Part shown: positions 1 through 64,000 of the stretch, piece by piece
How positions within the stretch are numbered: position 1 is the first letter of the stretch
Layout of the letters: the number at the start of each line of letters is the position of its first letter
From: Glycomyces luteolus
GTDB lineage: Bacteria > Actinomycetota > Actinomycetes > Mycobacteriales > Micromonosporaceae
Direction: 5' to 3'
DNA length: 64,000 nucleotides
Assembly: GCF_027622875.1 (NCBI RefSeq)
Contig: NZ_JAPZVP010000013.1
Span: 1 to 64,000, forward strand
Position numbers and translations under genes: made by a program
The notes under the pieces: generated by a model
What the model was told of the DNA's origin: nothing
Seen by the model: the letters and a program-made list of their open reading frames with translations, nothing else
Database searches by the model: none

Positions 1-146
1 GGCTTGCCCCGGCTCAGCAGCGGAAGTAGTCGCAAACTCCTGTGGCACAACCAAGATGATGAACCATCCACCTCACGCTGCCTCCAAACACCCTGCAGCG
101 CATACCAAGAAGGTTAAAACGCAAGCTAAGAACGTATTTCAAGTTG

Positions 147-635
147 TCAGTCGTGGATGAGGTGTTGTTCCAGTAGCTCGTCGCTGACCGCATACCCGTG
201 GCGCCGGTAGAGGGGATCGCTGCGTTCCGATGGCCAGACGATCATGGCGCATAGCGGTACTTTCCTGGCGTGGTCGTTGACCGCTTCCAGCAGACTGGCG
301 CCAACGCCTCGACCGCGATGCTGTTGTACGACAAAGAAGTTGGTGACGTATCCGATCGGTGCATCGATACCGGTGGGTGACGGCATCCGTTCAACGACCG
401 AAACGAAGACATGACCGATGATTTGGTCGGCCGTCTCGGCGACCCACGCCATCCAGGTATCGGCGAGCCGGGTGCGCAGCCATGCCTCGCAGTTGGAGAG
501 GAACGCCTGCTGCGCTCCGGCCTCCGGTGCCACCGGCTCCTCTTCGAGTTTGAATTCCCACCGCAGCCGAGCCAGTTCGACCGCATCAGCGCCGGTAGCC
601 GGGCGAATCGTGATCACGGGTGTCGTGTCCTCCAT
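147..635 (-). CDS. GNAT family N-acetyltransferase
   Basis: The 162-residue protein has the GNAT fold signature: an N-terminal strand starting ITIRPATGAD, a beta4 strand (IGYVTNFFVV), the acetyl-CoA pyrophosphate loop HRGRGVGASLL around residues 107-117, and a C-terminal LYRRHGYAVSDE segment typical of small-molecule acetyltransferases. It should transfer an acetyl group from acetyl-CoA to an amine; the substrate cannot be read from sequence. I used the ATG at 635. A GTG at 617 is possible because a GGAGG lies just inside the ATG-started frame. It stands alone, upstream of transposase debris. Confidence 0.85.
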   Translation of the reverse strand: MEDTTPVITIRPATGADAVELARLRWEFKLEEEPVAPEAGAQQAFLSNCEAWLRTRLADTWMAWVAETADQIIGHVFVSVVERMPSPTGIDAPIGYVTNFFVVQQHRGRGVGASLLEAVNDHARKVPLCAMIVWPSERSDPLYRRHGYAVSDELLEQHLIHD

Positions 636-730
636 CGCCTGAATGTAGCAATCGGGAGGTGGGTCGGGCCAGGGAATTCCCGCTTGGAATCGTGTTAGCA
701 GGTCCGAATGACGTTGTGCGCCAAGCGCCT

Positions 731-907
731 TCAGCAGATCAGCGATGCCGCGCGCTTGGGGAAGCCCTCAAGCAGGTCCAGACAACGTTCCCATCGGACA
801 GCGAGGCGCTTGAACTGGTGGAGGTGGGCAATGGCTTGTTCGACCACCCACCGGATGGTCAGGGCTTTCTCAAGTTCCTGAAGGGTGTGGTTGGTGGTGG
901 ATGTCAA
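731..907 (-). pseudogene. IS5/IS4-type transposase C-terminal remnant
   Basis: Read on the minus strand without needing an ATG, this stretch encodes RWVVEQAIAHLHQFKRLAVRWER and then ends at a stop. This closely matches the C-terminal VVE...AWLH.FRRLRIRWER block of DDE transposases of the IS5/IS4 superfamily, including the catalytic Glu of VVE. Only about 58 residues remain (a TTG codon at 907 opens the frame) and there is no DDE core, so it is a decayed insertion sequence. The rest of 636-1050 shows no supportable gene. Confidence 0.6.
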
Positions 908-1050
908 GGATCGGGAGGGTTCGGAACGCGGTCATGGCCCGCATGGTTCAGACAACGCCCATCGCCCTCGCCTGCGAGGGCGGCTTCGCGGGCGAAGAAG
1001 GCGCGAGCCGAGCCTGGGTTCGAGGGCTCGCTGCAACTGTGCGATGCGGT

Positions 1051-1533
1051 CTAGCCTGACGTTGTGGCCCATGCTGCGATCACGTCGTCGAGCGCGGCGA
1101 TCGCGAGTGCCGACTCGCTCAGCGGCTTCCTCCAGACGAATGCCTGTAGCTCCTCGCTGGCTTGTGCCTGCGGGTCGGCGACGCGCGTGAAGTAGACCGC
1201 CCCAAGCTCCTCACGTTGCGGTTTGGTCAGGGTGAACCTCGCATAGCCGACCAGATCGAGAGTCTCGACCCTGATTGCTGTTTCCTCTTCGAGTTCACGT
1301 TTCGCGGCTGCAAGGAACGATTCGCCGTCCTCGACAATGCCGCCGGGGAGTTCGTATTCTCGCCGCCAGCGATTCAGACCGAACAGTACTTCGTCGGTCG
1401 ACATGTCGGTGAGGACGACGAGCGCGAGCGGGCAAGGCGTGTGCCTGGCGGCATCTTCGAGTTGTTCCCTGGTCGCGGAGGTCAAATCGATCAGTGCGTT
1501 GCCGTGAGAGTCAGTCGCCAGGGGAGAGGTCAT
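1051..1533 (-). CDS. NUDIX hydrolase
   Basis: The protein of about 160 residues carries a NUDIX box, starting at GGIVEDGE and ending RELEEETAI near residues 65-88. The G-x5-E-x7-REUxEE pattern is intact, with Ala in place of the last Gly of the consensus. NUDIX enzymes hydrolyse nucleoside diphosphates linked to another moiety, using the REUxEE glutamates for Mg2+. The substrate is unknown. ATG 1533 is preferred over a TTG at 1539. It lies between two pieces of transposase sequence, so it may have arrived with them or survived between insertions. Confidence 0.82.
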   Translation of the reverse strand: MTSPLATDSHGNALIDLTSATREQLEDAARHTPCPLALVVLTDMSTDEVLFGLNRWRREYELPGGIVEDGESFLAAAKRELEEETAIRVETLDLVGYARFTLTKPQREELGAVYFTRVADPQAQASEELQAFVWRKPLSESALAIAALDDVIAAWATTSG

Positions 1534-1580
1534 GAGCAAACGCTATCAGGACTTGGTCAAGCCCCGCCCGAGCAGGGCAA

Positions 1581-2315
1581 CTAGGGGAAGTTGCGCTCGA
1601 TAAGCGCGATTTCCGTCGCACTGAGCTGCGTATTCTTTCGTAGCGCCCCCGCAATGTAGCTGATGCCCAGGATCGGTAGGGCTCGCTCGGGTTCCTCACC
1701 GATTGCCCTGGTGGTCTTGGCGATGTTGGTCGCGCCGAGGATCTTGAGGGCGCCGGTGGCGAGGTTGCGGAAAGCGGCCATGGCGCGCGGAGCCGTTCCG
1801 GCGTGGACGGTGGAGCTGTCCTCACCGAATGTGACATCGCGGATGTGGTGCGAGGAGTTTTCGATACCCCACTGGCCGCGGACGAAAGCGGCGAGGTGCT
1901 CGGGCGTGGCCTGGTGGGCGTCGCCCGGCGGCGGATCGGCGGTGTTGGTCGGCCAGGTAGGCGCCGATCGCGGTGTCGAGCGCGTCGCCGTCGAGGCGTT
2001 CGAGGACGCGGCCGATGGACGCGGTCGAGGCGAGCGGCGCCAGCGGAGCAGGTGACGTCGGATGCCGATCGCTTCGAGCAGGTCGGTCCGGGCGCGCTGT
2101 CCCCATTCGGCGAGTTCGTCGATGCTCTTGGCGCCCGAGACGACCGCGCAGGCGCAGATGAGCAGGATCGCGGTCAGGGAGTACCACTGGCCCCGCCGCG
2201 ACCTGGGGTCGGGCACCGAGTCGAGGTAAGGGCGCAGGTCTGCGATCCGGTCGGCGTCGAGCGGACCCAGCCTGGTGAGCACGGCAGGGACCTGTGAGGA
2301 TGTATCGGCAGGCAC
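1581..2315 (-). pseudogene. ISAs1 family transposase, frameshifted and internally deleted
   Basis: The N-terminal part (RLGPLDADRI, then YLDSVPDPRSRRGQWYSLTA, then GAKSIDELAEWG) and the C-terminal part (RGQWGIENSSHHIRDVTFGED, FRNLATGALK) are hallmarks of ISAs1/H-repeat transposases. The middle is broken: the conserved stretch IGRVLERLDGDALDTAIGAY lies in a different frame, and most of the roughly 120-residue catalytic core is missing (about 244 residues against a usual 370-400). I could not find convincing terminal inverted repeats. The element cannot be active by itself. Confidence 0.8.
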
Positions 2316-2398
2316 GGGATGCTTTCGAGATCATCGGGCGTAAGACACCACAATGATCGCCAGTTCCGTGCCTGTACTGCTATGCAGCCCAACCTGTC

Positions 2399-2526
2399 TC
2401 AACCCGACAGCTCACCCCAACCCCGGGACTTGAAACCACCCTGCCGGATGGCGCCAAGACCGATGATCTTCTTGCGACTCCGTTGCGGGATGATCGGCTC
2501 GATCCGAGGTCCGTGGCCTGGCGGTC
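2399..2526 (-). pseudogene. Transposase scrap, IS5/IS4-like (low confidence)
   Basis: A minus-strand frame with no start codon reads HGPRIEPIIPQRSRKKIIG and stops at 2399. The pattern RGIEPIIPxR is common just before the conserved VVE block of IS5/IS4-type transposases. The VVE block itself lies 1.5 kb further along on the same strand (731-907), so the two may be pieces of one element split by the ISAs1/NUDIX segment. The match is short and could be chance. Confidence 0.35.
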
Positions 2527-2906
2527 CTGCCGCAGTCTCCCGTGCATGTTGGCTTTCGCGAGTTCATCGATCAATCGGGTTGAGCCTGCCACAGGCTGCC
2601 GCGCACTCTAAGGGCGACGACCGTCACAGTCCGGATCGTGTTGCGGGGCAAGCAAAGCGAAAAAATGAGGGCTCGCGTCTAGACGGTGTTGTTGACAATG
2701 CGCGCAGTCATCGCTCATCATGCAGTAACCGCAATTGGCGATCTGCCCAGTGCGACAAGGGTTTACGTCGTCACCCGAATGGGTTACGTCGCAGGCCGCA
2801 TGCAACGCAACAAATCCATAGTGCAAGATTTCCATCAGTCGCCCGGTGGCTTCGTAGCTACCAACTCCTGACCACCGGGCGACCTAACACAGGAAAGAGA
2901 ACTTTC
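2527..2906. other. Gene-free leader of the 2907 operon
   Basis: No supportable gene. Less GC-rich than the surroundings. It holds a possible plus-strand promoter (TTGACA at 2692-2697 and CATCAT at 2716-2721, 18 bp apart), two direct TTACGTCG octamers at 2763-2770 and 2784-2791 (21 bp apart, two helical turns) enclosing the palindrome ACCCGAATGGGT, and a hairpin just before the start of the next gene. Together these suggest a regulated leader of about 180 nt. Confidence 0.35.
2840..2881 (+). promoter_or_regulatory. Inverted repeat in the leader of the 2907 operon
   Basis: CGCCCGGTGG (2840-2849) pairs perfectly with CCACCGGGCG (2872-2881) across a 22-nt loop. It ends 8 nt before the AGGAAAG ribosome binding site of the downstream GTG start. 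It could be an attenuator, an operator or a stabilising stem; nothing in the sequence decides between these. Confidence 0.4.
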
Positions 2907-4157
2907 GTGTCGTGGACGACGATACGCCATTCCGGCGTACCTGAAAACACCGAAACGGCTACCTGGCGGATCGGCGAGAAGCCGTACGACCCGCTCGACC
3001 CGGGCCCGTACGGCACGCCCGGCTGGCAGCCCGACCCGCGCCGGGGCCGCAGGCGCCGAGGCGAACTGCCGGACCCGCAGCCCGAAGAGCGGTGGAACGA
3101 GCGCGTGCCGTCCGAGTGGCGCAGCGATCCCTTCGATTCCCCACCCGTTGAGCGGCACAGTGCGCTCCTCAATTTCCCGCCCACGGAGCGGCGGAGCGAG
3201 CCGCCAGGACGCGGCTGGTTCGAGTCGCCGGATCGCGGCCGAACCCCTGCGCACGAGGGCGACCGAGCGCAGCCGCCGGGCGGCTCTTGGTTCCAGCCGC
3301 CTCGATCGCACCCTCAATCCGAAGAACCGCATGATTTCTCGCCTCTGCGCGAAGCCGCGTACCGCGACTTCCTCCGCGACTCCGAGGAGCTGCACCGCGC
3401 GCACCTCGAACCGCCGGAACCGAACCAGATCCTCGTCTACCTGCGCTGGTACCTCCAGATCGTGGTGGCGATCCTGTACTGGCGCGTCGTTCCGTTCCCG
3501 GAACCCCCGTCGCGCTGCCGACGCTCCCGCGCCGCTTGCGAACTGCGCCAATCAACTCGATACGTCGGTCGAGCGGCCGTGGTCACTCGACCGGTGGTCG
3601 ATCCGATCGGGATGGCCCCGTTCACGGCCGATCCGAACCCGGTCGCGGAGACCGCAACGCAGCATCTGATCCTGGCGCAACCGGTCGAGCCGCCGATCCA
3701 GATCGAATGGCGCACCGCTGCACGCCCGCAAGTCCGACCCGCCCAGGAACGACGTGCTGATCCGCCACGTTCGCGACCACCGGTCCGCTCGCGTCAGGCG
3801 ATCCGGCCGCATTCGGTCATGGCCCCGCGCAACGCCGCCCACAGCCGCCGCCGCGCCGACACGCGCCGGATCTTCCTCCACACCTACGGCATGACCCGCG
3901 ACCAGAACCTCCGAAACCTCACGTGGCCAAGGGGAAGCTGGGAGGACTTCACTCCCTCCGACGCCTACACCAACCCGCGCCGAGGCGCGATCCAGCGACG
4001 CCGCAACCACCGGCCTCGCAGCCTCGCCCTCGCCCGCTCGTTCCCGAGCACGATCCCGGTCGTCCCGGTCGGCGCGACGAGCCGTCCGGCCCCGGTCGGT
4101 CCGACCACTCGTCTGGTCCCGGCCAGCGCGACCCCGTTCCCGGGCGGAGACCTCTGA
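2907..4157 (+). CDS. Proline/arginine-rich protein of unknown function
   Basis: The 416-residue product matches no family I recognise. The first 170 residues are rich in Pro, Arg, Glu and Asp and look disordered. A short hydrophobic patch (ILVYLRWYLQIVVAILYW, around residue 180) could be a membrane or membrane-associated helix. The rest is again basic and Pro-rich. I chose GTG 2907 because AGGAAAGA at 2891-2898 precedes it at normal spacing; the frame is open further upstream without a good start. Its stop overlaps the ATG of the next gene (TGATG), so the two are probably co-translated. An undetected frameshift inside is possible. Confidence 0.5.
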   Translation: MSWTTIRHSGVPENTETATWRIGEKPYDPLDPGPYGTPGWQPDPRRGRRRRGELPDPQPEERWNERVPSEWRSDPFDSPPVERHSALLNFPPTERRSEPPGRGWFESPDRGRTPAHEGDRAQPPGGSWFQPPRSHPQSEEPHDFSPLREAAYRDFLRDSEELHRAHLEPPEPNQILVYLRWYLQIVVAILYWRVVPFPEPPSRCRRSRAACELRQSTRYVGRAAVVTRPVVDPIGMAPFTADPNPVAETATQHLILAQPVEPPIQIEWRTAARPQVRPAQERRADPPRSRPPVRSRQAIRPHSVMAPRNAAHSRRRADTRRIFLHTYGMTRDQNLRNLTWPRGSWEDFTPSDAYTNPRRGAIQRRRNHRPRSLALARSFPSTIPVVPVGATSRPAPVGPTTRLVPASATPFPGGDL

Positions 4158-4531
4158 TGAGCCGGCTCCGCAACGCGCCCTTGGAAGTCCGCCGCGCCTA
4201 CCAGCGCGCTCTTGCCGCACTCCCCGCGAAGTCCACAGTGGTGTTTCCGCCCAGGCTCGACGCGCTCACCACTGTGGGTGGGGTGATGATCGACGACCGA
4301 GCCCTCGTCTTCGGCGTACACGGCGGGCATCCGCGCCTGTGGATCACCACCGACTCGCCTGAAGGGCCCAACCTCCTCGGGCACTTCAGCGGACTCGTCA
4401 ACGAAGCGCCCGACCTCTGGATCTGCGATCACGAGGCCTGGCCGTGGGTCCTGAGCGGCGACATCGCGGCGCAGATCGAAGTGGCGGCCGAGCGCGCCTG
4501 GCGCGACTGCATCCGCAACTGCGACGGCTGA
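4157..4531 (+). CDS. Small conserved-looking hypothetical protein
   Basis: This 124-residue acidic protein begins MSRLRNAPLEVRRAYQRALA and has a compact, globular-looking sequence with many Trp residues in its second half (LWITTDS, DLWICDHEAWPWVLSG, ERAWRDC). I recognise no domain. Its ATG overlaps the stop of the preceding Pro/Arg-rich gene, so the two form a translationally coupled pair and may act together. It ends 5 bp from the stop of the convergent gene at 4537. Codon use is normal for the window. Confidence 0.65.
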   Translation: MSRLRNAPLEVRRAYQRALAALPAKSTVVFPPRLDALTTVGGVMIDDRALVFGVHGGHPRLWITTDSPEGPNLLGHFSGLVNEAPDLWICDHEAWPWVLSGDIAAQIEVAAERAWRDCIRNCDG

Positions 4532-4536
4532 AACGG

Positions 4537-5097
4537 CTAGACCTGAGCCTGCGCGGTCATTGCAAGATGACCGGCTAGAGGCGCGTCGTCCCAGATCTGC
4601 GCTTCGATGTAGCGCTCGGGGCCGCCGGCCCCGTCGGCGTTCCACTCCTGTGGCAGGCCGTGTTCCTCGATGACCGCACGGATCTCATCGAGGGTGTAGA
4701 CCTGCCCCCAGTACGGCCGCTGACCGGCCAGGCGCATGGCGGGGAACAGGTCGCCGTAGGTGAAGCTGATCGCCGCCGGATCGAACCTGTCGAGGCCGAT
4801 GGTCAGCTCCTGCCCTCGGCGGTACCAGTCCAAGAGCCACGGGCAGGCCCCGAGGGTCATGTAGTGCGGCCGCTCCCTGACCGGGCGGCCGCCCTTGTCG
4901 GCGAACAACGCTCGCGCGCGTTGCTCGAGTCCTCGCCGAATGCTCAGGTAATCGGGCGAACGCTGACTTGCGAAGACGTCGCCGCGTTCACGAAGTCGCT
5001 GCTGGACCGCCTCGGCCTCCGCTGCGGGCAGGTCGGACAGGTTCCGGAAGGGGCCCAGGTCACGCTCGTAGTAGTGATGCAGATCCAGCCGTCCCAC
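4537..5097 (-). CDS. Conserved hypothetical protein
   Basis: The 186-residue protein starts with GTG 5097 behind GGAGAAG. Distinctive blocks are YERDLGPFRNLSDLP near the start, PHYMTLG in the middle, then AISFTYGDLFPAM and QVYTLDEIRAVIEEHGLP. As far as I recall, proteins with this layout occur widely in bacteria without an assigned role. No signal peptide or membrane helix is visible. It begins 10 bp after the stop of the GNAT gene on the same strand, so the two are probably one operon. Confidence 0.75.
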   Translation of the reverse strand: MGRLDLHHYYERDLGPFRNLSDLPAAEAEAVQQRLRERGDVFASQRSPDYLSIRRGLEQRARALFADKGGRPVRERPHYMTLGACPWLLDWYRRGQELTIGLDRFDPAAISFTYGDLFPAMRLAGQRPYWGQVYTLDEIRAVIEEHGLPQEWNADGAGGPERYIEAQIWDDAPLAGHLAMTAQAQV

Positions 5098-5106
5098 CGC
5101 TTCTCC

Positions 5107-5553
5107 TCACGCCAGCCGCGACGGGATCGTAGCGGCGGGGACGGCCGGTTCGACCAGGCGGAACATCCCGGTCATGTCGCCCTGCGCGAATCCGTGCCGC
5201 CGGTACAGCGGGATGGCGCCGTCGGTCGCGAAGAGGCCGACGAAGGCCGTAGACGGCGCGGTGCTCGCCACATGGTCCAGCAGGCGTTGCACCAGCGCCG
5301 TCCCAATGCCCGCTCCCTGGTATTCGGGCAGGACGGCGAGGTCCTGGACATAGAAATACTTGACGCCGTCCCCGACCAGGCGGCCCATGCCCACGGCATG
5401 CCCGCCCTGCAGAGCGACCGCGCCCGCGAGGGACCGATCCAGGGATGCGGGCAGCGTGTCCCAGTCGAACGCCTCGGCCCATCCGACCGCTTCGGCGATT
5501 CGGCGGTGTTCTGCCGCGGTCGGCAGCCGGTCGAGGAGGAGCGCGTCGGTCAC
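5107..5553 (-). CDS. GNAT family N-acetyltransferase
   Basis: The 148-residue GNAT protein has the strand YFYVQDLAVLPEYQ followed by the acetyl-CoA loop GAGIGTALVQRLLDH (about residues 80-95) and a C-terminal LYRRHGFAQGD. It resembles small GNAT enzymes of the antibiotic- or amine-acetylating type, but the substrate is not predictable. Start GTG 5553. It is the first gene of a probable two-gene operon with the conserved hypothetical protein at 4537. Confidence 0.85.
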   Translation of the reverse strand: MTDALLLDRLPTAAEHRRIAEAVGWAEAFDWDTLPASLDRSLAGAVALQGGHAVGMGRLVGDGVKYFYVQDLAVLPEYQGAGIGTALVQRLLDHVASTAPSTAFVGLFATDGAIPLYRRHGFAQGDMTGMFRLVEPAVPAATIPSRLA

Positions 5554-5712
5554 GCAACCGATTGTGGGACCTGAGTGGCAGATGGGTCAAGCGGGTTGCC
5601 CGCGTGAGCACGATGCGGCCTGGAAGGCGGCGTTTGCCGTGCACCGCAACCGGCGCACCGGTCGATGTCCTTCTGGGAGCCCTGTCTCGTATCTCACGTC
5701 TCGGTCACCGGC

Positions 5713-5741
5713 TTGACTCATATACCCCTAGGGGGTATAAA
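5713..5741 (+). promoter_or_regulatory. Copper operon promoter
   Basis: TTGACT (5713-5718) and TATAAA (5736-5741) are separated by 17 bp, a near-consensus sigma-70 promoter. The first metal-regulator palindrome fills the spacer and touches the -10 box, so a bound repressor would block polymerase. The downstream start codon is at 5793. Confidence 0.7.
5721..5739. promoter_or_regulatory. CsoR-type copper operator 1
   Basis: TATACCCC-TAG-GGGGTATA is a perfect 8-3-8 inverted repeat inside the promoter spacer. AT-flanked runs of C and G are the recognised operator type of the copper repressor CsoR in actinobacteria. No csoR gene is visible in this window. Confidence 0.65.
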
Positions 5742-5754
5742 TTCTAGTCATGCG

Positions 5755-5773
5755 GATACCCTAAGGGGGTATC
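5755..5773. promoter_or_regulatory. CsoR-type copper operator 2
   Basis: GATACCC-TAAGG-GGGTATC is a 7-5-7 inverted repeat of the same design as operator 1, 34 bp downstream and just after the likely transcription start. Two operators suggest cooperative or tight copper-dependent repression. Confidence 0.6.
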
Positions 5774-5792
5774 ATCTGATCGGGAGGGTCTT

Positions 5793-6794
5793 ATGAACAC
5801 CGGTACACGCCTCGGCCTCTACGGCGGCGGCCTCGCGGTGCTGTTCGCAGCCGCGTTCGGCACGGCCGCCGCCGTCATGCCCGACGACGCCGCCGACGAC
5901 TGGAACGACCGGTCCGCAGACGGCGGCCACGACGGCGGCCACGACGGCGGTCACGGCAGCGGCGACGGCGAAGCCGTCCCCGTGCGAGGCCTCTCCATCG
6001 AGCAGGACGGCTACCTCCTCAGCGAGGTCAGCGCCCCGACCGCGATCGGCGCGGCGGGCGAGCTCGCATTCCAGATCACCGGCGCGGACGGCAAGCCGCT
6101 CACCGACTACACCGTCTCCCACGAGAAGGAACTCCACCTCATCGTGGTCCGCGCCGACGGCACCCACTTCCGCCACGTGCACCCCGAACTCGGCGCCGAC
6201 GGCACCTGGTCGCTGCCCTGGACCTGGGACGCGGCCGGTTCGTACCGCGTCTACGCCGACTTCGTCCCCGAGGACGGCGAGGACCTCACCCTGACCCGCA
6301 CGGTCGAGGTCGCGGGCGAATACGGTCCCGAGATCGCCACCGAGCCCTCGCTGGTCTCCGAGGTCGACGGGTTCACCGTGACGCTCGAGGGCGACCTGAG
6401 CGCCGGTGCCTCGTCCGAGGTCACGGCCTCAGTGACCCGCGACGGGCAGCCCGTCCACGAGCTGGAGCCCTACCTCGGCGCGTTCGGTCACCTTGTGGCC
6501 CTTCGCGAAGGCGACCTCGCCTACCTCCACGTCCACCCCGAGGGCGAAGAGCCGCAGGCGGGCGACCTGAGCGGACCCGACGTCACCTTCGCGATCGAGG
6601 TGCCGACCGATGGCCGGTACTTCCTGTACTTCGACTTCCAGGTCGCGGGCCAGGTGCACAGCGCCGCGTTCGTGGTCGACACCGCTGAAGGCACGACCGC
6701 CGACGAATCCGACCCCAGCGCCGGAACGACCGAAGCGCCGACCGAGGAACCGTCCGAATCCGCCGAGCACGGCACCGACGGCCACGGCCACTGA
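5793..6794 (+). CDS. Secreted or membrane-anchored copper-associated protein
   Basis: The 333-residue protein has an N-terminal hydrophobic segment (residues 8-28, signal peptide or anchor) and then a His/Asp/Gly-rich stretch with repeated GGHD units (about residues 44-56), which could bind metal. Two similar beta-rich domains follow. Each carries a histidine motif: HLIVVRADGTHFRHVHPE in the first, HLVALREGDLAYLHVHPE in the second. The tail is Thr/Glu/Pro-rich and ends GHGH. Such proteins precede CopA-type ATPases in many actinobacteria, so an extracytoplasmic copper-handling role is likely; the exact role is inference. It lies 27 bp before copA under the CsoR-type operators. Confidence 0.75.
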   Translation: MNTGTRLGLYGGGLAVLFAAAFGTAAAVMPDDAADDWNDRSADGGHDGGHDGGHGSGDGEAVPVRGLSIEQDGYLLSEVSAPTAIGAAGELAFQITGADGKPLTDYTVSHEKELHLIVVRADGTHFRHVHPELGADGTWSLPWTWDAAGSYRVYADFVPEDGEDLTLTRTVEVAGEYGPEIATEPSLVSEVDGFTVTLEGDLSAGASSEVTASVTRDGQPVHELEPYLGAFGHLVALREGDLAYLHVHPEGEEPQAGDLSGPDVTFAIEVPTDGRYFLYFDFQVAGQVHSAAFVVDTAEGTTADESDPSAGTTEAPTEEPSESAEHGTDGHGH

Positions 6795-6821
6795 TCCCGA
6801 ACGAGAGAGGAAGGACGACCA

Positions 6822-9089
6822 ATGAGCACTGCACTGCCCCCCGGGCCGGTCGACCGCATTGAACTCGAGATCGGCGGGATGACCTGCGCGTCTTGCGCGA
6901 TGCGGATCGAGAAGAAGCTCAACAAGGTCGAAGGCGTCAGCGCCTCCGTCAACTACGCCACCGAGAAGGCCCGCATCGAAGCCCCCGCGGGCATCGACCC
7001 GGCCGAGCTCATCGCGGTCGTCGAGAAGACCGGCTACACCGCCGCGCTCCCGGCCCCGCCCGAGCCCGAGACCTCGGACGCCGACGAAGACGACAAGCCC
7101 GACCCCGAACTGACCGGCCTGCGCCAGCGGCTCATCGGATCGGTCGTGCTCTCGGTGCCCGTCATCGCGATGGCGATGGCCCCGGCGCTCCAGTTCGAGT
7201 ACTGGCAGTGGGCGTCGCTCGCGCTCGCCTCCCCCGTGGTCCTGTGGGCGGCCTGGCCGTTCCACAAGGCGGCCTGGACGAACCTCCGCCACGGATCAGC
7301 CACTATGGACACGCTCGTGTCGGTCGGCACCCTCGCCGCCTACGTCTGGTCGCTGTACGCCCTGTTCCTCGGCACCGCCGGAACGCCGGGCATGACCCAC
7401 CCGTTCACGTTCAGCGTCGCCCCCAGCGACGGCGCCGGGAACATCTACCTCGAGGTGGCCGCCGGCGTCACCATGTTCATCCTGGCCGGACGCTACTTCG
7501 AGAAGCGCTCGAAGCGGCAGGCGGGCGCGGCGCTGCGGGCGCTGCTCCACATGGGCGCCAAGGAAGTCGCGGTCTTGCGCGGCGGCGTCGAAACGCGGAT
7601 TCCGATCGCGCAGCTGGCCGTGGGCGACGAGTTCGTGGTGCGACCCGGCGAGAAGATCGCGACCGACGGCGAGATCGTCACCGGCACTTCGGCCGTCGAC
7701 GCCTCGATGCTCACGGGCGAATCCGTGCCCGTCGAAGTCGGTGTCGGCGACTCGGTCACGGGTGCCACGGTCAACGCCGGCGGGCGACTCGTCGTTCGGG
7801 CCACCGCGATCGGCAGCGACACGCAGCTCGCGCAGATGGCGAGACTGGTCGAGGACGCGCAGTCCGGCAAGGCCGAGGTGCAGCGGCTGGCCGACCGGGT
7901 GGCCGGGATCTTCGTCCCGATCGTCATCGCGATCGCGGTTGCGACCCTTGGGTTCTGGCTCGGTGCCGGGTTCCCGACCGCCGCCGCGTTCACGGCCGCC
8001 GTGGCGGTGCTCATCATCGCCTGCCCCTGCGCCCTCGGGCTCGCGACGCCGACCGCGCTGCTGGTCGGGACCGGGCGCGGCGCGCAGATGGGCGTGCTCA
8101 TCAAGGGGCCGGAGATCCTGGAGTCCACCCGGCGCGTCGACACGATCGTGCTCGACAAGACCGGGACCGTGACCAGCGGCAAGATGACCCTCGTCGAGGT
8201 CGTGCCCGCGGACGGAGTGGAGCGCGAGGAGCTCCTGCGCCTCGCCGGCGCTCTGGAGCACGCATCGGAACACCCTGTGGCGCAGGCGATCGCGAAGGCC
8301 GCCGCCGCTGAAGGCGCGCTTCCTGAGGTCGAGGACTTCAAGAGCATCGAAGGCAAGGGCGTGCAAGGCGTCGTGGACGGCCACCTCGCGGTGGTCGGGC
8401 GCGAAACGCTCCTCGCGGACTGGACCCTCGAACTGAGTGCCGCACTGGCCGAAGCGAAAGCGGCCGCCGAGTCCGAAGGCAAGACCGCCGTCGCGGTCGG
8501 CTGGGACGGCGAGGCGCGCGGCGTGCTCATCGTGGCCGACACGGTGAAGCCCACCAGCGCCGAAGCCGTGGCGCAGTTCAAGGCCCTGGGCCTCACCCCG
8601 GTGCTGCTCACGGGCGACAACAAGGTCGTGGCCGAGCGGATCGCCGCCGAGGTCGGCATCGACGAGGTGATCGCCGAAGTCATGCCGCAGGACAAGGTCG
8701 AGCAGGTCGCTCGGCTGCAGGCCGAAGGCCGGGTCGTGGCGATGGTCGGCGACGGCGTGAACGACGCGGCCGCGCTCGCCAAGGCCGACCTCGGTCTCGC
8801 GATGGGTACGGGTACGGACGTGGCGATCGAAGCCGCCGATCTGACACTGGTGCGCGGCGACCTGCGGGCCGCTGCGGACGCGATCCGCTTGTCGCGCAGG
8901 ACGCTCGGCACGATCAAGGGCAACCTGTTCTGGGCGTTCGCCTACAACGTGGCGGCGATCCCGCTCGCGGCGCTCGGGCTGCTGAACCCGATGCTGGCGG
9001 GCGCGGCGATGGCGTTCTCGAGCGTGTTCGTGGTCGGCAACAGCCTCCGGCTGCGCTCCTTCAAGAGCACCGCGAAGACGCCTGGGTAG
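6822..9089 (+). CDS. copA: Copper-translocating P1B-type ATPase
   Basis: The 755-residue membrane ATPase exports Cu(I) from the cytosol. An N-terminal HMA domain carries the metal-binding MTCASC motif (about residues 20-25). Further on are the intramembrane CPC motif ([12 protein letters not shown], near 401-403), the phosphorylation site DKTGT (near 445), the EHPVAQAI signature His-Pro, and the hinge [10 protein letters not shown] (near 642). Eight membrane segments fit the family. Its RBS (GAGAGGAAGG) precedes ATG 6822, 27 bp after the upstream gene. Copper-dependent derepression is expected from the two operators. The gene runs up to an anomalous G/C-only tract. Confidence 0.95.
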
Positions 9090-9098
9090 CAGTAGGAA

Positions 9099-9271
9099 CC
9101 GCGCGGGGCCCCCCCGCCCGGGGGGGGGGGGGGGGCCCGGGGGGGGCCGGGGGGGGGGGCCCCCCCCCGCGGCGGGGGGGGGGGGGGCCCCGGGGGGGGC
9201 CCCCCCCGGCGCGCCCCCGCCCCCGCCCCCCCCGCCCCCCCCCGCGGGCCCCCCCCCCCCCCCGCCCCGCG
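9099..9271. other. 173-bp tract of only G and C, probable sequence artefact
   Basis: Between the last A at 9098 and the T at 9272 there is not one A or T. The tract is made of long homopolymer runs (up to about 15 G and 13 C). It lies between the convergent stops of copA and the MMPL gene, where a strong terminator hairpin would be expected. The pattern looks like base-calling or assembly failure through a GC hairpin and should not be read as biology or translated. Confidence 0.75.
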
Positions 9272-9287
9272 TTCTCCGATGGGCGGG

Positions 9288-10904
9288 CTACCGCCGCGCC
9301 GAGTCCAGGAGTTCGGCACCGGCGGGCGCCACCGCCGGGCCGTTCGCCTGCCAGCGCATCGGCCACCAGCCGCGGCGTTCGACCAGGCTCATGAGGGCGG
9401 GTAGGAGCATGATCCGCACGACCACGGCGTCCAGGAGCACGCCGAGAGCGAGGGCGAAGCCGAGCTGCTTCATCTCGATCCGGTCGGTGAAGATGAAGGC
9501 CACGAACACGGACATCATGATCACGGCTGCGCTGGTCACCACGCTCGCCGAGGAGATGATGCCCTCCCGGATCGCTGCTCGCGGCGTGAGGCCGCGCTTC
9601 GCCGCCTCCTTGATGCGGCTCATCACGAACAGCTGGTAGTCGAGCGAGAGTCCGTAGAGGATCGCGAAGACCATCAGCGGGGTGCGGGAGCCGAGGAACC
9701 CGGGCGATTCGAAGGCGAGCAGGCCTTCGGCCCAGGTGCCCTGGAAGACCAGGACCAGTGCGCCCCAGGCGGTGAGGCTCGAGAGCAGGTTCAGGATCGT
9801 GCTCAAGGCCGCCATGATCCAGGACTTGAAGGTGAGGAACATGATGAGCAAGGTCGCCAGGAGCACGAAACCGAGGACGACGAGCAGCCGCGAGGACTGC
9901 AGGTCCGAGAAGTCGGCGGCGTAGGCGGGCTCGCCGGAGACGGCGTAGGTGGCGCCGTCGATCTGTCCGACGGTGTCCGGGAGCAGTTCGTCGCGCAGCA
10001 GGTTCAGGGACTCCGCGGCGCGGGGGTCGCTGGTGGGGTAGTGGATCGGGAGTTCGAGCGCCACTGCCGAGCCGTCTGGCGACGCGCGGATCCGGGGGTG
10101 GTCGGTCTCGGCGAACAGGTCGCTGTCCCGGGTGCGCGCTTCCAGTTCGGTGACGGCGGCGGCGAGTTCGTCCGCTTGGGAGGGTTCGACCTCGGCGACC
10201 GCCATGTGGAAGACGCCTTCGGCGGGGAACGCCTCGGTCATCGCCTCGTAGGCGGCGATGGTCTGGAGCGAGTCGGGGAAGGTCTCCTTGCCTTCGACGC
10301 TGAGTTTCATGCCCAGGGCGGGCGCGGAGAGACCGATGAGGACTGTCAGGCCGATGATGGAGGTCGCGACCGGGTGTTTCATGGACGGGCGCAGCATCGC
10401 CGACCACACTCGGCTCTCGCTCCGAGGCTGCTTGCGGCGCATGAGCTTGCCGCCGTCGATGCGGCGGCCGATCTTCGCGAGCAGGGCAGGAAGCACCGTG
10501 AGGGAGCTGATCATGGCGATGGCGACCACGACGATGCAGGCGGTGGCGATGGAGGAGAAGACCACGTCGCCGACCAGGTAGAGCCCGGCGAGTGAGGCGA
10601 TCACCGCGATGCCGGCGGTCAGGACGGTGCGCCCGGCGGTCGCGGCGGCGGCCTCGATGGAGGCGGCGACGCTCAGGGTTCCGCCGGTGCGCAGGCGTTC
10701 TTCGCGGATCCGCTTGAGGTAGAACAGCGAGTAGTCGACGCCGACGGCCATGCCGATCATCGTCAGGACGCTGACGACCGCGCCGCCGGCGTTGGGGAAG
10801 AAGTACGAGCTCAAGGCGTACACGCCCATCGAGGCGATGATCGAGGTGATCGCCAGCAGCAGCGGGTGCAGGCCCCACCAGGCGAGTGCGATCTCGCCGG
10901 TTCC
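9288..10904 (-). pseudogene. MMPL family transporter, N-terminus missing
   Basis: Homology to MMPL/RND-type lipid or drug transporters begins at about GEIALAWWGLHPLLLAITS and contains the family signature GMAVGVDYSLFYLKRIREE, a second transmembrane bundle with the paired motif LSLDYQLFVMSRIKE, and a normal C-terminus. Family members are usually about 700 residues; here the first membrane helix and the first large external loop (roughly 200 residues) are absent. The homology starts 4 bp from the stop of the haloacid dehalogenase gene, as if a deletion or misjoin fused them. The first ATG inside is at 10829, which would give 513 residues. Confidence 0.75.
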
Positions 10905-10908
10905 CGGG

Positions 10909-11601
10909 TTACTGCGGGACGATCGCGGCGGTCAAGGCAGCTAGGCCGTCGAAGTGGCCGTCGAATGTATCCGTGTCCTTCGGCGGGTCGCCGACGGAGC
11001 GGCCGATGTAGGCCGTTCGCATCCCGACCGCTTGGGCCCCGCGGAGATCCCAAGCGTGGGCGGCCACCATCAGCACCCGTTCGGGCTCGCAAGCGGCCGC
11101 GTCGAGTGCCAGCCGGTAGACCTCCGGGGCGGGCTTGTAGGCCCCGGCCCACTCGGTCGACAGCGCCTGATGGAACCGCAGTCCCGCGAAGGCGTTGAGC
11201 CGCAAGAGGGCAGCGCGGCTCGCGTTCGACAGTCCGATCGTCGGGAAGTGCCACGAGAGCCGTTCGATACCGGCGACCGAGTCCTCCCAAGGCGCGAGGC
11301 GCTGACCGGCCGTCGCCAGTCTCGCGATGTCCGCCGGGTCGTCGATCCCCGCCCGTTCGGCCACGGCCCACGCCGCCTCGGCGTCGATGACCTCGGTGTT
11401 CGCGTACTCGCGCTCGCCCCGTGCGATGCGCGCCTGCTCGTCCTCGACGTGCCGCTGCCACAAGGCGACCAGCTCGTCGACCGCGATCGGCTCGGCCTCC
11501 GGCAGCGCCTCGCGGATCGCCGCGGCGATCCCGTCCGGTTCGTCGACCAACGTGCCGAGCACGTCGAAGACGACCACTTCGATATCGCGAATCTCGGTCA
11601 T
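10909..11601 (-). CDS. Haloacid dehalogenase type II-like hydrolase
   Basis: The 230-residue HAD protein has motif I VVFDVLGTLVDE with the nucleophilic Asp (about residues 9-20), motif II IGLSNASR, the Lys region YKPAPEVYRLAL, and motif III AHAWDLRGAQAVGMRTAYI. The DVLGT form and the AHAWDLRGA block are typical of L-2-haloacid dehalogenases, which release halide from 2-haloalkanoic acids. The true substrate is uncertain. ATG 11601 has GGGGGAG upstream; a frame extension to 11751 lacks homology. It lies directly before the truncated MMPL gene. Confidence 0.82.
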   Translation of the reverse strand: MTEIRDIEVVVFDVLGTLVDEPDGIAAAIREALPEAEPIAVDELVALWQRHVEDEQARIARGEREYANTEVIDAEAAWAVAERAGIDDPADIARLATAGQRLAPWEDSVAGIERLSWHFPTIGLSNASRAALLRLNAFAGLRFHQALSTEWAGAYKPAPEVYRLALDAAACEPERVLMVAAHAWDLRGAQAVGMRTAYIGRSVGDPPKDTDTFDGHFDGLAALTAAIVPQ

Positions 11602-11768
11602 GACTCCCCCATCAGCGTCCGAGCTGCCGATCCTGCCATCGACCCCGCCGCCGGTCAATACCGCGCGCGGCCGCGGAAACGAGTTACAAATACCGGATTC
11701 GCCGGTGTCCCCGCGGGGGCGCCGGTGAGGATGGACGACTCGGCACCGCACATTCGAGGGAGCACACG

Positions 11769-12167
11769 ATGACCGAATCCACCGCAGCCGTCGCCCAGCT
11801 GTACATCGACGCCATGGCCTCCGGCGAGCCCAGTGCGCTCGCCGCCCTGTTCGCCGACGACCTCGTCTGGCACCAGCCGGGCCGCAACCGGTTCTCCGGC
11901 GACAAGCACGGCGGCGGCGCCGTCGGCGAGATGATCGGGGCCATGATGGGCGTCAGCGGCGGCACCTTCGCGCTCGCGCCGAACGGCGCGCCGATGATCA
12001 ACGGCGACCTCGCGGCACTCCCGATCCGCTTCTCCGGCAAGCGGGACGGCGCGGAAATGTCGATGGACGGCGTCGATCTGCTGCGGGTCGCGAACGGGAA
12101 GGTCGCCGAGGTGTGGCTGTTCTCGGCCGACCAGATCGCCGAGGACGTCTTCTGGGGCCAGGGCTAG
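11769..12167 (+). CDS. NTF2/SnoaL-like domain protein
   Basis: The 132-residue protein has the NTF2-like pattern: an N-terminal helix AVAQLYIDAMASGE, then LAALFADDLVWHQPG, a glycine-rich middle, and C-terminal strands around VDLLRVANGKVAEVWLFSAD. Family members include ketosteroid isomerase-like and SnoaL-like enzymes and ligand-binding proteins; the ligand cannot be told. ATG 11769 follows GAGGGAG. It is transcribed divergently from the dehalogenase gene. Confidence 0.75.
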   Translation: MTESTAAVAQLYIDAMASGEPSALAALFADDLVWHQPGRNRFSGDKHGGGAVGEMIGAMMGVSGGTFALAPNGAPMINGDLAALPIRFSGKRDGAEMSMDGVDLLRVANGKVAEVWLFSADQIAEDVFWGQG

Positions 12168-12203
12168 CGAACTCGAAGGGTGCGGCCGATCGCGGTCGCG
12201 CCC

Positions 12204-12539
12204 TTACGCGTCCTCGTCCGGGTCCTTCGTCGATTCGACGACCCAGGCCCGGTAGTCCGGGTTGGCCTGCGTGATCAGGGTCGCGAGCACGCACGGCACG
12301 TCGTACGGGTGCTCCCTGCGCACGATCCGGATGATCTCGGGGACCAGCGACTGGCGCGTGTGCAGCATGACCCGGGCCTCCGGCTCATCGTGCATCCGCC
12401 CCTCCCACCGGTAGATCGAGCGGATCTCAGCGAGGTTCTGCCCGCAGGCGGCCAGCCGCTCCTCCACCAGCTTCCGTGTGAACTCGCGGAGCCAGCCCGC
12501 GTCGGGGCCGGTGATCACTACCTCGCAGATCGCGTGCAC
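12204..12539 (-). CDS. cutA: Divalent-cation tolerance protein CutA
   Basis: The 111-residue protein shows the CutA1 pattern: a first strand ICEVVITGPD, LVEERLAACGQNL, the conserved SIYRWEG turn, EARVMLHTRQSLV, and the C-terminal HPYDVPCVLATLITQANPDYRAWV. CutA forms trimers resembling PII proteins and has been linked to metal tolerance, though its true role is debated. It is convergent with the NTF2-like gene and divergent from rarA, with 74 bp between their starts. Confidence 0.9.
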   Translation of the reverse strand: MHAICEVVITGPDAGWLREFTRKLVEERLAACGQNLAEIRSIYRWEGRMHDEPEARVMLHTRQSLVPEIIRIVRREHPYDVPCVLATLITQANPDYRAWVVESTKDPDEDA

Positions 12540-12613
12540 GCTGCGCCTCCTTCAAGCCCGTGCATCCTCTCACGTTCACCCGCGAAGTCGTACCCCGGCG
12601 ATACGGTGGGGGC

Positions 12614-14410
12614 ATGAACGAACCGGCGCCAGCGCTGCCACTGTTCGGCGACGAACCGCCCCGGCCGCTCGCCGACCGGTTGCGTCCGCGCACGCTCGCC
12701 GAGGTCGTCGGCCAGGACCACCTGCTGGCCCCCGGCGCGCCGCTCGGCCGCATGGTCGGGCGCGGCAAACCGGTCTCCACGATCCTGTGGGGCCCGCCCG
12801 GGTGCGGCAAGACCACGATCGCGCGGCTGCTCGCCGAGGAGACCGACCTCGCGTTCGAACCGCTCTCGGCCGTGTTCTCCGGCGTCGCCGATCTGCGGAA
12901 GGTCTTCGCGGCCGCCCGCCAGCGGCGCGAGATGGGGCAGGGCACGCTCCTGTTCGTCGACGAGATCCACCGGTTCAACCGCGCCCAGCAGGACGGCTTC
13001 CTGCCGTACGTCGAGGACGGCACGGTCATCCTCGTCGGCGCGACCACCGAGAACCCCAGTTTCGAGCTCAACGGCGCGCTGCTCTCGCGATGCCAGGTGT
13101 TCGTGCTCCACCGGCTCGACACCGCCGCGCTCGAGACGCTCCTCGTCCGCGCCGAGAAGGAAGTGCGGCCCGTGCCGCTCGACGACCAGGCGCGGGGCTC
13201 GCTCATCGCGATGGCCGACGGCGACGGCCGGTACCTGCTCAACATGGTCGAGCAGCTGCAGGACCTCCCCGAGGGCACACCGCCGCTCGACACCGCCCAG
13301 CTCGCCGAGCGGATCCAGAAGCGGGCGCCGCTCTACGACAAAACCCAGGAGAGCCACTACAACCTCATCTCGGCCCTGCACAAGTCGATGCGCGGCTCCG
13401 ACCCGGACGCGGCCCTGTACTGGCTCGCGCGGATGCTCGACGGCGGCGAGGACCCGCTGTTCATCGCGCGCCGCATCGTGCGGTTCGCGAACGAGGACAT
13501 AGGGATCGCCGATCCGCAGGCCGTGCAGCAGGCGCTCGCCGCGTGGGACGTGTACGAGCGGCTCGGTTCGCCCGAAGGGGAGCTGGCGATCGCCCAGGCC
13601 GTCGTCTACCTGGCGACCGCGCCGAAGTCGATCGCGGTGTACCGGGGTTTCGGGGAGGCGGTGCGCAGCGCGAAGCAGACCGGTTCGCTCGCTCCCCCGG
13701 CGCACATCCTCAACGCGCCCACCAGGTTGATGAAGGACATCGGCTACGGCAAGGGCTACCAGTACGACCCGGACACGGCCGAGGGCTTCTCCGGCGCGGA
13801 CTACTTCCCGGAGGACATGGACCGCGAGCGCTTCTACCGGCCCACCAGGAACGGCTACGAAGCGCGCGTCGGCGAACGGCTCGAGCGCTGGGCCGAGCTG
13901 CGCGCCGAGCGGCAGGGGTTAGGTCTCCTCGCCCAGGTGGATCGCCTTCTCGTGCAGCATGTCGGCGTGCTCGGGGTGGCGCTCGATGAATCCGGCGATG
14001 AACGGGTCCGCGGGCTCGATCCGTTTGCCGGCCCGGCGTGCCGCCTCGAACGCGAACTTCGCCAGCTGCGTGCCGATGCCGTGGTTCTGGAGCTCGTCGG
14101 GGACCACGGTGCGGGCGAGCAGGGTCGTATCGTCGTGGTGGCGGTACTCGGTGTAGCCGACGAGTTCGCCGTCGATCCGCGCCTCGTAGCGGCTCCGTTC
14201 GGGCGCGTCGGTCACATGGACGGTGAGGCGCTGCTTGACGGCCATGGGTCCTCCTTCGGGTGGGCGGGCGCCCGCGGGGGCGCCCGCTTCGAGAAGGTGG
14301 AGTACCCGCATCGGCCGGGTTCTCAACGTCAGTTGATGACGAACGTCCGGATGCTGCGGGCGGGGAGTTGCGCGCCGAACGAGCCGTTCGTCATGGTGGG
14401 GGAGGAGTAG
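12614..14410 (+). CDS. rarA: Replication-associated recombination protein RarA, abnormal C-terminal extension
   Basis: The AAA+ ATPase acts at stalled replication forks (RarA/MgsA, Rad50-independent WRNIP1 family). Visible are the N-terminal PLADRLRPRTLAEVVGQDHLL, Walker A GPPGCGKTT (about residue 58-66), Walker B LLFVDEIHRFNR, sensor GATTENPSFELN, and the C-terminal AARR..FANEDIG-type tetramerisation region. Homology ends at RAERQG near 13919. As given, the frame continues 160 residues antisense to the next gene, ending at 14410. Removing one G from GGGG at about 13915-13918 would create a stop at once, so the real gene probably ends near 13922. ATG 12614 follows GGTGGGGG. Confidence 0.85.
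   Translation: MNEPAPALPLFGDEPPRPLADRLRPRTLAEVVGQDHLLAPGAPLGRMVGRGKPVSTILWGPPGCGKTTIARLLAEETDLAFEPLSAVFSGVADLRKVFAAARQRREMGQGTLLFVDEIHRFNRAQQDGFLPYVEDGTVILVGATTENPSFELNGALLSRCQVFVLHRLDTAALETLLVRAEKEVRPVPLDDQARGSLIAMADGDGRYLLNMVEQLQDLPEGTPPLDTAQLAERIQKRAPLYDKTQESHYNLISALHKSMRGSDPDAALYWLARMLDGGEDPLFIARRIVRFANEDIGIADPQAVQQALAAWDVYERLGSPEGELAIAQAVVYLATAPKSIAVYRGFGEAVRSAKQTGSLAPPAHILNAPTRLMKDIGYGKGYQYDPDTAEGFSGADYFPEDMDRERFYRPTRNGYEARVGERLERWAELRAERQGLGLLAQVDRLLVQHVGVLGVALDESGDERVRGLDPFAGPACRLERELRQLRADAVVLELVGDHGAGEQGRIVVVAVLGVADEFAVDPRLVAAPFGRVGHMDGEALLDGHGSSFGWAGARGGARFEKVEYPHRPGSQRQLMTNVRMLRAGSCAPNEPFVMVGEE
13919..14245 (-). CDS. Small GNAT-like N-acetyltransferase
   Basis: The 108-residue single-domain protein begins MAVKQRLTVHVTDAPE and has the short-GNAT motifs GELVGYTEYR, LLARTVVPDELQNHGIGTQLAKFAFE (acetyl-CoA loop) and PADPFIAGFIERHPEHADML. 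This is the minimal GCN5-like fold of the YjdJ type (recalled from family pattern). Start ATG 14245 has a strong GGAGGA. Its stop codon overlaps the position where rarA would stop if that gene lost one G, giving a tight tail-to-tail pair. Confidence 0.8.
   Translation of the reverse strand: MAVKQRLTVHVTDAPERSRYEARIDGELVGYTEYRHHDDTTLLARTVVPDELQNHGIGTQLAKFAFEAARRAGKRIEPADPFIAGFIERHPEHADMLHEKAIHLGEET
14264..14287 (-). terminator. GC hairpin after the xylanase gene
   Basis: GCGGGCGCCC and GGGCGCCCGC form a perfect 10-bp stem with a 4-nt loop in the 83-bp gap between the xylanase stop (14329) and the GNAT start. No T-run follows, so termination is plausible but not certain. Confidence 0.4.
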
Positions 14411-15591
14411 GCGGCGAGGGTGTTGCTCGCGTCGGTGAGCCAGGTCGAGACGGTGGCGTTGCCGCCGCCCTGCACGGTGAACGGGAAGTAGGCGGCGGCG
14501 GTGTTCTTGTTGATGGCGACGATGACGATGCGGGCGCCGCTCTTGAACGCGGTGATGTAGACGTTCGCCTGTGGGTTCGCGGTCGCGGTGATGCGCTGGT
14601 AGCCGGGTCGCACCCACTTGGAGAAGTGCGCCATGTTCGCGCCGCGCTTGGAGATCTGGCCGTCTTCGCGCATGGGGCCGTAGCTGCGGCGGATGTACCA
14701 CCACACGTAGGTCTGGAAGCGGCCGTAGACGAGTGCGCGGTGGATGTGCTCGCCGGTGTCGAGGGCGCCGGGCCAGAGGTCGGCCGAGTCGGAGCTGTTG
14801 GGGTGGTAGACCTCGGTCATCCAGAGTTCCTTGCCGCCGCCCTTCTGCTGGAACAGCGGGTAGGGGAAGTCGGCGTTCTGGGTGCCGTAGAGGTGGGCGC
14901 CGATGATGTCGACGTTGCCGAGGGCCTGGGGGTCGTTGAGGATCGGGTCGGACATGTTCTTGCGGTACTGGAACGATTCGGGCGCGATGACGCGGGTGCC
15001 GATCGATCCGGCGTTCTCGCGGCAGAACCTGAGCATCTCCTGCGGGGTCCAGGCGGTCCAGTCGTGCGCGTAGTCGGGTTCGTTCTGGACGGAGATGCCG
15101 TAGAGGTCGACGCCGTTGCTCGCCATGAACTGGTCGAAGTCGTTGAGGTGCTGGACGTAGTCGTCGTACATGTCGTAGCGGAGGCGCTTGCCGCCCGAGA
15201 AGGTCTCGGTCATGTGCGCGGGCGGGTTCCAGGGGGAGGCGAAGACCTTGGCGCCCAGGGCGACAGCGCGCTGGGCGGTGGCGACTTCGCGGCTCCAGTT
15301 GGCGCGGTCCTCGTGGACGGGGATGCGGAGGATGGAGAAGCCGAGCTGGCCGCTGCCGTTGCCGAACGCGGTGTCGCGCTGGGCGGCGGTGAGGTCGGCG
15401 ATCCAGACGCTGTGGTTCATGCCGCCGAACCCTTGGATGGTCTGCTGCACGGTCCCGGGTTCGACGGTGATGGTCGTCTGGGCGGCGGCCGGGGTGGCGG
15501 CGGCGAGTACCGGGAGCGCCGCGCCCGCGGTGATGAGGGACCGCCGTTTCAGCTTGGCCTTCGCGGTCGCGGGTTCGTTCGGATGACGCAT
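14329..15591 (-). CDS. xynC: Secreted glucuronoxylanase, GH30 subfamily 8 (XynC-like)
   Basis: The 420-residue glycoside hydrolase resembles Bacillus XynC, which cleaves xylan at sites set by glucuronic acid side chains. Conserved blocks: GFGGMNHSVW near the start, LGFSILRIPVHEDRANW, VFASPWNPPAHM, ISVQNEPDYAHDW with the acid/base Glu near residue 170, GAHLYGTQNADFPYPLF, and WMTEVYHPN with the nucleophile Glu near 259, followed by VWWYIRRSYGPM. The C-terminal beta-sandwich typical of GH30 is present; no separate carbohydrate-binding module. The N-terminus KRRSLITAGAALPVLAAATP is a twin-arginine-type signal peptide. A palindromic operator lies just upstream. Confidence 0.93.
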   Translation of the reverse strand: MRHPNEPATAKAKLKRRSLITAGAALPVLAAATPAAAQTTITVEPGTVQQTIQGFGGMNHSVWIADLTAAQRDTAFGNGSGQLGFSILRIPVHEDRANWSREVATAQRAVALGAKVFASPWNPPAHMTETFSGGKRLRYDMYDDYVQHLNDFDQFMASNGVDLYGISVQNEPDYAHDWTAWTPQEMLRFCRENAGSIGTRVIAPESFQYRKNMSDPILNDPQALGNVDIIGAHLYGTQNADFPYPLFQQKGGGKELWMTEVYHPNSSDSADLWPGALDTGEHIHRALVYGRFQTYVWWYIRRSYGPMREDGQISKRGANMAHFSKWVRPGYQRITATANPQANVYITAFKSGARIVIVAINKNTAAAYFPFTVQGGGNATVSTWLTDASNTLAAYSSPTMTNGSFGAQLPARSIRTFVIN

Positions 15592-15615
15592 CGTTGCTCC
15601 TCCTGATTGCGAGAA

Positions 15616-15634
15616 TCTCCGAAACTTTCGGAGA
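15616..15634. promoter_or_regulatory. Xylanase operator palindrome
   Basis: TCTCCGAAACTTTCGGAGA is a perfect 9-1-9 palindrome 25 bp upstream of the xylanase start codon. Its core CGAAACTTTCG is the palindrome reported upstream of Streptomyces xylanase genes as a repressor site. It lies just downstream of the predicted -10 box, so a bound repressor would block elongation. Confidence 0.65.
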
Positions 15635-15651
15635 TACCGTTTGCCAATATC

Positions 15652-15680
15652 AGGATAATTTTGACAAGTCGTAGTGTCAA
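15652..15680 (-). promoter_or_regulatory. Predicted xylanase promoter
   Basis: On the minus strand TTGACA (15675-15680) and TATCCT (15652-15657) are 17 bp apart. The -35 box lies in an inverted repeat, TTGACA/TGTCAA at 15661-15680, that may be a further regulatory site shared with the divergent ProC-like gene. Confidence 0.55.
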
Positions 15681-15798
15681 TCCCTGCTCAAGCACTAATT
15701 TTCATTGACATACTTCAATGATGAGTGCCGAAAATTTCGGACCCTCGTCGTTCGCGCCCCGGTGCACTAGCCTCAAACCCGACGACAAGGAGCACCCA

Positions 15799-16572
15799 GT
15801 GGAACGCATCGGATTCATCGGCACAGGCGAGATCAGCAAGGCCATGGTGGAAGGACTCTGCGACGGCGCCGAGACCCCGCCGGGCATCGACCTCTCCCCG
15901 CGAGGAGCCGCCACCGCCGCCGAACTGGCCGCCGCATACCCGAACGTCACGGTCCGGACCGGCAACCAGGAGGTCGCCGACCACGCCGACATCGTGGTCC
16001 TCGCCGTCCGCCGCGCCGACCGCCGCGAAGCCCTCACCGGACTCCGCATCGGCGCCGACAAGACCGTCATCAACGTGATCCCCGGTGTGCCGCACGAGGA
16101 ACTGCGCGAACTCCTCGACACCGACGCCGACCTCGTCTCGGCCATCCCCCTGCCCACCGTGCGCGAACGCAAATCCGTCACCGTCACCTACCCGGCCCAC
16201 CCGGTGGCCGACGCGCTCTTCGACCGGCTCGGCGGCGCCCAGCCCGTCGCCGACCTCACCGCCTACAACGTGTGCTCCTCGCTCTCGAGCACCATCAGCA
16301 CCCACTACGCCTACCTCGCCGCCCTCACCGACTGGGCCGCCCGCCACGGCCTCCCCACCGAAGCCGCCGACCGCTACCTCCGCAGCCTCTACCAGGGCGT
16401 CGGCCGATCCCTCGCCGACGAGACCCGCACCCTCCACCGCCTCGCCGCCGAACACGAGACCCCCGGCGGCAGCAACGAGCGCGTCCGCACCACCTGGTTC
16501 GACGAGACGAACACCGACGCCCTCGGCGCGACCCTCGACGGACTCCTCGCCGACCTCGAGAAACCGGAGTGA
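15799..16572 (+). CDS. Pyrroline-5-carboxylate reductase family protein
   Basis: The 257-residue protein begins with the NAD(P)-binding motif RIGFIGTGEISKAMVEGL, continues with VVLAVRRADRREAL and VINVIPGVPHEEL, and has a C-terminal dimerisation domain (YLRSLYQGVGRSLA, TPGGSNERV). The TPGGSNE block corresponds to the TPGGTT element of ProC, which reduces pyrroline-5-carboxylate to proline. Divergence elsewhere suggests a paralogue rather than the main ProC. GTG 15799 is used because AAGGAG precedes it; the open frame further upstream lacks homology. It is divergent from the xylanase. Confidence 0.78.
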   Translation: MERIGFIGTGEISKAMVEGLCDGAETPPGIDLSPRGAATAAELAAAYPNVTVRTGNQEVADHADIVVLAVRRADRREALTGLRIGADKTVINVIPGVPHEELRELLDTDADLVSAIPLPTVRERKSVTVTYPAHPVADALFDRLGGAQPVADLTAYNVCSSLSSTISTHYAYLAALTDWAARHGLPTEAADRYLRSLYQGVGRSLADETRTLHRLAAEHETPGGSNERVRTTWFDETNTDALGATLDGLLADLEKPE

Positions 16573-16701
16573 AAAAGGCGCAGCAACCAGGCGACTGACA
16601 CGCGTCAGGGGCGACGACAGGCACAAGCAAGCCCGGTGACAGCACGGCGGCCCATTGTTACGGCATCAAGCCAGCAAGGCCACACCGAAAGAGGCACCGA
16701 C

Positions 16702-17541
16702 ATGCACACCTTCAACACCCCCGCGCCGATCACCGCCGCCGTCGACATCATCCTCGGCGACATCCGCTTCACCGCCGCCGACCGCACCGACACCGCCGTC
16801 CAGGTCGAACCGATCGACCCGACCCGCGAACTCGACATCGAAGCCGCCGACAAGGTCAACGTCGAATTCGAAGCCGGCAAACTCCGCGTCTGGCACCCCA
16901 AGCTCCGCACCGCCTTCACCCGCAAATTCGGCTCCGTCCGCATCACCGTGGCACTCCCCGCCGGATCCGACGTGCAAGGCGACACCGCCGACGGCGAATA
17001 CGTCGTGCGCGGCCGGATCGGCTCCTGCAACCTCAAGAACGCCATCGGCGACATCAAGGTCGCCGACACCGCCGAGGTGAAGCTCAAGACCACCGGCGGC
17101 CGCGTCCACGTCGAACAGGTCCGCGGCAACGCCGAGGTCAGCGGCAGCGGCGACATCCGACTCCACCGCATCGGCGGCGACGCCGCCGTCAAGAACATCG
17201 GCGGCAACACCTGGATCGGCGAAGCCGAAGGCGACCTGCGCGTCAACGCCGCCAACGGCCCCATCACCATCGACACCGCCCGCGCCGCCGTCGAAGCCAA
17301 GACCTCCATCGGCGACATCACCATCGGCATGATCGGCACCGGCCCCGTCGAACTCACCACCGCCATCGGCAGACTGCAGGTCGGCGTCCCCCAGGACACC
17401 GCCGTCGAACTCGACGCCCGCAGCGCCACCGGCCGCGTCATCGACCACGTCGCCGTCCCCGGCACCCCCAAGGCCACCGTCAAAGTGCGCGTCCGCACCA
17501 GCGGCGGCGACATCACCGTCAAGGAGGCGCAGGCGAGCTAA
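16702..17541 (+). CDS. DUF4097 beta-repeat protein
   Basis: The 279-residue protein consists of short repeating strands such as NAIGDIKVADTAEVKLKTTG, SGSGDIRLHRIGG, TSIGDITIGMIG and TSGGDITVKE, each with a G-D-I turn. This is the right-handed beta-helix-like DUF4097 family, often found next to regulators in actinobacteria and of unknown function. There is no signal peptide. Start ATG 16702 follows GAAAGAGG. It converges with the large SARP regulator, with 15 bp between stops, so the pair may be functionally linked, though they are not co-transcribed. Confidence 0.82.
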   Translation: MHTFNTPAPITAAVDIILGDIRFTAADRTDTAVQVEPIDPTRELDIEAADKVNVEFEAGKLRVWHPKLRTAFTRKFGSVRITVALPAGSDVQGDTADGEYVVRGRIGSCNLKNAIGDIKVADTAEVKLKTTGGRVHVEQVRGNAEVSGSGDIRLHRIGGDAAVKNIGGNTWIGEAEGDLRVNAANGPITIDTARAAVEAKTSIGDITIGMIGTGPVELTTAIGRLQVGVPQDTAVELDARSATGRVIDHVAVPGTPKATVKVRVRTSGGDITVKEAQAS

Positions 17542-17556
17542 CGGCCTTGCGACCCT

Positions 17557-20500
17557 TCACGAACCGAGAACGGCCTCCACCAACTCATTCCAGTCCTGTT
17601 CCCTGCCGACGCCAGCCGCCTCGCCGAACGCCGCTTCGCCGAGGCGGTTCCGCGTGTCCTCCGCGATCCGCACCGCGTCGAACAGCGTCAGATCCACCGC
17701 CCCGCGCACCACGTCCGCCGCCGCCAGCAGCCGCACGGCCTCCACGTCCTTCCCCTGCCGCACCGCCAGATCCGCGATCCCGATCAGCGCCTGCGCGATC
17801 ATCGGCGGATACGACAGGCCCACACCCGCCGCGAGCGCCTCCCGCCGCAGACCCCTCGCCCGGTCCAGGTCATCGGTGAGATAACCGCTGAAGTCCAGCA
17901 CCGCGAACTGGATCCCGACCCCGTCATCGGCCGGGCGGGCCGCCACCGTCGACACCAGGTCGCGAGCCTCGTCCAGGTCCCCGCGCCAGCGCGCCAAGTG
18001 CGCCTTCGCGAACGTCAGCTCCGCGATCGTGCCCGGCCAGGAGATCCCGGCCGCGAGCGCTTCCGCCTGAGCGAGCGCCGATGCGCTGGCGCGCTCGTCG
18101 CCGTGCAGCCAGTACAGCTGGGCCTGGCGTGCCCGCGCGCTGATCACCTCTTCGGTGGAGCCGAGTTCGGCGAGCGCCGCGGCCGCTTCGTCGATCTGCT
18201 TGCAGGCCTTGGCGAACTCGCCGCGCGCGGCCGTCCGCTCGGCCAGGAAGCTGATGGCCGAGGAGACGCCCCAGCGGTCGCCGATGGCGCGGAACTCGGT
18301 GAGGGCCAGCTCCACATCACTGTCCACATCGGTCTCGTCGCTGCCGAGGACGAGCCGCAGGCGGCCGCGGGCGAGCCGCGCTTGCGCGCGCACCCAGGGG
18401 TCGGTGCCGGCCACGAGCGGGTCGAACGCGGCGAGGAAGTCCTTGGGGGCCTCCAGCATCCGCGCGAGCGGGGCGATGAAGGCGAGCATCTGGTGGCGGG
18501 AGCTGCTGCGCTCGGCCGCCGCGTTCGCGGTCTGGATCCACTCCTGCGCCTGGTACTGGTCGCCGCCGTACCCGGAGGTGAGGAACATGGCGACGATGGT
18601 GCCGCTCACGGCCCGGATGTCGTCAGGCACTTCGCCTTCGAGGGACCCGGCGGCGATGGCAAGCTCGGTGCCCTCGGCGCGGTGCCCGCTGAGGTACCAG
18701 TACCAGCCCGCGGCGCCGACGAGCCGCATCGCCTCGGCGGCCCAGCCGTCGCCGATCGCGGTGCGCAGCGCCGCGTTGATGTTGTCGTGCTCGGTTTCGA
18801 GCGCGGAGAGCCAGGTCAGCTGGTCGCTGCCGCGCAGGTGCGCGTCGGCGGCCTCGGTGAGTTCGGTGACGTAGGCGAGGTGCGCGCGGCGGGCGGCGGC
18901 CGGGTCGCCGTCCTCGGTGAGGCGCTGGGCCGCGTACTCGCGGATGGTGTTGAGCATCCGGTAGCGCGGCTCGCCATCGCCGTCGGCGCGCAGGAGCGAT
19001 TTCTCGGTGAGGGCGGTCAGCAGGTCGAGGGCGTATTCGCCATCGGGGCAGACCCGTTCGGCCGCTTCAAGGCTCACACCGCCGGTGAAGACGGAGAGGC
19101 GGCGCAGGAGTTCGCGTTCGGTCTCGCTGAGGAGGTCCCAGCTCCAGTCGACGACCGCGCGGAGGGTGCGGTGATGGGCCATCGCGGTGCGGCTGCCGCC
19201 GGTGAGGAGCTGGAAGCGGTCGTCGATGCGGTCGGCAAGCTGGGCGACGGACATGGTGCGCAGGCGGGCCGCGGCGAGTTCGATCGCGAGCGGCATCCCG
19301 TCGAGCGCCCGGCAGATGCGAGCCATAGTGGACAATGTGGCCTCGTCGCCGCCGATGTTGCGGCGCACGGCCTCGGCACGGTCGCGGAGCAGCCGCACGG
19401 CGGGGGAGGCGGCGGCCTCCTGCGCGCTCGCGCCCTCGGCGGGCAGCGCGAGCGGCTCGACCTGCCACAGCGCCTCGCCGGTGATGCCGAGCGGCTCACG
19501 GCTGGTCGCGATGATGCGCAGGCTCCGGGATTCGCCGAGGAGCCGGTCGGTGAACGCCGAGACCTCCTCGATCACGTGCTCGCAGTTGTCGAGGACGAGC
19601 AGCATCACGCGGTCGCGGATCGCGGCCACGAGCCGCTCCGTCGCGTCCCCGCCCGCCGCGCCCTGCTGGTCGCGCAGGCCGATCGCGGTCAGGACCGCTT
19701 GCGCCAGTTCGCTTTCGGCGTCGAGCGTTGCCAGCTCGACGAGCCACGCCCCGTCCGGCAGGTCGCCGAGCATCGACCGCGCGGTCTCGACCGCGAGCCG
19801 GGTCTTGCCCGCGCCGCCTTCGCCGTGGAGCGTGACGAGGCGGTGCCGGGACGCCAGGTCGGCGACGGCGGCGACGTCGTCCTCCTTGCCCACGAACGCG
19901 GTCAGCTCCGCGCGCAGGTTGGTGCGGCGGTTCTCGGTGCGGCCGCCGATCTCGCCGCGCAGCAGCGCGATGTTCAGGGCCGAGAGCTCCGCCGAGGGGT
20001 CCACGCCGAGTTCCTCGCCCAGCCGCTCAGCGAGCTGCTGGTAGGCGGTCAGGGCCTCTGCGCCGCGCCCGGCCTCGGCGAGCGCCCGCATCAGGGCCGC
20101 CACGAAGCCCTCCCGCATCGGGTACTTCGCGACCAGGTCGGTCAGCTCGGTGACGAGGTCCGCGCCGCGCCCCAGGCGCACCTCCGCGTCCACCCGGTCG
20201 CCCAGCACCGAGACGTACCGCTCGTTCAGACCCACGACCACGGCGTCGAACGCCTTGCTGCCCAACAGGGAGATGCCCTCCATGGCGGTGCCGCGCCACA
20301 GGCCCAAGGCCTCGCGCAGCAGCTCGGCCTTCTCGGCGTCCTCCGCGTTGCGGGCCTTCGCGACCATGGCCTCGAAGCGGCTCACGTCCACCGCATCGGG
20401 CTCCACGGCGAGCAGGTACCCGCCGGCTTTCGACTCGACCGCGCCCTTCGGCAGGGCCTTGCGCAGGCGGGACACCAAGACCTGCAAGGCGTTCGCCTCA

Positions 20501-20670
20501 TCGGAGGGCGGCTCCTCGCCCCAGATCCAGTCGACCAGCCGCGTCCGCGGCACGATCCGGCCCGGCTCCAGCGCCAGCGCCGCGAGCAGCGCCCGCGAGC
20601 GCGCACCGGGGACCTCGAGGGTCTCGTCGCCTACGTGCACATGGAACGCGCCGAGCAATCCGATTCTCAC
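17557..20670 (-). CDS. SARP/AfsR-like transcriptional regulator with BTAD and NB-ARC domains
   Basis: The protein of about 1037 residues has the AfsR-like architecture. The N-terminal winged-helix DNA-binding domain (VRIGLLGAFHV to RLRKALP, residues 1-95) is followed by the bacterial transcriptional activation domain (VDVSRFEAMV to GVDPSAELSALN), and an NB-ARC ATPase with P-loop GEGGAGKTRLA near 285, VLLVLDNCEHV-type Walker B and IIATSREPLGI. A long helical, TPR-like C-terminus follows. Such proteins switch on secondary metabolism or stress genes. GTG 20670 fits the family start; ATG 20706 is an alternative. No biosynthetic cluster adjoins it here. Confidence 0.9.
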   Translation of the reverse strand: MRIGLLGAFHVHVGDETLEVPGARSRALLAALALEPGRIVPRTRLVDWIWGEEPPSDEANALQVLVSRLRKALPKGAVESKAGGYLLAVEPDAVDVSRFEAMVAKARNAEDAEKAELLREALGLWRGTAMEGISLLGSKAFDAVVVGLNERYVSVLGDRVDAEVRLGRGADLVTELTDLVAKYPMREGFVAALMRALAEAGRGAEALTAYQQLAERLGEELGVDPSAELSALNIALLRGEIGGRTENRRTNLRAELTAFVGKEDDVAAVADLASRHRLVTLHGEGGAGKTRLAVETARSMLGDLPDGAWLVELATLDAESELAQAVLTAIGLRDQQGAAGGDATERLVAAIRDRVMLLVLDNCEHVIEEVSAFTDRLLGESRSLRIIATSREPLGITGEALWQVEPLALPAEGASAQEAAASPAVRLLRDRAEAVRRNIGGDEATLSTMARICRALDGMPLAIELAAARLRTMSVAQLADRIDDRFQLLTGGSRTAMAHHRTLRAVVDWSWDLLSETERELLRRLSVFTGGVSLEAAERVCPDGEYALDLLTALTEKSLLRADGDGEPRYRMLNTIREYAAQRLTEDGDPAAARRAHLAYVTELTEAADAHLRGSDQLTWLSALETEHDNINAALRTAIGDGWAAEAMRLVGAAGWYWYLSGHRAEGTELAIAAGSLEGEVPDDIRAVSGTIVAMFLTSGYGGDQYQAQEWIQTANAAAERSSSRHQMLAFIAPLARMLEAPKDFLAAFDPLVAGTDPWVRAQARLARGRLRLVLGSDETDVDSDVELALTEFRAIGDRWGVSSAISFLAERTAARGEFAKACKQIDEAAAALAELGSTEEVISARARQAQLYWLHGDERASASALAQAEALAAGISWPGTIAELTFAKAHLARWRGDLDEARDLVSTVAARPADDGVGIQFAVLDFSGYLTDDLDRARGLRREALAAGVGLSYPPMIAQALIGIADLAVRQGKDVEAVRLLAAADVVRGAVDLTLFDAVRIAEDTRNRLGEAAFGEAAGVGREQDWNELVEAVLGS

Positions 20671-20822
20671 CGCCTCATCTTGCCGCACCCGCGCCCATTG
20701 ATACAACGTCGCTACATTCGAACCGATCGCGAGAAAGACCGGCCCGGAGCGAATCCTTTGCGCCGATGCCCGCCTCTCTTATCCGTCCGGTCAGATGGGC
20801 CGGTCCAGAGATGGAGGTCGAC

Positions 20823-20915
20823 ATGGTCATCGGTATCGCAATCGGGGTCCTGGTGCTGCTCATGGGCATGTGCAGCATCGTGGTGCTGCGGAGGAGGGCG
20901 AGAGCGCGTGGCTGA
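20823..20915 (+). CDS. 30-residue single-span membrane micropeptide
   Basis: ATG 20823 behind GGAGG at 20813-20817 opens a 30-codon frame: VIGIAIGVLVLLMGMCSIVV forms one hydrophobic helix, followed by a basic tail LRRRARARG. An in-frame ATG at 20811 would add four residues. Its last 8 bases overlap the GTG start of the ECF sigma factor, so the two are likely translationally coupled. I know no named family. The RBS, the helix-plus-basic-tail design and the coupling argue that it is real. Confidence 0.5.
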   Translation: MVIGIAIGVLVLLMGMCSIVVLRRRARARG

Positions 20916-21459
20916 GACGAGTTGGCCGGGCGAGGCGCTGATCGCCGCCGCGCAGGACGGGGACAGCCGGGCGATCACCGCGCTCGTCTCGGGCTCGCAC
21001 CCGCACGTGCGGCGGTTCGCGCATTCGCTCTGCACCACACCGCAGGACGCGGAGGACGCGGCGCAGGAGGCGCTCATCATCCTGTACCGCAAGATCGGGA
21101 TGCTGCGCGCCACCGGGGCGCTCGCGGCGTGGATGTTCCGCATCGTGCGCAACGAATGCGTGCGCCGCGCCCGGCTCGCCCTGCGCCACCGCGGCCCGCT
21201 CCCCGAGCGGGCCGCACCGTCGGCCGAGGAGGAGGCGCTGCAGCTCCTGGAGGCCGGGATCGTCGCCGACGTGATCGCCTCCCTGCCCTCCGAGCAGCGC
21301 CGGGTGCTCATCATGCGCGACGTCCAGGGCTGCAGCGGCCGCATGACCGCCGACGCCCTCGGTATCAGCACGGCCGCCATGAAGTCGCGGCTGCACCGCG
21401 CCCGCGCTGCGGTCCAGGAAGGCCTGCACCGCACCGAGGGGGACTGCCATGGCGGGTAG
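20908..21459 (+). CDS. ECF-type RNA polymerase sigma factor
   Basis: The 183-residue protein has sigma region 2 (DAEDAAQEALIILYRKIG then AAWMFRIVRNECVRRAR) and region 4 (VIASLPSEQRRVLIMRDVQG, ADALGISTAAMKSRLHRARA). Region 3 is absent, as usual for ECF sigma factors. GTG 20908 overlaps the end of the membrane micropeptide, and its own end overlaps the start of the 83-residue membrane protein at 21449. No classical anti-sigma factor with a zinc motif is adjacent, so one of these two small membrane proteins may control it (inference). Confidence 0.88.
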   Translation: MAETSWPGEALIAAAQDGDSRAITALVSGSHPHVRRFAHSLCTTPQDAEDAAQEALIILYRKIGMLRATGALAAWMFRIVRNECVRRARLALRHRGPLPERAAPSAEEEALQLLEAGIVADVIASLPSEQRRVLIMRDVQGCSGRMTADALGISTAAMKSRLHRARAAVQEGLHRTEGDCHGG

Positions 21460-21700
21460 CGGGAGCTTCGCGAGCGAGTCCGTGCCGCGCCACCTCATCC
21501 GCGGCGTGCTCGGCTTCGGCGCCATGATCGCCGCGGTAGCGCTGCTGCCGGTGTTCGGCTGGCCGGCCCTGGCCCTCATCGCGGTCGGCATGCTCGCCCT
21601 GCGCGGCTGCCCGGTCTGCTGGATCCTCGGCCTGATCGAGACGGTCTCCCGGGGCCGCCTCCAACGCGAATGCGCCGACGGCGCCTGCCGACTGCGCTAG
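21449..21700 (+). CDS. Small membrane protein, YgaP/DUF2892-like
   Basis: The 83-residue protein has two transmembrane segments (IRGVLGFGAMIAAVALLPVF and WPALALIAVGMLAL) followed by RGCPVCWILGLI and a polar tail with two more Cys (RECADGACRLR). The two-helix layout with a GCPxC motif resembles YgaP-type/DUF2892 inner-membrane domains. The four cysteines could be redox-active or bind metal. Its start overlaps the sigma factor by 11 bp, indicating coupled translation, and a terminator follows directly. Confidence 0.75.
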   Translation: MAGSGSFASESVPRHLIRGVLGFGAMIAAVALLPVFGWPALALIAVGMLALRGCPVCWILGLIETVSRGRLQRECADGACRLR

Positions 21701-21717
21701 CCCCCGGGCACGAGAAA

Positions 21718-21746
21718 GGCGGCCATCGCATGATGGCCGCCTTCTT
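21718..21746 (+). terminator. Rho-independent terminator after the sigma operon
   Basis: GGCGGCCATC, loop GCAT, GATGGCCGCC, then TTCTT: a 10-bp perfect stem with a short T-rich tail, 17 bp after the stop at 21700. Confidence 0.8.
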
Positions 21747-21750
21747 CATG

Positions 21751-21823
21751 TGGAGCCTAGGAGAATCGAACTCCTAACCCCCTGCTTGCAAAGCAGGTGC
21801 TCTGCCAATTGAGCTAAGGCCCC
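21751..21823 (-). tRNA. tRNA-Ala (TGC anticodon)
   Basis: The 73-nt gene folds into a full cloverleaf on the minus strand: acceptor GGGGCCT pairs with AGGCTCC (one G-U), D-loop TAGCTCAATTGGCAGAGC, anticodon loop CTTTGCAAG with TGC, T-loop GTTCGATTC. The genome does not encode CCA here. It sits near tRNA-Ile downstream of gyrA, as usual in actinobacteria. Confidence 0.95.
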
Positions 21824-21937
21824 TCGGTCAGTCGCGCGGACTGAACCCTACGAGACTGGACCTCTCCAAGTATCGCCGTAGCGCTTACTGCCACAGCGAG
21901 GATACCCGGATCGCAGTGAACTGGCTAACGCGATTCG

Positions 21938-22069
21938 CTAGCGCACGTCTTCCGCGGAGGTGGTGGCCTCGTGCCACAGGGTGCGGTCGTCGTTGATCGA
22001 CTTGACCTTCTTGGCCACGACGAACGCGACCGTTGCCACGCCGGCGACGATCAGGATCTTCTTCCACAT
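21938..22069 (-). CDS. DLW-39 family small protein
   Basis: The 43-residue peptide MWKKILIVAGVATVAFVVAK has one N-terminal membrane helix, a short Lys-rich linker and the C-terminal motif RTLWHEATT. This is the pattern of the DLW-39 family, tiny actinobacterial membrane proteins regularly found beside the gyrA/tRNA-Ile/tRNA-Ala locus. Function unknown. An upstream ATG at 22144 gives a longer frame without homology; 22069 is the family start. Confidence 0.85.
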   Translation of the reverse strand: MWKKILIVAGVATVAFVVAKKVKSINDDRTLWHEATTSAEDVR

Positions 22070-22183
22070 GGACCCAGGCCCCCATATCAGAGATTGCCGC
22101 GTACAGCAACACCGTGATCGGTATTGCGCGATGCGCCTCAGCATAGCGAACCGCGCCCCGCCCGGCCGCCGGGCCGGTGCCTG

Positions 22184-22774
22184 TCAGTAGAGGATGTCCG
22201 GGGTCTCGGCGCGGGCGCCGTCGAAGAAGGTCTTGGCGGCCGCACGGGCGCTCTCGTCGCGGTCGACGTCGCCGGGGCGGGAGCCGTAGCCGAGGAGCAC
22301 GCCCCGCCAGTCCATCTTCAGGTACTCGGCGGTCAGGCGCAGCGTACCGGCGAGCGGCACGGCCGCGGCCGGGTCGTGGTCGCCGCGGACGGTGACGCCC
22401 CACAGGCGCCGACCCGCCATGCGGGCCTTGAAGTCGAGGCCGGGGACGCGCAGCCAGCCCGACCAGTGGTCGAGGTAGTTCTTCACCGGCCCGCTCACCG
22501 AGTACCAGTACAGGGGCGAGGCGATCACGATGTCCGTGGCGGCGAGGGTCGCGTCCTGCACGATCTGCTCGGCGCCCTCGGCGAAGGGCGTGATGCCGTC
22601 CCCGGTGTGGCGGCGGTCCGTGAACGGCGGCAGGCCCAGCTCGCCCAGGTGGATCCAGCGCTGCGAGGTCCCCGGAGCGAGGTGCTCGGCGGCGGCGCGG
22701 GCGAGGGCCTCGGTGTTGCCGCCGGTGCGGGCGGAGCCGAGGAGGAACAGGAACGAGCGGGGCGCGGCGGTCAT
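22184..22774 (-). CDS. NADPH-dependent FMN reductase family protein
   Basis: The 196-residue flavodoxin-like protein has the phosphate-binding loop LLGSARTGGNTEALAR at its N-terminus and the flavin-contacting segment DIVIASPLYWYSVSGPVKNYLDHW in the middle. Such enzymes reduce FMN or quinones with NAD(P)H. ATG 22774 is preferred over an upstream ATG at 22813. It stands between DLW-39 and a strong terminator on the same strand. Confidence 0.85.
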   Translation of the reverse strand: MTAAPRSFLFLLGSARTGGNTEALARAAAEHLAPGTSQRWIHLGELGLPPFTDRRHTGDGITPFAEGAEQIVQDATLAATDIVIASPLYWYSVSGPVKNYLDHWSGWLRVPGLDFKARMAGRRLWGVTVRGDHDPAAAVPLAGTLRLTAEYLKMDWRGVLLGYGSRPGDVDRDESARAAAKTFFDGARAETPDILY

Positions 22775-22864
22775 GGCGGGCTGCTTTCTCAGGGGGAACG
22801 CTGACAGGTCCAAGGCCGAGGGGCGGCCCGCCTATTCCGCGCCGCGATGCGGGCCACAGGCATG

Positions 22865-22891
22865 AAAAAACCCGCCGGTGAACGGCGGGTT
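22865..22891 (-). terminator. Terminator of the ancestral tRNA-Ile transcript
   Basis: On the minus strand AACCCGCCG, loop, CGGCGGGTT is followed by TTTTTT: a textbook intrinsic terminator. It directly follows the displaced tRNA-Ile 3' fragment, consistent with its being the original tRNA-Ile terminator before the islet inserted. Confidence 0.85.
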
Positions 22892-22894
22892 GTT

Positions 22895-22938
22895 GGTGGG
22901 CGTGCCAAGACTCGAACTTGGGACCTTCGAGTTATCAG
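22895..22938 (-). repeat. tRNA-Ile 3' fragment (putative att site copy)
   Basis: Matches 24835-24878 at 43 of 44 positions (G for A at the position equivalent to 24844), then diverges abruptly. It covers the acceptor 3' strand, T-arm and part of the anticodon arm of tRNA-Ile but lacks the 5' half, so it is not a functional tRNA. Confidence 0.8.
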
Positions 22939-23046
22939 AACTCACTTCTTATACTCGTCTACCTGGCTATATGCCTCTTGAACTGGGCAACTACTTCGCA
23001 GGGCCGCTCATCACCGATCATCCGAAGACATGCGAGCACAGGCCAG

Positions 23047-23061
23047 TGCCTCAAATCTGCC
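23047..23061 (+). repeat. Islet internal repeat, copy 1
   Basis: TGCCTCAAATCTGCC, identical to 24746-24760. Read on the other strand it contains GATTTGAGGCA, which occurs twice in tandem at the second locus. Possible integrase arm-binding sites or the 3' tail of a lost integrase gene. Confidence 0.55.
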
Positions 23062-23177
23062 CCAACAAATATCCACAAAGGATATAAATCCTGAGGCCGG
23101 ATTCTTGAACGCCGTTCCGGGCGTACCAGGACGGCGAAGACCAGCGGGCCACCAGAACGGCGTCTGCTGGTCGGTGG

Positions 23178-24173
23178 TCAGCAGACTGCCGGTTCGACGG
23201 TGAGAGTTCCCGCGGCCGTGTCGAGGGTGGCCTGGGTGCCGAGCGGCATCGACGGGTAACGGCCGTGCCCGATCGGCAAACCGCCGAGGACGGGGACACC
23301 CAGGCGGGCCAGATGGTCACGCAGGACATCCGTGATCTCCCAACCACCCTGGGTCGGGTCACTTGCGATGTCCTCGAAGCCGAGGAACTGGCCCAGCGCG
23401 ACCCAGCGCAGACCATCGAGCGATCCCGAACGCGCCAGTTGGGTGAGCGCCCGGTCGACTTCGCCCAGGCCGGTGCCCTTCTGGTGTTCGAGGAAGAGGA
23501 TCGCCCCTTCAAGGCTCGGCAGGCCGGCCCCCGCTTCGGTGCGAACCGCGTCGAGATTGCCGCCGATCAGCACGCCAGTCGCGGTGCCCTCGACCGTGAC
23601 TTCCGCCGTAGCCTCATCAGCGTCCTGGTGGAGGACGATCGGATCAGTGGTCATCAGCGCGCGTCGCAGCGACTCGGCCCAGACCGCCCCTTCGTCACTC
23701 GGGTTGGGGTATGGCCCGTGCAGGCCAGCCAGCCGGCATTGGTTCCAGAGCGCGAGGTGGAGGTGGGTGATGTCGCTGAATCCGACCACCGGCTTGGGGT
23801 CGTGCCGCGCCGCCTCGACGTCGAGACCGGCGACGATCCGGTAGGTGCCCTTACCGCCCATGGCGGCGAAGACGGCGCGCACACCGGGGTCGCGAAGCGC
23901 GGAGTTCAGATCGGCGGCACGGTCCGCGTCGCGTCCGGCCATGTAGCCCCACTGGTCGAAGACATGCTCGCCGAGCTCGACCTGAAGACCCCAGGAAGTG
24001 AGCACCTCAACGCCACGGGCGACGTGCTCACGGTCTGGTGTACAGGCCGGAGCGACGATCCGCACGCGGTCCCCGCTGTTCAGCCGCGGCGATCGGAGAG
24101 TCGCGCGTCGGCGGGGTCGGCGTCGGGGTACTGCTGCTCGACCAGATCCCAGTCTTTGCGGCGAAGCCGCCAT
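23178..24173 (-). CDS. S66 family LD-carboxypeptidase-like protein
   Basis: The protein has the peptidase S66 (LdcA/MccF) layout: GDRVRIVAPA near the start, VRAVFAAMGGKGTYRI (nucleophile-elbow region), PVVGFSDITHLHLALW, LHGPYPN, GVLIGGNLDAV, and the C-terminal GLPIGHG. LdcA enzymes trim the terminal D-Ala from tetrapeptides of peptidoglycan; MccF enzymes inactivate microcin C-like compounds. Where the family usually has a nucleophilic Ser after GGxG, this protein has Thr (GGKGTY), so activity is uncertain. The start is unclear: the first ATG (24173) gives a 94-bp overlap with the upstream gene and an Arg-rich, non-homologous leader. It is carried on the tRNA-Ile islet. Confidence 0.78.
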   Translation of the reverse strand: MAASPQRLGSGRAAVPRRRPRRRATLRSPRLNSGDRVRIVAPACTPDREHVARGVEVLTSWGLQVELGEHVFDQWGYMAGRDADRAADLNSALRDPGVRAVFAAMGGKGTYRIVAGLDVEAARHDPKPVVGFSDITHLHLALWNQCRLAGLHGPYPNPSDEGAVWAESLRRALMTTDPIVLHQDADEATAEVTVEGTATGVLIGGNLDAVRTEAGAGLPSLEGAILFLEHQKGTGLGEVDRALTQLARSGSLDGLRWVALGQFLGFEDIASDPTQGGWEITDVLRDHLARLGVPVLGGLPIGHGRYPSMPLGTQATLDTAAGTLTVEPAVC

Positions 24174-24514
24174 CTGGCGATCTCGGTCTTCTCGATGGTT
24201 CCGTCAGGCAGCTGGATGCAGAGGCAGTTCTTAGCGATCACGAACCGTTGGCCCTGCCTCAGCCGCTTGAGCTCGTGGAAACGCCCGTTGCTCTGGCGAC
24301 GCGCCAGACCGCGGGAGTCGATACGGGTGACCGAATGTGCAACGCCGAACGCGCCGATGGCAGCGCCGACCCCGAACGTGACCGCAGTCAAGCCGAGCAT
24401 CCAGAAGTTGACCAGGCTTCCCTCGCCGAGGCGGATCACCGAGACCGCGGGGATGGCTCCGAAGATCGAGCCGACGATGAGGATCATGCGGTTGGAGTAT
24501 TTGACTATCAACAC
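24080..24514 (-). CDS. Small two-helix membrane protein of unknown function
   Basis: About 144 residues from GTG 24514 (AAAGG upstream; a longer frame to 24667 has no visible homology). Two hydrophobic segments (MILIVGSIFGAIPAVSVI and WMLGLTAVTFGVGAAIGAFG) are followed by a soluble, basic C-terminal half (RGLARRQSNGRFHELKRLRQ, FVIAKNCLCIQLPDG, then EIARWRLRRKDWDLVEQQYP). It resembles phage- or plasmid-type small membrane proteins with a PH-like tail, but I cannot name a family. It is the first gene of the islet operon and precedes the S66 peptidase. Confidence 0.6.
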   Translation of the reverse strand: MLIVKYSNRMILIVGSIFGAIPAVSVIRLGEGSLVNFWMLGLTAVTFGVGAAIGAFGVAHSVTRIDSRGLARRQSNGRFHELKRLRQGQRFVIAKNCLCIQLPDGTIEKTEIARWRLRRKDWDLVEQQYPDADPADARLSDRRG

Positions 24515-24745
24515 TGAGGGCCTTTCATCTTTTGAACCCCATCTTGCCGCAAGCCTCGTGCCGGTGGAGGCCAGGCGTGAGCAGAGCTCAACGATGTCGG
24601 CGCGTGGGACGGAACCTCCGGGGCGGGCGTAGCCCCCGCCCGAAACCTCCCGCAATATGGGAGACATCGATGAATGTTGTGACCTTGGAGTTATTTTCCC
24701 TTGGGGCGCAAGAACACTCGTGACCTGCGGGTTTCCTCTAGGAGA

Positions 24746-24760
24746 TGCCTCAAATCTGCC
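24746..24760 (+). repeat. Islet internal repeat, copy 2
   Basis: TGCCTCAAATCTGCC, identical to 23047-23061, followed at once by a second partial unit (TCAAATCCAGGCC). The rest of 24515-24836 holds no gene, only this repeat and the tRNA-Ile terminator. Confidence 0.55.
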
Positions 24761-24794
24761 TCAAATCCAGGCCCACAAGATCCTGAATAGACAG

Positions 24795-24830
24795 AAATCC
24801 CAGCTCGGCACATGGCCTGAGCTGGGATTT
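24795..24830 (-). terminator. Terminator downstream of tRNA-Ile
   Basis: AAATCCCAGCTC and GAGCTGGGATTT form a 12-bp perfect stem around a 12-nt loop, 6 bp beyond the 3' end of tRNA-Ile. A-T flanks make it bidirectional. Confidence 0.8.
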
Positions 24831-24836
24831 TACTGG

Positions 24837-24910
24837 TGGGCGTACCAAGACTCGAACTTGGGACCTTCGAGTTATCAGCTCGACGCTCTAACCACCTGAG
24901 CTATACGCCC
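24837..24910 (-). tRNA. tRNA-Ile (GAT anticodon)
   Basis: The 74-nt cloverleaf: acceptor GGGCGTA pairs with TACGCCC, D-loop TAGCTCAGGTGGTTAGAGC, anticodon loop CTGATAA with GAT, T-loop GTTCGAGTC, discriminator A. Its 3' 42 nt are duplicated at 22897-22938, marking it as the integration target of the neighbouring islet. Confidence 0.96.
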
Positions 24911-25023
24911 TTATAGGTTGCGGCCTTATCGGCAGCGCTGAGAAAGATTACCTCATCCCTGAACGATCCGCCGAACAGGCCCCCTGTCGTAAGGGACGGC
25001 CGTCACTAGGCGGAATCGGGACG

Positions 25024-25059
25024 GCGAATGCCCGCGACCGGGAGGCCGCGGGCATTCGC
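25024..25059 (-). terminator. Hairpin after the gyrase operon
   Basis: GCGAATGCCCGCG and CGCGGGCATTCGC form a 13-bp perfect stem just past the DUF3566 stop (25071). There is no clear T-run, as is common for actinobacterial terminators. Confidence 0.6.
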
Positions 25060-25070
25060 TTCGCTTGTCG

Positions 25071-25775
25071 CTAGTCGCGTTCGGCGAGCGTCACCTCGAC
25101 GCCGCCGACGAGGTCGGCGCACACGTTGTAGATGAACGAGCCGAGCGTCGCCAGCGCCGTGAACAGGACCATGTTCACCACGCCGAGCAGGGCCGCTGCC
25201 CCGATGACGCCCTTCGCGGTGATCCGGAAGGGCGCCGTGCCGGCGGCCGTTTCTTCGGCGCTGGTGCCCATGAGCATCTGCAGCATGTCGTTGACGGTGT
25301 CGAAGACGCCCATCGCGTCGAGCGCGATGTACAGGACCGTGGTCGCCACGACCATCACGATGAACAGCACGATCGAGACGGCGAACGAGAACTTCATCAC
25401 CGACCACGGGTCGATCCGCTTGAGCCGCAGGCGGGCCCGGCGCGGGCCGCGCGCGGCCGCCTGGCTCACCGCGGCGCGCGCGGCGCGGACGGCGTCCGCG
25501 ACGCGGGCCGAGGAGGCCACGCCCGCGGCCTGGTTGGCCGCGGTGTTCCCCGTGGTCGACGGGATCGAATCCGGCGTGACCGGCGGCGGCGTCATGCCCG
25601 GCGGGCGGCGCAGCGTCAACGTCTGGTCCTGGGCCGGAGCTGAGGGCGGAGCGGAGACGGATGACACCGAGTCACCGGATGTCGTCTGCTCGGCCTGCTC
25701 GGACGCCTCGGAGCTGAACTCCGGGACGTCGTCTTCGCGCTCGGTCTCCGCAGCGGTGGCCTTCGCTTCGGTCAT
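25071..25775 (-). CDS. DUF3566 domain-containing membrane protein
   Basis: The 234-residue protein has a long disordered N-terminus (acidic, then Pro/Ala-rich, to about residue 105), then the DUF3566 block RLRLKRIDPWSVMKFSFAVS with a membrane helix (IVLFIVMVVATTVLYIALDAMG), an amphipathic central part and a second helix (GVVNMVLFTALATLGSFIYNV) ending in VGGVEVTLAE. This family is almost always encoded next to gyrA in actinobacteria; its role is unknown. Its ATG follows the gyrA stop directly (TAGATG). Confidence 0.9.
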   Translation of the reverse strand: MTEAKATAAETEREDDVPEFSSEASEQAEQTTSGDSVSSVSAPPSAPAQDQTLTLRRPPGMTPPPVTPDSIPSTTGNTAANQAAGVASSARVADAVRAARAAVSQAAARGPRRARLRLKRIDPWSVMKFSFAVSIVLFIVMVVATTVLYIALDAMGVFDTVNDMLQMLMGTSAEETAAGTAPFRITAKGVIGAAALLGVVNMVLFTALATLGSFIYNVCADLVGGVEVTLAERD

Positions 25776-28280
25776 CTACTCGTCCTGCCCCTCATCGGGT
25801 TCCGGTTCCTCGGCGCTCTGGGTGATCGCGAGCAGCGAGACCTCTTCGGGCAGGTCGATCAGCTTGACGCCCATAGTGTTGCGGTCCGAAGTCTGACGGA
25901 CCGGCTGCACCGGAGTCCTGATGACGCCTCCCTCCGAGGTGATCGCGAACAGCTCGTCGTCCGGCGTCACCGACAGCGCCCCCACCAGGTCGCCGCGCCG
26001 TTCCGTGATCTTCGCGGTCAGGACGCCCTTGCCACCGCGGCCCTGCTGCGGGTACGCGTCGACGGGAGTCCGCTTCGCGTAGCCGCGGCTGGTGGCCACG
26101 AGGATGTCCATATTATCGCGCAGAACGATCATGGTGAGCAGTTCGTCGTCCCCGACGAACCGCATCCCGATGACACCGCTGGTGGCGCGGCCCATGGGCC
26201 GCAGCGCCTCGTCGGTCGCCTGGAAGCGGATCGACTGGGCCTTGCGCGAGACCAGCAGCAGGTCGTCCTCCTGCTGGATGAGCGCCGCGCCGACGAGCTC
26301 GTCGCCGTCGCGCAGGTTGATGCCGACGATGCCGCCGGTGCGGGGCGAGTCGAAATCGGTGAGCTTCGACTTCTTGACCAGGCCGTTGCGGGTCGCGAGC
26401 ACCAGGTACGGCGTGACCTCGTAGTGGGCCAGCTGGATGACCTGCGCGATGTGCTCGTCGGGCCCGAACGCCAGGATGTTCGCCACATGCTGCCCGCGGG
26501 CCGTGCGGCTCGCCTCCGGCAGCTCGTAGGCCTTCGCCCGGTAGACGCGGCCCTTATTGGTGAAGAACAGGATCCAGTCGTGCGTGGTGCACACGAAGAA
26601 GTGGCTGACGATGTCGTCCTGCTTGAGCTGCGCGCCCTGGACGCCCTTCCCGCCGCGCTTCTGCGAGCGGAACGAGTCGGTCTTGGTGCGCTTGACGTAG
26701 CCGCCGCGGGTGATCGTGACCACGATGTCCTCGCGGGCGATGAGGTCCTCCATGGACACTTCGCCGGCGTCGGGCATGATCACCGTGCGCCGCTCGTCGC
26801 CCCAGCGGGCCACGACCGCGCCGAGCTCCTCGCGGAGGATCAGGCGCTGCCGCTCGGGCTTGGCGAGGATGTCGGCCAGGTCGGCGATCTTGGTCTCGAT
26901 GTCGGTGAGCTCGTCGACGATCCGCTGCCGCTCCAACGCCGCCAGGCGCCGCAGCTGCATGTCGAGGATCGCGACGGCCTGGATCTCGTCCACGTCGAGC
27001 AGGCTCATCAGGCCCTGCTTCGACTCCTCCGCCGAAGGCGAGCGGCGGATGAGCGCGATCGTCTCGTCGAGCAGGTCGAGGGCCTTGGCCAGACCGCGCA
27101 GGATGTGGGCGCGCTCCTCGGCCTTGCGCATCCGGTACTGGGTGCGCCGCACGATCACTTCGATCTGGTGCGCCACGTAGTAGCGGACCATCTGCGCGAT
27201 GTTCAGCGTGCGCGGGACGCCGTCGACCAGCGAGAGCATGTTCGCGCCGAACGTGTCCTGCAGCTGCGTGTGCTTGTAGAGGTTGTTGAGCACCACCTTC
27301 GGGACCGCGTCGCGCTTGAGCACGATCACGATCCGCATGCCGGTGCGGCCCGAGGACTCGTCGCGGATGTCGGCGATGCCGCCGAGCTTGCCCTCCTTGA
27401 CGAGGTCGGCGATGCGCTCGGCCAGGTTGTCGGGGTTCACCTGGTAGGGGAGCTCGGTGACGACCAGGCAGGCGCGGCCCTTCGAGTCCTCTTCGACCTC
27501 GATCACGGCGCGCATCTTGATCGAGCCGCGGCCCGTGCGGTACGCGTCCTCGATCGCCGCGCGGCCCAGGATCGTGGCGCCCGTGGGGAAGTCGGGCCCG
27601 GTGATGATCCCGAGGATCGCCTCGAGGGCCTCCTCCTCGGTGGCCTCCGGGTTGTCAAGGCACCAGTCGACCGCCGCCGCGACCTCGCGGAGGTTGTGCG
27701 GCGGGATCTTCGTGGCCATGCCGACCGCGATGCCCTCGGAGCCGTTCACCAGCAGGTTCGGGATCCGCGAGGGCAGGATCGTGGGCTCGGTGGTCTTGCC
27801 GTCGTAGTTCGGCTCGAAGTCCACCGACTCCTCGTCGATGTCCCGCAGCATCTCCATCGCGAGCGGCTCGAGGCGCGACTCGGTGTACCGGTGGGCGGCC
27901 GCCGGGTCGTTGCCGGGGGAGCCGAAGTTCCCCTGGCCGTCGATGAGCGGGTACCGCAGGCTCCACGGCTGCGCCATGCGCACCAGCGAGTCGTAGATCG
28001 CGGAGTCGCCGTGGGGGTGGAACTGGCCCATCACGTCGCCGATGACGCGCGAGCACTTCACGTACCCGCGGTCGGGGCGGTAGCCGCCGTCGTACATCGC
28101 GTACAGGATCTTGCGGTGGACGGGCTTGAGTCCGTCGCGCACGTCGGGCAGCGCGCGCCCGACGATCACGCTCATGGCGTAGTCGAGGTAGGAGCGCGAC
28201 ATCTCCACCTCGATGCCGACCGGCTCGATGCGGCCGTGGCCCTCCGGGATCTCAAGCTGGTCTTGGTTGTTCTCAGGCAC
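25776..28280 (-). CDS. gyrA: DNA gyrase subunit A
   Basis: The 834-residue breakage-reunion subunit of gyrase introduces negative supercoils together with GyrB. Visible: the [20 protein letters not shown] start region, the catalytic Tyr in the [10 protein letters not shown] segment, the quinolone-resistance region [20 protein letters not shown] with Ser and Asp at the usual resistance positions (wild-type-like), the GyrA box [10 protein letters not shown], and six C-terminal beta-pinwheel repeats. GTG 28280 follows AAGGAAG. It lies 42 bp after gyrB and abuts DUF3566, so the three form one operon. Confidence 0.98.
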
Positions 28281-28322
28281 CAGTGCTTCCTTGCTTGTCG
28301 TCGGAACGTGGTCGGCGGGCCG

Positions 28323-30281
<1,959 letters not shown>

Positions 30282-30567
30282 CGGCAACTCCTTCTGTCGT
30301 CGTTCACAGTCAGTAGTGAAAAGTTAGTCCATGGCTGTGACACTTTTCAGTCATCTGACCTCGGACCTGCCTGAATGTCTGGTCCTGAGGCGCCCGAGGG
30401 CGGGCCGACCATGGAGACGGCCGGGCGCTGCGAGCGCCGGCCGGACCGCATCCGTCAAGTCTACTTGGCCCGGACTTCTGTAACCGCTTCCGTGCGCCTC
30501 GTTGTCGTCACAGTCGCATCGAGGGGCGGGGACATGAACCCCCCTACGGACTTAGGGGTGCGCGGCT

Positions 30568-31038
30568 TCAGAACGTGTCACGGGAGCCATTAAACCGTAC
30601 TCGCCTCGGGCCGAAGGAGCGAGTCGGCTGCTGCGGCCCGACGATCCGCAGGCGCTTCACGACGCTGGGCCCGAGCGCCGCGGCGAGCTTGCCATGGATC
30701 TGGCGGGAGAACAACCGCAGCTGGGTGGCCCAGGCGGTGGACTCGGCGACGACGAGGAGTTCGCCGTGCTCCAGGCTCTGGGGCCGGCAGTGGCTCGCGA
30801 TGTCGGGTCCCACGATGGCCTCCCAGCGGCCGAACACCGAGGCGTCGGCCACTTTGCGGGTCCAGCCGTTCTTGCGTACGACCTGGGGGAGGAGGCTCCC
30901 GAGCGTCTCGGGGTCGCGCTTGTCGGGCCCGGGGCCGGACCACTCCTTGCGGAAGCGCGGGTCGTCGGACTTGCCGCGTCTGCGCGGACGCGGGCGGTAG
31001 TCGTAGCCGCCGTTCGAGGCCGAGCCGTTAAAGGACAC
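30568..31038 (-). CDS. DUF721/DciA-like protein
   Basis: The 156-residue protein has an arginine-rich, disordered N-terminus and the DUF721 core LGSLLPQVVRKNGWTRKVAD, FGRWEAIVGPDIASHCRPQS, LLVVAESTAWATQLRLFSRQ. DUF721 includes DciA, which helps load the DnaB helicase in bacteria lacking DnaC. Its place between recF and gyrB is the conserved actinobacterial one. GTG 31038 overlaps the recF stop by 11 bp. Confidence 0.9.
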   Translation of the reverse strand: MSFNGSASNGGYDYRPRPRRRGKSDDPRFRKEWSGPGPDKRDPETLGSLLPQVVRKNGWTRKVADASVFGRWEAIVGPDIASHCRPQSLEHGELLVVAESTAWATQLRLFSRQIHGKLAAALGPSVVKRLRIVGPQQPTRSFGPRRVRFNGSRDTF

Positions 31039-32164
31039 GCTTGACTTCCCCTTCCCACACGTCGTAGCGGGCGCCGGTCAGCCGCTCGGGGACGTCCCCG
31101 GCGACGGCGCAGGTGATGAGCGTCTGCGGTGCGGCTTCAGCGTATTCCGCCAAGCGCTCGCGCCGCGTGGCGTCCAGCTCGGCGAACACGTCGTCGAGGA
31201 TGAGGATCGGGGCGGTGCCGTCCGATCGCAGGAGTTCGAAGGCGCCCAAGCGGAGCGCGAGGGCCACCGACCAGGTCTCGCCGTGCGAGGCGTAGCCCTT
31301 CACGGGAAGCGAGCCGAGCCGCAGGTCGAGGTCGTCGCGGTGCGGGCCGACAAGGGTCGTCCCCCGCTCGACCTCCTTGGCGCGGGCCCCGGCGAGGGCG
31401 GCGCCGAGGCGGGCGGCGAGGACGTCCTGGTCGGCGTTGAGGTCGCCGCCGAGTTCCGATTCGTAGGCCAGGTGCACTTCGGCGCGGCCGTCCGCGATCT
31501 TGCTGTGGGCCTTGCCGATCGGCTCGGTCAGGTCTTCGAGGAGCGCGAGGCGCCCGGCCATGAGCTCGGCGCCGTGCCGCGCGAGGTGCGCGTCCCAGGC
31601 GTCGAGGGTGGCCATCTCGGCGCCGCCGGGGCCGCGGCCGCCGGTCTTCTTCGCCAGGTAGGCCGTGCGCAGGAGGGTGTTGCGCTGCTTGAGGACCCGC
31701 TCGTAGTCGGCGCGGACCCCGGCGTAGCGCGGGAAGCGCGCGCACAGCAGCTCGTCGAGGTAGCGGCGCCGCGCGGAGGGCTCGCCGCGCACGAGCGCCA
31801 GGTCCTCGGGGGCGAACGCGATGGCCTTGAGCGCCCCGATGAGCTCGCGCGGGCGCTTGAGGTCGGTGCGGTTGAGGCGCGCTTTGTTCGACTTGCCGGG
31901 GACGATCGCCAGCTCGGCGAGGAGGCGGCGGGACTCGTGGAGGATCTCGGCCCGGATGACGGCCTGCTCGCAGCCCTGCCGGACCAGGGGGGCGTCGGAG
32001 GAGACGCGGTGGGAGCGGAGGTTCGCCAGGTAGACCAGGGCCTCGACCAGGTTGGTCTTGCCGTGTCCGTTGGGGCCCACCAGGATCGAGGGCCCCTCGT
32101 CGAACAGGACTTGGGCGTGCGCGTAGGACCTGAAGTCCGTCAATTGCAGCTGTCGTACACGCAC
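31028..32164 (-). CDS. recF: DNA replication and repair protein RecF
   Basis: The 378-residue SMC-like ATPase supports RecA loading at gaps. Motifs: the N-terminal VRQLQLTDFRSY, Walker A VGPNGHGKTNLVEAL (about residues 32-46), the ABC signature region within TTLVGPHRDDLDL, and Walker B ILILDDVFAELDATRR. Start GTG 32164. Preceded by gnd (22 bp apart) and followed by the overlapping dciA-like gene; all lie on the minus strand from oriC outward. Confidence 0.96.
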   Translation of the reverse strand: MRVRQLQLTDFRSYAHAQVLFDEGPSILVGPNGHGKTNLVEALVYLANLRSHRVSSDAPLVRQGCEQAVIRAEILHESRRLLAELAIVPGKSNKARLNRTDLKRPRELIGALKAIAFAPEDLALVRGEPSARRRYLDELLCARFPRYAGVRADYERVLKQRNTLLRTAYLAKKTGGRGPGGAEMATLDAWDAHLARHGAELMAGRLALLEDLTEPIGKAHSKIADGRAEVHLAYESELGGDLNADQDVLAARLGAALAGARAKEVERGTTLVGPHRDDLDLRLGSLPVKGYASHGETWSVALALRLGAFELLRSDGTAPILILDDVFAELDATRRERLAEYAEAAPQTLITCAVAGDVPERLTGARYDVWEGEVKRVL

Positions 32165-32186
32165 GCCTCTATGATGCCCGCTTGCT

Positions 32187-33062
32187 TTACTCGGTCTTCA
32201 CCGCATGGCCGCCGAACTGGTTCCTGAGCGCTGCGACGGCCTTCATCGCCGGGGAGTCCTCTTGGCGGGAGGTGAAGCGCGCGAACAGCGACTCGGTGAT
32301 CGCCGGGAGCGGGACGCGCAGGCGGATGCCCTCGTCAACGGTCCAGCGGCCCTCGCCGGAGTCCTCGACGTAGCCCTTGACGCGGTCGAGCTCGGGGTCG
32401 TCGGTGAGCGCCCGGTCCATGAGGTCGAGGAGCCAGGAGCGGATCACGGTGCCCGATCGCCAGGACTTGAAGATCTCGGGCACGTTGTCGACGTACTCGG
32501 AGGCCTCGAGCAGCTCGTAGCCCTCGGCGTAGGCCTGCATCATGGCGTACTCGATGCCGTTGTGCACCATCTTGGCGTAGTGGCCCGCGCCGACGCCGCC
32601 GGCGTGCACGAAGCCGAATTCGCCTTCGGGCTTGAGCGCCTTGAAGATCGGCATGAGGCGCTCCACGTCGCCCTCGGCGCCGCCGACCATGAGCGCGTAG
32701 CCCTCCGTGATGCCCCAGACGCCGCCGGAGACGCCCGCGTCGACGTAGCCGATGCCGCGCTCGGCCAGGAGCGCGGCGTTCACGGCGTCGTCGGTGAAGC
32801 GCGAGTTGCCGCCGTCGATGACGATGTCGCCCTCGGACAGCAGCGCGCCCAGTTCGGCCACGGTGGACCTGGTGGGCTCCCCGGCGGGGACCATGACCCA
32901 GACGGCCCGGGGGCCTTCGAGGGCGGCGACGAGGTCTGCCAAGGAGCCGACGTCGGCGACGTCGGGGTTGCGGTCGTAGCCGACGACCTGGTGTCCAGCC
33001 TTCTCGAGGCGCAACTTCATGTTGCCGCCCATCTTGCCGAGCCCGATCATGCCGAGTTGCAT
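32187..33062 (-). CDS. gnd: 6-phosphogluconate dehydrogenase (decarboxylating), short type
   Basis: The 291-residue enzyme converts 6-phosphogluconate to ribulose-5-phosphate. It has the Rossmann motif MQLGMIGLGKMGGNM, VMVPAGEPT, the substrate loop VDAGVSGGVWGI and the catalytic HNGIEYAMMQAYAEG. Its length marks the short, NAD-preferring tetrameric type (YqeC/GndA-like) rather than the 470-residue form. Actinobacteria commonly keep it between dnaN and recF. ATG 33062. Confidence 0.93.
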   Translation of the reverse strand: MQLGMIGLGKMGGNMKLRLEKAGHQVVGYDRNPDVADVGSLADLVAALEGPRAVWVMVPAGEPTRSTVAELGALLSEGDIVIDGGNSRFTDDAVNAALLAERGIGYVDAGVSGGVWGITEGYALMVGGAEGDVERLMPIFKALKPEGEFGFVHAGGVGAGHYAKMVHNGIEYAMMQAYAEGYELLEASEYVDNVPEIFKSWRSGTVIRSWLLDLMDRALTDDPELDRVKGYVEDSGEGRWTVDEGIRLRVPLPAITESLFARFTSRQEDSPAMKAVAALRNQFGGHAVKTE

Positions 33063-33145
33063 GTCGCGCCCCCCTTCAAAACTGAGTGCAGAAAAGTCCG
33101 CTCTTGAGCGAAGTTCGCGCCAGGGTCACTCACGTCGTTGTGCGG

Positions 33146-34294
33146 TCAGGCGTCCCATCGCAATGGTTGCAGCATGTACAGGTACACGTCGTGGTTTGTG
33201 TCGGAGTCCTCATCTTCGGGCGCGGGCTGCCCGGTCATCACGACGGGCTTGCCGAGTTCGTTCATCTTGAACGCCGTGTAGGGGGCGTCCACAGCCGAGA
33301 GGCCGTCGAGCAGGTAGGTCGGGTTGAACGCGATCTTGCCCGGCTCGCCGTCGAGCGTGCAGTCCATCGCCTCGGAGGCCTTCGCGTCCTCGGCGCCGCC
33401 GGCCTCGACCACGAGGCCGTCCTCGTCGAACGAGAGGCGGATGGGCGAGTTGCGGTCCCCCACGAGCGCGACGCGGCGGGCGACCTCGATGAGCTCGGAG
33501 GTCTTGACGCGCAAGGTGGTCGCGTACGAGGTGGCGAGGAGGCTGCGCAGCGGCGGCAGCTGGCCGTCGAGCACGCGGGAGGTGGTCTGGCGACCGCCCG
33601 CGATGAAGCCGATCATCCCGGGGGCGCCGTCGGTGCCGGTGGGCACGGCGATCGTCACGGGGCCGGAGAAGGACCCGAAGGTGCGGGCGGTGTCCGCCAG
33701 GGCCTTGGCGGGCACCAGGACGGTGACGGCCACGTCAGAGGCCCCGGGCTCCCAGGAGGAGTCGCGGATGGCCATGCGGTAGCGGTCGGTGGCGAGCATG
33801 CCGATGCCGCCGCCGGTCATCTCCACCTGGACGCCGGTCATCGTCGGCAGGGTCTCGTCCTTGCCGGCGGCGACGGCGGTCTGCGCGACGGCCTTCGCGA
33901 ACTCGTCGGCGTCGATCGTGCCGATGGCCTCGGGCATCTGCGGCAGGCTGGGGTAGTCCTCCAGCGGCATCGTCGGCAGGGTGAAGCGCGCCGAGCCGCA
34001 GGTGAGTTCCGCGTGGGGGCCGTCGACGACGAAGTCGACGGGCTTGTTCGGGAGGGCCTTCACGATCTCCGACAAGAGCTTGCCCGAGACCAGGGCGGTC
34101 CCGGCGGACTCGCCGGTGACGTCGACGGTGACACGGGTGGAGATCTCGTAGTCGAAACCGGAGATCGTCAGCTTGCCCTCGTCAACGGAGAGGCGGGCGC
34201 CCGCGAGGACGGGAACCGACGGGCGGGCCGGGAGGCTCTTGGCGGTCCACGAGACAGCGTCGGCGAAGGTGTCTCGGTCAACTTGGAACTTCAT
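33146..34294 (-). CDS. dnaN: DNA polymerase III sliding clamp (beta subunit)
   Basis: The 382-residue clamp shows three similar domains: MKFQVDRDTFADAVSWTAKS at the start, the middle FAKAVAQTAVAAGKDETLPT, and the third ending VVMTGQPAPED...YLYMLQPLR, the conserved clamp C-terminus. It tethers DNA polymerase III to DNA. ATG 34294 follows AAGGAG. It is separated from dnaA by the origin. Confidence 0.97.
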   Translation of the reverse strand: MKFQVDRDTFADAVSWTAKSLPARPSVPVLAGARLSVDEGKLTISGFDYEISTRVTVDVTGESAGTALVSGKLLSEIVKALPNKPVDFVVDGPHAELTCGSARFTLPTMPLEDYPSLPQMPEAIGTIDADEFAKAVAQTAVAAGKDETLPTMTGVQVEMTGGGIGMLATDRYRMAIRDSSWEPGASDVAVTVLVPAKALADTARTFGSFSGPVTIAVPTGTDGAPGMIGFIAGGRQTTSRVLDGQLPPLRSLLATSYATTLRVKTSELIEVARRVALVGDRNSPIRLSFDEDGLVVEAGGAEDAKASEAMDCTLDGEPGKIAFNPTYLLDGLSAVDAPYTAFKMNELGKPVVMTGQPAPEDEDSDTNHDVYLYMLQPLRWDA

Positions 34295-34385
34295 GGTTCG
34301 CTCCTTCTAGCTGAAGCTCGGTTGTTCACAGCGCTATTACTAATGAACTCTCTATAGATATAACTGTCGTCGTAGTCGTCGGTGC

Positions 34386-34679
34386 TGTGGAAACTGTGGA
34401 AAACCCGCCTTTTCGCAGGTCCCTCCAGGTTCAGGGCTGTGGACGGACTGTGCATAACCTGTGGATGAATCAGGAGCTTATCCACAGCCCCCGACAATCG
34501 CCGAGTTTTCCACATCTCATCCACAGGTCTGTCCACAGCTTTTCCACAGGTTATGCACAGGGTTACCCACAGGAAAATCGCGAACCAGAATCGCACTCCC
34601 GCTTGTTTTCCACACTCTGTCCACAGGCTTTCCACAGAAATTCGCGGTTATCCACAGCTTTTCCACAGAGTTGTCCACA
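34386..34679. other. Chromosomal replication origin oriC with about 18 DnaA boxes
   Basis: Between dnaA and dnaN (gene-free 34295-34686) I count about 18 DnaA-box-like nonamers. Perfect TTATCCACA stands at 34478-34486 and 34648-34656. Near-perfect copies include TTTTCCACA at 34506, 34540, 34606 and 34659, TTATGCACA at 34551, TTACCCACA at 34563, TTGTCCACA at 34671, and reverse copies such as TGTGGAAAA at 34396 and TGTGCATAA at 34449. Most point the same way. The stretch 34320-34375 (TATAGATATAACTG region) is unusually AT-rich and is the best candidate for the unwinding element. Confidence 0.93.
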
Positions 34680-34686
34680 GGCCCGC

Positions 34687-36519
34687 TCATTCGCCGGTGT
34701 GTTTCAAACGGTTCGTCAATTCGGCGATCTGAGTGTAGAGCGCCCGCCGCTCGGCCATCTGCTTGCGGATCTTCTTGTTCGCGTGCATGACGGTGGTGTG
34801 GTCGCGCCCCCCGAACGCCTGCCCGATCCGCGGCAGCGACATGTCCGTGAGCTCCCGGCACAGGTACATCGCGACCTGGCGGGCGTTCACGAGCACCCGC
34901 GAGCGCGAGTTCCCCTTGAGGTCCGCCGCCTGCACCCCGAAGTAGTCGGCCGTGGCCTGCATGATCTGGTCGACCGTGACCTCGGTGTTCTTGCCGCTCT
35001 CCGGGATGATGTCGTGCAGGACCTCTTCGGCCAGGCCCAGGTCCACCGGCTTGCGGTTGAGGCTCGCGTACGCGGTGACGCGGATGAGCGCGCCCTCGAG
35101 CTCGCGGATCGAGTGGTGGATCTGAGTGGCGATGAACTCCACCGCGTCCGTGGGGATGTTGAGGTCGTCCTGCACCGCCTTCTTGCGCAGGATCGCGATC
35201 CTCGTCTCCAGGTCCGGCGGCTGGATGTCGGCCAGCAGGCCCCATTCGAAGCGGGTGCGCAGCCGGTCCTCGAGGGTTTGGAGCTGCTTCGGCGAGCGGT
35301 CCGAGGAGATCACCAGCTGCTTGTTCGCGTTGTGCAGCGCGTTGAAGGTGTGGAAGAACTCCTCCTGCGTGCGCTCGCGGTCCATGAGGAACTGGATGTC
35401 GTCGATGAGGAGGATGTCGACGTCCCGGTAGCGGCGCTGGAAGGCCTGCTGCCGCCTGTCGGAGAGCGAGTTGATGAAGTCGTTCGTGAACTCCTCCGTC
35501 GTCACGTACCGCACCGACTGGGCCGTGCCCAGGTCGTGGGCGTAGTGGCCGACCGCGTGGAGCAGGTGCGTCTTGCCCAGCCCCGAGCCGCCGTAGAGGA
35601 ACAGCGGGTTGTACGCCTTCGCGGGCGCCTCGGCCACGGCGAACGCCGCCGCGTGCGCGAAGCGGTTGGAGGAGCCGATGACGAACGTGTCGAAGTTGTA
35701 CCGCGGGTTGAGCCGCCCCACCCCGTCGATGGCCTTGACCGGCGCGGTGTCCTTGTGCGACTTGGTGATCCCGCCCCGGCGGGCCGGGTCCGGGTCGTCG
35801 GATGGCGGGGGCGCGACCGGCGGCATCGCACCGTGATCCTTGCCGCCCTGGCGCGCGGCCGACTCCGAGAGGACCCGTTCGAGCTCCTCACCGGGAGGCT
35901 CGGGGGTTCGCTCCTCCCATCGGTCGGCCTCGGCCGGGCGGACCGGCTGGTGCGGGATCGCGGCGGGCCGCTCGACCGGCTCCGCGGGGGACTCGACGGG
36001 CTCAGGCGCGCGCGTCGCCTCGGCGTCGCCGGGACGGAAAGCCGCGGTGTCGAAAAGGCTCGGCGGGTTCTGCGCCGAAAGCGGCTTGCGCGGCGCCGGC
36101 GGCTCGACCGGCTCCTCTACTACCGGTGCCGCAGGCGGCTCGTCGAAGGAGGGCCGCTCGAAGACGATCGTGGCGTCGGCGAACGAAGCACCGTTGACCG
36201 GCGGCTCGGGGGCCGCGGGCGGCTCCTCGCTCACCGGCGCGGGCTCGGCCTGCTTCTCCTGCAAGGTGACCGCGATCTGCGTCGGCTGGCCCAGATGCCG
36301 GGAGAGGGCCTCGCTGATCGGCACGCGCAGCTTCGACTCGAAGGCCGAGCGCGCGAACTTGTCGGGGGCGGCGACGATGAACGTGCCGGGCATCGACAGC
36401 ACCGGCTGCGAGAGCCGCATCCACGCGGACTGCTGACGGGTGAGCGCCGACGCGTCAGCCAGCTCGGCGGACACCGCCGACCACACTGCCGACAGATCTT
36501 GGTCGGTCACCTTCGCCAT
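34687..36519 (-). CDS. dnaA: Chromosomal replication initiator protein DnaA
   Basis: The 610-residue initiator: domain I (LSAVWSAVSAELADASAL onward), a very long Pro/Glu-rich linker (about residues 90-255), the AAA+ domain III with NPLFLYGGSGLGKTHLLHAVG (Walker A near 310) and DILLIDDIQFL, and domain IV with the DnaA-box-binding signature GGRDHTTVMHA. It opens oriC and starts replication. ATG 36519 follows GCGAGGG; longer open frames upstream are not homologous. Boxes upstream of it suggest autoregulation. Confidence 0.97.
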   Translation of the reverse strand: MAKVTDQDLSAVWSAVSAELADASALTRQQSAWMRLSQPVLSMPGTFIVAAPDKFARSAFESKLRVPISEALSRHLGQPTQIAVTLQEKQAEPAPVSEEPPAAPEPPVNGASFADATIVFERPSFDEPPAAPVVEEPVEPPAPRKPLSAQNPPSLFDTAAFRPGDAEATRAPEPVESPAEPVERPAAIPHQPVRPAEADRWEERTPEPPGEELERVLSESAARQGGKDHGAMPPVAPPPSDDPDPARRGGITKSHKDTAPVKAIDGVGRLNPRYNFDTFVIGSSNRFAHAAAFAVAEAPAKAYNPLFLYGGSGLGKTHLLHAVGHYAHDLGTAQSVRYVTTEEFTNDFINSLSDRRQQAFQRRYRDVDILLIDDIQFLMDRERTQEEFFHTFNALHNANKQLVISSDRSPKQLQTLEDRLRTRFEWGLLADIQPPDLETRIAILRKKAVQDDLNIPTDAVEFIATQIHHSIRELEGALIRVTAYASLNRKPVDLGLAEEVLHDIIPESGKNTEVTVDQIMQATADYFGVQAADLKGNSRSRVLVNARQVAMYLCRELTDMSLPRIGQAFGGRDHTTVMHANKKIRKQMAERRALYTQIAELTNRLKHTGE

Positions 36520-37128
36520 CCCTCGCTTCTTCTGTCCATGTACGGGCTGTTTCACGAAGTTCAGAGGCCGCACCAGGTAGGCTCCGATACAGGCGATCCG
36601 CACCGCCGCACCCGGTCGTCCCCAGTGCGCTCCAGCAAGTTTTCCACAGGTTATCCACAGGCCTTCAGCTGCCCTGTGCACATGCGCCCCTTGTGACAAT
36701 GTTTCCTGAATCACGGTCATGACCAGCGATTTCTTGTGGGCCTGCCGACGAAGCCGTTCGGGTGGCACCGAAGTCGTCCACGATCCGCGAAAAGTTATCC
36801 ACAGGCAGCTCGCAAGCCTCGCGACGCTCCTGCACAGGCGCGGACCCGGCGCGTGCGGCGCCGCTTGAATGGACGGTCCGGAACGGGGACCGCGCCGCCG
36901 TGATCCGCCTCCGGAGCACCACCCCGCCGTGGCGACGGCCCGGACGCGGCGAGTAACATGAGCGAGTTGCCCTCTCGAACCAGAGGGGCATGCCACACCC
37001 GCCGTCCGCGGCGGGGGCCGCGCGTGAATGCCCTGCTAGGCTGTTCTCCGCGTCCCCGTAGCCCCGATCCGGGGCTGGGCCCGAGGCCCGGCGCAGCAGC
37101 AACTTATTCGTAATGGGAGACATCCGTC
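36520..37128. other. dnaA-rpmH divergent intergenic region
   Basis: 609 bp with no supportable gene. It holds the promoters of dnaA (minus) and of the rpmH operon (plus), three DnaA boxes, and a rpmH-proximal TAGGCT (37033-37038) that could be a -10 box. GC hairpins lie at about 36999-37015 and 37070-37083. Confidence 0.6.
36640..36803. promoter_or_regulatory. DnaA boxes upstream of dnaA
   Basis: TTTTCCACA (36640-36648) and TTATCCACA (36651-36659) stand in tandem, and a further perfect TTATCCACA lies at 36795-36803. They are 120-280 bp upstream of the dnaA start, in position for DnaA autoregulation. Confidence 0.75.
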
Positions 37129-37266
37129 GTGAGCAAGCGCACCTACCAGCCGAACAACCGCCGTCGCAAGCGCACCCACGGCTTCCGGCTGCGCATGCGG
37201 ACCCGTGCCGGCCGCGCCATCGTCAACGCGCGCCGCAACAAGGGTCGCAAGCAGCTGACCGTCTGA
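37129..37266 (+). CDS. rpmH: 50S ribosomal protein L34
   Basis: The 45-residue protein begins [18 protein letters not shown] (after GTG) and ends [11 protein letters not shown], the invariant L34 pattern. GTG 37129 follows GGGAGA at 37115-37120. It is the first gene of the rpmH-rnpA-yidD-yidC-jag-rsmG operon and is divergent from dnaA. Confidence 0.97.
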
Positions 37267-37323
37267 GCGCTTGCCTCCCGGTCCCTTGCAGGCTCTAGGG
37301 GCCTCGATGAGGACGTGATCCAA

Positions 37324-37749
37324 GTGCTTCCAGCCGACGCGCGCATTCGCAGCAGTCAGGACTTCGGTTCGGCGCTCAAGCGAGGCCGCCGCGCCGCCCG
37401 CGGCGGCGTCGTCGTGCACTGGGCACCTGCGACCGCATCGACCGAAGACCAAGCGGCACAGCCGCCGACACCGCCCGCCGCCGTTGCGAACCGCACGGCG
37501 CGGGCGGGTTTCGTCGTATCCAAGGCCGTCGGCAACGCCGTGGCCCGGAACAAGGTCAAGCGCCGCCTCCGGCACGCCGTCGCCGCCGAACTGCCGCACT
37601 GGCCGCCCGGGACCGACGTCGTCGTCCGCGCCACCCCTCGCGCCGCCGAACGCGACTTCGCCGAGCTGCAGCGGGACCTCGTCGAGGCCGTGCAGGCCGC
37701 CCGCGCCCGCAAGGGGCACCGCGCTCCCGATCGCCGGAGCACGCCATGA
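37324..37749 (+). CDS. rnpA: Ribonuclease P protein component
   Basis: The 141-residue basic protein assists RNase P RNA in maturing tRNA 5' ends. The signature [12 protein letters not shown] (RNR motif) is at about residues 75-86, after [12 protein letters not shown]. An Ala/Pro/Thr-rich insert (about residues 38-60) lengthens the family core. GTG 37324 is preferred (GATGAGGA 10 nt upstream, family start VLPADAR); GTG 37315 is possible. The stop overlaps yidD (ATGA). Confidence 0.93.
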
Positions 37750-38084
37750 CGCACGCCGCGGCCGAGCCGAACCCCACCCCGGTCCTGGCTGAAACCCCTT
37801 CTCGCGGCGGCGAAAGCCTCGCGGTGCGAGTGGTCGCGGCCCCGGTGATCGCGTACCGTCGGTGGATCAGCCCCGCGCTACCCGCCCGCTGCCGCTTCTA
37901 CCCCAGTTGCAGCGCATATACCCTTGAGGCGCTGTCCCGGCACGGTGCCGCACGTGGCATATGGTTGAGCCTGCGACGGCTGGGACGGTGCCACCCCTTT
38001 CATCCTGGGGGTCATGACCCCGTACCCCCACGGCATGACCGCGATTTGATTTCGAAGACTGAGCAGACTGGAGTCCGCAAGTGA
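37746..38084 (+). CDS. yidD: Membrane protein insertion efficiency factor YidD
   Basis: The 112-residue protein has the YidD/DUF37 core [34 protein letters not shown], with the conserved CRFxPSCSxY, followed by [17 protein letters not shown]. It aids YidC-dependent membrane insertion. ATG 37746 overlaps the rnpA stop and its own stop overlaps the yidC start, so translation is coupled on both sides. Confidence 0.95.
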
Positions 38085-39184
38085 TGGAGTGGGCCTACGA
38101 CGGCGTGTCCTGGGTGCTGCTGAGATGGCATGACCTCTGGACGAATGTCTTCGGTAACAGCGGCAGCGGCGTTCTCGACACCGACTGGGCCTGGGTCCTC
38201 GCCATCGTCGGCGTCGTGATCACGCTGCGCGTCATCCTCTTCCCGCTCTTCGTGAAGCAGATCCAGTCGCAGCGCGCGATGCAGAAGCTCGCCCCCGAGA
38301 TCAAAGCGCTCCAGGAGCGCTACAAGGGTGACCGCGAGACGCTCCAGAAAGAGATGATGGAGCTGTACCGCAAGGAGAAGGCCAACCCGCTCATGGGCTG
38401 CCTTCCCATTCTCATCCAGATGCCGGTGTTCCTGGCGCTGTTCCACATCCTGCGCCGCCCCGACCCGGACCAGACGGCGAACCACACGCTGTACGGGTGG
38501 ACCGAGCAGGACTGGCAGTCCTACATCCACGCGGATCTCTTCGGCGCGCCGTTCTGGAGCACCTTCCTGACCGGGGGCGACCAGCTGGCGGCGGTCGACG
38601 CCGCTTCGCTCAACGTCAAGCTCGTCGCCGGCGTCCTCGGCGCGGCCATGATCCTCACGACCTTCCTGACCACGCGTCAGATGATCCTGAAGACCGGCTG
38701 GAACGAGGACCCGAACCAGCGGATGATCCAGAAGGTGATGCTCTACGGCATCCCCGTGATCATGATCTTCTCGGCCGGCGCCTTCCCGATCGGCGTGGTC
38801 ATCTACTGGACCGTGAACAACCTGTTCTCGCTGGGGCAGCAGCAGTACGTGCTGCACAAGTACCCGCCGCCCGCGCAGAACGCCGCGACGAAGCCGCCGA
38901 AGCCCGGCTCGAAGGCCCACGAGAAGATGCTCGAGGAGCAGCGCGAGGCCGAGCAGCGCCGCAAGGAGCTCGCCCCGAAGCCGGGGTCGAAGCCGAAGCC
39001 GGGCGCGAAGGCCAAGCCGGGCGGGCAGAGCAAGACCGTCGCAGACGCTAACGGTTCGGAAGCGCCGCAGGCGGAAGTCAAGGGCGGCCCCGGTTCGGGC
39101 AAGAACCTCTCACGGGCGGAACGCATCGCACGGGCCAAGAAGGTCAGCGGCGCGCAGCAGGCCTCCAAGAAGAAAAAAGGCTAG
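38084..39184 (+). CDS. yidC: Membrane protein insertase YidC
   Basis: The 366-residue insertase has the 60KD_IMP core: VVITLRVILFPLFVKQIQSQ with the hydrophilic-groove Arg, KEKANPLMGCLPILIQMPVF, and later membrane helices (IPVIMIFSAGAFPIGVVIYW). A Lys/Pro/Gly-rich cytoplasmic tail (about residues 265-366) probably binds ribosomes. ATG 38084 overlaps the yidD stop; GTG 38081 directly before it is an alternative. Confidence 0.95.
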   Translation: MEWAYDGVSWVLLRWHDLWTNVFGNSGSGVLDTDWAWVLAIVGVVITLRVILFPLFVKQIQSQRAMQKLAPEIKALQERYKGDRETLQKEMMELYRKEKANPLMGCLPILIQMPVFLALFHILRRPDPDQTANHTLYGWTEQDWQSYIHADLFGAPFWSTFLTGGDQLAAVDAASLNVKLVAGVLGAAMILTTFLTTRQMILKTGWNEDPNQRMIQKVMLYGIPVIMIFSAGAFPIGVVIYWTVNNLFSLGQQQYVLHKYPPPAQNAATKPPKPGSKAHEKMLEEQREAEQRRKELAPKPGSKPKPGAKAKPGGQSKTVADANGSEAPQAEVKGGPGSGKNLSRAERIARAKKVSGAQQASKKKKG

Positions 39185-39228
39185 GGGGACGGTCCCGCGG
39201 CTGCGCAGGCGCCGCAGGATCAGCCACA

Positions 39229-39771
39229 ATGGTGCAAACTAGGCTTATAACGAGCGATAGAGACGAGTTGGCAAATATGGGAGCAACGGTGCGGGAGGAC
39301 GAGGTGGCCTCCGAAGACGACCTGTTTGAGCAGAGTGAAGTGGCGGCCGACTATCTGGAAGGCCTGCTCGACATCCTCGACCTCGACGGGGACATCGACG
39401 AACTGGTGGTCGGCGACCGTCCTCAGGTCGAGATCGTCGGCGAAGACCTCGGCGGTCTCGTCGGCCCCAAGGGCCAGACCCTGGAGGCGCTGCAGGAGCT
39501 CGCCCGCCTCGCGGTGTACCGCAAGACCGGCGACCACTCGCGCCTGATGCTCGACATCGGGGGCTACCGCGCCGGGCGTCGCAAGAAGCTCGCGGAGCTG
39601 GCCGAGAAGACCGCCAAGAAGGTCATCGAGTCCGGCGAAGTGGTCAAGCTCGACCCGATGAGCGCCTTCGAACGCAAGTGCGTCCACGACGTCATCAACG
39701 CCACCGACGGCGTCCAGAGCGAGTCGGAGGGCGCCGAGCCGCGCCGCCGGGTCGTCGTGAAGCCCGAGTAG
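39229..39771 (+). CDS. jag: RNA-binding protein Jag/KhpB
   Basis: The 180-residue protein has a KH-like domain (VEIVGEDLGGLVGPKGQTLEAL, about residues 67-88) and a C-terminal R3H domain (AFERKCVHDVINATDGVQSES). KhpB proteins bind RNA and influence cell division and elongation in Gram-positives. The start is uncertain: ATG 39229 has AGGA upstream; ATG 39277 (MGATVRED) is an alternative. It ends 6 bp before rsmG. Confidence 0.92.
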   Translation: MVQTRLITSDRDELANMGATVREDEVASEDDLFEQSEVAADYLEGLLDILDLDGDIDELVVGDRPQVEIVGEDLGGLVGPKGQTLEALQELARLAVYRKTGDHSRLMLDIGGYRAGRRKKLAELAEKTAKKVIESGEVVKLDPMSAFERKCVHDVINATDGVQSESEGAEPRRRVVVKPE

Positions 39772-39777
39772 GACAAC

Positions 39778-40479
39778 ATGACTGAGGAGCCGACGGGCTC
39801 CGAATCCGCCGAGGCCAATGTTTCACGTGAAACATTGGCCTCTGTGTTCGGAGCCGGAGATCCTGAAAGTGCCGGCGAGCGGATCGCCCTGGCCGAGGCC
39901 TACGTGGGTCTGCTCTCGACCATCGGGATCGAGCGCGGCCTGATCGGCCCACGCGAGGTACCGCGGTTGTGGGGACGGCACGTGCTGAGCAGCGCCGTGG
40001 TCGAGGAGCTGATCCCCGAGAAGTCCGACGTGCTCGACGTCGGCTCCGGCGGCGGACTGCCGGGCATCCCGCTCGCTATCGCGCGGCCGGACCTGTGGGT
40101 CACGCTCGTGGAGCCGATGCAGCGCCGCGTGGACTTCCTGACCGAGGTCATCGAGGCTCTCGGCATCTCGAACGTGGAAGTGCTGCGCGCCCGCGCCGCC
40201 GAGGTGGACCCGAAGGGCCAGGCGGACATCGTGGTGTCCCGAGCGGTGGCCCCGCTGGCGAAGCTCGTCGGCTGGTGCCTGCCGCTGGCCCGTGTCGGCG
40301 GCGCGATGCTGGCCATCAAGGGACAGGGCGCCTCGCTCGAGGTGACCGAGAGCGGCGGGCTCATCAAGCGAGCCGGCGGTGGCAAGGCCTCGATTCTCAC
40401 CTGCGGCGAGTCCAAGCTATCTGAGCAGGATGAGTTCACCATCCCCGCAACGGTAGTGAAGATCGAGCGGATCCGCTGA
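39778..40479 (+). CDS. rsmG: 16S rRNA (guanine527-N7)-methyltransferase
   Basis: The 233-residue GidB enzyme methylates G527 of 16S rRNA using SAM. Motifs: LLSTIGIERGLIGPREVPRLW, VLDVGSGGGLPGIPLAIARP (SAM loop, about residues 87-106), the VVSRAVAPLAKLVGW region. Loss of rsmG is known to give low-level streptomycin resistance in other bacteria. A perfect parS site is built into its 5' coding region and encodes part of the non-conserved N-terminus (VSRET). Confidence 0.95.
   Translation: MTEEPTGSESAEANVSRETLASVFGAGDPESAGERIALAEAYVGLLSTIGIERGLIGPREVPRLWGRHVLSSAVVEELIPEKSDVLDVGSGGGLPGIPLAIARPDLWVTLVEPMQRRVDFLTEVIEALGISNVEVLRARAAEVDPKGQADIVVSRAVAPLAKLVGWCLPLARVGGAMLAIKGQGASLEVTESGGLIKRAGGGKASILTCGESKLSEQDEFTIPATVVKIERIR
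39819..39834. promoter_or_regulatory. parS site 1, within rsmG
   Basis: Perfect TGTTTCACGTGAAACA, the ParB-binding centromere site. It is the middle of a 32-bp perfect palindrome (39811-39842) inside coding sequence. Confidence 0.95.
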
Positions 40480-40532
40480 ACCGCGCCCGCAACGACTCAC
40501 CTCGAGGATAGTTTCGAATAGCGTTGTACTGC

Positions 40533-40571
40533 AACGGATGCCGCGATGAGACCATCATCGCGGCATCCGTT
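40533..40571 (+). terminator. Terminator after rsmG
   Basis: AACGGATGCCGCGATGA pairs with TCATCGCGGCATCCGTT around a 5-nt loop: a 17-bp perfect stem, then CTTGTGGTTT. It separates the rpmH-rsmG operon from parAB. Confidence 0.85.
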
Positions 40572-40654
40572 CTTGTGGTTTCCACGCTTTGCGCTCGGCG
40601 GACTGCGCAGCGTTCGGATAGTGTATGGCACGTAAGCTTCTCCGAGCAGGGTCA

Positions 40655-40670
40655 TGTTTCACGTGAAACA
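40655..40670. promoter_or_regulatory. parS site 2, upstream of parA
   Basis: Perfect TGTTTCACGTGAAACA, 15 bp before the parA start codon, so ParB binding here could repress parAB. Confidence 0.95.
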
Positions 40671-40685
40671 TCCGGCCCGTAGTCT

Positions 40686-41984
40686 GTGGCGGTGAACGTG
40701 CGCGACCCCCTTCCTTCTGAAGATCGTGAACTCCAGAACTCCCTTGGCGGCGATACCCCGGCCGAACGGCGCATCCGAAACCTCCTCGATGCGGCCGTGA
40801 GCGAAGAGGCGCCTCCGACTCGGCGGCACCGCTATCGAGAAACTTCACCGGCGCCGGGTGGCGCAGCCCCGGCCTTCGGCCAAGGTGGGCCAGAATCGGT
40901 GACGATGGAGTCCGGTGCGGACGGCGGCACATCGTCGGAGGCCCGGGCTGACAACGGGGGAGAGCGGGACGGGATGCCCAGAGGCACATCGCAGCGAGGT
41001 CGTTCGGGTCGGCATGTGGCACCGGACGAGGCAGCCAAGAACGGCAGAGTGAAGACTGAGGCGCCGGTGCCCGCGCAGCCCGACCCTCTTGATGACGACT
41101 TGCCGCTGGCGCGGGAAGCGCAGCGGGCCGTGCGGGTGCTCAATCCTTCAGGGAGCGTGACGATGCCGCGGCCGCCGCGCCGCCGAGTCATCGCGATCGC
41201 CAACCAGAAGGGCGGGGTCGGTAAGACCACCAGCACGGTGAACCTCGCGGTCGCCTTGGCGCTGCACGGGAACCGCGTGATGGTCATCGACCTCGACCCG
41301 CAGGGGAACGCCTCGACGGGCCTCGGCGTCGAGCACGGCGCGGGCACGCCGAGCGTGTACGAAGCCGTCGTGGAGGGCCAGTCGCTCGACGAGATCGCCA
41401 CTCCGGTCGACGGCATTCCTTCACTGGTGTGCGTTCCGGCGACGATCGACCTGGCCGGTGCCGAGGTCGAACTCGTCAACGTCGTGGCCCGTGAAGGCCG
41501 CCTTGAGAAGAGCATCGCGACCTACAGCGGGGAACTCGACTACATCTTCATCGACTGCCCGCCCTCCCTCGGCCTGCTCACGGTCAACGCGCTCGTGGCC
41601 GCCGAGGAGGTGCTGATCCCGATCCAGTGCGAGTACTACGCGCTCGAAGGACTGGGCCAGCTCCTGCGGAACATCGAACTCATCAAGGCGCACCTGAACG
41701 CGCGGCTGCGGGTCTCCACGATCCTGCTCACCATGTACGACAAGCGGACCAAGCTCGCCGATCAGGTGGAGCAGGAAGTGCGCGGGCACTTCAGCGAGAT
41801 CGTGCTCGACGCGGTCGTGCCGCGGAGTGTGCGCGTCTCCGAGGCACCCGGATACGGGCAGTCGATCATGACGTACGACCCCGGCTCCCGGGGTGCGACG
41901 AGCTATTTCGAAGCGGCCGAGGAGATCGCGCGCCGCGGCGCGAAGCTCTCCCGGCGGAGTAAGAACCAGAAGGGCGGGAACTAG
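40686..41984 (+). CDS. parA: Chromosome partitioning ATPase ParA
   Basis: The 432-residue protein has an acidic/basic disordered N-terminal extension of about 160 residues, then the ParA core VIAIANQKGGVGKTTSTVNL (deviant Walker A near 175-183), VMVIDLDPQGNAS, YIFIDCPPSLGLLT and IPIQCEYYALEGL. It drives origin segregation with ParB. Start GTG 40686, 15 bp after a parS site. Followed 3 bp later by parB. Confidence 0.95.
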   Translation: MAVNVRDPLPSEDRELQNSLGGDTPAERRIRNLLDAAVSEEAPPTRRHRYRETSPAPGGAAPAFGQGGPESVTMESGADGGTSSEARADNGGERDGMPRGTSQRGRSGRHVAPDEAAKNGRVKTEAPVPAQPDPLDDDLPLAREAQRAVRVLNPSGSVTMPRPPRRRVIAIANQKGGVGKTTSTVNLAVALALHGNRVMVIDLDPQGNASTGLGVEHGAGTPSVYEAVVEGQSLDEIATPVDGIPSLVCVPATIDLAGAEVELVNVVAREGRLEKSIATYSGELDYIFIDCPPSLGLLTVNALVAAEEVLIPIQCEYYALEGLGQLLRNIELIKAHLNARLRVSTILLTMYDKRTKLADQVEQEVRGHFSEIVLDAVVPRSVRVSEAPGYGQSIMTYDPGSRGATSYFEAAEEIARRGAKLSRRSKNQKGGN

Positions 41985-41987
41985 TCG

Positions 41988-43055
41988 ATGGCTGCGGCGA
42001 AACGCGGAGGGCTCGGTCGCGGACTGGGGGCGCTCATCCCCACCGGTCTGGCCGAGACCACGACGACCGAGGAGGAGCCGGAAGCGGCTCCCGCTCCGGT
42101 CGCGGCGCCCCGGCAGGCGGCCCCGAAGAAGCGCGATGTTTCACGTGAAACATCGACGCCGGCTCAGGCCGATGTTTCACGTGAAACATCGGAGGGACCG
42201 GAACTCGTGCCGGTCCCCGGGGCGAGCTTCCAGCTGATCCCGATCGGGGACATCGGCACGAACCCGAAGCAGCCGCGCCAGATCTTCGATGACGACCACC
42301 TCGCCGAACTTCAGACCTCCCTCACCGAGGTCGGGATGCTCCAGCCGATCGCGGTGCGCGAACGCACCCCCGAGGAGCCTCGCGAGGACGGTGCCCGCTT
42401 CGAGCTCGTCATGGGTGAGCGGCGACTCCGCGCCGCAACGGCGCTCGGCTGGGACGCGGTCCCGGCGATCGTGCGCCGCACCGCCGATGAGGAACTGCTC
42501 CGCGAAGCACTCCTCGAGAATATCCACCGTGTGCAGCTGAACCCGCTCGAAGAGGGCGCGGCCTATCAGCAACTGCTCGAAGAGTTCAACGTGACGCAGG
42601 AGGAGCTGTCGAAGAAGATCGGCCGCAGCCGCCCGCAGATCTCGAACATGATCCGACTCTTGGGCCTGCCGCCGACGGTGCAGACGAAGGTCGCCGCCGG
42701 TGTCCTCACCGCAGGCCACGCGCGGGCGCTGCTCGGCCTCGACAGCGCGGACTCGCAGGAGCACATCGCGGAGCGGATCATCAGCGAGGGGTTGTCGGTG
42801 CGGAGCACCGAGGAACTCGTGACGGCGAACCGCTTGGAGGAGAAGCCCGAGCTCGACGAGCCGCGCAGTGCCTCCGCGCGGAGCGCGAAAGACCGCATCA
42901 AGGCGCCCGGACTCGAGGAGTTGAAGGAGCGCCTCTCGGATCACTTCGAGACGCAGGTGGCGATCTCCTGGGGCCGCAAGAAGGGCAAGATCACCATCGA
43001 ATTCGGCTCGCTCGCCGACCTCGACCGCATCGTCGAACAGATCGGCATCAAATAA
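41988..43055 (+). CDS. parB: Chromosome partitioning protein ParB
   Basis: The 355-residue ParB is a CTP-dependent DNA clamp. The Arg-rich N-terminus AAAKRGGLGRGLGALIP is the ParA-contacting part. The CTP-binding domain holds the GERRLRAATALGWDAVPAIV motif (near residue 143), followed by ENIHRVQLNPLEEG and the helix-turn-helix SKKIGRSRPQISNMIRLLGL that reads parS. A C-terminal dimerisation domain ends the protein. Two parS sites lie inside its own 5' coding region and encode the repeated peptide DVSRETS. Confidence 0.96.
   Translation: MAAAKRGGLGRGLGALIPTGLAETTTTEEEPEAAPAPVAAPRQAAPKKRDVSRETSTPAQADVSRETSEGPELVPVPGASFQLIPIGDIGTNPKQPRQIFDDDHLAELQTSLTEVGMLQPIAVRERTPEEPREDGARFELVMGERRLRAATALGWDAVPAIVRRTADEELLREALLENIHRVQLNPLEEGAAYQQLLEEFNVTQEELSKKIGRSRPQISNMIRLLGLPPTVQTKVAAGVLTAGHARALLGLDSADSQEHIAERIISEGLSVRSTEELVTANRLEEKPELDEPRSASARSAKDRIKAPGLEELKERLSDHFETQVAISWGRKKGKITIEFGSLADLDRIVEQIGIK
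42137..42152. promoter_or_regulatory. parS site 3, within parB
   Basis: Perfect TGTTTCACGTGAAACA inside the parB coding sequence, in the frame that reads VSRET. Confidence 0.95.
42173..42188. promoter_or_regulatory. parS site 4, within parB
   Basis: Perfect TGTTTCACGTGAAACA 36 bp after site 3, in the same reading frame. The pair is spaced about 3.5 helical turns. Confidence 0.95.
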
Positions 43056-43086
43056 GCGCCGAACCCCAAGGGCGAGAACATGAAAC

Positions 43087-43159
43087 CGGATATTCCCGAT
43101 TTATCCCTCCTAAGGGACCCCTGGAATCAAAAATACTCGGGGGGCCCGACAAGAATCGG
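43087..43159 (+). repeat. Intergenic repeat, copy A (after parB)
   Basis: About 73 bp, beginning CGGATATTCC, with GGGACCCCTGGAATCAA in the middle and AATCGG at the end. It aligns without large gaps to 48013-48084 with roughly two thirds identity, and lies 31 bp after the parB stop. Confidence 0.55.
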
Positions 43160-43196
43160 GCGTGTCGCTTCACTCGTTCGAGTGACTACGAAAAGC

Positions 43197-43234
43197 GGCC
43201 GGGGCGATGTTTCACGTGAAACATCGCCCCGGCC
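43197..43234. terminator. 38-bp perfect palindrome with parS at its centre
   Basis: The arms (GGCCGGGGCGA and its complement) extend the parS 16-mer at 43208-43223 into a 38-bp perfect palindrome. It separates the convergent parB and GNAT genes, so as RNA it would form a 19-bp hairpin in both directions, like a bidirectional terminator. Confidence 0.7.
43208..43223. promoter_or_regulatory. parS site 5
   Basis: Perfect TGTTTCACGTGAAACA at the centre of the 38-bp palindrome downstream of parB. Confidence 0.95.
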
Positions 43235-43255
43235 TTCGTCGTTCGGGTGTCTCCG

Positions 43256-43831
43256 TCAGGAGAGCTCCCGCCACATGATGATGTCGTCCCGGTAGTCGTC
43301 GTCGGCCATGCGCACGGCGCGCGGCAGACGTCCGACCTCGGTGAAGCCGTGCCGCCTATAGAAGGCGTCGGCACCAGTGCCCGAGCGGACCTTGAGGCTG
43401 AGCGCATCGAGCTTCAGCTCTTCGCGCGCGACTTGATCGACTGCCGCCAGGAGTTTGCCACCGAGACCGCCACCCTGTCGGGAGGGATCGACCTGGACGT
43501 GGCGGATGGTCCGCCAGCCCTGTCGCGGCGGGCTGTCGTTTGATGTGAGAACACACCAAGCGACAATGGCGGCTCCTTCCTTTAGAGCGACCAGCGTGTC
43601 AGTCTGGTCGATCACTCGCGCGAGAATGGAAACGGTGTGAGGGCGAACCTCTTCGATGTTGACCGGCGGGACGAACCCGACGGAACCGCCGGCGTTCGTC
43701 ACTCTCACCCAGAGATGGCTGAGTTCGTCAACGAGCGCGGCAGTCACCGGGGGGTCCACGAGCACGGCGATGTCGCCGCCCGAAACGGGCGACGCCTCCG
43801 GCATGGAGCTATCAGTAACTGTTGCTTGCAC
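43256..43831 (-). CDS. GNAT family N-acetyltransferase
   Basis: The 191-residue protein has an N-terminal extension, then the GNAT core IRHVQVDPSRQGGGLGGKLLAAVD (acetyl-CoA loop, about residues 108-131), LKLDALSLKVRSGTGADAFY and YRRHGFTEVGRLPRAVR. Substrate unknown. GTG 43831 has GGAGG close by; an internal ATG at 43804 lacks an RBS. It is convergent with parB and divergent from the HIT-like gene. Confidence 0.83.
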   Translation of the reverse strand: MQATVTDSSMPEASPVSGGDIAVLVDPPVTAALVDELSHLWVRVTNAGGSVGFVPPVNIEEVRPHTVSILARVIDQTDTLVALKEGAAIVAWCVLTSNDSPPRQGWRTIRHVQVDPSRQGGGLGGKLLAAVDQVAREELKLDALSLKVRSGTGADAFYRRHGFTEVGRLPRAVRMADDDYRDDIIMWRELS

Positions 43832-44064
43832 GCCCTCCAGCTTGCCCTACCGACCCGCCCGTCCGACAGTCCCTTCCCGCCATATGGGCGCACGTCACTA
43901 TCGGCCCCGAAAACCGTATTCTGACGACGATTGCCCTGCTTCACGCACTAAATGTCAGTCCACTATCGGGTGTCGATCCTGCGACGCGCCGCGTAACCTC
44001 GTGGAAATCTGCCAAAAGGTCGATTCCGGCTGTTTCCAGTCTCGCATTCATGCGGTATTTTTCG

Positions 44065-44682
44065 ATGGTGGCATCTGCGAGCACCCCCGGCCCGAATTCC
44101 AAGCCCGACCTGACGAACCAGAGCCGACACCCGAATCCGCCCGCGAACGGCGTGCGCCCGACCCTGCCCCCATTCGTCGACTGGCCCGCCTTTCCGTTCG
44201 AAGGCGAGCTTCGCATCAAACCCCTGCAGGAACCGGTGGACGCCGAGCCGCCGCGCCGCGGCGACCGCCAAGAGCAGTGCGCCGCCTGCCACACCCCCGA
44301 CTCCGCCTACCTCTGGTCCAACGAGCGGTGGCGCCTCAAGAGCCCGCCAGCGCCCAGCGGCCTGCCCGTGGTGGTGATCCTGGAGCCGCGCGCCCACCTC
44401 GACCTAGGGGACCTCTCGACCATGCACGCGGCCGAGCTCGGTGTGCTGACGGTGCGGCTGGAGCGGGCGATCCGCTCGCTCGAGTCGGTCGCGCAGGTTC
44501 ACGTGAACCGCTGGGGCGACGGCACCGCGCATCTCCAGCAGTGGTTCCTGGCCCGCCCGCACGGCTATCTCCAACTGCGGGGCCCGTTCATGACGATGTG
44601 GGATGAGATCCTGCCGCCGGTGGAAGAGCACGAGTGGCAGATGAACCTGGAGTACATCGCTGCTTGGCTCTCGGACGACTGA
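44065..44682 (+). CDS. HIT-like domain protein
   Basis: About 205 residues. Conserved blocks are LPPFVDWPAFPFEGELRIKPLQ, a CxxC pair in QCAACHTPDSAYLW, and the HIT-like stretch QVHVNRWGDGTAHLQQWFLA followed by LQLRGPFMTMWDEILPP. HIT proteins are nucleotide hydrolases or transferases with a histidine triad; here the triad is degenerate (HVNRWGDGTAHLQQW). The start is unsure: ATG 44065 is used, GTG 44152 is possible, and the open frame further upstream is not homologous. It ends 3 bp before the large parS palindrome. Confidence 0.7.
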   Translation: MVASASTPGPNSKPDLTNQSRHPNPPANGVRPTLPPFVDWPAFPFEGELRIKPLQEPVDAEPPRRGDRQEQCAACHTPDSAYLWSNERWRLKSPPAPSGLPVVVILEPRAHLDLGDLSTMHAAELGVLTVRLERAIRSLESVAQVHVNRWGDGTAHLQQWFLARPHGYLQLRGPFMTMWDEILPPVEEHEWQMNLEYIAAWLSDD

Positions 44683-44685
44683 CGC

Positions 44686-44743
44686 CCGAACGACTGAGGG
44701 TGTCGATGTTTCACGTGAAACATCGACACCCTCAGTCGTTCGG
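44686..44743. terminator. 58-bp perfect palindrome with parS at its centre
   Basis: Each half is 29 bp with no mismatch, from CCGAACGACTGAGGG inward to the parS 16-mer at 44707-44722. It fills the gap between the convergent HIT-like gene (stop 44682) and ddl (stop 44759). As RNA it would make a long hairpin on either strand, so terminator and centromere functions appear combined. Confidence 0.75.
44707..44722. promoter_or_regulatory. parS site 6
   Basis: Perfect TGTTTCACGTGAAACA at the centre of the 58-bp palindrome; the last of six sites between 39.8 and 44.7 kb. Confidence 0.95.
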
Positions 44744-44758
44744 TAGGTGTGCGTTGCC

Positions 44759-45724
44759 CTATGAGCGGGCGATGGCCCGGCGGACCATGGTCGCGAGGGC
44801 CTCGCCGAAGTCGAGGCCCGCGGCCTTGATCGCCATGGGCAGCAGGGAAGTCTCGGTGGTGCCGGGGGCGACGTTCGCCTCCAGCACTTGGATGCCGCCA
44901 GCGTCGTCGACGATCATGTCGATGCGGGACATGTCGCCGAGGCCGAGCGTGCGGTGGACCTGGACGGCCAGTTCGGCGACGCGGGTCGCGACCGGCTCGC
45001 TCATGGCCGCCGGGACGGTCCAGCGCGTCGCGCCCGGGTTGTACCGGGCGGCGTAGTCGTAGTCGCCGTGCAGCGGTGCGATCTCCACCGGCGGGAGGGC
45101 CGTGGGGCCGTCGCCGAGGTCGACCACGCCGACCGCGATATCCCGGCCTTCGACGAAGGATTCGATGAGCGCTTCGTCGCTGTAGGAGAAGCAGCCCATC
45201 ATCGCCGAGGGGAAGTCGTCCTCCTTGTGCACCGCGTGCACGCCGAGGCCCGAGCCGCCGGAGTTGGGCTTGACGACCAGCGGCAGGCCCATCTTCGCGG
45301 CGATCCGGTCCAGGAGCTTACGGGCCCCGAAGTCCGAGAACGCCTGGCGCGGCATCACGGTCCAGTCCGGCGTGGGGATCCCGGCCGTGCGGAGCAGGTC
45401 CTTGGCGGTGATCTTGTTCCACGCGCGGCGCGCGCCGACCGAGCCGGTGCCCACGATCGGGATGTCGGAGAGTTCGAGCACCGCTTGCAGGGAGCCGTCC
45501 TCGCCGGGGGAGCCGTGCACGAGCGGCAGCACCACGTCGGGCGGGAACTCCTGGAGGGCGGGCAGCAGCTCGCCGTCCAGGTCCCGGACGTCGCAGACCA
45601 TGCCCTGGCGCTGCAGGGCGTCGGCGGCCCGGCGGCCGGACTTCAGCGAGACCTCGTGCTCGTAGGACATGCCTCCGGCGAGGATGAGGACGCGGATGTC
45701 CGAGGCTGCGGGACCCGCCTTCAC
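44759..45724 (-). CDS. ddl: D-alanine-D-alanine ligase family protein
   Basis: The 321-residue ATP-grasp ligase joins two D-Ala for peptidoglycan precursors. It has VLILAGGMSYEHEVSLKSG, LPLVHGSPGEDGSLQAVLEL, NKITAKDLLRTAGIPTPDW, LPLVVKPNSGGSGLGV, and the metal site near VLEANVAPGTTETS. The last block differs from the usual EVNTLPG form, so it may be a paralogue with its own role. GTG 45724 overlaps the stop of the PLP aminotransferase gene (GTGA), so the two are coupled. Confidence 0.88.
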   Translation of the reverse strand: MKAGPAASDIRVLILAGGMSYEHEVSLKSGRRAADALQRQGMVCDVRDLDGELLPALQEFPPDVVLPLVHGSPGEDGSLQAVLELSDIPIVGTGSVGARRAWNKITAKDLLRTAGIPTPDWTVMPRQAFSDFGARKLLDRIAAKMGLPLVVKPNSGGSGLGVHAVHKEDDFPSAMMGCFSYSDEALIESFVEGRDIAVGVVDLGDGPTALPPVEIAPLHGDYDYAARYNPGATRWTVPAAMSEPVATRVAELAVQVHRTLGLGDMSRIDMIVDDAGGIQVLEANVAPGTTETSLLPMAIKAAGLDFGEALATMVRRAIARS

Positions 45725-46968
45725 GCTGCGCCTCCGGCGAAGGTGTCGCGCAGGTCGATGTCGCCGGCGACCACGCCCGCCAGGCGGCGCACGCCTTCGC
45801 GGATGGTCTCGGAGGTCTGGGTAGAGAAGTTCAAGCGCATCTCCCTGCGGCCATTGCCGTCAGCGTAGAAACCGGTGCCCGGGACGTAGGCCACGCGCTC
45901 TTGGAGCGCGCGCGGCAGCATCGCCTTCGAGTCGAGCCCTTCGGGAAGCGTGGCCCAGATGAACAGGCCGCCGCCCGGCATGGTCCAGGTCATGCCCTCG
46001 GGCATGTAGTCGCCGAGGGCGCCGAGCAGGGCGTCGCGCCGGTCCCGGTAGAGCGTGTTGAAGACCTTCACCTGCTGGCGCCACTCCATCTCGGTGAGGA
46101 AGCGGAGCGTGGCCTCCTGGGTGAGCCCGGACGGGCACAGGATCGAGGCCTCGATGGCCAGCAGCAGCTTGTCGCGCACGGCGGGCGGCGCGAGGACCCA
46201 TCCGAGGCGCAGGCCCGCGGCGAAGATCTTGGAGACGGTGCCGAGGTAGATGACGCCGCGTTCGGCGCGGGCGCGCAGCGGGGCGGGCGGGGCGCCGTCG
46301 AAGTTGATCATCGAGTACGGGTCGTCCTCGATGATGAGGAGGCCGTGCCGTTCGGCGATCGCCAGGATCTCCTCGCGGCGCCCCTCGGTGAGGGTGACGC
46401 CGGCCGGGTTCTGGTACGTGGGAATCGTGTAGAGGAACTTCGCTTGGCGCCCTTCGCGTTCGAGCGCGGCGAGGCCCTCTTCGAGCCCGGCGGGGATGAG
46501 CCCGTCGTCGTCCATCGGCAGGTGCCGGACGTCGGCCTGCGCGGCCTGGAAGGCCCCGAGCGCGCCGACGTAGGTCGGGCCCTCGGCGAGCACGATGTCG
46601 CCGGGGTCGAGGAAGGTGCGGGCGAGCAGGTCGAGTCCCTGCTGCGCGCCGGTGGTGAGGACGAGGTCGTCGGCTGAGGCGCGGATGCCCGAGAGCTCCA
46701 GGACGCCGCACAGCGCTTCGCGGAGCGCGACGCTGCCCTGGCCGGGGCAGTAGCCGAGCGCTTCGGCGCCCACTTGGGAGAGGAGGCGGGTGAACATCTC
46801 GCCGAGCTCGTCCATGGGCAGTGCGGCGGTGTAGGGGTTCCCTCCGGCGAGGGAGACGACCTCGGGTCGCGATGCGACCGAGAACAGTGCGCGGATCTCC
46901 GACTGTGCCATCCCGTGAACCCGGGATGCGTAGCGACCGGTGTAATCGTCGAGTGTTGTACCGGACAC
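45721..46968 (-). CDS. PLP-dependent aminotransferase (class I/II)
   Basis: The 415-residue fold-type I enzyme: SLAGGNPYTAALPMDEL, GYCPGQGSVALREAL, the PLP-binding TTGAQQGLDLLARTF, PTYQNPAGVTL, IEDDPYSMINFDG and the Schiff-base Lys in GTVSKIFAAGLRLGW. It resembles 2-aminoadipate/kynurenine-type transaminases without the GntR domain of MocR proteins. GTG 46968 follows GGAGG. Translational coupling to ddl suggests a joint role in D-amino acid or cell-wall metabolism (inference). Confidence 0.9.
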   Translation of the reverse strand: MSGTTLDDYTGRYASRVHGMAQSEIRALFSVASRPEVVSLAGGNPYTAALPMDELGEMFTRLLSQVGAEALGYCPGQGSVALREALCGVLELSGIRASADDLVLTTGAQQGLDLLARTFLDPGDIVLAEGPTYVGALGAFQAAQADVRHLPMDDDGLIPAGLEEGLAALEREGRQAKFLYTIPTYQNPAGVTLTEGRREEILAIAERHGLLIIEDDPYSMINFDGAPPAPLRARAERGVIYLGTVSKIFAAGLRLGWVLAPPAVRDKLLLAIEASILCPSGLTQEATLRFLTEMEWRQQVKVFNTLYRDRRDALLGALGDYMPEGMTWTMPGGGLFIWATLPEGLDSKAMLPRALQERVAYVPGTGFYADGNGRREMRLNFSTQTSETIREGVRRLAGVVAGDIDLRDTFAGGAA

Positions 46969-47292
46969 GCGGAGACCTCCTCTGATGGTCCTCGTCGCCC
47001 GCGATCCGTGGTCGCGGGTCGGTGCGGCGGTGTCGCTCGACGCTTCGCTCGGGAGCTCGGGTCGTATACGGCGCCGCTCGCGCGGGATCTCGTATGGACA
47101 CGTCCGGCCGCGGTCCGCGGTTGACCCGCGAGGGCCGAAACGGTGTTCCGACCAGCCTACGCGCTGAGGCGTTGCCGCCGCTCGAAAGATTCGCGGCGCG
47201 TGACGTGCGATCGGACAACTCTACTAGCACGAGGAGCGAAGGGGCCGCGTGTTTTCCGTCATGTGGACGCCGGATGGACGTACTCTGTACGG
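46969..47292. other. Divergent promoter region, no gene
   Basis: 324 bp between the divergent aminotransferase and acetyltransferase genes. I see no supportable gene, tRNA, repeat or clear operator in it; it presumably carries both promoters. Confidence 0.6.
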
Positions 47293-47994
47293 GTGCATCG
47301 GCGCATGGTCAACCTCACACTCGACTCCTTGGAAGACCTTCCGGGGCGTTGTCGGGCCTGCGTGTTCTGGGAGCTCTCACCCCTGTGCGCGGAGGCCGCC
47401 CGCGACGTTGGCGAGCCCGCCCTCGAGAAGGAGGCGTGGCTGTCGCACACCTTGCTCGAATGGGGAGGGTGCGGCCGGATCGCCTTTGAGGGCGATGAGG
47501 TCGCCGGGTACGTCACCTACGCTTCGCCGAAGTTCGTGCCGCGCTCGATGGAGTTCCCGTCGGGTCCGGTCTCGCCGGATGCGGCGCTGTTGATGACCGC
47601 CTACGTGAACCCGACCTACGCGGGTACGGGGCTGGGCCGCCAACTGGTGCAGACCGTGGCGGCCGATGTGGCGCGGCGGGGGATCTACGCGATCGAGACG
47701 TTCGGCGACGCCCGCGGCGAAGCGCGCGCGTGCCTGGTCCCGGCGGACTTCTACCGTTCGGTGGGTTTCAAGACGGTGCGGCAGGATCGGCGCTATCCGC
47801 GGTTGCGCCTGGAGCTGCGCTCTGCGCTCGACCGGAGCGTGGAGGCGGAGGAGCCGTCGGTGTTCAGCGACCCGGTGGAGTGGTTCAAACTCGACGACTT
47901 CGAACTGGAGCAGTTCCTCGGCGAGCCGACGACCGGCGGCCACGCCCGGATCGACCGCCCCGGCACGCAGCGCGGCGGCGAGCTCTTCGACTGA
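47293..47994 (+). CDS. GNAT family acetyltransferase (parB-trx locus type)
   Basis: The protein of about 233 residues has LTLDSLEDLPGRCRACVFWE, EKEAWLSHTLLEWGGCGRIA, VPRSMEFPSGPVSPDAALLM, the acetyl-CoA loop NPTYAGTGLGRQLVQTV and FYRSVGFKTVRQDRRYPRLR. This longer type with an RCRxCVFWE motif is conserved between parAB and trxA in many actinobacteria; its substrate is unknown. Start GTG 47293 or ATG 47305; both lack a clear RBS. Confidence 0.82.
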   Translation: MHRRMVNLTLDSLEDLPGRCRACVFWELSPLCAEAARDVGEPALEKEAWLSHTLLEWGGCGRIAFEGDEVAGYVTYASPKFVPRSMEFPSGPVSPDAALLMTAYVNPTYAGTGLGRQLVQTVAADVARRGIYAIETFGDARGEARACLVPADFYRSVGFKTVRQDRRYPRLRLELRSALDRSVEAEEPSVFSDPVEWFKLDDFELEQFLGEPTTGGHARIDRPGTQRGGELFD

Positions 47995-48012
47995 AGTCCG
48001 CGAAGGTGAAAG

Positions 48013-48084
48013 CGGATTTTCCGGAAATGTCCGCCCGGGGGACCCCTGAAGTTAACGCTATCGCGGGTGTATGACATGAATCGG
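48013..48084 (+). repeat. Intergenic repeat, copy B (before trxA)
   Basis: Similar to 43087-43159: both share CGGAT-TTCC, a GGGACCCCTG core and a terminal AATCGG in the same order and spacing. It lies 19 bp after the acetyltransferase stop and runs into the terminator palindrome. Confidence 0.55.
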
Positions 48085-48113
48085 AGGACGGAACCGCGGT
48101 TCCGTCCTCCGAT
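48080..48113. terminator. Bidirectional terminator between convergent genes
   Basis: A 34-bp perfect palindrome (half: ATCGGAGGACGGAACCG) between the stops of the acetyltransferase (47994) and trxA (48137). Same loop-less design as the parS palindromes, but without parS. Confidence 0.8.
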
Positions 48114-48136
48114 CGATGAAAAGTCGCTCGCGTTGG

Positions 48137-48454
48137 TTACTGGCCCAGGAATTTGCGGATGGCGGCCTTGGGCTGGGCGCCGATGAGCTGCTGGGCGGGC
48201 TTGCCGTCCTTGAACAGGATCATCGTGGGGACGCTCATGACCTGGTACTCGCGGGTGATCTCGGGGTTCGCGTCCGTGTCGAGCTTGCGGATCACGAAGT
48301 CGTCGGTCTCCGCGGCGAGCTCCTCGAGCACCGGGGCGACCTTCTTGCAAGGCCCGCACCATTCGGCCCAGAAGTCGACGAGCACCGGCTTGTCGGACTC
48401 CAGCACCTCGGCCGTGAACTCGGCCTGGCCGTTAACTGCTTTGATGGCGCCCAT
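48137..48454 (-). CDS. trxA: Thioredoxin
   Basis: The 105-residue protein has the active site DFWAEWCGPCKKVAPVLEEL (about residues 27-46) and the cis-Pro loop VMSVPTMILFKDGK. It reduces protein disulphides, using electrons from the thioredoxin reductase encoded just upstream. ATG 48454 follows AGGAGG; 35 bp after trxB on the same strand. Confidence 0.97.
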   Translation of the reverse strand: MGAIKAVNGQAEFTAEVLESDKPVLVDFWAEWCGPCKKVAPVLEELAAETDDFVIRKLDTDANPEITREYQVMSVPTMILFKDGKPAQQLIGAQPKAAIRKFLGQ

Positions 48455-48489
48455 GGGCATCCTCCTGTGTGTCGATGAGAGCGGGTGGG

Positions 48490-49440
48490 TCAGCTGATCT
48501 GCGCGGTGCGGTGTTCGAGGGCGGCGATGTAGCGCTCGGCGTCGAGCGCGGCCGTGCAGCCGGTGCCGGCGGCGGTGACCGCCTGCTGGTAGGTGTGGTC
48601 GACGAGGTCGCCGGCGGCGAACACGCCTTCGAGGTTCGTGCGGGTCGAGGGCGCGGCCACCTTCACATAGCCGGACTCGTCGAGCTCCACCTGCCCCTTG
48701 AACAGCTCCGAGCGCGGGTCGTGGCCGATCGCGATGAACAGGCCCGTGGCGGGCAGCTCGCGCTCCTCGCCGGTGACGGTGTCGACGAGCTCGACGCTCG
48801 AGACCTTGCCGTCGGTGCCCTTGATCTCCTTGACCGCGGAGTTCCAGGCGACCTCGATCTTCGGGTTCGCCAGGGCGCGCTCGGCCATGACCTTGGAGGC
48901 GCGGAACTCGTCGCGGCGGTGGACGATGGTGACCTTGGAGGCGAACTTGGTGAGGAACGTGGCCTCCTCCATCGCCGTGTCGCCGCCGCCGACCACCGCG
49001 ATGTGCTGGTCGCGGAAGAAGAAGCCGTCGCAGGTGGCGCACGCGGAGACGCCGCGTCCCATGAGTTCGTTCTCGCCGGGCACGTTGAGCGGGCGGAACG
49101 CCGAGCCGGTCGCGAGGATCACGGTCTTGGCCTGGTATTCGCGGTCCTCGACCCAGACCTTCTTGATCGCTCCGGTGAGGTCGACGCGGGTGACGTCGTC
49201 CGAGACGAGCTCGGCGCCGAAGCGCTCGGCCTGCTTGCGCCACTGGTCCATGAGCTCGGGGCCCATGATGCCCTCGGGGAAGCCGGGGTAGTTCTCGACC
49301 TCGGTGGTCTGCATGAGCGCGCCGCCGAACTGGAAGCCCTCGAACACGAGCGGGCGCAGGTCGGCGCGGGCGGTGTACAGCGCGGCGGTGTAGCCGGCCG
49401 GGCCCGAGCCGATGATGATGACGTCGCGGATTTCGCTCAC
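48490..49440 (-). CDS. trxB: Thioredoxin reductase
   Basis: The 316-residue FAD/NADPH enzyme: FAD site [20 protein letters not shown], redox-active [11 protein letters not shown] (about residues 134-144), NADPH loop [20 protein letters not shown], and the C-terminal [20 protein letters not shown]. It recycles TrxA. A SigR/SigH-like promoter lies 60-90 bp upstream, pointing to control by oxidative (disulphide) stress. Confidence 0.97.
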
Positions 49441-49498
49441 CGGGTTCGCTCCTGAGATGGTTCGGCGCTCCAGGGACGGCTCCCTGAACTGACTGCTT

Positions 49499-49527
49499 CA
49501 ACGTCATCTTATTGACCCGAAATTCCG
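49499..49527 (-). promoter_or_regulatory. SigR/SigH-type promoter of trxBA
   Basis: On the minus strand CGGAAT (49522-49527) and CGTTG (49499-49503) are 18 bp apart. This is the consensus recognised by the disulphide-stress sigma factors SigR (Streptomyces) and SigH (Mycobacterium), which are known to drive trxBA. Confidence 0.7.
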
Positions 49528-49628
49528 GGCCCTGCCGCTGTGGCGGGCTTGTGACAGGCGAATATCCCGATCGTGGGGAAGCTCACCCGTCCGCCGGCCG
49601 CGAACAGGCCGGATTCGGCGCTTCGGCG

Positions 49629-50417
49629 TCAGGCCTGCTCGGCGAGCGGTTCGATGACGCCGTCGGCGCAGGCGGGGGTGAGCGCCACGGCGATGTCGCC
49701 GTCGTCGCCGACCATGAGCGCCATGATCGCGGGCCGCGTCTCGAAGCGGGCGAAGTCGACCGCGACGAGCAGGCCTTCGTACCGCTCGGCGATGGCCTCC
49801 TCGCAGCGCTGCCAGAAGTCGCCGCCAGCGGCCAGGTCGGCCAGTTCGGGCGGGACCTCGCCGGAGGCGCTGTCCGCGCCGAGCTCGCGCAGGACCGCGA
49901 CGAGGTCGGTGCCCTCGCCGTAGTCGCTGCCGGTGGCGAAGGTCTCGATCCCCGCGAGGCCGTCGACACCCGCCTCGTCCTCGCCGGATTCGTTCTGCGG
50001 CCCTTCGGACTCGGCGGGGCCCGGGTCCCCGGTCGCGCCCTCCGCCTCGCCTTCGCGGTCGGTCTGGTCCTCGGCGAGGACCTCGGAGGAGCTCGCGCCG
50101 CTGTCCGATTGGGACGCGCCGGTGGTCAGCTGGATCGCGGTCGCGACGCCGCCGACGGTGACCAGCACGGCCGCCGCGGCACTGGCGATCGCGTACCGGA
50201 CCCGCTTGGGCCGCAGGCGCTCCGCGAACCGCTCGGCCCAGCTTTCGAACGCGTTCCCGCGGCCGCGCGCGTGCAACGTGTCCGCCGGCGGGAGGGTGTC
50301 GAGGACGCGGTCGAGGCGGTCCCCGACCTGCTCGGGAAGGTCGCCGTAGTCGCTGGAGGCCTGCCGCAGCATGCGGCTGACCTCGGCTTCGGCGTCATCC
50401 GGGCGTTGCGGGCTCAT
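49629..50417 (-). CDS. Predicted anti-sigma factor of SigM (membrane protein)
   Basis: The 262-residue protein has a cytoplasmic N-terminus (AEAEVSRMLRQASSDYGDLP, DRLDRVLDTLPPADT), one membrane helix (YAIASAAAAVLVTVGGVATAI, about residues 84-104), a Ser/Glu/Asp-rich linker and an external C-terminal domain (DFWQRCEEAIAERYEGLLVA). The layout and the 4-bp overlap with the sigM start (ATGA) match the SigM-anti-SigM pairs at the actinobacterial mviN locus. There is no zinc-binding HxxxCxxC. Confidence 0.75.
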   Translation of the reverse strand: MSPQRPDDAEAEVSRMLRQASSDYGDLPEQVGDRLDRVLDTLPPADTLHARGRGNAFESWAERFAERLRPKRVRYAIASAAAAVLVTVGGVATAIQLTTGASQSDSGASSSEVLAEDQTDREGEAEGATGDPGPAESEGPQNESGEDEAGVDGLAGIETFATGSDYGEGTDLVAVLRELGADSASGEVPPELADLAAGGDFWQRCEEAIAERYEGLLVAVDFARFETRPAIMALMVGDDGDIAVALTPACADGVIEPLAEQA

Positions 50418-51205
50418 CGGTTCCCCTCCCCTCTGCCGTTGCCGTCTTCGAGCGTGCCGGTCTGGAACGTCGCTCCTGGTTCGACGCCCGGCTGCCGCGG
50501 CGGGTTCCCCGCCTCGGCGTCCGCGCCGCCTCTCAGCGGCGTGTCGCCGCCCACGCCGCCCAAGGGCAGGCCGACGGCCGGATCGCGGAACGCGCGGTCC
50601 TGCAAGGCCGGGTCGAATTCGGGCAGCCGCTCCGCGAGGCGCTTGCGCGCCCGCGAAGCCCGCGACTTCACCGTGCCGGGACGCACCTTCAGGATCGCGG
50701 CGACCTCCTCGACCGGGTAGCCGAGCATGTCGACGTAGACGAGCACCGCCCGCTGGTCGAACGGCAGCTCCGCGAGCGCCCGGTGCACGCTCAACCGGAG
50801 CGCGGCCTGCTGCGGGTCGAGCGCCGCGTCCACCGCGGGCAGCGACAGCGCGTCGTCGTCGGCGAGCGGCACGGTCGGTCGCCGCCCCGACGCGCGGATG
50901 CGGTCGAGGCAGGCGTTCACGACGATGCGGTGCAGCCAGGTGGTCACGGCGGAGCCGCCGCGGAATCCCCCGGCGCCCTGATAGGCCTTGATCATCGCGT
51001 CCTGCACCGCCTCGGCGGCGTCCTCCGGGTCGCCGAGCGTGCGCACCGCGACGGCCCACAGCCGCCCGCGGTGGCGCCGGAACAGCTCGCCGAAGGCCTC
51101 CCGCTCGCCGCCCACATGACGGCGCAGCAGCTCGGCGTCGGTGGCGCCGCTCAAGTCGGGACCAGGGCCGACGGGGCCCCGGCCGTGCGGGAGAGGGGCG
51201 GGCAT
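50414..51205 (-). CDS. sigM: ECF sigma factor SigM
   Basis: The 263-residue sigma factor: region 2 (ELLRRHVGGEREAFGELFRR, GDPEDAAEAVQDAMIKAYQG, VTTWLHRIVVNACLDRIR) and region 4 (ALAELPFDQRAVLVYVDMLG, VEEVAAILKVRPGTVKSRAS). A Gly/Pro-rich tail of about 60 residues follows. Its place between the pseudokinase and an anti-sigma gene, next to trxBA, identifies it as the SigM type. Start ATG 51205, 10 bp after the pseudokinase stop. Confidence 0.88.
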   Translation of the reverse strand: MPAPLPHGRGPVGPGPDLSGATDAELLRRHVGGEREAFGELFRRHRGRLWAVAVRTLGDPEDAAEAVQDAMIKAYQGAGGFRGGSAVTTWLHRIVVNACLDRIRASGRRPTVPLADDDALSLPAVDAALDPQQAALRLSVHRALAELPFDQRAVLVYVDMLGYPVEEVAAILKVRPGTVKSRASRARKRLAERLPEFDPALQDRAFRDPAVGLPLGGVGGDTPLRGGADAEAGNPPRQPGVEPGATFQTGTLEDGNGRGEGNR

Positions 51206-51215
51206 GCGCGTCTCG

Positions 51216-52733
51216 CTACCGGGCGAAGACGTTGATATCGCTGATGGTGAGCTTGTAGCCGTCGGAGACCGTCGGCAGCTCGGTCACCCACACGACGATG
51301 TAGCGGACCGCCGCACCGTCGGACTTCAGCTCGATGTTGGTGTCCGCGTCCGGGACCTGGTCGGCCAGCACGGTGAACCCGTCCACGATCGCCTGGTCGC
51401 CCTCGCTGGAGTCCCCGGGGTCCTCGTCGCCGCCCAGCAGACCCACCGTGGCGCCGGCGCTGGTCATCTGGACCCGCACCGACGAGACCTCCCTGGCCTC
51501 GCCGAGGTCGATGAGGATGCCCATGCCCGGCTTCAGGTTCCCGAAGTTCGCGTCGCCGCGGTACGTGTTGGTGGTCCAGCCGGTGGAGGCGTTGTCGTCG
51601 ATGACGTTCTCGACGCCCTCGCTCTGGTTGCGGTCCCCGGTCGGCGGGTCGACCACGCGGATCGAGTCGGCGGTGAGCGCCACCTCGGTCGGCGCGGTCG
51701 ATTCGGTGGTCTCGCCGTCGCCGTCGCCTTCGGCGTCGGACGTGCCGGCCCCGGTGTCCTCGCCGGTGACCTGGTCCTCGGCTCCGGCGGGGTCGTCGCC
51801 GCCGCCGAAGACGACGGCGCTGGTGACCACGCCCGCGAAGATGACCGCGGCGACGATCGCGGCGACCACCGCGAGGCGCTTCATCCCGACGGGCGGCGCG
51901 TCGGCCGCGGTGCCGCCGCGGCGGCCCAGGCTGATCGCACCGAGCACGCTCGTGGGCGCTGCGATCGCGGCGGTCGGCTCGGCCCCGCCGGTCTCGGCGA
52001 GGCGGCGCAGGTCGACCGCGAGCTCGGCCGCGGAAGGCGGCGTCTGCGAATGGTCGAGCAGGTCGGCGGTGAGCTTGGCGAGGGCGGCGGGAAGGCCGGG
52101 GACGACCTTGTCCGCGTCGAGGACGCGGCCCCACTCGTCGGTGGCGGCGTCGGCGAGGCCGGTGTTCTCGGCGGGCACCACGCGCGGCCACGTGCTGGTC
52201 AGGCAGGCGTAGAGCGTCGCGCCGAGCGCGCGGACGTCCTCGACCTGGGTGTTGCCCGGCTCGTTGCGTGGCTCGGTGACCATGACCCGGTCGTCTTCGG
52301 AGAGGAGGATCGTGCCCGGGTGCAGGTCGGCGTGGGTGACGCCGCCTTCGTGGAGGGCGGCGACCGCGTCGGCGACAGAGGCGACCAGCTCGAGCGCGTG
52401 CGCGCTCTCGAGCCGCTGCCGCTCCAGCACGCCGCGCAGGGAGGAGCCGTTGACCCATTCGCGCACGACGTAGGCGAAGCGTCCTTCGTCGACCGCGTCG
52501 TACACGTCGACCATCGAGTCGACGTGCGCGCGGGAGGCGGCGACGGCGGCGGTCATGGTGGGGGCGGCGTCCTCGCCGCCGGGGGAGCGGAGCACGACCG
52601 CTACGGAGCGGTGCAGCAGGACGTCGACGCCCCGCCACAGCTGGCGGTAGCCGTTCGCGCCCCCGACGTGCTCTTCGAGGCGGTACCGCTCGGCGAGCAG
52701 GTCGCCCACGGACGGCACTTCGGCGGTGGTCAT
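51216..52733 (-). CDS. Pseudokinase of the mviN locus with C-terminal F5/8-like domain
   Basis: The 505-residue protein has an N-terminal kinase-like domain whose catalytic residues are lost: the VAxK lysine region reads VAVVLRSP, HRD reads THADLHPG, and DFG is absent (VMVTEP). A membrane helix follows (LAVVAAIVAAVIFAGVVTSA, about residues 275-295), then an acidic linker and an external beta-domain (VIDDNASTGWTTNTYRG, VQMTSAGATVGLL) resembling discoidin/F5-8 sugar-binding folds. In mycobacteria the equivalent pseudokinase is fused to MviN and recruits FhaA to limit peptidoglycan synthesis; here it is a separate protein encoded 136 bp after murJ. Confidence 0.85.
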   Translation of the reverse strand: MTTAEVPSVGDLLAERYRLEEHVGGANGYRQLWRGVDVLLHRSVAVVLRSPGGEDAAPTMTAAVAASRAHVDSMVDVYDAVDEGRFAYVVREWVNGSSLRGVLERQRLESAHALELVASVADAVAALHEGGVTHADLHPGTILLSEDDRVMVTEPRNEPGNTQVEDVRALGATLYACLTSTWPRVVPAENTGLADAATDEWGRVLDADKVVPGLPAALAKLTADLLDHSQTPPSAAELAVDLRRLAETGGAEPTAAIAAPTSVLGAISLGRRGGTAADAPPVGMKRLAVVAAIVAAVIFAGVVTSAVVFGGGDDPAGAEDQVTGEDTGAGTSDAEGDGDGETTESTAPTEVALTADSIRVVDPPTGDRNQSEGVENVIDDNASTGWTTNTYRGDANFGNLKPGMGILIDLGEAREVSSVRVQMTSAGATVGLLGGDEDPGDSSEGDQAIVDGFTVLADQVPDADTNIELKSDGAAVRYIVVWVTELPTVSDGYKLTISDINVFAR

Positions 52734-52869
52734 GATGCGGGGTCCTCCCCTCTCAACGCGACCCCGCGAGGGGGTCCCGGCCGGGGCCTTTGAGGGCCGG
52801 TTCGGTCATGGTGCGGTCCAAGTGGCTCTGCGGGATCCGGCCAGAGTGCACGTATGGATCGTACTTGCC

Positions 52870-54672
52870 TCATCGTCGCAGCTTTGCGCGCACCGTTGCC
52901 TGGAGCGACGCTGTTTCAGTGACGCGGAATACCAGGCAGGCCGCGAAGTACACGCCGAGCAGCACCAGACCCAGGACGATCGACGAGGCGAATTGCCCCA
53001 GTTTCGCCATGGCCCCGTCGACCGGGAGCTCGGGCCAGAGCACCCATCCCCCGTAGGCCGCCGCGCCCGCGATCACGGCCGCCGAGGTCGTCCTGATCAG
53101 GCCGTTCGCGGTCTTCTTCATGTCGAGCAGGCCGATCCGCTTGCGCAGCAAGCTCATCGAGAGCAGCAGGCTCACGAGGTAGGAGACGCCGTTGGAGGCG
53201 AACAGCCCCACCACGACCCACTGGGCCGGCAGGAACGCGAACGCGAGCAGGTACCCGCCGATGCGGAACGCGATCACCGGCAGGTTGAACATCGCCACAG
53301 TGCGCGTGTCCGTCTGCGCGTAGAACGCGTAGATCTGCAGCTGGCTGATCGAGAACGGCAGCAGCACGAGACCGGCCATGAGCAGCACCTGCCCGGTGGC
53401 GACGGCCTGCTCGGGCTCGTAGGCGCCCCACTGGAAGATCATCAGAGCGATCGGCTCGTGCAGCGCCACGAACGCCGCCGCGATCGGCACCAGCAGGAAC
53501 GACGCCAGCCGGATGCCGGAAGAGAGGTGGTCGGCCAGTTCGGGCCAGCGCCGGTCGTCGGCGGCGCGGGTCATGCGCGGCATGAGCGCGGTGATGACGG
53601 AGACCGCGACGATGCCGTGCGCCATCATCATCATCAGATAGGCGTTGTTGTAGACCGTGACACCGGGGACGAACACGTCGCTGTCGGTGTCGGTGGCGAG
53701 GTTGGCGACCTTGATCACGGCCATGACCGCGATCTGGTTGGCGGCCACGAACAAGAGCGTCCAGGCGGCGAGGTGGCCGATGGTGCGCAGCGGGAGGCTG
53801 CGGAAGTCGAAGCGCAGCCGCCAGTGGAACCCGGCCCTGCGCAGGGCCGGGGCGAGGCACACCACTTGGATGACGACGCCCGCGGTGGTGCCCGCGCCGA
53901 GGAGCACGATCATGCCGTTCGTCACCTGGTCGGCGCTGTTGAAGATGTCGCCGTTGGCGTCGGGCACGGCGTCGCGCGTGAAGACCGTGTAGAAGACCGC
54001 GCCGACGGTGATGACGACGAGGTTGTTGATGATCGGCACCCACATGGGGGCGCCGAAGTGCTCGCGGGAGTTGAGGACGCCGGAGAGGATCGCGAAGAGC
54101 CCGTAGAGGAGCAGGGCCGGGAGCATGTAGTAGGAGAACTGGGTGACCAGGTCGCGCTGCGCCGGGTTCGCCATGAGCACGGAGATGAGCGGGGCGCACA
54201 GGGTGACGAGGATCGCGGCGGCGCCGAGGACGAGGGTGGCGAGGGTGAGGAGGCGCTGGGCGAAGGCGTCGCCGCCGTCGGGGTCGTTCTTGTGGGCCTT
54301 GACGAACAGCGGCATGATGATGCTCGCGAACACGCCGCCGAGGACGAGCTCGTAGATCATCTGCGGGAAGTACTGCGCGGTCGTGTACGAGTTGCCGAGG
54401 AGTCCGGCGCCGATGGCGGCGGAGATGACGACGGTGCGGCCGAAGCCGGTGACGCGGGAGACGAGGGAGCCCGCGCCCATGAGGAGGCTGGAGCGGACCA
54501 CGTTCTTGCCCTGGGGCGGCGGCGTCGGGGGGACCGGGGCGCCGATGGGGGCGTAGCCGTTGCCGGTCTGGGGGTAGGAGGTCGGAGGGGTTCCGTAGGG
54601 GTTGCCCTGGGGGCCTCGGACGGGCCCAGACGGCGAGTGCCCGGAGCCCGGTCTCGCGCTAGGTTCGGCCAT
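52870..54672 (-). CDS. murJ: Lipid II flippase MurJ (MviN)
   Basis: The 600-residue MOP-family protein has a cytoplasmic Pro/Gly-rich N-terminus (about 55 residues), then 14 or so membrane segments, starting SSLLMGAGSLVSRVTGFGRT and including the MviN pattern SYTTAQYFPQMIYELVLGGV, FGAPMWVPIINNLVVI and LNLPVIAFRIGGY-like repeats. It flips lipid II for peptidoglycan synthesis. ATG 54672 is the family start; the open frame to 55812 is antisense to pcnB. Confidence 0.95.
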   Translation of the reverse strand: MAEPSARPGSGHSPSGPVRGPQGNPYGTPPTSYPQTGNGYAPIGAPVPPTPPPQGKNVVRSSLLMGAGSLVSRVTGFGRTVVISAAIGAGLLGNSYTTAQYFPQMIYELVLGGVFASIIMPLFVKAHKNDPDGGDAFAQRLLTLATLVLGAAAILVTLCAPLISVLMANPAQRDLVTQFSYYMLPALLLYGLFAILSGVLNSREHFGAPMWVPIINNLVVITVGAVFYTVFTRDAVPDANGDIFNSADQVTNGMIVLLGAGTTAGVVIQVVCLAPALRRAGFHWRLRFDFRSLPLRTIGHLAAWTLLFVAANQIAVMAVIKVANLATDTDSDVFVPGVTVYNNAYLMMMMAHGIVAVSVITALMPRMTRAADDRRWPELADHLSSGIRLASFLLVPIAAAFVALHEPIALMIFQWGAYEPEQAVATGQVLLMAGLVLLPFSISQLQIYAFYAQTDTRTVAMFNLPVIAFRIGGYLLAFAFLPAQWVVVGLFASNGVSYLVSLLLSMSLLRKRIGLLDMKKTANGLIRTTSAAVIAGAAAYGGWVLWPELPVDGAMAKLGQFASSIVLGLVLLGVYFAACLVFRVTETASLQATVRAKLRR

Positions 54673-54702
54673 TCTCGCACTCTCCGCTAAGCTTGCCCGG
54701 CG

Positions 54703-56127
54703 ATGTCTGACAACAGTAGCGGTAAGGAAATCACGGTCCCGCCCATAGCCGATGAACTGGGTCGGGTGTTCGCGGACGGCGGCTACGAGCTGCACCTGGT
54801 CGGCGGCCCGGTCCGGGACGCGGTCCTGCGCCGCACCGTGAGCGACCTCGATTTCACGACGGACGCGCGTCCGGAGTCGACGGAGGCGATCCTGCGGGCG
54901 CACTGTTCGACGGTGTGGACGACGGGTGCGGATTTCGGGACGATCGGGGGGCTGTTCCGGGGCGAGCAGGTCGAGGTGACCACGTTCCGGGCCGACGCGT
55001 ACGACCGGGTGAGCCGCAATCCGATCGTCCAGTACGGGGACAACCTCGTCGACGACCTGGAGCGCCGCGACTTCACCGTGAACGCGATGGCGGTCTCGCT
55101 GCCGGGGCACGAGTTCGCGGACCCGTTCGGCGGTCTGGCGGACCTCGCGCGGCGGACGATCCGCACGCCGGCGTCGCCGGAGTCGTCGTTCGCCGACGAC
55201 CCGCTGCGGATGCTGCGGGCGGCGCGGTTCGCGGCGCAGCTGGGGTTCGGCATCGACCCCGAGACGCTGGACGCGATGCGGCGCATGGCACCCGAGCTCG
55301 GCCGGATCACCGCCGAGCGGATCCGCGACGAGTTCACGAAGCTCATCATGGCGCCCGATCCGGTGGTGGGCCTGCGCATCCTGGTCGACACCGGCCTGGC
55401 GGAGCGGTTCCTGCCCGAGCTCCCGGCGCTGCGCATGGAGATCGACGAGCACGCCGAGCACAAGGACGTGTACGAGCATTCGCTGCAGGTGCTGCGCAAC
55501 GCGATCGCGTTGGAGCAGGAGGGGCCGGACCTGCAGCTGCGGCTCGCGGCCCTGCTCCACGACATCGGCAAACCTGAGACGAAGGACGTGGTTGCCGGAG
55601 GCGGCGTCACGTTCCACCACCACGATGTGGCCGGGGCCCGCCTGGCGCGCAGGCGGATGCGCGAGCTCCGCTTCCCCAAGTCCGACGTGCAGGCCGTCTC
55701 GCTGCTCATCAGCCTCCACCTGCGCTTCTACGGCTACGGCGAGGCCGGCTGGACCGACTCGGCCGTGCGCCGCTACGTGACCGACGCGGGCGCGCAGCTC
55801 GAGCGGCTGCACCTGCTGGTGCGCTCGGACTGCACGACTCGCAACCGCCGCAAGGCCGAGCGCCTGCGCCGCGACTACGACGCGTTCGAGGACCGGATCG
55901 CGCGCATCCGCGCCGAGGAGGACCTCCGCGCGGTGCGCCCCGACCTCGACGGCAACGCGATCATGGAGCTGCTGGGCCTCCCGCCCGGCCCCGAGGTGGG
56001 CCGGGCGTGGGCGTTCCTCAAGGAGCTGCGGCTGGAGCGGGGCCCGATGCCCCGCGAGGAAGCGGAGTCGGAGCTGCGGGCTTGGGCCGCAAGGGAAGGC
56101 GTCGCACCGCGTCGAGACGCGGAATGA
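54703..56127 (+). CDS. CCA tRNA nucleotidyltransferase / PcnB family protein
   Basis: The 474-residue protein adds or repairs the CCA end of tRNAs, needed because the tRNA genes here lack CCA. The nucleotidyltransferase core has LVGGPVRDAVLRR, DLDFTTDARPE (the DxD pair), RRDFTVNAMAVSLPG and DDPLRMLRAARFAAQLGFG. A C-terminal HD domain (HSLQVLRNAI, LLHDIGKPET, HHHDVAGARLARRRMRELRF) follows. It is divergent from murJ with 30 bp between starts. Its last 110 bp overlap the 3' end of the convergent GT87-like gene. Confidence 0.93.
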   Translation: MSDNSSGKEITVPPIADELGRVFADGGYELHLVGGPVRDAVLRRTVSDLDFTTDARPESTEAILRAHCSTVWTTGADFGTIGGLFRGEQVEVTTFRADAYDRVSRNPIVQYGDNLVDDLERRDFTVNAMAVSLPGHEFADPFGGLADLARRTIRTPASPESSFADDPLRMLRAARFAAQLGFGIDPETLDAMRRMAPELGRITAERIRDEFTKLIMAPDPVVGLRILVDTGLAERFLPELPALRMEIDEHAEHKDVYEHSLQVLRNAIALEQEGPDLQLRLAALLHDIGKPETKDVVAGGGVTFHHHDVAGARLARRRMRELRFPKSDVQAVSLLISLHLRFYGYGEAGWTDSAVRRYVTDAGAQLERLHLLVRSDCTTRNRRKAERLRRDYDAFEDRIARIRAEEDLRAVRPDLDGNAIMELLGLPPGPEVGRAWAFLKELRLERGPMPREEAESELRAWAAREGVAPRRDAE

Positions 56128-57550
56128 GGATCTCCTGCACCACGAGGGCGCACATCACGGCGACCATGATCCAGCGTGACGCGGCGGCTGTGAGGAACAG
56201 GAACTCGGGGATGCCCCGGCCCTCCTCCTCGGCGGAGACCTGCAGCATCTTGCCGTAGAACGAGAAGAAGTAGAACAGCTCGGCGGCCTGCCAGAGCAGG
56301 AACGCACCCCACTTCGGGCGGGCGAGGACGGCGAGCGGCAGGAGCCAAAGCACGTACTGCTGCGACCAGACCTTGCCGAAGAGCAAGAAAGCGGCCACGA
56401 CGAGGAAGCACAGCTGCGCGAGGCGCGGCATGAGGTCGTCGGCGGTCGCGATGCCGCGCAGCCCGGGGACGCCGGACCGTCGGCCCGCGAAGCAGCCGAG
56501 CAGCGCGATCCCGATGCAGGACAAGGCGAACAGGACCAGGTAGAGGTCGTTGACGAACTCGGAGTCCCAGAGCCTCTCCCAACCGGTGACGCCGCGCAGG
56601 ACGTACCACCCGGTGCCCCAGTCGACGGGGCGTTCGGAGTTGAGCTCGAAGAACCGCATCCACGAGTCGCGCCAGAAGTAGGCCACGGGCGCGTTGATCA
56701 AGGCCCACACGACGGCGGCGGCCGCGGTCGTCTGGAGCGCGGGCAGGAGTTTGCGCTGGCGGAGTGCGAGGACCAGGAGCGGGCCGATGAACAGGAGCGC
56801 GTAGAACTTCGCGGCCACGGCGAGGCCCAGGAACAGCCCGGCCATGATCGGGCGGCTGCGCTGCCAGTACAGGAAGAACGGCATCGACAGGGCGATGGCG
56901 AACAGGTCCCAGTTCACGGTGGCGGTGACGAGGACGACCGGCGCGGCGGCGAGCATCATCGCGTCCCACGGCCGCGAGGGCCGGGAGTGGACGAGCGCCG
57001 GGTCGGGGTTGGGGCCGGGGAGGTCGGTGCGGCGGTTGTCCTCGCGGATCTTGTGGAGGATCGCGATGGCGGCCGCGCCGCAGATGAAGAGCACGATCGC
57101 GTTGAGGTGGTAGAAGATCGGGCCGCCGTCGGTGCCGAAGACGTTGCCGGCGCGGAAGGCGATCTGCCCGAGGATCCCCATGAACCATCCGGTCAGTACC
57201 GGGTATTCGACCGGGTGGTCACGGTAGGGGACGGCGCCTTCGTTGAGCCGTTCGGCGCCCCAGAGCGCGCGGATGTCGGTGTAGCAGGCGTTCGTGTACT
57301 GGGACCAGTCGGTCCATCCGCCTGCCGCGCAGGGGTACTTCTGCAGCCAGTTGACCGCGAAGGCGATGAGTCCGGTGAGGAGGATGACTCGGACCGGGGT
57401 CCAGTAGCGGCGCCGCGGTGGATCGACGGCGTGGTCGCCGAGGGGTCCGCCGATGAGGCCGGAGGCGATGCGGGCGATGCGGTCGGTGAGGGTGGGAGCG
57501 ACCGGGGGGCGCTCAGTCGAACGCGGCTGCTCAGTGAAAGACGGCGGCAT
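56018..57550 (-). CDS. GT87/DUF2029-like membrane glycosyltransferase
   Basis: The 510-residue polytopic protein has about ten membrane segments, starting TPVRVILLTGLIAFAVNWLQ, and the loop DHPVEYPVLTGWFMG with an acidic motif in the first external loop, as in GT-C fold mannosyltransferases that use polyprenyl-linked sugars. The C-terminus is basic and Pro-rich. The acceptor is unknown; cell-envelope glycans are likely. ATG 57550 is the only plausible start, and it sits inside a strong hairpin. It overlaps the pcnB-like gene by 110 bp on the opposite strand. Confidence 0.82.
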   Translation of the reverse strand: MPPSFTEQPRSTERPPVAPTLTDRIARIASGLIGGPLGDHAVDPPRRRYWTPVRVILLTGLIAFAVNWLQKYPCAAGGWTDWSQYTNACYTDIRALWGAERLNEGAVPYRDHPVEYPVLTGWFMGILGQIAFRAGNVFGTDGGPIFYHLNAIVLFICGAAAIAILHKIREDNRRTDLPGPNPDPALVHSRPSRPWDAMMLAAAPVVLVTATVNWDLFAIALSMPFFLYWQRSRPIMAGLFLGLAVAAKFYALLFIGPLLVLALRQRKLLPALQTTAAAAVVWALINAPVAYFWRDSWMRFFELNSERPVDWGTGWYVLRGVTGWERLWDSEFVNDLYLVLFALSCIGIALLGCFAGRRSGVPGLRGIATADDLMPRLAQLCFLVVAAFLLFGKVWSQQYVLWLLPLAVLARPKWGAFLLWQAAELFYFFSFYGKMLQVSAEEEGRGIPEFLFLTAAASRWIMVAVMCALVVQEILIPRLDAVRRLPLRPKPAAPTPLPRGASGPAPAAAP

Positions 57551-57578
57551 GGGCCCTATTGTGGCCCATGCCGCCGTC
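57540..57578 (-). terminator. Strong hairpin covering the GT87 start codon
   Basis: GACGGCGGCATGGGCC pairs perfectly with GGCCCATGCCGCCGTC (16-bp stem, 7-nt loop), followed on the minus strand by TTTC. It lies 36 bp after the PBP stop, so it looks like that gene's terminator, yet its distal arm contains the GT87 start codon. Confidence 0.65.
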
Positions 57579-57614
57579 CCGGCGCTATCGGCGGTTCGCC
57601 GCGTTAACCGCGGG

Positions 57615-60600
57615 TCAACCGTTGCCGTTGCCGTTGTCGCCTTCTTCCGGAGTGGTGGAAGCCCCCTCCTCCGGGGTGGTGGTCTCCTCGTCTTGGCAGT
57701 TCTGGAAGGGGAGGCAGGTTTCACCGGACTCGCTGTTCTCGTCGGTGGGATCGGTGGTCGTCGTCTCACCTTCGCCAGGCGTGGTCTCGCATTCCTGGTT
57801 GTTCCCGCCGCCGTTGTCGCCGTCCTCGCAGGCTTCCTCGTCCTCTTCTTCCTCCGGCGTACCGCAGGCGGTGTCCTCGGGGTTCGCGGCGCAGTACTCG
57901 CCCGCCGGGTTGATGCCGGCGTTCTCGATGTCCCAGGTCTGCGCGGAGCCGTTGAGCGCCTTGCCCTCCCAGTCGACCGGCTCCCAGGCTTCATCGCCGT
58001 CCTTGGCGTCGATGATGCGGTTCATCGCGTCCAGCCACACCGGATAGGCGGTGTTGCCGCCGAACACGCCGTCGAAGCTGCCGTCGGGACCGGCGATCGG
58101 GTCCGACTCCGAGGTGAGGTTGCCGACCCAGGAGGCGATCGCCAGCTGCTTGATCGCACCGACGTACCAGGCGTGGGCGTTCCAGCCGGATTCGTATTTG
58201 TTGCCGTCCTCGTCCTCGCCCGTGGCTTCCCAGGTACCGGTCTTGCCGAAGTAGTCGCGTTCGAGGTCCTCGCCGACCGTGCTCTCGCCCTTGATCTCCG
58301 AGCCGACCCACTGCAGGTCCTGGGCGGTCTTGGCGTCGATGGCCTGGCCCTCGTTGAGCTCCCGCTTCGGTTCGATCTTCTGGCCGTCGTTGTTGTAGAC
58401 CGCCTCGACGTAGTGGGTTTCGTGGTAGTAGCCGTCGTTCGCGATGGTGGCGTACATGGCCGCCATGTCGCGGACGCTGGTCGGGTACTGGCCGAACGAG
58501 AGGTGGTAGTAGAACGGGTCGGTCTCGCCGTTCTGGCCGACCTCGCACGCGACCGGCTCCTCGGAGGTGCTCTCGATGAACTCGCCCTTGAGGTTGATCT
58601 CCGGGTTGCAGTTCTCGTCGACCTGGATGTCCGCCCAGTCGTTCCAGTTGCCCGAGGCGTTGACGACGGGGTTGCCCTCGGCGTCGACGGCCTTGCCGTG
58701 CAGCGAGTACATCGGCGTGTCGCCGCCGGTGATCGAGTAGTTGATCACGACGTCGTGGTATTCGCCGTTGTCGTCCGGGAGCGACCGGGTCTGGCTCATC
58801 TGGGTGAGCCCCATCTTGGCGGCGTACTGCAGGATCGAGTCGGCCCCGTACTCCTCGGCGATGGCGTACATCGGCGTGTTCTTGGAGTCGCGGACCGCGT
58901 CGGTGAGCTCGAGCTCGAGATCCGGGTCGGCCTGGCTGCCGTTGCGCAGCGTGCACTCCGGGTAGTCGCCGCCGCCGATGCACTCTTCGCTGTCGTCGAG
59001 CTTCAGCGACTCGAACTCCCGGGGCGAGCCGGCGTTGAACCACGACTCGATGGAGGTGCCGTTCTCGATGGCCGTCGCCGCGGTGATCATCTTCATGGTC
59101 GAGGACGGCGGGTGCGGGGACTCGGCGCCGGCCTTGTCGACGCCGAAGCCGTCGTCGCCGCCGTAGTAGCCGCGGACCGCGCCGGTCTCAGGATCGATGG
59201 CGACCATGGCCGACATCATGTACTCCTTGTATTCCTTCAGCGCGGCTTCATCGTTGGAGTTCTCGAACTGGGCGTAGCCGTCCTCGGTCAGTTCGGGCGC
59301 CGCCTGGTCGGCGGACTCGACGGGTTTGTCGTCGGCGTCGAGGTAGGTGCCGTCCTCGGCCTGCTTCAGCACGACGTCACCGCGTGAGCCGGTCGTCACG
59401 AGCGCGTCCTGGATCTGATTGTCGATGGTGAGCTCGACCTTGTAGCCGCCGTTCTCGCCGTCCTTGCCGCCCAGCTCGTCCTTGGTGATCCCGTAGCGCT
59501 CGTAGAGTTCGTCGAAGACGTACCCGTCCTGCTCGTTGATGAGGAAGCCGAGGGGGGTGTCGCCGCCCCACGAACCCGCCTTGAACTCGGGGGCGGGAGT
59601 CGGGTACTCGTAGCCGTCGCGCTTTTCCTGCGAGATCTGGCCGGTCTCCACGAGGGCGTCCATCGTGTAGCTCCAGCGGGCCTTGGAGGCCTCTTCGTCG
59701 AAGTACTCGGTGAAGTACGGGTCGTAGTAGCCGTTGGGGGACTTGACCTGCATGACGATGAAAGCGGCCTGGTCGTAGTCGAGTTCCTTGAGCGGGACGT
59801 TGAAGTAGTTCTTCGCCGCCGCCTCGATGCCGTACGCGCCGCGGCCGAAGTAAGCCGCGTTGAGGTAGGCGGTGATGATCTGCTTCTTGCTGTACTCGCT
59901 CTCCATCTTCATCGCCAGGGCCGCTTCGCGGGCCTTGCGGTCGTAGGAGATCTCGTCGCGCGCGTCGAGGTAGATGCCCGCGTACTGCTGGGTGATCGTC
60001 GAGGCGCCCTGCATGTCGCCGCCGGTGAGGTTGTTGACGAGCGCGCCCGCGGTGCGGACGTAGTCGACGCCGCCGTGCTCCCAGAACTTGCGGTCCTCCA
60101 GCGCCACCAGCGCGTCGGTGACCGTCACGGGGATGTCGCCCTCCTTGGCCTGCATGCGGAGGGTGTCGCCGTACGCGCCGACCTGGGTCTCACCGTCGAC
60201 GAGATAGAAGGAGGAGGACTCGCCGTCGCGGGCGAGGCCGGTCAGCGTCGGCGTCGTCTGGAAGAAGTAGGCGCCCACGATGGTGATGGAGGCGACGCCG
60301 AGGATGCCGAGGGCGATCACCACGGCGAGCATCTTGCGGCCGAGGCGCTTGCGCTTCTTCTTGCCGCCTTCGAGGTCGCTCTTGCTCCCCGGGCCGGCGC
60401 GGCGGGTGCCGGTGACGCTGGCGCGGCCGGTGCGCTCGCCGGGACCCGCGGGGCTGACGGGCCGGACCGAGGCGGAACCGACCGATGCCGATCCCACTGA
60501 AGCGGAACCGACTGAAGCGGAGCCCACGGACGCGGAGCCGACGCTCGCGCGTCCCGTGCGGCCGGGGCCGCCGACCGAGGCGCTGCCGGTGGCGCCGCCG

Positions 60601-60890
60601 CCGACGGAGGCCGAACCGGTGGGGCGGCCGCCCACGGAAGCGGAGCCGCGCCCGGGCGGGACCGAGCCGCGGCCGACCGAGGCGCTGCCCGAGGCGGGCG
60701 TGCCGTACGGCTGCTGGCGCGGACGCGGGGCCTGGCCGTGGCCGCCCTGCTGCGAACCGCCCCAGCCGTAGTCGCCCTGGCGGTCCCCGGAACCGCCGCT
60801 GCCGTAGGCGCGGCCGTCCGGTCGTCCGCCTTGGCCCTGGGGCCTGCCGTCCTCGGGGGGCGGGGCGGGACGATAACCGTAGTCGCTCAT
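57615..60890 (-). CDS. Bifunctional penicillin-binding protein (class A)
   Basis: The 1091-residue PBP builds and cross-links peptidoglycan. The cytoplasmic N-terminus (1-185) is Gly/Pro/Gln-rich and carries nine to eleven ASVG-type repeats. After one membrane helix (MLAVVIALGILGVASITIVG) comes the GT51 domain (LEDRKFWEHGGVDYVRTAGA, GASTITQQYAGIYL). The transpeptidase domain has SSTMK (SxxK), SKN and KTGT. The acidic Thr/Glu-rich tail of about 100 residues lies outside the cell. ATG 60890; a TTG at 60896 is possible. Confidence 0.95.
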   Translation of the reverse strand: MSDYGYRPAPPPEDGRPQGQGGRPDGRAYGSGGSGDRQGDYGWGGSQQGGHGQAPRPRQQPYGTPASGSASVGRGSVPPGRGSASVGGRPTGSASVGGGATGSASVGGPGRTGRASVGSASVGSASVGSASVGSASVGSASVRPVSPAGPGERTGRASVTGTRRAGPGSKSDLEGGKKKRKRLGRKMLAVVIALGILGVASITIVGAYFFQTTPTLTGLARDGESSSFYLVDGETQVGAYGDTLRMQAKEGDIPVTVTDALVALEDRKFWEHGGVDYVRTAGALVNNLTGGDMQGASTITQQYAGIYLDARDEISYDRKAREAALAMKMESEYSKKQIITAYLNAAYFGRGAYGIEAAAKNYFNVPLKELDYDQAAFIVMQVKSPNGYYDPYFTEYFDEEASKARWSYTMDALVETGQISQEKRDGYEYPTPAPEFKAGSWGGDTPLGFLINEQDGYVFDELYERYGITKDELGGKDGENGGYKVELTIDNQIQDALVTTGSRGDVVLKQAEDGTYLDADDKPVESADQAAPELTEDGYAQFENSNDEAALKEYKEYMMSAMVAIDPETGAVRGYYGGDDGFGVDKAGAESPHPPSSTMKMITAATAIENGTSIESWFNAGSPREFESLKLDDSEECIGGGDYPECTLRNGSQADPDLELELTDAVRDSKNTPMYAIAEEYGADSILQYAAKMGLTQMSQTRSLPDDNGEYHDVVINYSITGGDTPMYSLHGKAVDAEGNPVVNASGNWNDWADIQVDENCNPEINLKGEFIESTSEEPVACEVGQNGETDPFYYHLSFGQYPTSVRDMAAMYATIANDGYYHETHYVEAVYNNDGQKIEPKRELNEGQAIDAKTAQDLQWVGSEIKGESTVGEDLERDYFGKTGTWEATGEDEDGNKYESGWNAHAWYVGAIKQLAIASWVGNLTSESDPIAGPDGSFDGVFGGNTAYPVWLDAMNRIIDAKDGDEAWEPVDWEGKALNGSAQTWDIENAGINPAGEYCAANPEDTACGTPEEEEDEEACEDGDNGGGNNQECETTPGEGETTTTDPTDENSESGETCLPFQNCQDEETTTPEEGASTTPEEGDNGNGNG

Positions 60891-61139
60891 GCTCAACCAT
60901 CCACGTGCTGTGTAACCCAGCCATATTCCGGGTTCTGCCGGTCGGCCCGGTGCACCTGGCGCGCGGCGTCCCGAGGGGAACGCGCCCGGCGGACCGGCGG
61001 TCGCAAAGGTCTACTCCCGGCATGGGGTGGCCGGTCGTCTCGCAGTTTCGCACATCGAAATTGAGAGAACTCTGCTAGATCGCTTGGTGGGCCAGCCTAT
61101 CGGATGACAAGCCCTCTGAACAGGGCGCGGACACGTGCC

Positions 61140-61168
61140 TTGACGTGATTTGCGCCTGCCGCTATGGT
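61140..61168 (+). promoter_or_regulatory. padR-ino1 promoter
   Basis: TTGACG (61140-61145) and TATGGT (61163-61168) with a 17-bp spacer. Transcription would begin at about 61175, the first base of the palindromic operator. Confidence 0.6.
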
Positions 61169-61174
61169 TAACGC

Positions 61175-61197
61175 TGATGTATCGGAGCGATACATCA
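61175..61197. promoter_or_regulatory. Probable PadR autoregulatory operator
   Basis: TGATGTATCG-GAG-CGATACATCA is a perfect 10-3-10 inverted repeat at the predicted transcription start, 35 bp upstream of padR. PadR repressors typically bind such sites at their own promoters. Confidence 0.7.
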
Positions 61198-61231
61198 ACG
61201 CGTTAGATCGCCGTGTGAGAGGAGGGACGCG

Positions 61232-61915
61232 ATGCTCGAGCTGGCCATCCTGGGACTCCTGCACGAGACCCCCATGCACGGCTACGAACTGCGCAAACGG
61301 CTGCTCGCCCTGCTCGGGGCGATCCGGGCCGCGTTCAGCTACGGCTCCCTCTACCCCACCCTCAAGCGCATGCGCATGCGCGGGCTCATCGCCGAAGAGG
61401 CCCCAGGAGAGGGTGCGCCAGAGACCCCGCTGCTCACCGGCCGCCGGGCCCGCAAGGTCTACCGGCTCACACCCGAAGGCAAGGAGCACTTCGCTCAGCT
61501 CATGGCCGAGGCCGGTCCCGAATCGGCCGACGAGGCGCTGTTCGGGGTCCACTTCGCGTTCTTCTCCCGCACCGACCCGGCCACGCGCCTGCGGATCCTC
61601 GAGGCCCGCCGCCGCCGCGTCGAGGAGCGCCGCGAGCGCATCCGCGAGGCCCTCGCCCGCACCGCCGAGCGGCTCGACGCCTACGGGCTCGAACTCCAGC
61701 GGCACGGGCTGGAGACCGCCGAGCGGGAGGTGCGGTGGCTCAACGAGCTCATCGCCTCCGAGGAGAGCCGCCGCCCCGAGCGGCACGACGACTTCGGCGA
61801 GCCCTTCGCCGAACCGGGACGGCCCCAGGCCGCCACGGAACAGGGAACACCCGATCCGGCTGCGAGCGCCGGAGACCCAAATAAACAAGGCAAAGGAGGC
61901 ATGCGCGATGGGTAA
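61232..61915 (+). CDS. PadR family transcriptional regulator
   Basis: The 227-residue regulator has the PadR winged helix [20 protein letters not shown], then [20 protein letters not shown] and [20 protein letters not shown], and a long Arg-rich helical dimerisation domain (residues 125-185). The last 40 residues are disordered. ATG 61232 follows GGAGG. Its end overlaps ino1 by 8 bp, so it is coupled to, and probably controls, inositol synthesis. Confidence 0.9.
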
Positions 61916-62978
61916 GCTGCGCGTAGCCATTGTCGGCGTGGGCAACTGCGCCAATTCGCTGGTCCAAGGCGTCGAGTACTACCGCGACGCCAAGCCCGAG
62001 GACCGGGTGCCGGGCCTCATGCACGTCCAGTTCGGCGACTACCACGTGAACGACATCGAGTTCGTCGCCGCATTCGACGTCGACGCCAAGAAGGTCGGCC
62101 AGGACCTGGCAAGCGCGATCTTCGCGTCGGAGAACAACACCATCAAGTTCGCCGACGTGCCTCCGACCGGCGTCCCGGTGCTGCGGGGCCCGACCCACGA
62201 CGGCTTGGGCGAGTACTACACCGAGATGGTCACCGAGTCCACCGACGAGCCGGTCGACGTCGTCGCCGCGCTCAAAGCGGCGAAGACGGACGTCGTGGTC
62301 TGCTACCTGCCCGTGGGCAGCGAGAAGGCCGCGAAGTTCTACGCGCAGGCCGCGATCGACGCGGGCGCCGCGTTCGTGAACGCCCTCCCCGTGTTCATCG
62401 CCTCCGACCCCGAATGGGCCCAGAAGTTCACCGACGCGGGCATCCCGATCGTCGGCGACGACATCAAGTCGCAGGTCGGCGCCACCATCGTGCACCGCGT
62501 GCTGGCGAAGCTGTTCGAAGACCGCGGCGTGCGCCTCGACCGCACGTACCAGCTGAACTTCGGCGGCAACATGGACTTCATGAACATGCTCGAGCGCAGC
62601 CGCCTCAAGAGCAAGAAGATCTCCAAGACCCAGGCCGTGACCTCGCAGATCCCGCACGAGATGCTCGGCGCCGACGTGCACATCGGCCCGTCGGACCACG
62701 TCCCGTGGCTGACCGACCGCAAGTGGGCGTACATCCGCCTGGAGGGCACCACCTTCGGCGACGTGCCCCTCAACGCGGAGCTCAAGCTCGAAGTGTGGGA
62801 CTCGCCGAACTCCGCGGGCGTCATCATCGACGCCGTCCGCGCGGCGAAGATCGCCCTCGACCGCGGCCACGGCGGCCCGGTCGAATCGGCCTCCAGCTAC
62901 TTCATGAAGTCGCCGGCCAAGCAGTTCTCCGACGAAGAAGCTCGCATCTCCGTCGAGAACTTCATCGCGGGCCTGTAA
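61908..62978 (+). CDS. ino1: Inositol-3-phosphate synthase
   Basis: The 356-residue enzyme converts glucose-6-phosphate to myo-inositol phosphate, the first step toward phosphatidylinositol and, in actinobacteria, mycothiol. NAD site [20 protein letters not shown]; catalytic core [20 protein letters not shown] and [14 protein letters not shown]-terminal [23 protein letters not shown] 61908 follows AAAGGAGG. The terminator at 62992 ends the operon. Confidence 0.96.
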
Positions 62979-62991
62979 GCCCTACACACTC

Positions 62992-63030
62992 CCAAGGGGG
63001 ACTCCGTATGCAAATCGGGGTCCCCCTTGG
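62992..63030 (+). terminator. Terminator after ino1
   Basis: CCAAGGGGGAC and GTCCCCCTTGG form an 11-bp stem around a 17-nt partly paired loop, 14 bp past the ino1 stop and before the MFS gene. Confidence 0.8.
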
Positions 63031-63055
63031 CATTCACCGGAGTTATCCTCGGACA

Positions 63056-64000
63056 ATGCGCACCGACGGCCACGTTCGGAACCTCGCGAGCAACCGCCGA
63101 TTCAGGCACCTGCTGGCGGTGCGGCTGACGTCCCAAGCGGCCGACGGCATGTTCCAGGCCTCCCTCGCGCTCTCCGTCTTCTTCAACCCCGCCCTCGGCG
63201 AAGCGAGCGACCCGTTCCGGTACGCCGCCGCCGTCGCGATCCTCCTCGGCCCGTACTCCCTGCTCGGACCCTACGTCGGCACCGTCCTCGACCGGTTCAG
63301 CCGCCGCAACCTCATCGGCGGCGCGAACCTCGCCCGGGCCGCGCTCATGATCGTCATCTGCCTGACCCTCCCCGGCGGCTTCAACTGGTCCTGGGTGCTG
63401 TGCGCCATGATCGTGCTCGCCGCCAACCGGTTCGTGCTCGCCGGACTCGGCGCCGCCCACCCCCAGGTCGTCCCCGCCAAAGACCTCGTCACCGCCAACT
63501 CCCTCGCCTCCACCCTCGGCGCGCTCGCCTACGGCCTCGGCCTGGCCACCACCGGCATCGCGAAACTCCTCGACTCCGGGGTGTCCTACTCGATGCTCGC
63601 GCTGGCCGCCGGGGTCGGGTACCTCGCCTCGGCGTGCATCGTGGGGGCCTCGTTCCGCCGCCCCGACCTCGGCCCGCCCGTGGACGAGGACGCGCCGACG
63701 GGCCTGTGGCGCGGTATCGCCCAGACCAGCTCGGGCATGTGGGAGGGGTTCAAGCACCTCGGCCGCCGCAGAGGACCCGCCCTCGCCATGGCCGTGCAGG
63801 GCCTGCACCGGTTCCTGTACGGGATCGTGTTCATCATCGCGATCGCCCTGTTCATGGGCTTCTTCTGGGACGTGGAGTCGGACCCGACCCGCACCACCAC
63901 GATCTCGTGGCTGCTGGTCCTCGCCGTCCTCGGCAACGTCGGCGTCCTCGCGGCGGCGATCGCCACCCCGCGCGCGACCCGCGTCTGGGGGCCCAAGAAC
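63056..64000 (+). CDS. MFS transporter (partial, runs off the window)
   Basis: 315 residues are visible from ATG 63056. There are several membrane helices (AAAVAILLGPYSLLGPYVGT, ALMIVICLTLPGGF, VLCAMIVLAANRFVLAGLGA) and the MFS loop motif GTVLDRFSRRNLIGGANLAR between helices 2 and 3. The helices QGLHRFLYGIVFIIAIALFM and LVLAVLGNVGVLAAAIA lie near the edge. It is a drug/H+ antiporter-like or enterobactin-exporter-like member; the substrate is unknown. Separated from ino1 by a terminator. No stop codon inside the window. Confidence 0.85.
   Translation, partial: MRTDGHVRNLASNRRFRHLLAVRLTSQAADGMFQASLALSVFFNPALGEASDPFRYAAAVAILLGPYSLLGPYVGTVLDRFSRRNLIGGANLARAALMIVICLTLPGGFNWSWVLCAMIVLAANRFVLAGLGAAHPQVVPAKDLVTANSLASTLGALAYGLGLATTGIAKLLDSGVSYSMLALAAGVGYLASACIVGASFRRPDLGPPVDEDAPTGLWRGIAQTSSGMWEGFKHLGRRRGPALAMAVQGLHRFLYGIVFIIAIALFMGFFWDVESDPTRTTTISWLLVLAVLGNVGVLAAAIATPRATRVWGPKN

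Follow-up and report, generated by a model that had tools for sequence, protein, structure and literature searches.

The Glycomyces luteolus genome carries a parS site at the exact centre of a perfect 58-bp palindrome located between two convergent genes. We propose, with a probability of about 0.6 and on the grounds of its sequence, that this palindrome is a two-function element, whose central 16 bp would act as parS and which as a whole would be an intrinsic bidirectional terminator for both genes. Both at this palindrome (site A) and at a shorter one situated 1.5 kb from it (site B), the core is fixed, and the arms are free in sequence yet held to complementarity.

Genomic context and distribution of parS sites

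The term window refers here to the whole stretch of DNA that was analysed, 64 kb in length. The gene order at ~40-45 kb is rsmG, parA, parB, a GNAT acetyltransferase gene, a conserved hypothetical gene and a D-Ala-D-Ala ligase-like gene (Table 1). The exact parS 16-mer is present seven times in the whole genome, and six of these copies lie inside the window beside parA and parB, compared with an expectation of 0.05 matches with up to two mismatches. Being exact matches to the consensus near parAB, these 16-mers are predicted to be the parS sites of a chromosomal ParABS system. The seventh copy (L007 1501-1516) is inside a long ORF that we take to resemble metE, and it is unextended (arm 9, on a scale of perfect arm length where 8 corresponds to parS alone).

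The near-relative sample consists of 21 loci (L008-L028) out of 28 returned, belonging to 20 Glycomyces and one actinomycete MAG, which makes 22 loci with the window included. The ligase gene shares 94% identity with its counterpart in Glycomyces sp. YM15. The conserved hypothetical gene upstream of site A is found in 21/21 loci of the relatives, with 73-94% identity over the matched part, and no Pfam or NCBIfam model fits it.

Table 1. Position of the palindromes, parS sites and genes of the parAB region in the Glycomyces luteolus window
Feature	Position	Strand	Remarks
parS inside rsmG	39819..39834		exact match; centre of 32-bp palindrome 39811-39842, arm 16
parS before parA	40655..40670		exact match; unextended, arm 9
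parA	40686..41984	+	PF13614; ORF start uncertain
parB	41988..43055	+	PF02195, PF17762, PF23552; TIGR00180
parS inside parB	42137..42152		exact match; unextended, arm 11
parS inside parB	42173..42188		exact match; unextended, arm 12
Site B, perfect palindrome of 38 bp between convergent parB and GNAT gene	43197..43234		arm 19
parS at site B centre	43208..43223		exact match
GNAT acetyltransferase gene, converging on site B	43256..43831	-	PF00583
Conserved hypothetical gene upstream of site A	43822..44682	+	ORF start uncertain
Site A, perfect palindrome of 58 bp (2 x 29 bp)	44686..44743		predicted bidirectional terminator hairpin
Left arm of site A outside parS	44686..44706	+	covaries with right arm, pairs 9-18, 20 Glycomyces loci
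parS 16-mer, apex of the predicted site A hairpin	44707..44722		exact match
Right arm of site A outside parS	44723..44743	+	covaries with left arm
D-alanine--D-alanine ligase-like gene, converging on site A	44759..45724	-	PF07478, PF01820; NF002378 above cut-off

Site A and its predicted hairpin

The gap harbouring site A measures 76 bp; the upstream stop codon ends at 44682, 3 bp before the palindrome, and on the other side the ligase ORF has its stop codon starting at 44759, 15 bp beyond the palindrome. The preliminary description of this DNA, which had reported a perfect parS-centred palindrome between convergent genes, is thus correct in all its coordinates and in both stop distances. No other even palindrome in the window is as long as site A; the next ones have arms of 19, 17 and 16, and parS is present in three of the four. 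At 69% G+C, the probability of 21 extra pairs by chance is ~4e-12 per site. The final codons of the upstream gene and its stop (ACGACTGA, 44675-44682) are found again 15 bp on, within the left arm (window 44675-44697), a pattern that resembles a duplication of the gene end.

RNA folding predicts one long hairpin on both strands at sites A and B, with z-scores from -6.4 to -11.0, the values for site A being -57.7 kcal/mol (z -11.0) on the + strand and -55.6 kcal/mol (z -9.3) on the - strand. Site A therefore has the stable GC-rich hairpin shortly 3' of a stop codon that characterises intrinsic terminators, and the compensatory stem changes across relatives described below are also expected of them. 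With regard to T content, positions 18-29 from the centre reach, on the right/left strand and averaged over the relatives, 0.32/0.33 at site A and 0.44/0.43 at site B, compared with 0.16 and 0.18 farther out; these positions are partly inside the arms of the long-armed members, the window included, and the left and right values are therefore not independent. In this average over relatives, each strand is enriched in T where it exits the hairpin, as for a bidirectional terminator. Similar T contents at these positions (0.33/0.29) are found around the unextended parS before parA. The predicted hairpin and gene convergence are present at site A itself, and T-rich tails on both strands as an average over relatives: within the window, no T-rich tail follows the site A arms, and site A is absent from the five terminator-like hits of the window scan, for which shuffles give 4.0. 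At site B, the terminator scan finds a terminator-like match with a T-rich tail on the - strand.

Similar hairpins occur elsewhere in this genome. A custom gene caller delimited 31 convergent gaps of 15-300 bp in the window and in 360 kb of the same genome. Of these, 12 contain a perfect stem of at least 8 with a short loop; apart from sites A and B, this applies to 10 of the 29 other gaps, and these ten hairpins lack parS. The longest stems of the 31 gaps are those of the two parS hairpins (27 and 17, the next being 16), with site A the longest of all. A 34-bp perfect palindrome without parS, located 3.4 kb from site A (48080-48113) between a convergent pair made up of a GNAT-like gene and a thioredoxin-domain ORF, has the same build as the parS hairpins. 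An ordinary hairpin at 40533-40571, one of the five terminator-like hits of the scan (4.0 expected), may belong to rsmG itself, and the parS 84 bp beyond this hairpin is unextended. Another convergent gap (window 9151-9209) contains two perfect palindromes made of eight/nine-G runs followed by C.

Covariation of the arms in Glycomyces

Of the 22 loci, 20 retain an exact parS at site A and 19 do so at site B. The exceptions are L019 (one mismatch) and L025, where both exact parS and hairpin are lost, for site A, and L024 (one mismatch), L023 and L027, the sequence of the last two hardly extending to the site, for site B. Arms of at least 17 are found at site A in 17/20 loci, the exceptions being L008, with mismatches, and L020 and L023, in which parS is unextended; the long site A gap of L020 carries a separate 16-bp stem. 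At site B, the arms reach at least 16 in 19/19 loci.

At the ten pairs that adjoin parS (pairs 9-18), Watson-Crick pairing is found in 187 of 200 cells at site A (20 loci) and in 189 of 190 at site B (19 loci), with no G-T cell at either site and two A-C cells out of 390 in total. For the parS before parA and those in parB, 78/190 and 153/320 cells, respectively, are Watson-Crick at these pairs, so that the covariation of sites A and B is absent there. Counted on the ligase-gene tree, 8 of whose 19 inner branches are weak, at least 23 changes of Watson-Crick pair type have occurred at each of sites A and B, each altering both arms around a fixed parS; one event may account for the changes at adjacent pairs. 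Arms that covary around an invariant core were what the preliminary description had named as support for selection on an RNA hairpin, and both sites display this pattern in Glycomyces. The exceptions L020, L023 and L025 speak against the terminator reading of site A, as does its distance of 165-581 bp from the stop of the upstream gene in 8/19 relatives, although it is within ~60 bp of the ligase end in 17/20 loci.

The parS inside rsmG behaves differently from sites A and B, since its added arms (pairs 9-16), which are within coding sequence, are invariant in 17/17 loci. Termination makes little sense as an account of this palindrome, because it is inside a coding sequence. Its invariant arms include the Leu codon TTG, which represents 528 of the 11871 Leu codons in called genes.

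Extended parS sites in other actinobacteria

The order sample comprised 60 loci of ~16 kb around parB (~0.94 Mb) from 10 families, i.e., 60 of the 116 genomes with a ParB match. All of its even palindromes with arms of at least 13 (7/7) are centred on parS-like cores, and four of these are between convergent genes, one in a tandem gap, one in coding sequence and one unclassed, according to a simple codon-usage caller that misses and mis-starts genes, in this sample more than in the others. At L123 (6014-6055), a 42-bp perfect palindrome with the variant core GTCCACGTGGAC occupies a convergent gap 3.2 kb from the parS-centred one, and its core may be a degenerate parS retained as a terminator.

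When 98 genomes of the class were searched by pattern, the matches pointed to one family (f33), which looks like Streptomycetaceae. The first sample contained twenty 20-kb stretches, from the five f33 genomes of that search, all of one genus (g68), and, for one stretch, from a genome of another family, and the second contained forty stretches from 22 genomes of other f33 genera. The stretches were picked for their parS content after the matched flanks had been seen, hence not blind, and they cover many of the sites among the matches listed. The counts leave aside parS close to the end of a stretch, as well as parS that lacked a called gene on either flank (two in the first sample). In the first sample, arms of at least 13 were found at 14/28 convergent sites versus 2/43 other sites (Fisher p 1.2e-5, two unclassed sites excluded). 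In the second sample, this link was gone (4/44 versus 11/109, p 1.0). As the second sample contradicts the first, to which a difference between genera may contribute, the convergent-gap rule was dropped and nearness to a stop codon was adopted.

The extended tandem sites are mostly just 3' of a stop codon. The counts of stop distance follow a stricter hairpin rule, because adjacent parS pairs pair trivially and inflate the looser score. With this rule, parS is extended at 30/93 sites up to 60 bp from the upstream stop and at 5/83 sites farther away, both sets taken together, with 13/33 versus 1/21 (p 0.005) in the first set and 17/60 versus 4/62 (p 0.002) in the second; the 60-bp cut was set after viewing the data, and matching sites of related species are counted repeatedly. 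By the same rule, extension is rare in coding sequence (1/37 parS). The hairpin centre of the extended sites has a median position 36-37 bp 3' of the stop. When right flanks were exchanged among sites of one context as a shuffle control in the Streptomycetaceae-like samples, arms of at least 13 were seen 18 times versus a shuffled mean of 0.58 for convergent sites, 10 versus 1.26 for tandem, 2 versus 0.22 for divergent and 1 versus 0.48 for coding sequence. The earlier proposal of a bidirectional terminator sharing its centre with parS thus draws partial support from arm covariation, from arms that differ in sequence between matching gaps of four genomes of another family, from T-enrichment on both strands in relatives and from stop-codon nearness, but the part that ties it to convergent genes fails in the second sample.

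The extended sites display three builds. In the first, parS is the exact centre of the hairpin; in the second, the loop is beside parS (L179, L182, L183, L184 and L186); and in the third, two parS copies pair together inside further complementary arms, with centres at L199 18125-18142, L200 7754-7773, L201 9005-9024 and L203 5191-5209 and spacers of 3-5 bases. Two groups of gaps, formed by single linkage and hence loose, were checked. The first is flanked by genes that we take to encode a putative serine hydrolase and a GNAT protein; in four genomes, both flanks matching in three of them, it holds arms of 18, 25, 15 and 17 whose sequences differ. The second is beside a presumably tRNA-nucleotidyltransferase-like gene, with one flank matching in six/six pairs and the other in three; its four genomes have two parS each, and 8/8 are extended, with arms of 14-26. 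The loosely matched gaps of other genera often hold unextended sites.

Mutual exclusion with separate hairpins was also considered. The counts were 1/8 versus 6/7 at first and then 2/29 versus 20/66, and gaps without parS have separate hairpins in 99/545 cases. This candidate was rejected, the exclusion vanishing after length matching to parS-free gaps (2 seen, 2.3 expected); relative to length-matched zones of unextended parS, 5.9 second hairpins are expected, and 4% of resamples are as low.

Proposed mechanism and alternative explanations

The parS site is an inverted repeat whose RNA would pair with itself around an ACGU loop, and it could therefore form the apex of a hairpin. A parS landing or arising a few tens of bases 3' of a stop codon would already be half a terminator, to which selection for 3'-end formation could add complementary arms and then keep them; the sequence of the arms would drift, with the core held fixed by ParB. 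In the alternative order, an existing terminator would acquire the parS core. Either way, converging polymerases would halt at the ParB loading site rather than run through it. Transcripts would end at the palindrome, and we infer that the benefit is a ParB loading site kept free of through-transcription. Tentatively, this could apply in general to actinobacterial parS sites found shortly (some tens of bases) beyond a stop codon, which would be systematically built as terminators with covarying arms (single-parS, offset or double-parS), so that ParB loading is shielded, and bound ParB might tune termination.

The lack of a T-rich tail at site A in the window would also fit a hairpin that does not terminate transcription but shields RNA 3' ends generated by Rho or nucleases, its arms being kept for RNA stability. 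In Streptomyces clavuligerus, a U-rich tail is present at only 182 of 535 highly structured 3' ends; according to the authors, the others may be I-shaped terminators or Rho-dependent ends (PMC8269248). The T-enrichment on both strands over relatives, strongest at site B, argues against such protection, which we consider unlikely. The likeness of site A to the other gap hairpins of the genome does not decide between termination and protection, because those hairpins could share a protective role. A distinctly unlikely account is that the arms are a by-product, palindromes growing and self-correcting by template switching where unopposed, with parS as the seed. The scarcity of intermediates among the 390 cells (no G-T, two A-C) is expected if one event changes both arms, and the rarity of extension in coding sequence fits as well; however, extended parS sites are also rare (5/83) more than 60 bp from the upstream stop, although these positions are non-coding too, template switching does not predict T-enrichment, and some extended sites have their loop beside parS (L182, L184, L186).

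Arms acting in DNA, as a cruciform or as a longer ParB or SMC-loading signal, would account for the perfect even symmetry and for the conservation of the 32-bp rsmG palindrome where RNA termination is improbable. Yet the arm sequence differs between sites and families, which makes a sequence-specific reader unlikely; one parS does not form the centre of the offset-loop and double-parS hairpins; and a DNA-level role does not predict stop-codon nearness, so that we regard it as very unlikely. Chance has practically no likelihood, given the probability of ~4e-12 per site and the conservation of long arms in 17/20 loci at site A and 19/19 at site B.

If the palindromes do combine parS with a terminator, this would explain the position of many actinobacterial parS sites. 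It would also suggest how the loading site of the sliding ParB clamp coexists with RNA polymerase, namely, by the placing of parS where transcription ends, and would provide a second DNA-recognition motif, after the uptake signals, that doubles as a terminator stem. Deleting such a parS might also delete a terminator, a possible confounder in parS deletion studies.

Comparison with known systems

A literature search, covering titles and the starts of abstracts of mostly open-licence papers, returned none on parS within terminators, and the word terminator occurs 0 times in PMC7022226, PMC12511625, PMC4852455 and PMC8743542. The chromosomal ParABS systems of Streptomyces and Corynebacterium, with their parS clusters near oriC, share the core motif and the parAB neighbourhood with the sites described here. 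In C. glutamicum, 9 of the 10 parS are intergenic, and the paper lacks the word terminator, its passages on parS making no mention of extended arms or of a position after stop codons (PMC7083940). The parS at gidB in Mycobacterium, also an actinobacterium, likewise sits on a transcription signal, but it overlaps a promoter and not a terminator (PMC2346475).

With GC-rich intrinsic terminators, including the bidirectional or I-shaped ones, the parS hairpins have in common long GC-rich stems and U tails that are weak at best. Unlike in these terminators, the predicted apex of the parS hairpin is a protein-binding centromere site, and the top 7-8 pairs are therefore fixed in sequence. Streptomyces terminators have long stems and few U, and their 3' ends are at a median of 66-76 nt from the upstream CDS (PMC12207403), which suits a hairpin centre at 36-37 bp after the stop in the extended sites.

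By analogy, the parS-apex terminator hairpin is best read as the centromere counterpart of the DNA uptake signal sequences of Neisseria and Pasteurellaceae, which have been co-opted into terminators (Kingsford et al. 2007, PMC1852404). There, as proposed here for parS, a short DNA motif with a non-transcriptional function is reused in a terminator hairpin. The uptake signals are very numerous and form the hairpin from closely spaced complementary copies of 9-11 nt (PMC1852404); in Glycomyces, by contrast, a single palindromic centromere site forms the predicted apex, at two sites per genome. The double-parS hairpins of some Streptomycetaceae-like genomes are closer to the uptake-signal form.
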